From: Candidatus Omnitrophota bacterium
GTDB lineage: Bacteria > Omnitrophota > Koll11 > Aquiviventales > Aquiviventaceae
DNA: 14,925 nucleotides
Direction: 5' to 3'
NCBI GenBank assembly: GCA_016196415.1
Contig: JACPXS010000054.1
Location: 1 to 14,925 of the forward strand
A model generated the notes under the pieces. It made no database searches. It was not told the DNA's origin and worked only from the letters and a program-made list of their open reading frames with translations. This document shows positions 1-14,925 of the stretch, one piece after another; position 1 is the stretch's first letter, and each line of letters opens with the position of its first letter. The translations under genes and the position numbers were made by a program.

Positions 1-22
1 GCGTTGTTGTGACTTCTCCTCC

Positions 23-50
23 AAACGCCTCTTGCCCAACTGGGGCGTTT
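23..50. repeat. Small inverted repeat of unknown role
   Basis: Arms AAACGCC (23-29) and GGCGTTT (44-50) are perfect complements around a 14-nt loop. The hairpin lies beyond the strong minus-strand terminator at 59-92 and is not followed by a clear T-run on either strand. It could belong to a gene outside the window or be a second, weaker terminator element. Nothing else is recognisable in positions 1-58. Confidence 0.3.
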
Positions 51-58
51 AGATCAAC

Positions 59-92
59 AAAAAAACGCAGAAGAGAGCGTCGCTCTCCTGCG
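59..92 (-). terminator. Intrinsic (Rho-independent) terminator ending the leftward gene series
   Basis: Read on the minus strand there is a stem CGCAG + GAGAG paired with CTCTC + CTGCG (positions 92-83 with 77-66), a 5-nt loop and a 2-nt bulge. It is followed at once by seven T residues (positions 65-59). This is a textbook intrinsic terminator layout. It lies about 105 bp beyond the stop codon of the leftmost pilZ gene, so it most likely ends the helicase-pilZ transcript. Confidence 0.85.
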
Positions 93-154
93 TATCAACG
101 TTGCCAGCCGACCGCTGGAAAAACGATCCGTCACTAAGCCGTCAGGGCGCCTGA

Positions 155-202
155 GATAACGTGCCAGGCACTTTTCCCTTGAAAAGTGCCTGGCACGTTA
201 TC
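155..202. repeat. Perfect palindrome with 22-bp arms (REP-like), containing the pilZ stop codon
   Basis: The arms at 155-176 and 181-202 are perfect reverse complements separated by the 4-nt loop CCTT. The core is GTGCCAGGCAC on one arm and GTGCCTGGCAC on the other, itself an almost complete palindrome. The TAA stop of the neighbouring pilZ gene (198-200) lies inside the right arm. The stem is far longer than a terminator needs and lacks its own T-run; a proper terminator follows 60 bp later. It resembles repetitive extragenic palindromes mobilised by REP-associated (Y1/RAYT) transposases, but no transposase is present here and that identity is inference. Confidence 0.7.
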
Positions 203-563
203 CGTGGGGGGGACGCTGGACGCTTAAGATGACGTGTTGCATCACTGCGTCCCGATCCTTCGGGGCGATCTCCAAAAATTTGACGCCCACCTCCACCGCC
301 CGCTGGCGCTCCGTCTTGCCGATCACCTCATACGGCTCGCACCAGACGACCTCCGCCGTGAAGTTCACCGGTTGCTCGCGATCCGGCAGCTTGAGGGCCA
401 CCTGCAGGCGCGTTCCAGGCTCAAGCACCCGGTCGGAAAAGAAGCACGCGCCGCCCCCGCCGACGTCTTTCGTCGCGGCGCGCTGGGCCTTGCCGGACGG
501 CAGCGCGGTGTACGTCGCTTCCAACCGCGTATCCAACCGGACAAAATGCCGACGCTCCTCCAT
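198..563 (-). CDS. PilZ domain protein (first of two paralogues)
   Basis: This is a 121-residue single-domain protein of the PilZ family, which usually binds cyclic di-GMP and acts on motility, polysaccharide export or transcription. The RxxxR motif is present (R5 and R9). The second motif, normally (D/N)xSxxG, reads DVGGGG (33-38), so the usual serine is glycine at 35. The C-terminal half has the beta-barrel pattern, including AEVVW. The ATG lies three bases after the helicase stop (TGA-TCC-ATG) and has GAGAGGGGGA upstream, so it is the last gene of that transcription unit. Its TAA stop sits in a long palindrome. It is clearly paralogous to the gene at 6625-6990 (same length, same GGGGAC and AEVVW blocks). 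The family is sure; cyclic di-GMP binding is open. Confidence 0.85.
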   Translation of the reverse strand: MEERRHFVRLDTRLEATYTALPSGKAQRAATKDVGGGGACFFSDRVLEPGTRLQVALKLPDREQPVNFTAEVVWCEPYEVIGKTERQRAVEVGVKFLEIAPKDRDAVMQHVILSVQRPPHG

Positions 564-566
564 GGA

Positions 567-2582
567 TCAGTCCCCCTCTCGGTCAGACGACGGCACCGAT
601 TCCACCTCGCCCTGCTCATACAGCGTGAACCGGATTTCCCGAAGGAATCGCGACGGCTGCAGGAGCAGCCCGCGCCCTCGCGCGCTGAGATCCATCAGCG
701 GGTGGCTGAGGTAGAGCTCGTCTTTCGCCCGGGTCGTGGCTACATAGAAGATGCGTCGCTCCTCTTCTTCGCCGTGGGTTTCCCGGAGGGCCATCTCCGA
801 TGGGAAATCCCCCTCGCACATCCGGATGACGAACACCACGCGCCACTCCAGCCCCTTCGCCTGATGGATGGAGCTTAGCACCAGCCGCTCGGTGTCGCGC
901 GAGCCGCCCCCGCCGACTTCCTGCCCGTACAGCTCGCCCAAGAGCACCAGCTCAGAGAGGAGGGTGCGCAGCGACCGGTAGGAGCGCGCAAATACCGCGA
1001 GCTGCTGGATGTCCTCCAAACGCGCTTGGGCGTCTTCATGCTTCGCTCGCAGGTAGTCAAGGTATCCCGTCTCAAGCACCGTGCGGATCACCTCGGAAGG
1101 AGGCTCATCTTCAGCCGCCGCCTTCAACATCCGCAGATCGTGCTGGAACCGTTTCAGGTGCGCCTGGGCGGCAAGAGGAAGCCCGAGGCCGATCGACGCG
1201 CTCATGGCGGCTTCGAGAGGGTTGGCCGATTTGGCCATGGCATCCCACAGCCGCGCGGCGGTGGCCTGGCCGACCCGCGGCAGCATCAGCCACAACCGCC
1301 TCCAGGCAATCTCATCGAACGGGTTCTCCAGCACCTTGAGGTGCGCCGTCACATCTTTGATGTGCGCCTGCTCAAAGAACCGCACGCCGGATCGCACGTC
1401 ATAGGGGATGTTCCGCTTGATGAGCTCCGCCTGCAGGATGGAGGAGTGGGCGTGCGCGCGGTAGAGCGCCGCCATCTCGGTGAGCGGAATGCCCTCATCG
1501 CGCAACTGCAGGATCCGTTCCGCCACAAACGCCGCCTCCTGATAGACATCGGTGAGCGGCAGCACGACGGGGAGGCTGCCGCGCGCGCGGTGGGCCACGA
1601 GCGTCTTGCGGTGTTGCCGGCGGTTGTGGAGGATGCTCGCGTTGGTGAACTCCAGAATCTCAGGCGTGGACCGATAGTTGACCTCCAGTTTGAAGATCTC
1701 CGTGCCCGGGTTGCGCTCCGGAAACTTCAGGATGTTGTCATAATTCGCGCCCCGAAACTGATAGATGCTCTGAGCGTCGTCGCCCACCACCATGAGGGTG
1801 CGGCCGTTGTGTTCGGCGATCCGCTCCACGATCCGCGCCTGGATGATGTTGGTATCCTGGTACTCGTCCACCAACAGGTGCCGGAACTGCCGGCCCAGCC
1901 GCTCGGCGACGTCGGGATGCTCCTCGAGCAGCGTGAGCCAAAAGCGCAAGAGATCATCGTAGTCCATCGCGTTGGCCGAGCGCTTTTTCGCCTCGTAGCG
2001 CGCGCCGACGTGCTGGAGCGCTTCGATCCACATCGCGAAGTGCGGGGCGCGCTCCTCCACGACGGCCGAGAGGGGCCGCTGGGTGTTGAAGGCCATGCTG
2101 AGGAGTTCTCCGATCACCGACGGCGATGGAAACCGCTTGGCCTCTACGGGGATCTTCGCTTCCGTCACAGAGATCCGCAACAGATCGCGCTGATCCTCTT
2201 CATCCAGAATCGAGTAGTTGGGCTGGCGCCCCACCAGGGAGGCGTGCTGGCGCAGCAGCCGGTTCCCAATGGCGTGGAACGTCCCGCCCCAGATTGAGCC
2301 CGCATCGCCGCCCATCAGCGTCTCAACGCGGCTGAGCATCTCTCGAGCCGCTTTGTTGGTGAAGGTCGCCAGGAAAATCTGCGAGGGCGGGATGCCCGTC
2401 ATCATCAGATAGGCCACGCGGTAGGTGATCGTGCGGGTCTTGCCGGAGCCGGCCCCGGCGATCACGAGCTTCGGCCCATCCCCGCACGTGACCGCGGCGC
2501 GCTGGCCGTCGTTCAGATCATGCGTCAGATCGAGCTGGAAGGCCGCCCCCCGCGAGGAGGAGATGGTGAAGGTGCGCGTCAT
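567..2582 (-). CDS. UvrD/PcrA/Rep-family superfamily 1 DNA helicase
   Basis: This is an ATP-dependent 3'-5' DNA helicase of 671 residues, a length typical of Rep/PcrA/UvrD proteins acting in repair or replication restart. Visible motifs in order are: Q-motif LNDGQRAAV (23-31), Walker A AGAGSGKT (42-49), motif Ib TFTNKAAREM, GTFHAIGNRLLR, Walker B LLVDEYQD (DEYQD 239-243), motif III GDDAQSIYQFRGA, motif IV NYRSTPEIL, motif V SIHQAKGLEW and motif VI YVATTRAK (613-620). I chose the ATG at 2582 because the only longer frame starts with TTG at 2666 inside a repeat array and would add residues encoded by the repeats. No good Shine-Dalgarno precedes the ATG. The gene is followed three bases later by a pilZ gene. 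Sequence alone does not separate Rep, PcrA and UvrD. Confidence 0.93.
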   Translation of the reverse strand: MTRTFTISSSRGAAFQLDLTHDLNDGQRAAVTCGDGPKLVIAGAGSGKTRTITYRVAYLMMTGIPPSQIFLATFTNKAAREMLSRVETLMGGDAGSIWGGTFHAIGNRLLRQHASLVGRQPNYSILDEEDQRDLLRISVTEAKIPVEAKRFPSPSVIGELLSMAFNTQRPLSAVVEERAPHFAMWIEALQHVGARYEAKKRSANAMDYDDLLRFWLTLLEEHPDVAERLGRQFRHLLVDEYQDTNIIQARIVERIAEHNGRTLMVVGDDAQSIYQFRGANYDNILKFPERNPGTEIFKLEVNYRSTPEILEFTNASILHNRRQHRKTLVAHRARGSLPVVLPLTDVYQEAAFVAERILQLRDEGIPLTEMAALYRAHAHSSILQAELIKRNIPYDVRSGVRFFEQAHIKDVTAHLKVLENPFDEIAWRRLWLMLPRVGQATAARLWDAMAKSANPLEAAMSASIGLGLPLAAQAHLKRFQHDLRMLKAAAEDEPPSEVIRTVLETGYLDYLRAKHEDAQARLEDIQQLAVFARSYRSLRTLLSELVLLGELYGQEVGGGGSRDTERLVLSSIHQAKGLEWRVVFVIRMCEGDFPSEMALRETHGEEEERRIFYVATTRAKDELYLSHPLMDLSARGRGLLLQPSRFLREIRFTLYEQGEVESVPSSDREGD

Positions 2583-2599
2583 GGGAGGAACGCGGTGGG

Positions 2600-2631
2600 C
2601 GCGTTTGCGCGTTCGCGAGTTGTCGCGTTCA
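2600..2631. repeat. 8-bp minisatellite, array 1 (CGCGTTNN x4)
   Basis: Four consecutive 8-bp units of the form CGCGTTNN occupy 2600-2607, 2608-2615, 2616-2623 (one change, CGAGTT) and 2624-2631. Only the hexamer is conserved; the two spacer bases vary. The array faces a second array of the same unit in the opposite orientation at 2655-2686, with 23 bp between. It lies 17 bp upstream of the helicase ATG, in its 5' leader. Confidence 0.8.
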
Positions 2632-2654
2632 TGTGGATGCGGTAGGGTGTTCCG

Positions 2655-2686
2655 GCAACGCGCCAACGCGTTAACGCGGCAACGCG
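2655..2686. repeat. 8-bp minisatellite, array 2 (NNAACGCG x4, inverted relative to array 1)
   Basis: Four consecutive 8-bp units NNAACGCG occupy 2655-2662, 2663-2670, 2671-2678 and 2679-2686, with a perfect hexamer in every copy. This is the reverse complement of the unit in array 1, so the two arrays could fold into a hairpin of about 32 bp per arm with two-base mismatches at the variable spacers. The array ends one base before the TAA stop codon (2688-2690) of the preceding 92-residue gene. Confidence 0.8.
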
Positions 2687-2687
2687 T

Positions 2688-2966
2688 TTACCGGAGGAAT
2701 TCATCCATCAGGATGATGGGGTCGCGGTCGAGCACCGATCGGGCATCGGCGGCAATCGTATAGCGCTTGCCGTTGAAGATCAGGACGCCCTCCTGCACCA
2801 GTTGCTGCAGCCCTGCTTCTTCGAAGGCCTCGTGGAGGAAGAGCATTTCCTTCAAGGCGTCAAACGAGGCCCCTTGTGGATGATCGCGGTACAAAAAGGT
2901 CAGGACTTCCCGCGTCTGGACATCCCGAGAGGCCTCCACTAGACGCTGTCGAACGGTGAGATTCAT
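2688..2966 (-). CDS. Small protein of unknown function (92 aa), coupled to tatA
   Basis: I do not recognise this protein. The frame starts with ATG overlapping the tatA stop (ATGA, 4 bp shared), which implies translational coupling and a real gene. It is mostly helical with charged, regularly spaced hydrophobics (RQRLVEASRDVQTREVLTFL), then a basic beta-like stretch (LIFNGKRYTI). That pattern would suit a small winged-helix or helical adaptor fold, but this is only an impression. There is no membrane segment, signal peptide or cysteine. Its stop abuts an 8-bp repeat array. A longer upstream in-frame extension exists but is only the shadow of tatA. Confidence 0.65.
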   Translation of the reverse strand: MNLTVRQRLVEASRDVQTREVLTFLYRDHPQGASFDALKEMLFLHEAFEEAGLQQLVQEGVLIFNGKRYTIAADARSVLDRDPIILMDEFLR

Positions 2967-3133
2967 GGCTTCGAGGACGGCCGCTGCTTGTCCGAAGATC
3001 CCTTCATCGCCTCCTGGAAGGAGCGCAGCGCTTCCCCCAATCCCCGCGCGACTTCCGGGAGCCGCCTCGGTCCAATCACCACGAGCGCGATGATCCCAAT
3101 CACGACCAGCTCTGACAGTCCAAGATTTCCCAT
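2963..3133 (-). CDS. tatA: Sec-independent protein translocase subunit TatA/TatE-like
   Basis: This 56-residue protein has the standard TatA architecture: a very short N-terminus, one membrane helix (about residues 7-22, SELVVIGIIALVVIG), a hinge with the G-P-R-R-L-P motif, then an amphipathic helix (EVARGLGEALRSFQEAMKG) and a short polar tail. TatA forms the pore-like assembly that moves folded twin-arginine substrates across the inner membrane with TatC. No tatB or tatC is in the window. The ATG at 3133 is chosen because it places the helix at the N-terminus and is preceded by GGGAG; the longer frame is not plausible. It starts 13 bp after the upstream 135-aa gene and overlaps the downstream gene by 4 bp. 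At this length TatA is likelier than TatB. Confidence 0.9.
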   Translation of the reverse strand: MGNLGLSELVVIGIIALVVIGPRRLPEVARGLGEALRSFQEAMKGSSDKQRPSSKP

Positions 3134-3146
3134 GCACTCCCACCCC

Positions 3147-3554
3147 TCATGGTGATGCCATCGGCGCGCCGACATCGGCGAAATGCCCCTCAAGCTGATC
3201 AAGCGTGAGCGAAAGCCGCAGCCCATCCGGGCTCTCCACGATGAGTCGATACCCGCCAGGCACTGACTCACAGCTCAAGAGCGGCGCCTGGCTTGGCGCG
3301 GCCTCAACGATCCGCTGCACCGCGATCTCAGCGATTCGCTGGAGCATCAAGCGGCTCTTGACCCAGGGGGTCTTTGGCCGAGAAAACACACCGCGGCGGT
3401 TCGCTGCCTGGAGCTCCGGGCAGGCGCGCGTCAGGTCCAGTTCCAGGCTGAGCTGCCCGCCCTGGGGGATGACGCGCGCACCATCCACGCTGGCGCCATC
3501 GATCAGCTCGCTGAGATCCTTGACATCGCTCAGCACGCGCACCTCACGCTCCAT
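3147..3554 (-). CDS. Conserved-looking hypothetical protein (135 aa)
   Basis: I do not recognise this protein. It is soluble, with no signal peptide or membrane segment. The N-terminal half is acidic and beta-rich (VIPQGGQLSLELDL), the middle is a helical basic stretch (KSRLMLQRIAEIAVQRIVEAA), and the end is beta-like (GYRLIVESPDGLRLSLTLDQLEG). The ATG is supported by GAGGGAG seven bases upstream, which overlaps the stop codon of the comEA-like gene, so the two are probably translated from one message. tatA follows after 13 bp. A partner role with either neighbour is possible but unsupported. Confidence 0.7.
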   Translation of the reverse strand: MEREVRVLSDVKDLSELIDGASVDGARVIPQGGQLSLELDLTRACPELQAANRRGVFSRPKTPWVKSRLMLQRIAEIAVQRIVEAAPSQAPLLSCESVPGGYRLIVESPDGLRLSLTLDQLEGHFADVGAPMASP

Positions 3555-3566
3555 CGACGCGCTCCC

Positions 3567-4031
3567 TCACCGCACGGTGAGATAGTCCGCCAACGCGTCG
3601 CAGGTTTTTGGCCCGATCCCTGGAACCTGCGAGAGCTCCTCGGCCCGGTGGAATGGACCGTGACGGTCGCGATACGCCACAATCCGCTTGGCCAGGGTCG
3701 GCCCCACACCAGGTAAGCGCTCCAATTCTGCAATACCGGCCGTATTGACGTCAACTCCTCTCGCATGCCGCAGCGCCTGATCCCAGGTGGTTGACTCCAC
3801 CGGCTCACGGCGGGCCGACTCACGCTGCCTACCGTACCTGATCGCATGGCTGGTTGACCCATCCCCAGGCGGCGGTTGATCTGGCACGCTATCCGGGGGC
3901 GCGACGGAGGCGCTTCTCCTGATCCTGAAGGGTGGCTGCTGTCGCTGCCAGAGCAACGTCCCCGCCCCCAGCACCAGCAGGGCTCCGAGCCACGTCAACG
4001 TCTTTCGTTCCTGCTCCGTGAAATCCACCAT
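3567..4031 (-). CDS. ComEA-like membrane-anchored helix-hairpin-helix DNA-binding protein
   Basis: This 154-residue protein has a single N-terminal membrane helix (about 11-28), a Pro/Ser/Arg-rich linker (about 30-90), and a C-terminal tandem helix-hairpin-helix domain (93-152). The HhH motifs are LERLPGVGPTLAKRI and LSQVPGIGPKTCDAL, with the typical VDVNTA lead-in. In naturally competent bacteria such proteins hold incoming double-stranded DNA at the membrane or in the periplasm for ComEC. No comEC or pilus gene is visible here. Its ATG shares one base with the leuS stop (TGATG), implying coupling. A frame 14 codons longer exists, but it overlaps leuS and would put residues before the membrane helix for no reason. 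Confidence 0.88.
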   Translation of the reverse strand: MVDFTEQERKTLTWLGALLVLGAGTLLWQRQQPPFRIRRSASVAPPDSVPDQPPPGDGSTSHAIRYGRQRESARREPVESTTWDQALRHARGVDVNTAGIAELERLPGVGPTLAKRIVAYRDRHGPFHRAEELSQVPGIGPKTCDALADYLTVR

Positions 4032-4471
4032 CACACCACAATATTCACCAAGCGCTTCGGCACAACGATACACTGCTTGATGGACCGGCCGTTGACGAAC
4101 TTCTTGACTTGCTCGTGCTCCAGCACGGCCGCGCGCAACTGCTCCTCGCTCGCCTCGGCCGGCACGGTGATTCGCGCGCGAAGTTTCCCATTGACCTGCA
4201 CGACCAACAGCACCGTGGACTCCTCCAACGCCGACGGATCACACGCAGGCCACGGCTCGTGCGCCAGGCTGTTCGGATGCCCAAGGCGCTCCCACAACTC
4301 CTCGCACAGATGCGGGGCAAACGGGGACAGCAGCAGCACAAGGATCTCAACGGCTTGGCGCAGAGCGGTTCGGGGTTGGGGGTGCTGAGGCGGGGGCTGA
4401 TGCGCCATCGGTTCCTGAGACTTCTGACCGGCATCAAGGGCTTCGTACATGGCATTGACCAACTCCATCAT
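4031..4471 (-). pseudogene. leuS: leuS 3' part, out of frame: anticodon-binding and C-terminal domains of leucyl-tRNA synthetase
   Basis: From the ATG at 4471 this frame encodes 146 residues matching the end of bacterial LeuRS. It begins with [12 protein letters not shown] of the anticodon-binding domain, then ILVLLLSPFAPHLCEELWERLG, then the C-terminal domain with VVQVNGKLRARITVPA and the ending VPKRLVNIVV. The frame differs from the upstream leuS frame and opens just after a 7-bp tandem repeat (4477-4497). Normal LeuRS has roughly 40 more residues between the RFLNRVWRL block and this point, including the FNTAIS helix; they are absent. It is either a damaged gene, an assembly error, or a separately translated C-terminal piece (CAGGTG lies just before the ATG, too close for a good ribosome site). 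Its stop overlaps the comEA-like start. Confidence 0.8.
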
Positions 4472-6533
4472 CGCACCTGAACCCTGGACCCTGGACCAGT
4501 TCTCCGAGCCGCCACACGCGGTTGAGAAAGCGGTCCGCCCCCTCGATGCTGCGCGTGCTCCATGGCTTGACCGCCTCCAGCGGTCCCATGAACATCTCAT
4601 AGAGCCGGAAGGCATCCGCGCCATGGGCGGCGATCACCTCGTCCGGGTTCACCACGTTGCCCCTCGATTTGGACATCTTCTCCCCATCCTCGCCGAGGAT
4701 GAGCCCTTGGTTCACGAGCGTGTGAAACGGCTCAGGCGTGGAGACGAGCTTGAGATCGTAGAGGACCTTATGCCAGAACCGCGCGTAGAGCAGATGGAGC
4801 ACCGCGTGCTCCGCGCCGCCGATGTAGAGATCGACCGGCATCCAGTAGCGCTCAAGCGTCGGATCCCACGCGCGCGATGCGTTGCGCGGATCCAGGTAGC
4901 GCAAGTAGTACCAGCAGGAGCCGGCCCACTGCGGCATCGTGTTGGTTTCCCGTTCGGCAGAACCGCGACACGTCGGGCAGGTGGTCTGTTTCCAAGGAGA
5001 ACCGTCTGGATTGTTCGCTCGATCAAGCGGAGCCCCAATGAACGCCTCAGCCCCGGAAGAGGCCACGGGGACGCCGGGTTTGAAATCTGCCATGTCCGGC
5101 AACTGAAGTGGTAACGCGGACTCCGGGAGCGCGACTGGACCCTGACACGCATCGCGGCAGTGCACAATGGGAATGGGCTCGCCCCAATAGCGCTGGCGCG
5201 AGAACAGCCAGTCCCGGAGCTTATAGTTGATCGCCCGCCCCCCGACCCCGCGCGCGTTCAGCCAGTCGGTGATCTTCCCTGTCGCGTCCTCGCTCGAGAG
5301 CCCGGTAAACGGGCCGGAGTCGCGCATCCGACCCGCGTCCGTGTAGGCCTGCGTCAGGCCGGCCAGCTCGAGCGCGCGATCCTCCGGCACGATGACGATG
5401 CGCACATCCAACCCGTAGGTCAGCGCAAACTCAAGATCCCGCTGATCGTGCGCCGGCACCGCCATGATCGCACCTGTCCCGTAGGTGGCGAGCACGTAAT
5501 CCGCGATCCACACGGGAATCTTCTCCTGATTGACCGGGTTGACCGCGTAGGCGCCGGTGAATACCCCGGTTTTCTCCTTGGCGAGCTCGGTGCGTTCCAG
5601 CTCGCCTTTCCGCGACGCCACCGCCCGGTATTGCTCCACCAGGCCCCGCCGCTTTTCCGTCGTGAGGGACGGAACCAGCGGATGCTCAGGGGCGAGCACG
5701 ATGTACGTCGTCCCGAAGAGCGTATCGGGCCGCGTGGTGTAGATCTTCAGCTCCACAGCGTCCGCCCGCCGACGACTGCGCGTGCCGTCAAGGAGGGCAT
5801 CGGGGATCGCCTTGGCGTCGATCGCAAGACCAAACCACACCTCGACGCCTTCGCTCCTGCCGATCCAATGGCGCTGCATGTCCTTAATGTGCGGCGGCCA
5901 GTCCAACCCCTCCAGATCATTGAGCAGCCGATCCGCGTAGGCCGTAATCTTGAGCATCCACTGGCGCATCGGGCGTCGCTCAACCGGATGATTCTTGCGT
6001 TCGCAGCGGCCATCCGCCACTTCTTCGTTGGCCAGCACGGTGCCGCACGAGGGGCACCACCACACCGGCGCGTCGGCCATGTAGGCCAACCCGCGCTCAT
6101 ACAACTTCAGAAAAATCCACTGCGTCCATTTCACGTAGGCCGGATCCGTGGTATCAAGTTCCCGGTCCCAGTCGTACGAAAAACCCAGACGCTTGATTTG
6201 GCGTCTGAAGGTCTCGATGTTCTTGCGCGTCGTCAACGCCGGGTGGGTGCCGGTCTCGATCGCGTATTGCTCGGTGGGCAACCCGAATGCATCCCATCCC
6301 ATGGGATGCAGCACGTTATAGCCCCGCATGCGCCGAAACCGCGCCACGATATCCGTCGCGGTGTACCCTTCGGGATGGCCGACGTGCAACCCCGCGCCTG
6401 ACGGATACGGAAACATGTCCAGCACATAGCACTTGGGCGTTGGGCCGCCATCCACGGCGCGGAAGGTGCGCCGCTCCTCCCAAACCCGCTGCCACTTGGG
6501 CTCGATCTGACGGAATGGATAGTTGTCAGGCAT
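4434..6533 (-). CDS. leuS: leuS 5' part: leucyl-tRNA synthetase catalytic and editing domains, frameshifted near the 3' end
   Basis: LeuRS charges tRNA-Leu with leucine in the cytoplasm. This frame (699 residues, about 678 genuine) holds the HVGH form of the HIGH motif (50-53), two CxxC zinc-type motifs (CPSC and CPTC), the CP1 editing domain with TTRPDT (266-271) and AVPAHDQRD, the [11 protein letters not shown] block and KMSKS (619-623). The start [15 protein letters not shown] is the usual LeuRS beginning, although no clear Shine-Dalgarno precedes it. After [14 protein letters not shown] the reading runs into a 7-bp tandem repeat and then about 20 unrelated residues (ending in CHVRSP) before a stop. 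The remaining domains follow in another frame (4031-4471). Removing one heptamer would join the frames, but about 40 residues would still be missing. The N-terminal part shows no other damage, as expected for an essential gene. Confidence 0.93.
4477..4497. repeat. 7-bp tandem repeat (CTGRACC x3) at the leuS frame break
   Basis: Three consecutive heptamers, CTGAACC (4477-4483), CTGGACC (4484-4490) and CTGGACC (4491-4497), sit exactly where the leuS reading frame is lost. Seven is not a multiple of three, so each gain or loss of a unit changes frame; two copies (or five) would place the upstream frame in register with the downstream one. The encoded residues do not match LeuRS, so the repeat replaces normal coding sequence. 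Confidence 0.8.
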
Positions 6534-6624
6534 GGGTGTTCACGCGTGTGGCGGTCGGAGGATGGGCGTCAGCGGCCGGGTCTCAACGCGACGCTCAACA
6601 GCCCTCCACCCCCTCGAGGCGCGC

Positions 6625-6990
6625 TCACGCGCAAGGCGGGAGCGCGTTGAGTTTCGCGTACTGCATGATGGCGGTATAGTCCGCTGGATCAATGCGCACG
6701 AACTTCACGCCAAGCTCAGCCGGCGCATCGGCGTACGGCGTTGCCGGCGACCCCATGCGCTTGTACCATACGACCTCGGCGACACACCGGATGGGCGCAG
6801 AGCGATCGGGCAATGCGATCTCCAACTCAAGCCGGGTTCCCAGATGAAACACGCCTGCGACCGCAAGACACGCCCCCCCGCCCCCAATATCCTTCGTGAG
6901 GGCCCGCTGGACCTTGCCGGTTACGATGGTCCGAAGAAACGTGGTGAGGCGGCTTCTCAGCCGAATGGATTGTCGCTGCTCATCGGCCAT
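6625..6990 (-). CDS. PilZ domain protein (second of two paralogues)
   Basis: This is a 121-residue single PilZ domain. The RxxxR motif is R6-R10; the second motif reads DIGGGG (34-39), again with glycine where (D/N)xSxxG has serine. TGKVQRALTKDIGGGGAC and AEVVW align directly with the gene at 198-563, so the two are paralogues within the same gene series. It lies 91 bp upstream of leuS and 71 bp downstream of a membrane-protein gene. No clear Shine-Dalgarno is seen before the ATG at 6990. Its partner could be a motility or envelope system elsewhere, but this is unknown. Confidence 0.85.
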   Translation of the reverse strand: MADEQRQSIRLRSRLTTFLRTIVTGKVQRALTKDIGGGGACLAVAGVFHLGTRLELEIALPDRSAPIRCVAEVVWYKRMGSPATPYADAPAELGVKFVRIDPADYTAIMQYAKLNALPPCA

Positions 6991-7061
6991 GCGATCACAG
7001 TCCAGGAACGAGCCAGCGGCCGGCGAGCCAGCCTCCGGAGGAGCACATCAGCGGGACGCGA

Positions 7062-8120
7062 TCACCCTGACGCCGATGGGCTCGCCGCCACCTGGACAGG
7101 TGTGATGGACTTCGCATCCTCGTAAAATTGGATGTACGCGGCGAGGATCGCAAACCCGACAACGATGCTCGCAACGCCGCCCAAGAGGTTGCTGATCACA
7201 CCCACCGCGGGAGCGAGCGGGCCGCCGATGCGATTCCCGACCCATTCAAGCAGCGCAAACGGAATCCACACCGCGTAGGAAATGAGGACGATGAGCAGCC
7301 CCAAGCCAAGCGTCCGCCACCAGCGTCCGCGGGTCGCGCGAACACTTGCCGCAAACCCGGCCAGCGGCCCCACACGATCCACGACGATCGCGATAAACCA
7401 GAACGACACCTTGACCGCAAGCCAGACGATTCCCACGACGGCCGCTGCGCCGATGAGCACGCTCAGCACGCTCACCACCACGCCAGGCAGCCCCTTGCCG
7501 AGCAGCGAGAACAGTCCGGCGAGGAGCATCAGCGTCAACCCCGCGATCCCAATTGCCAGCACAACCAGGAGGAGCGCCCCCAGCAACCCGACAAACGCCC
7601 GGCTCCCCGCCCTCCAGAACTCTGAGATGGACACGGGTTGGCCCATCACCCGCTTGTGCAGATAGCCGATCTGGCCTCCGTTGAGCAACAGATTCGTAGC
7701 CATCAGCAGCAGAAAGCATACGCCTAGCATCGGCCAAGCCTGACCAAACCATTTCATGATCCGCCGTGATCGCTCATCAACGGCGCGACGCGCGTCGGTC
7801 GCTTGAGGCGATGGGGTGGCGGGAGCCGCCGTCGCGGGGGCCGGCGAGCTTGCCGCCTCCTTCCCGGCTTCCATTTGATTGAAGAGATCGGCCGGTTGGG
7901 ACCCTGGCGGGGTGGGCGCTGTGGCTCCAGGCGCAGGAGGGACCCCGACGCTCGGTAGGCGCTCCTGAAACAGCTCAACCGGCGGCCTCGTCAACGCGAT
8001 GCCAAGCCCCACGATGGCAAGGATCGCAATCCAACACCCGATGAAGAGCGCGATCCCAACCCAGCTCTTGTTCGCCGCGCGAAATCCCTGCCCAATCGAG
8101 CGTCCAATCCTTGGCTCCAT
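7062..8120 (-). CDS. Multi-pass integral membrane protein of unknown function (352 aa)
   Basis: The protein has one N-terminal membrane helix (about 21-43), then a long Pro/Ala-rich, presumably disordered linker (about 55-112). About six further hydrophobic helices follow (roughly 126-147, 174-205, 213-230, 232-248, 270-292, 303-332). The stretch AGFAASVRATRGRWWRTLGLGLLIVL recalls the ASxxxTRGxxWR signature of DUF975/GDPD-membrane-domain-like bacterial proteins, which lack a firm biochemical role. The ATG at 8120 has a strong AGGAGG (8131-8136) ten bases upstream, the best ribosome site in this part of the window, so it may be well expressed. It is not obviously linked in function to the PilZ gene downstream. 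Confidence 0.75.
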   Translation of the reverse strand: MEPRIGRSIGQGFRAANKSWVGIALFIGCWIAILAIVGLGIALTRPPVELFQERLPSVGVPPAPGATAPTPPGSQPADLFNQMEAGKEAASSPAPATAAPATPSPQATDARRAVDERSRRIMKWFGQAWPMLGVCFLLLMATNLLLNGGQIGYLHKRVMGQPVSISEFWRAGSRAFVGLLGALLLVVLAIGIAGLTLMLLAGLFSLLGKGLPGVVVSVLSVLIGAAAVVGIVWLAVKVSFWFIAIVVDRVGPLAGFAASVRATRGRWWRTLGLGLLIVLISYAVWIPFALLEWVGNRIGGPLAPAVGVISNLLGGVASIVVGFAILAAYIQFYEDAKSITPVQVAASPSASG

Positions 8121-8218
8121 CCACGCTTCTCCTCCTGTTGTGCTCCCTCACGCCCAGCCTGCACGTCGCGTCGCCTCTGATGATGAGGAGACGTGCTCCA
8201 TCACTCCTGCTGCGGAAA

Positions 8219-8497
8219 TCAACGGTCCTGCTGAAACGCGCTCCGCAAGACCGCCTCCACTTGGGGAGCCACCAGATCCCAATTCGCGGCAGGGGTTTTG
8301 CTCACCGAGATAAAGTGTTGGAATGCGAAGAGCTGTGTGACGCCGTCGATGCACAGGAGTTGCCTCGCCCAGTCCGCCTCAGCGCTGGCGGCATCCCGAT
8401 AGGTCTTGCCTTGCGCGGCGATGATCCGATTGAGCGTAAACTTGACGGCATTGGGGTTGGGGGTTCCCTGCACCGTAATCGTCAATGGCTCTGCCAT
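8219..8497 (-). CDS. Stand-alone Nfu/NifU N-terminal-domain protein (iron-sulfur scaffold-related)
   Basis: The 92-residue product consists almost only of the Nfu_N domain: GTPNPNAVKF near the N-terminus (the family hallmark TPNPNAxKF), ASAEADWARQLLCIDGVTQLFAFQHFISVSK, and a C-terminal helix WDLVAPQVEAVL. In larger Nfu proteins this domain precedes a NifU C-terminal domain whose CxxC carries the Fe-S cluster. Here that domain and the CxxC are absent, so the protein cannot be a conventional scaffold by itself. The ATG at 8497 is preferred because the domain begins at once; a GTG at 8554 would add 19 unrelated residues. The 98 bp between this gene and the next (8121-8218) hold no other gene. 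Confidence 0.85.
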   Translation of the reverse strand: MAEPLTITVQGTPNPNAVKFTLNRIIAAQGKTYRDAASAEADWARQLLCIDGVTQLFAFQHFISVSKTPAANWDLVAPQVEAVLRSAFQQDR

Positions 8498-8582
8498 GAG
8501 GGGAAGATTACTCCCTTGAGCGAAGCGGCCCCACTCCTGTCCGCACTTGAGCACATCTCAACGACCCGCCGGGGAGTGCGGC

Positions 8583-9296
8583 TCAACGCTCATGCGAAGG
8601 AGCCGGTTTGGGTAGGCGCTGAAACGCGGCCGCAAAGGGCGCATAGCATCCATAGAGTGACAGCAGCGCCACACCCTCCATCCCAAGAATATACCACGGC
8701 CACGGGCCAAAGTAATCGAGCAGGCTTGGCTGCGCCGGCTTCTGCGCCAGGTAGCCGTAGTTGGTGCCGAACATCCCGTTGATGATCACCGCCGAGGCCG
8801 CGTAGAGATTGGTCAAACCCAAGACCCGCCAGACGGAGCGGTGCGTCGGCGCGATGCGACCGGTGACGGCGAGGTAGATCACGCCGAGGACCACCCCGCA
8901 GTGGCTGATGAAGAACTTGATCCACCAGTAATCAGGAAATCCTCGGGGCACGTCCGGGGTCAGGATGGCCTGGAGGCTCCCCCCGAGCCCCCAGAAATAG
9001 GCCACCTCACTGACCGAAGGCCCAAGGCTCCAGAGCGCCCAGACGGTCAACAGCAGCGCGAGCTCGCAGAGCTGAATCGGCAGATGCGCATGACCCTGCA
9101 GGATCGCCAGCGCCCACGCGAGGACCTCATTGGCTAGGAGCGCAACCGCCAGCCCGTGGCGCACCCAGTGATCATGATCCGATCGAAGCCGTGTGGCGTA
9201 GCGCACCACTCCCAGCGCGCCTGCCGCGGTGGCGAGGATCATCAGGCGGTGGGCCGGCTCCCACAAGACAAACGGAGCCACGTGCAAGGCCATCAT
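8583..9296 (-). CDS. YwaF/TMEM164-type integral membrane protein (TIGR02206-like)
   Basis: This is a roughly 237-residue membrane protein with about six to seven helices. The recognisable family blocks are LPIQLCELALLL, GLGGSLQAILTPD, FPDYWWIKFFISHCGVVLGV, INGMFGTNYGYL and PSLLDYFGPWPWYI; these match the YwaF/TIGR02206 family, related to eukaryotic TMEM164. In TMEM164 the conserved Cys and His residues are linked to acyl transfer on ether lipids; the equivalent LCEL and SHC residues are visible here, but applying that function to the bacterial protein is inference. The start is uncertain: paired ATGs at 9296 and 9293 fit the family length and follow GCGGGAG closely, while a GTG at 9380 would add 28 polar residues. 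Confidence 0.8.
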   Translation of the reverse strand: MMALHVAPFVLWEPAHRLMILATAAGALGVVRYATRLRSDHDHWVRHGLAVALLANEVLAWALAILQGHAHLPIQLCELALLLTVWALWSLGPSVSEVAYFWGLGGSLQAILTPDVPRGFPDYWWIKFFISHCGVVLGVIYLAVTGRIAPTHRSVWRVLGLTNLYAASAVIINGMFGTNYGYLAQKPAQPSLLDYFGPWPWYILGMEGVALLSLYGCYAPFAAAFQRLPKPAPSHER

Positions 9297-9395
9297 CTCC
9301 CGCGGCAAGCCCACCTCACGGCTCGCCTCCCCACCGACTCCATACGGGCGTCTTCTCCCGTTGCCAAAGGAGTGCTTCACTGCGCGTGAGACGCA

Positions 9396-9698
9396 CTAGG
9401 CGCGACGCGCAAGGCTTGCCAGGCGCTTGGACCACAGCCGTGCTTCGCGAGCCACAGCGAGGCGAAATTCCTCATCCTGCCCTAAGCGCGGCCACACCTG
9501 CCGCCAGGTCTCCAGCACCGTCTTCACGTTCGCGAGCCACGGCGTCGCAGCGCCATTGCGCTCCTGGGCGACGGGGGCTGCGCACAACCGCTCAAGCGTG
9601 GCCAGCCGCTCGATCATTGCCGCCTCGGGCTGTCGCTCCTGAATCGCGGAGGCCACGGCAAGCAGCTCCGTGGTGATCGGCTCAAGGGAACCGCTCAT
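9396..9698 (-). CDS. Small helical protein of unknown function (100 aa), coupled to nfo
   Basis: I do not recognise this protein. It is predicted to be all-helical and Ala/Leu/Arg-rich (ELLAVASAIQERQPE, VLETWRQVWPRL, WSKRLASLARRA), with no membrane segment or signal. The ATG shares four bases with the nfo stop (ATGA), which supports it as a real gene translated with nfo. A role with endonuclease IV is suggested only by this overlap. The 99 bp after its TAG (9297-9395) are probably the leader of the YwaF-type gene. Confidence 0.6.
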   Translation of the reverse strand: MSGSLEPITTELLAVASAIQERQPEAAMIERLATLERLCAAPVAQERNGAATPWLANVKTVLETWRQVWPRLGQDEEFRLAVAREARLWSKRLASLARRA

Positions 9699-10573
9699 GC
9701 AGCCACGGCGCGCCGTTGACGAGATGTCCCGGCGGCGTGAATTAATTTCCTGACCGTGGCGAGGTTGCGCAGATCGTCCCGTTCGGTGGTCTTGGGTGTT
9801 TCCAGGATCATGGGAAGCTCGCCCAGGCGAGGATGGTTCACAATCCGGCGAAACGCCTCAAGGCCGATATGGCCCTCACCGATGTGCCAATGGCGGTCGA
9901 CGCGCGAGCCAAACGGCACCTTGGAGTCGTTGAGATGGATCAGCTTCAGGCGCTCCAACCCGATAGCGCGGTCGAACTCATCCACCGTCCGCTCCAGCCC
10001 CTCCGGTGTGTGAATCGGATAGCCGGCCGCGAAGAGATGGGCGGTGTCGAGACAGATGCCCACCCGTTCGCGCGCCGCCACCGCGTTCCGGATGACGGCG
10101 AGCTGCTCGAACCGGTCACCAAGGCCCTGTCCGGAGCCCGCCGTGTTCTCGAGGAGGACCATCGCGCCCGCCGGCGCTTGGTCGAACGTGCGGGTGAGTG
10201 CTGCCGCCACGCGCGAAAGGCCGTCCGCCTCGCCCTGTCCCCGGTGGCTGCCGACGTGCGTGACCAAGTACTGCGCCTTCAAGCAAGAGGCTCTGGCATA
10301 TTCATCGCGGTAGAGCGCCGACGACCGCTGCCACATGGCCGCCTCCGGAGAAGCGAGGTTGATGATGTAGGGGCCGTGGACCGCCAGCGGCGCAAGGCCG
10401 GCAGCGCGCCGCGCCGCATCAAACCGCTCCGCGAGCTCCGAGTCAAGCGCAGGCGGCGTGCCGCCGCGCGGGCTGCGGCTGAATATCTGCATGGTGGTAC
10501 AGCCAAGTCGCTTCGCCCGCTCGACCGCCTCCAGGAGGCCGCTAGCAATCGGCACGTGGACTCCTAACCTCAT
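9695..10573 (-). CDS. nfo: Endonuclease IV (deoxyribonuclease IV), AP endonuclease
   Basis: This zinc enzyme cuts the DNA backbone 5' of abasic sites in base-excision repair. The 292-residue TIM-barrel sequence carries all nine metal ligands expected from E. coli Nfo: H66 (VHGPY), H106 (THVGS), E142 (LLENTAG), D176 and H179 (CLDTAH), H213 (HLNDS), D226 and H228 (RVDRHWH) and E258 (ILETPK). The length is close to the usual 280-300. The ATG at 10573 gives the normal N-terminus (MRLGVHVP); the open frame extends upstream only because it runs through tRNA-Ala. No clear Shine-Dalgarno is visible. It is the first protein gene after tRNA-Ala on this strand and overlaps the next gene by four bases. 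Confidence 0.96.
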   Translation of the reverse strand: MRLGVHVPIASGLLEAVERAKRLGCTTMQIFSRSPRGGTPPALDSELAERFDAARRAAGLAPLAVHGPYIINLASPEAAMWQRSSALYRDEYARASCLKAQYLVTHVGSHRGQGEADGLSRVAAALTRTFDQAPAGAMVLLENTAGSGQGLGDRFEQLAVIRNAVAARERVGICLDTAHLFAAGYPIHTPEGLERTVDEFDRAIGLERLKLIHLNDSKVPFGSRVDRHWHIGEGHIGLEAFRRIVNHPRLGELPMILETPKTTERDDLRNLATVRKLIHAAGTSRQRRAVAA

Positions 10574-10622
10574 GAGAGGGGATATGTTATCAGGGGTTTC
10601 CGGCGGTGGCAATGTTACCTTG

Positions 10623-10669
10623 ACGGTCTCCACGGCCTCCTGTACGATAACAGCGAGTCGGGAGACCGT
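10623..10669. repeat. Three copies of a 9-bp element (ACGGYCTCC) between tRNA-Ala and nfo
   Basis: ACGGTCTCC (10623-10631) is followed directly by ACGGCCTCC (10632-10640), and an exact inverted copy GGAGACCGT lies at 10661-10669. The outer copies form a perfect 9-bp stem. It may be an operator, a processing hairpin between tRNA-Ala and nfo, or chance in GC-rich DNA. No T-run follows, so an intrinsic terminator is unlikely. Confidence 0.5.
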
Positions 10670-10718
10670 GTCGTCGTGGCACGCGGCTCGACGAGAGGAA
10701 CGATTCGAGAAGGAATGA

Positions 10719-10794
10719 TGGTGGAGCAGACGGGGATCGAACCCGTGACCTCCACAATGCCATTGTGGCGCTCTCCCAACTGAGCTACTGCCCC
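10719..10794 (-). tRNA. tRNA-Ala (anticodon GGC), 3' CCA encoded
   Basis: The 76-nt cloverleaf folds fully. The acceptor GGGGCAG pairs with CTGCTCC and includes the G3-U70 wobble that is the alanine identity signal. The D arm has AGCTCAGTTGGGAGAGC, the anticodon stem is CCACA/TGTGG with loop ATGGCAT (anticodon GGC, reading GCC/GCU), the T arm is CGGGTTCGATCCCCG, the discriminator is A, and CCA is encoded at 10721-10719. A promoter is seen about 25 bp upstream, so it likely leads the transcript into nfo. Confidence 0.97.
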
Positions 10795-10820
10795 AATGAA
10801 ACCGTGGAATGGGCTTCACC

Positions 10821-10849
10821 ACCATAACATGCACCCTTGTCAGTGTCAA
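10821..10849 (-). promoter_or_regulatory. Sigma70-type promoter for tRNA-Ala (and possibly nfo and following genes)
   Basis: Read leftward, a perfect -35 TTGACA (10849-10844) is followed by a 17-bp spacer and TATGGT (10826-10821, four of six consensus). Transcription would begin near 10814, giving a leader of about 20 nt before the tRNA 5' end at 10794. Both hexamers lie within the upstream part of the longest nfeD reading frame on the other strand, which argues for the shorter NfeD start. Confidence 0.7.
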
Positions 10850-10867
10850 CGGAAGGCGACGAGGACG

Positions 10868-12358
10868 GTGACGGCCTCACCGCGCCGCCCCCGAGCGCGG
10901 TGGCTGCTCGCCGCGCTCATCGTGTCCTTCGCTGGACCATTCCCGGCCGTTGCAGCCAAGCCTGCAGCGCCACCGCCACCGGGGCCGACGCCTCCCGAGC
11001 GGGTGGTCACCGGTCACGTGAACGTGATCGAGCTGGATAACCGGATCATCAGCCCGGTGACCCAGCAGTATATCGCGGATGCCATTGACCGTTCCGAGTC
11101 GGACGGCGCGCGCTGCCTCATCATCGTGCTCGATACGCCGGGCGGACTGTTGGAATCGACCCGCGCGATCGTCAAGCGCATCATGAATGCCAAGGTCCCC
11201 ATTGCCGTCTACGTCGCCCCGTCCGGCTCCCGCGCCGGATCGGCCGGCGTGTTCATCACCCTGGCGGCGCATGTCGCCGCGATGGCTCCTTCAACCAACA
11301 TCGGGGCCGCGCATCCGGTCGCGGTCGGCGAGGGAGGCGGCCCGGTCAAAAAGCTCATCCGGCGAATCAAGCGGGCAACCCGCGAGGAATCGAAGCCGGG
11401 CAAGATGGGCCGAGCCGATGAAGCGGGAAAATCGGAGGAGGAAATCGTCGAGGAAGAAAGCCGCGATCCCATGGCGGAGAAGATCATGAACGACACGGTG
11501 GCCTGGATCACGACGATCGCCAAAACGCGCGGGCGCAACGAAATCTGGGCGGCGAAATCGGTGACGGAGAGCTTCTCCGCCACCGAGGCCGACGCGCTCA
11601 AAGACGGCATCGTGGACTTCATCGCCACCGACATCCCGGAGTTGCTGGCTCAGATGGAAGGGCGGCGGGTGCAGCTCCTCGGCGTGCCGGTGGAGCTCCA
11701 CACCGCGGGGGCCGCGACGGTCAACATCCCGATGTCGAAGCGGCAGGAGTTCCTCGCCACCATCACCAACCCGAATATCGCCTACATCCTGATGCTCTTG
11801 GGCACCCTCGGGTTGATCTTTGAATTCACGCATCCGGGTATTGGATTTCCTGGAATCGCGGGGCTCATATGCCTGTTGCTGGCGCTCTACGCGTTCCAGG
11901 CGCTGCCGGTGAGCTACGCCGCGATCGCGCTGATGGCCTTGGGCTTGGCGCTCTTGGTCGCCGAGATCAAAGTGACCAGTTACGGATTGCTGGCGGTCGG
12001 CGGGGTCATCGCGCTCACCTTGGGCAGCCTGATGCTGTTTGAGTCGCCGGATCCGACCATCCGCGTGTCGCTGGATTTCATCCTGCCCGCCGTGGGGACA
12101 CTGGCGGCGATCGTCCTCTTTGTCGCCCAACGGGCGTTTCGCGCACAGACCCAGCGGGTGGCCACAGGCGCCCAGGGCCTGTTGGGTGAAATCGGGGTGG
12201 CGTCGACCGACCTGAATCCCGACGGCAAGGTCTTCGTGCATGGCGAGCTGTGGAACGCCACGAGCCAGCGCCCGATCCAGCAAGGGGAACGGGTGCGGGT
12301 GATCCGCGTGGAGGGATTGCAACTGCTTGTGGAGAAACTCTCAGTAGGAGGCGCGTAA
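10868..12358 (+). CDS. NfeD-family membrane serine protease (ClpP-class, long form)
   Basis: Long NfeD proteins join a ClpP-like periplasmic protease, a set of membrane helices and a cytoplasmic OB-fold, and cut stomatin/slipin partners or other membrane-bound substrates. From the GTG at 10868 the protein has 496 residues: signal peptide (RRPRAR then [10 protein letters not shown], likely cut near AVAA), protease domain with LDTPGG and nucleophile S125 in RAGSAGVF, probable general base K205 in [10 protein letters not shown], about four to five helices (roughly 300-425), and the NfeD OB-fold (about 428-492). A highly charged Lys/Arg/Glu segment (about 160-202) lies between Ser and Lys. ATGs at 10796 and 10829 are alternative starts, but they overlap the tRNA-Ala promoter and spoil the signal peptide. 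The stop shares one base with the slipin ATG. Confidence 0.92.
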
Positions 12359-13119
12359 TGCCGTTCTTCGGCTGGATGTCCTTTCCTGTGCTCATCGGGT
12401 TCTTTTGGCTGGTCAACTGCATCAAGATCCTCAACGAGTACGAGCGGGGAGTGGTCTTCCGGCTTGGCCGCATGCAGCGGGAGCCGCTGGGACCGGGGCT
12501 GAAGCTGATCCTCTTTCCCATTGACCGGCTCATCCGCATCAGCTTGCGGACCATTACGCTCGATGTGCCGCCGCAAGACGTCATCACGAAGGACAACGTG
12601 TCGATCAAGGTGAACGCGGTGATCTACTTTCGGGTCATGGATCCCAACCGGGCGATCGTGGAGGTCGAGGACTATCTGTTTGCGAGCTCACAAATGGCCC
12701 AGACAACCCTCCGCAGCGTCCTGGGGCAGGTGGAGCTGGACGAGCTGCTCGCCCACCGCGAGAAACTGAACCAGCAGCTCCAGACCATCATCGACAAGCA
12801 GACCGACCCGTGGGGCGTGAAGGTTTCGGCCGTAGAGATCAAGCAAGTGGATCTGCCGGAGGAGATCAGGCGCGCCATGGCCCGCCAGGCCGAGGCGGAG
12901 CGGGTCCGGCGCGCGAAGGTCATCGGGGCCGAGGCCGAGTTTCAGGCGGCCCAAAAGCTGGTCGAGGCGGCCCGGCTCATGAGTGAGCAGCCGATGTCGC
13001 TGCAGATGCGCTACCTGCAGACGCTCGCCGAGATCGCGACCGAGAAAAACTCCACGATCATCTTCCCCATCCCCATCGACCTCATTAAGCCCTTCTTCGA
13101 GAAAGCCAAATCAAGCTGA
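12358..13119 (+). CDS. Slipin (stomatin/SPFH-family membrane protein)
   Basis: This is a 253-residue SPFH/band-7 protein: N-terminal hydrophobic hairpin (about 3-19), then [18 protein letters not shown] SPFH entry ([16 protein letters not shown]), [46 protein letters not shown], and a charged coiled-coil segment ([20 protein letters not shown], about 175-215). These proteins form ring-like oligomers in membrane microdomains and are the usual partner of NfeD, which supports the function of both. The ATG overlaps the nfeD TAA by one base (TAATG) and is preceded at six bases by a perfect AGGAGG (12346-12351), so the second gene may be translated more strongly than nfeD. Confidence 0.95.
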
Positions 13120-13153
13120 CCGTAGCGTGAACGTACGTGTTGATCACGTTGAG

Positions 13154-13208
13154 CCGGGACATGGCTCTTGTCGCTCACGAGGCCATGGCGACAATGGCAA
13201 TGTCCCGG
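13154..13208. repeat. 55-bp imperfect palindrome between slipin and tRNA-Leu
   Basis: The outer arms CCGGGACAT (13154-13162) and ATGTCCCGG (13200-13208) are perfect complements, and so are the inner arms TTGTCGC (13168-13174) and GCGACAA (13188-13194). The five bases between them form a mostly paired internal segment (two mismatches, one G-U), and the loop is 13 nt. There is no T-run. It may be a REP-like element or a Rho-type 3' end for nfeD-slipin; the octamer TCGCTCAC occurs both in the loop side (13171) and just outside (13211). Confidence 0.6.
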
Positions 13209-13220
13209 AGTCGCTCACAG

Positions 13221-13304
13221 GCCGAGGTGGCGGAACTGGCAGACGCACGGGTCTCAAAAACCCGCGGCCGCAAGGCCATGTGGGTTCGATTCCCACCCTC
13301 GGCA
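13221..13304 (+). tRNA. tRNA-Leu (anticodon CAA), 3' CCA not encoded
   Basis: This is an 84-nt class II tRNA. The acceptor GCCGAGG pairs with CCTCGGC, the anticodon stem is CGGGT/ACCCG with loop CTCAAAA (anticodon CAA, reading UUG), the long variable arm is CGGCC-GCAA-GGCC, the T arm is GTGGGTTCGATTCCCAC, and the discriminator is A. The bases after it are CTA, so CCA must be added by tRNA nucleotidyltransferase, unlike in the tRNA-Ala gene of this window. Confidence 0.97.
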
Positions 13305-13311
13305 CTATTGA

Positions 13312-13334
13312 GCAGGACAAACGCGCGTCCCTGC
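13312..13334. terminator. Possible bidirectional hairpin between tRNA-Leu and accA
   Basis: GCAGGAC (13312-13318) pairs with GTCCCTGC (13327-13334) apart from one bulged base, with an 8-nt loop. It sits between two convergent genes, eight bases past tRNA-Leu and four before the accA stop, where a shared terminator would be expected. No T-run follows on either strand, so the call is weak. Confidence 0.35.
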
Positions 13335-13337
13335 CTG

Positions 13338-14345
13338 TCAGCTCGTCGGAAGGGGGGGGAGAACCGGAGGGGACGGCACAACGGGGACCGCCTGCGAGGA
13401 GAAGGCGCCGATTCGTCGAAACCGCTCATAGCGGCGCTGCAGGAGGGCATCGAGCGGGAGGCCCTCGATGAGTTTCCAAAACCGTAGGAGGGATGCCTTG
13501 AGGCGCTGGGCGACCAGCTCAGGATCGCCATGGGCGCCCCCGAGCGGCTCGTCGACGATTTCATCGACAATGCCACACTGCAACAGATCCGCTGCGGTCA
13601 GCTTCAAAGCCGCCGCCGCGTCGGGCGCGCGGGCGCGATCCCGCCAGAGGATTGCCGCGCAGCCTTCCGGAGAGATCACGGAGTAGTACGCGTTTTCCAA
13701 AATCGCCACCCAGTCACCGACCCCAACCCCCAGCGCACCCCCCGACCCGCCTTCTCCAATCACGCACACAAAGATGGAGGTCTTCAACCGCGCCATCTCC
13801 CGCATGTTGGAGGCAATGGAATGCGCCTGACCTCGTTCCTCCGCCCCGATCCCCGGGTAGGCCCCCGGGGTATCGATCAAGATCACCACTGGCAAGTGAA
13901 ACTTTTCGGCCAATCGCATCAAGCGCAGCGCCTTGCGATAGCCCTCCGGATGCGCGGAGCCGAAGTTGCGCATCAAGTTCTCTTTCGTGTCTCGCCCTTT
14001 CTGGTGGCCCAGGACGACGCACGAGCGCCCCTCAAGCTTGCCGATCCCGCCGATGAGCGCTCGGTCATCGCCAAAGAGCCGATCGCCATGCAACGGGATG
14101 ACATCGCTGAGCAACCGCGAGACATAGTCAAGCGTGTAGGGCCGCTGGGGGTGTCGGGCTAACTGCACCCGTTGCCAGGGCGTGAGGTTGCCGTAGACCG
14201 CACGTTTGAGCTGCTCCAGTTGCCGCGTCAGGGTCTTGACGGCTTCTGCGCGCCCCGCGTCGTGCGCCGGCAATTGTTCGGCTTCTCGGAGGCGGTGCTC
14301 GAGTTCAGCGATCGGCCGTTCGAACTCATACCGGTAGCCGTTCAT
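13338..14345 (-). CDS. accA: Acetyl-CoA carboxylase carboxyltransferase subunit alpha
   Basis: AccA with AccD transfers the carboxyl group from biotin-carrier protein to acetyl-CoA, giving malonyl-CoA, the first committed step of fatty-acid synthesis. The 335-residue frame has the N-terminal helical part (FERPIAELEHRLREAE), then QLARHPQRPYTLDYV, HGDRLFGDDRALIGGIG, GHQKGRDTKENLMRNFGSAHPEGYRKALRLM, LIDTPGAYPGIGAEERGQ, GEGGSGGALGVGVGD and SVISPEGCAAILWRD, all standard AccA blocks. The ATG at 14345 is chosen over one at 14393 because AAGGA (14358-14354) lies eight bases upstream. The last 20 or so residues form an unusual Pro/Val tail (VPVVPSPPVLPPLPTS). accD is not in the window; the upstream L,D-transpeptidase gene is 78 bp away and may share the message. 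Confidence 0.96.
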   Translation of the reverse strand: MNGYRYEFERPIAELEHRLREAEQLPAHDAGRAEAVKTLTRQLEQLKRAVYGNLTPWQRVQLARHPQRPYTLDYVSRLLSDVIPLHGDRLFGDDRALIGGIGKLEGRSCVVLGHQKGRDTKENLMRNFGSAHPEGYRKALRLMRLAEKFHLPVVILIDTPGAYPGIGAEERGQAHSIASNMREMARLKTSIFVCVIGEGGSGGALGVGVGDWVAILENAYYSVISPEGCAAILWRDRARAPDAAAALKLTAADLLQCGIVDEIVDEPLGGAHGDPELVAQRLKASLLRFWKLIEGLPLDALLQRRYERFRRIGAFSSQAVPVVPSPPVLPPLPTS

Positions 14346-14353
14346 ACGCACGG

Positions 14354-14358
14354 TCCTT
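14354..14358 (-). promoter_or_regulatory. Ribosome-binding site that decides the accA start
   Basis: AAGGA on the minus strand lies eight bases before the ATG at 14345. The alternative ATG at 14393, 16 codons further up, has no comparable site and would add a basic, low-complexity N-terminus. Confidence 0.6.
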
Positions 14359-14423
14359 GCCGATGAACGTTCGGGCGCCACGCGATCTGCCATCGCACCA
14401 CTCGGGAACCGACGAGCTCTGCG

Positions 14424-14925
14424 TTAATCGACCACGGTGACGTCGGTTCCGACCGGCACGATGTCAAACAGCTCTTCGACATCGTGGTTCCTCATCCGCA
14501 CGCATCCGGCCGTCACCTGCTTGCCGATCGCCTCAGGATCGATAGAGCCATGGATGCCATAGCCTGGCTTATCGATCCCCAGCCACCGAGTCCCCAGGAT
14601 GTTCTCCGGGCTCTCCGGCGGCACTACAGCGCCCTGCTTGTACCACACGGGGTTCGGAATTTTGGTCACGATCTTGAACGTCCCCGCCGGGGTGGAGTTC
14701 TCCTTGCCGGTCGCCACCGAGTAATTCTTGACGAACTGGTTGTCTTCCGTCAGCAGGAGCTGGTTCTGCGACTTATCCACGACGATGCTAAAGTGGCCTT
14801 TCGGGACCTTGAGCTTCTGCTGGGGACGGATCACGTCGCTCTTCAACCCGTTGGCCCGCTTGATGAGCTCCACGGTGGTCCGGTTCGATGAGGCGATTTT
14901 CCCCAGCGTCTCCCCCGACTGGACC
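14424..14925 (-). CDS. LysM plus L,D-transpeptidase (YkuD) protein, 5' end outside the window
   Basis: The frame is open to the window edge. The visible part starts with most of a LysM domain (SGETLGKIASSNRTTVELIKRANGL... to KLKVPK), which binds peptidoglycan glycan strands. A YkuD domain follows: HFSIVVDKSQNQLLLT, YSVATGKENSTPAGTF, and the catalytic region YGIHGS...TAGCVRM with the nucleophile cysteine and its histidine. Such enzymes make 3-3 peptidoglycan crosslinks or attach proteins to the wall, in the periplasm. A GTG at 14873 could be mistaken for a start, but it would cut the LysM domain, so the gene continues past 14925. The TAA is 78 bp before accA. Confidence 0.92.
   Translation of the reverse strand, partial: VQSGETLGKIASSNRTTVELIKRANGLKSDVIRPQQKLKVPKGHFSIVVDKSQNQLLLTEDNQFVKNYSVATGKENSTPAGTFKIVTKIPNPVWYKQGAVVPPESPENILGTRWLGIDKPGYGIHGSIDPEAIGKQVTAGCVRMRNHDVEELFDIVPVGTDVTVVD

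Follow-up and report, generated by a model that had tools for sequence, protein, structure and literature searches.

The window analyzed here, a stretch of 14,925 nucleotides that seems to make up the whole of contig JACPXS010000054.1 of an Omnitrophota bacterium, encodes leucyl-tRNA synthetase (LeuRS) in two frames, with a heptanucleotide repeat at the point where the frames switch. How such a gene should be read is the question that this locus raises: leuS may have been damaged in the cell, misread in sequencing or assembly, superseded by another copy, switched by its repeat, or split into two working chains. Beyond the gene itself, the main interest lies in the class of heptad hairpins that contains the window's repeat.

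A leuS gene broken at a heptad array

The features of the broken gene are collected in Table 1. As a first-pass annotation had noted, the two halves of LeuRS lie in different frames: in a LeuRS profile search, ORF2 (4624-4031, minus strand) corresponds to TIGR00396 positions 715-842 of 843, and positions 664-714, which follow directly on the match of ORF1, are found in neither frame. ORF1 runs out of frame shortly beyond the tract CCTGAACCCTGGACCCTGGACC, which comprises 3.1 heptamer copies in 22 nt and does stand at the switch point. The frame arithmetic of heptamer loss given in that annotation is also correct, the two frames differing by 1 modulo 3, the same as one 7-nt unit. About 40 residues had been thought missing; a block of the anticodon-binding domain is indeed absent, but the figure is slightly high, 33 residues being lost with the form-B relative P0008 as reference. 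No direct repeat accounting for both ends of the deletion was seen by eye. The lesion appears recent, because both remaining frames are open and conserved.

Table 1. Positions of the parts of leuS and of its repeats in the window
Feature	Coordinates	Strand	Description
leuS 5' part (ORF1)	4434..6533	minus	699 codons; catalytic and editing domains; TIGR00396, 905 bits, profile positions 3-663 of 843
leuS 3' part, other frame	4031..4471	minus	146 codons, counted from ATGATG; C-terminal domain, preceded by the end of the anticodon-binding domain; P0121
Loop-1 heptad array	4476..4497	minus	GGTCCAG, GGTCCAG, GGTTCAG and one base; site of arm 1 in form-B relatives
Deletion junction	4472..4476	minus	array abuts the codon preceding MMELVNA
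Loop-2 region	4365..4399	minus	degenerate heptads CAGCACC, CCCAACC, CCGAACC; site of arm 2 in form-B relatives

By composition alone the heptad tract is only mildly unusual, its score being reached in dinucleotide shuffles of the window by 2 of 200 at period 7 and by 7 of 200 at any period from 4 to 15. We nevertheless regard it as beyond chance, because relatives have heptad arrays at the same position of leuS.

The window's leuS occupies the usual syntenic locus and is not a spare copy, since the gene order matches that of relatives and no second copy is found among the matches listed. The order (ldt, accA, stomatin-like, nfeD-like, nfo, TMEM164-like, Nfu, DUF7847, PilZ, leuS, comEA-like, uvrD) is largely common to relatives, most fully with stretches L125 and L130. 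Of the 18 genomes for which the end of leuS is covered, 17 have a comEA-like gene downstream of it, at a distance of 1.4 kb or less; in the exception (L086), where none is seen, the stretch stops about 300 nt past leuS. A second leuS, which the first-pass annotation had suggested might lie elsewhere, was found neither in the protein collection, where the best match other than the window's own is 80% identical, nor among the matches listed for the 28 genomes of the order, three of which (G382, G386, G396) have no leuS at all among these matches. The two leuS pieces of G306 are non-overlapping halves, and an apparent break in G385 was discarded because its pieces flank a run of N. The nearest matches with a name are from Omnitrophota. 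PilZ-domain proteins flank the uvrD-leuS block on both sides (198-563 and 6625-6990) and have counterparts in several relatives.

Loop arrays and segment exchange in LeuRS of relatives

Loops were compared in 21 genomes that have the RFLxRxW motif before loop 1. Thirteen have an ordinary loop 1 (form A), and eight (form B: G259, G389, G393, G147, G395, G380, G388, G385) carry loop-1 heptad arrays of about four units, the units themselves varying (GCTCAGG, AGTCCAT, AAGTGAC, GGGGCGA, GGCTCAA, GGGTTCA). The window's leuS belongs to this array-bearing form. Heptads in the inverted sense are frequent in loop 2 of form B, with a gap to the loop-1 array of 150 nt in G259 and G393 and of 144 nt in G388. 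Across the eight loci, loop 1 and loop 2 are more complementary within a genome than between genomes (permutation p 0.0019 for 18-nt and 0.0031 for 24-nt ungapped windows), and the same contrast holds for RNA duplex energy (p 0.049). Pairing is clear in G259, G393, G388 and G385 (19-22 of 24), moderate in G147 (17 of 24) and absent in G389, G395 and G380 (13-14 of 24, against a between-genome mean of 15.2). In about half of the form-B relatives, the two loop arrays are thus the complementary arms of one long-range heptad hairpin. The window's own loops are complementary at 12 of 18 positions, which is background, with no clear pairing.

In the relatives compared, leuS stays in frame across both loops and no heptad array stands just before MMEL; the aligned relatives all lack the deletion, which answers in the negative whether the missing segment might be absent from them too. 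In a predicted model of the LeuRS P0005 (pLDDT 81.6; best PDB match Thermus LeuRS, 2bte), the arrays fall at residues 666-678 and 724-731, between helices 647-665, 679-700, 704-723 and 732-746. Judged by this model, the deletion has cost the window's LeuRS the equivalent of helix 679-700 together with the beginning of the helix after it. Because the deletion takes out a helix of the anticodon-binding domain, leuS as assembled is dead and no working LeuRS can be made from it; repairing the frame alone would not yield an enzyme, as the first-pass annotation had anticipated.

A second case comes from two proteins listed with a 24,530-nt contig, P0003 (729 aa) and P0157 (123 aa), for which only one overlap is possible (8-39 residues, two offsets tried). 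The DNA implied by this overlap has three GCCCCCA copies in loop 2. Two leuS genes thus have their break at a heptad array, in loop 1 in one gene and in loop 2 in the other, each array having three units. Two more (P0076/P0153 and P0079/P0132) are seemingly broken too, at places that are not arrays. Outside these counts, P0122 and P0133 may have further frame breaks near loop 1.

Some LeuRS matches are unusual in other ways. Two relatives (L085, 3787-3824, and protein P0020) have an extra insert, ESRGVPSAVEG or AGRGVPSEVEG, after CEELWQRLG; its pLDDT is low in the model, and it seems a different small repeat. P0018, at 1179 aa, has a long C-terminal extension unlike the lengths of other matches, and one Omnitrophota match (G074:C1:696312-698225) lies inside an open frame of 24,756 aa, a giant gene or a reading error.

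The distribution of the two forms, which were assigned chiefly from the length of loop 2, does not follow the N-terminal part of the protein. On a tree of that part (77 rows, 26 of form B), many branches of which are weakly supported, form B takes 21 changes, compared with a mean of 21.8 for shuffled labels, 211 of 500 shuffles being as low. By contrast, the 24-residue stretch between the arrays is form-specific: among 76 proteins (three of a third form excluded), its identity is 82.4% between B proteins, 70.0% between A proteins and 68.5% between the forms, at equal N-terminal identity (78%). The within-minus-between difference of this stretch, 4.06, was reached in none of 2000 label shuffles, and that of the N-terminal part, 0.10, in 636 of 2000. 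P0008 (B) and P0020 (A) are a sister pair; in 40-column blocks, they are 80-100% identical ahead of loop 1, fall to 66, 62 and 62% over the loops and return to 95, 100 and 80% beyond them. Such a sharp drop on both sides is seen in this pair only; P0003 and P0017 can be compared only as far as the break, and more distant pairs, including those of two A proteins, are less alike throughout the C-terminal part. Because form B is scattered on the tree, the inter-array stretch is form-specific and the drop in P0008/P0020 is sharp, we conclude that this stretch has been exchanged as a segment between genomes at least once. The two forms could also represent an old polymorphism maintained by recombination. 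The window deletion falls within the exchanged segment.

Heptad hairpins across the order

Arrays were surveyed in 15 of the 28 genomes of the order, in 40 stretches totaling 660,355 nt that were picked by their matches to leuS or other synthetases, irrespective of arrays. The survey gave 99 tandem arrays of period 7, with harmonics at 14 (72) and 21 (7), compared with 9 at period 8, 5 at 16 and 0-2 at each remaining period between 4 and 20. Three period-7 arrays occur in 80 control loci (696,214 nt), 78 of them from outside the phylum, and none in mononucleotide-shuffled sequence. In 20 stretches of other Omnitrophota (400,000 nt) there are five arrays, confined to two of the 20 genomes. Within the order, density ranges from zero in the G158 and G210 stretches to 46 per 100 kb in G388. 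Array length has its mode at 29-32 nt (73 of 148 arrays).

Most arrays are paired. An inverted partner within 180 nt, defined as at least 17 of 24 positions complementary, accompanies 71 of the 111 arrays of 24-40 nt and is lacking in 40; at a comparison distance of 1.5 kb the figure is 2 of 87. The gap between arms is below 40 nt in 59 of the 71 and 100-160 nt in 8. Mismatches within the paired windows are themselves periodic, their spacing peaking at 7 (111, with 40 at 6 and 37 at 8) and at 14 (52); adjacent mismatches (61) are second commonest. A 24-nt window most often has four or five mismatches, which amounts to one or two in each heptad. A run of G is not found in every unit, AATGTCG, GACAAGC and CAGCACA having no run of three G or C, and such units rule out heptad repeats of the G-quadruplex type. 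A Y1-type transposase (PF01797), as in REP/RAYT systems, was also considered as the mover of the arrays; it occurs in 20 of the 28 genomes of the order and was not found in array-bearing G147, G393 and G297, which are draft genomes, and no clear link was seen.

Many arrays are coding. Codon usage was used to judge this, since open reading frame coverage (0.94) is uninformative where GC-rich stretches are open in many frames. Fifty-seven of 128 arrays sit in a frame that is free of stops and flanked on either side by coding-like codon usage, some of these cases looking antisense (e.g., L165 at 5148, L168 at 10953 and 11009). Ten translated array-bearing stretches all gave a Pfam match above the cut-off (D-Ala-D-Ala ligase, Lnt twice, carbon-nitrogen hydrolase, pseudouridine synthase, quinolinate phosphoribosyltransferase, aminoacyl-tRNA editing domain, CysRS, biotin ligase and an Ala_racemase_N protein), and in seven of the ten a single domain match spans the array.

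ValRS, whose identity NCBIfam confirmed in the three scanned, carries inserts at four sites. The loop at site 1 is short in 7 of 18 genomes and 66-102 nt long in 11 (two further loci gave none); 10 of the 11 long ones give a better fold than their 100 mononucleotide shuffles (z from -3.1 to -9.3), the other being that of G306 (-0.9). Sites 2 and 3 have hairpins in several genomes, yet not in every long one, and site 4 has a clear hairpin in G388 only (z -6.4), with arrays or long loops without a hairpin elsewhere. In a predicted ValRS model (mean pLDDT 71, 16 sequences), inserts 1, 2 and 4 are modeled as coil, mostly below pLDDT 50, and insert 3 as helical in part, with higher scores.

Among 19 distinct coding hairpins, a set that leaves aside two duplicates from L189 and one doubtful antisense case, A.C and G.U mispairs on the sense strand are about equal (20 vs 17), and these counts give no sign of selection on RNA pairing. 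Because the two kinds of mispair are about equal, we prefer a DNA-level to an mRNA-level process as the source of the hairpins.

Several repeats and hairpins stand apart from these counts. The unit CAGCACA/CTGTGTG recurs in arrays of L114, L129, L157, L158, L159, L165, L168 and L181, often outside clear genes; these are possibly terminators. In the window, a period-8 tract, GCGCGTTC (about four copies), lies near an inverted period-8 tract, CAACGCGC, at 2599-2688 by the 5' end of the uvrD frame; the region folds as DNA with z -2.8 and is perhaps a period-8 version of the heptad-hairpin class. Two further hairpins in the window are terminator-like, a perfect 22-bp one with a 4-nt loop at 155-202 and one of 21 bp (86%) at 13154-13208.

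Origin of the break and place among known repeats

We consider it probable that an array-bearing form-B leuS at its usual locus suffered a deletion reaching from the array to just before MMELVNA, which removed the helix and shifted the frame, the array being a hot spot. Of the options in the first-pass annotation, replacement of coding DNA by a repeat element comes nearest to this, but arrays recur at the same loop in relatives. In form-B LeuRS, two surface loops of the anticodon-binding domain bear the heptads, with the helix encoded in between. Gain or loss of 7-nt units would shift the frame, and single strands able to form hairpins may promote copying errors, so that repeat or hairpin formation could have caused the deletion. 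Counting against this explanation are the window's loops (12/18), the failure to see by eye a direct repeat at both deletion ends, the three of eight form-B loci that pair at background level and the two leuS genes broken away from arrays.

The gene may be intact in the organism and the break an assembly or amplification error at the repeat or hairpin, to which we give a smaller though appreciable chance: the evidence is a single contig with no same-species relative in the collection, the gene is essential and shows no other lesion, and the junction falls precisely at a repeat of a hairpin-forming class. However, the 22-nt tract is shorter than a read, and relatives lack an array before MMEL that could collapse onto loop 1; the independent frame break at the loop-2 array (P0003/P0157), which may itself be an error, also speaks against it. 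That leuS is a plain pseudogene in a cell relying on another copy agrees with the incomplete enzyme encoded by the gene as read, and is unlikely given the usual gene order and the lack of a second leuS among the matches listed for the 28 genomes.

The first-pass annotation had further proposed that slippage switches full-length LeuRS on and off. A unit length that is not a multiple of three, and arrays that differ in sequence and length between genomes, would suit such a phase-variable gene; the helix, however, is absent whatever the frame, so both states are defective and no change in the repeat can give a working product. As leuS is moreover essential and stays in frame across the loops in relatives, we hold this very improbable. 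A natural split into two working chains, also suggested there with Aquifex as precedent, is if anything more improbable still: although ORF2 has an ATG start and the break lies at a surface loop, both chains lack profile positions 664-714, including the conserved helix, and the two pieces fall short of the whole enzyme that the Aquifex alpha and beta chains cover together.

Returning to deletion at a form-B array, we can only tentatively place it in a wider setting. Heptad hairpins may form a class of elements defined by shape and not by sequence, with two complementary arms of about four heptads whose units turn over, and may have spread in frame among the essential genes of a single Omnitrophota order. 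The element of leuS might be an arm-helix-arm cassette moving between genomes, of which the window would hold a failed copy. During replication, single-stranded hairpins could allow arms to slip by whole units and to be copied from one another; such arm-to-arm copying would preserve complementarity as the unit sequence changes, and the same hairpins might trigger deletions.

Among titles and the beginnings of abstracts, we found no description of heptad hairpins in Omnitrophota. In the tRNA-Leu intron of Nostoc, heptads occur on both sides of a stem and turn over with pairing kept. Unlike this case, which concerns one intron loop, the Omnitrophota hairpins occur at many sites genome-wide and in protein genes. 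Rickettsia palindromic elements (RPEs) are, in the excerpted account of PMC10969869, palindromic DNA lying in frame in unrelated genes, metabolic ones included, and forming families of about 150 bp with a conserved peptide. The heptad hairpins resemble them as in-frame inserts present or absent among relatives (at ValRS site 1 in 18 relatives, not in the window, 10 have the hairpin and 7 are short). They differ in having 7-nt periodic arms of about 30 nt, and in place of a conserved nucleotide or peptide family, units and peptides differ between genomes at the same sites.

Other bacterial heptanucleotide repeats share the 7-nt unit. GGGAATC-type repeats of Xanthomonas and Nostoc show a clear preference for four units (excerpt of PMC4692102); 7-nt repeats have been proposed to favor polymerase slippage, and one inverted repeat is reported for the TAACTGA sets of Beggiatoaceae (excerpt of PMC4679880). 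As far as these excerpts describe them, both groups use few fixed units, mostly outside coding regions (PMC4679880, PMC4692102), whereas the Omnitrophota units are many, not all of them rich in G, and most arrays have an inverted partner. Nematomorpha mitochondria likewise have inverted repeats within functional protein genes, described in part of PMC6649704 as perfect, up to 284 bp long and encoding conserved residues in both arms; the heptad arms, in contrast, encode variable loops and have one to two mismatches per heptad.

If this interpretation is right, essential genes in metagenome contigs may appear broken exactly at such arms, which calls for caution. One lineage would tolerate hairpin DNA at many sites within its most conserved enzymes, with the pairing kept and the sequence free, and would offer a natural setting in which to test how hairpins drive mutation, how arms correct one another and how segments are exchanged in essential genes.
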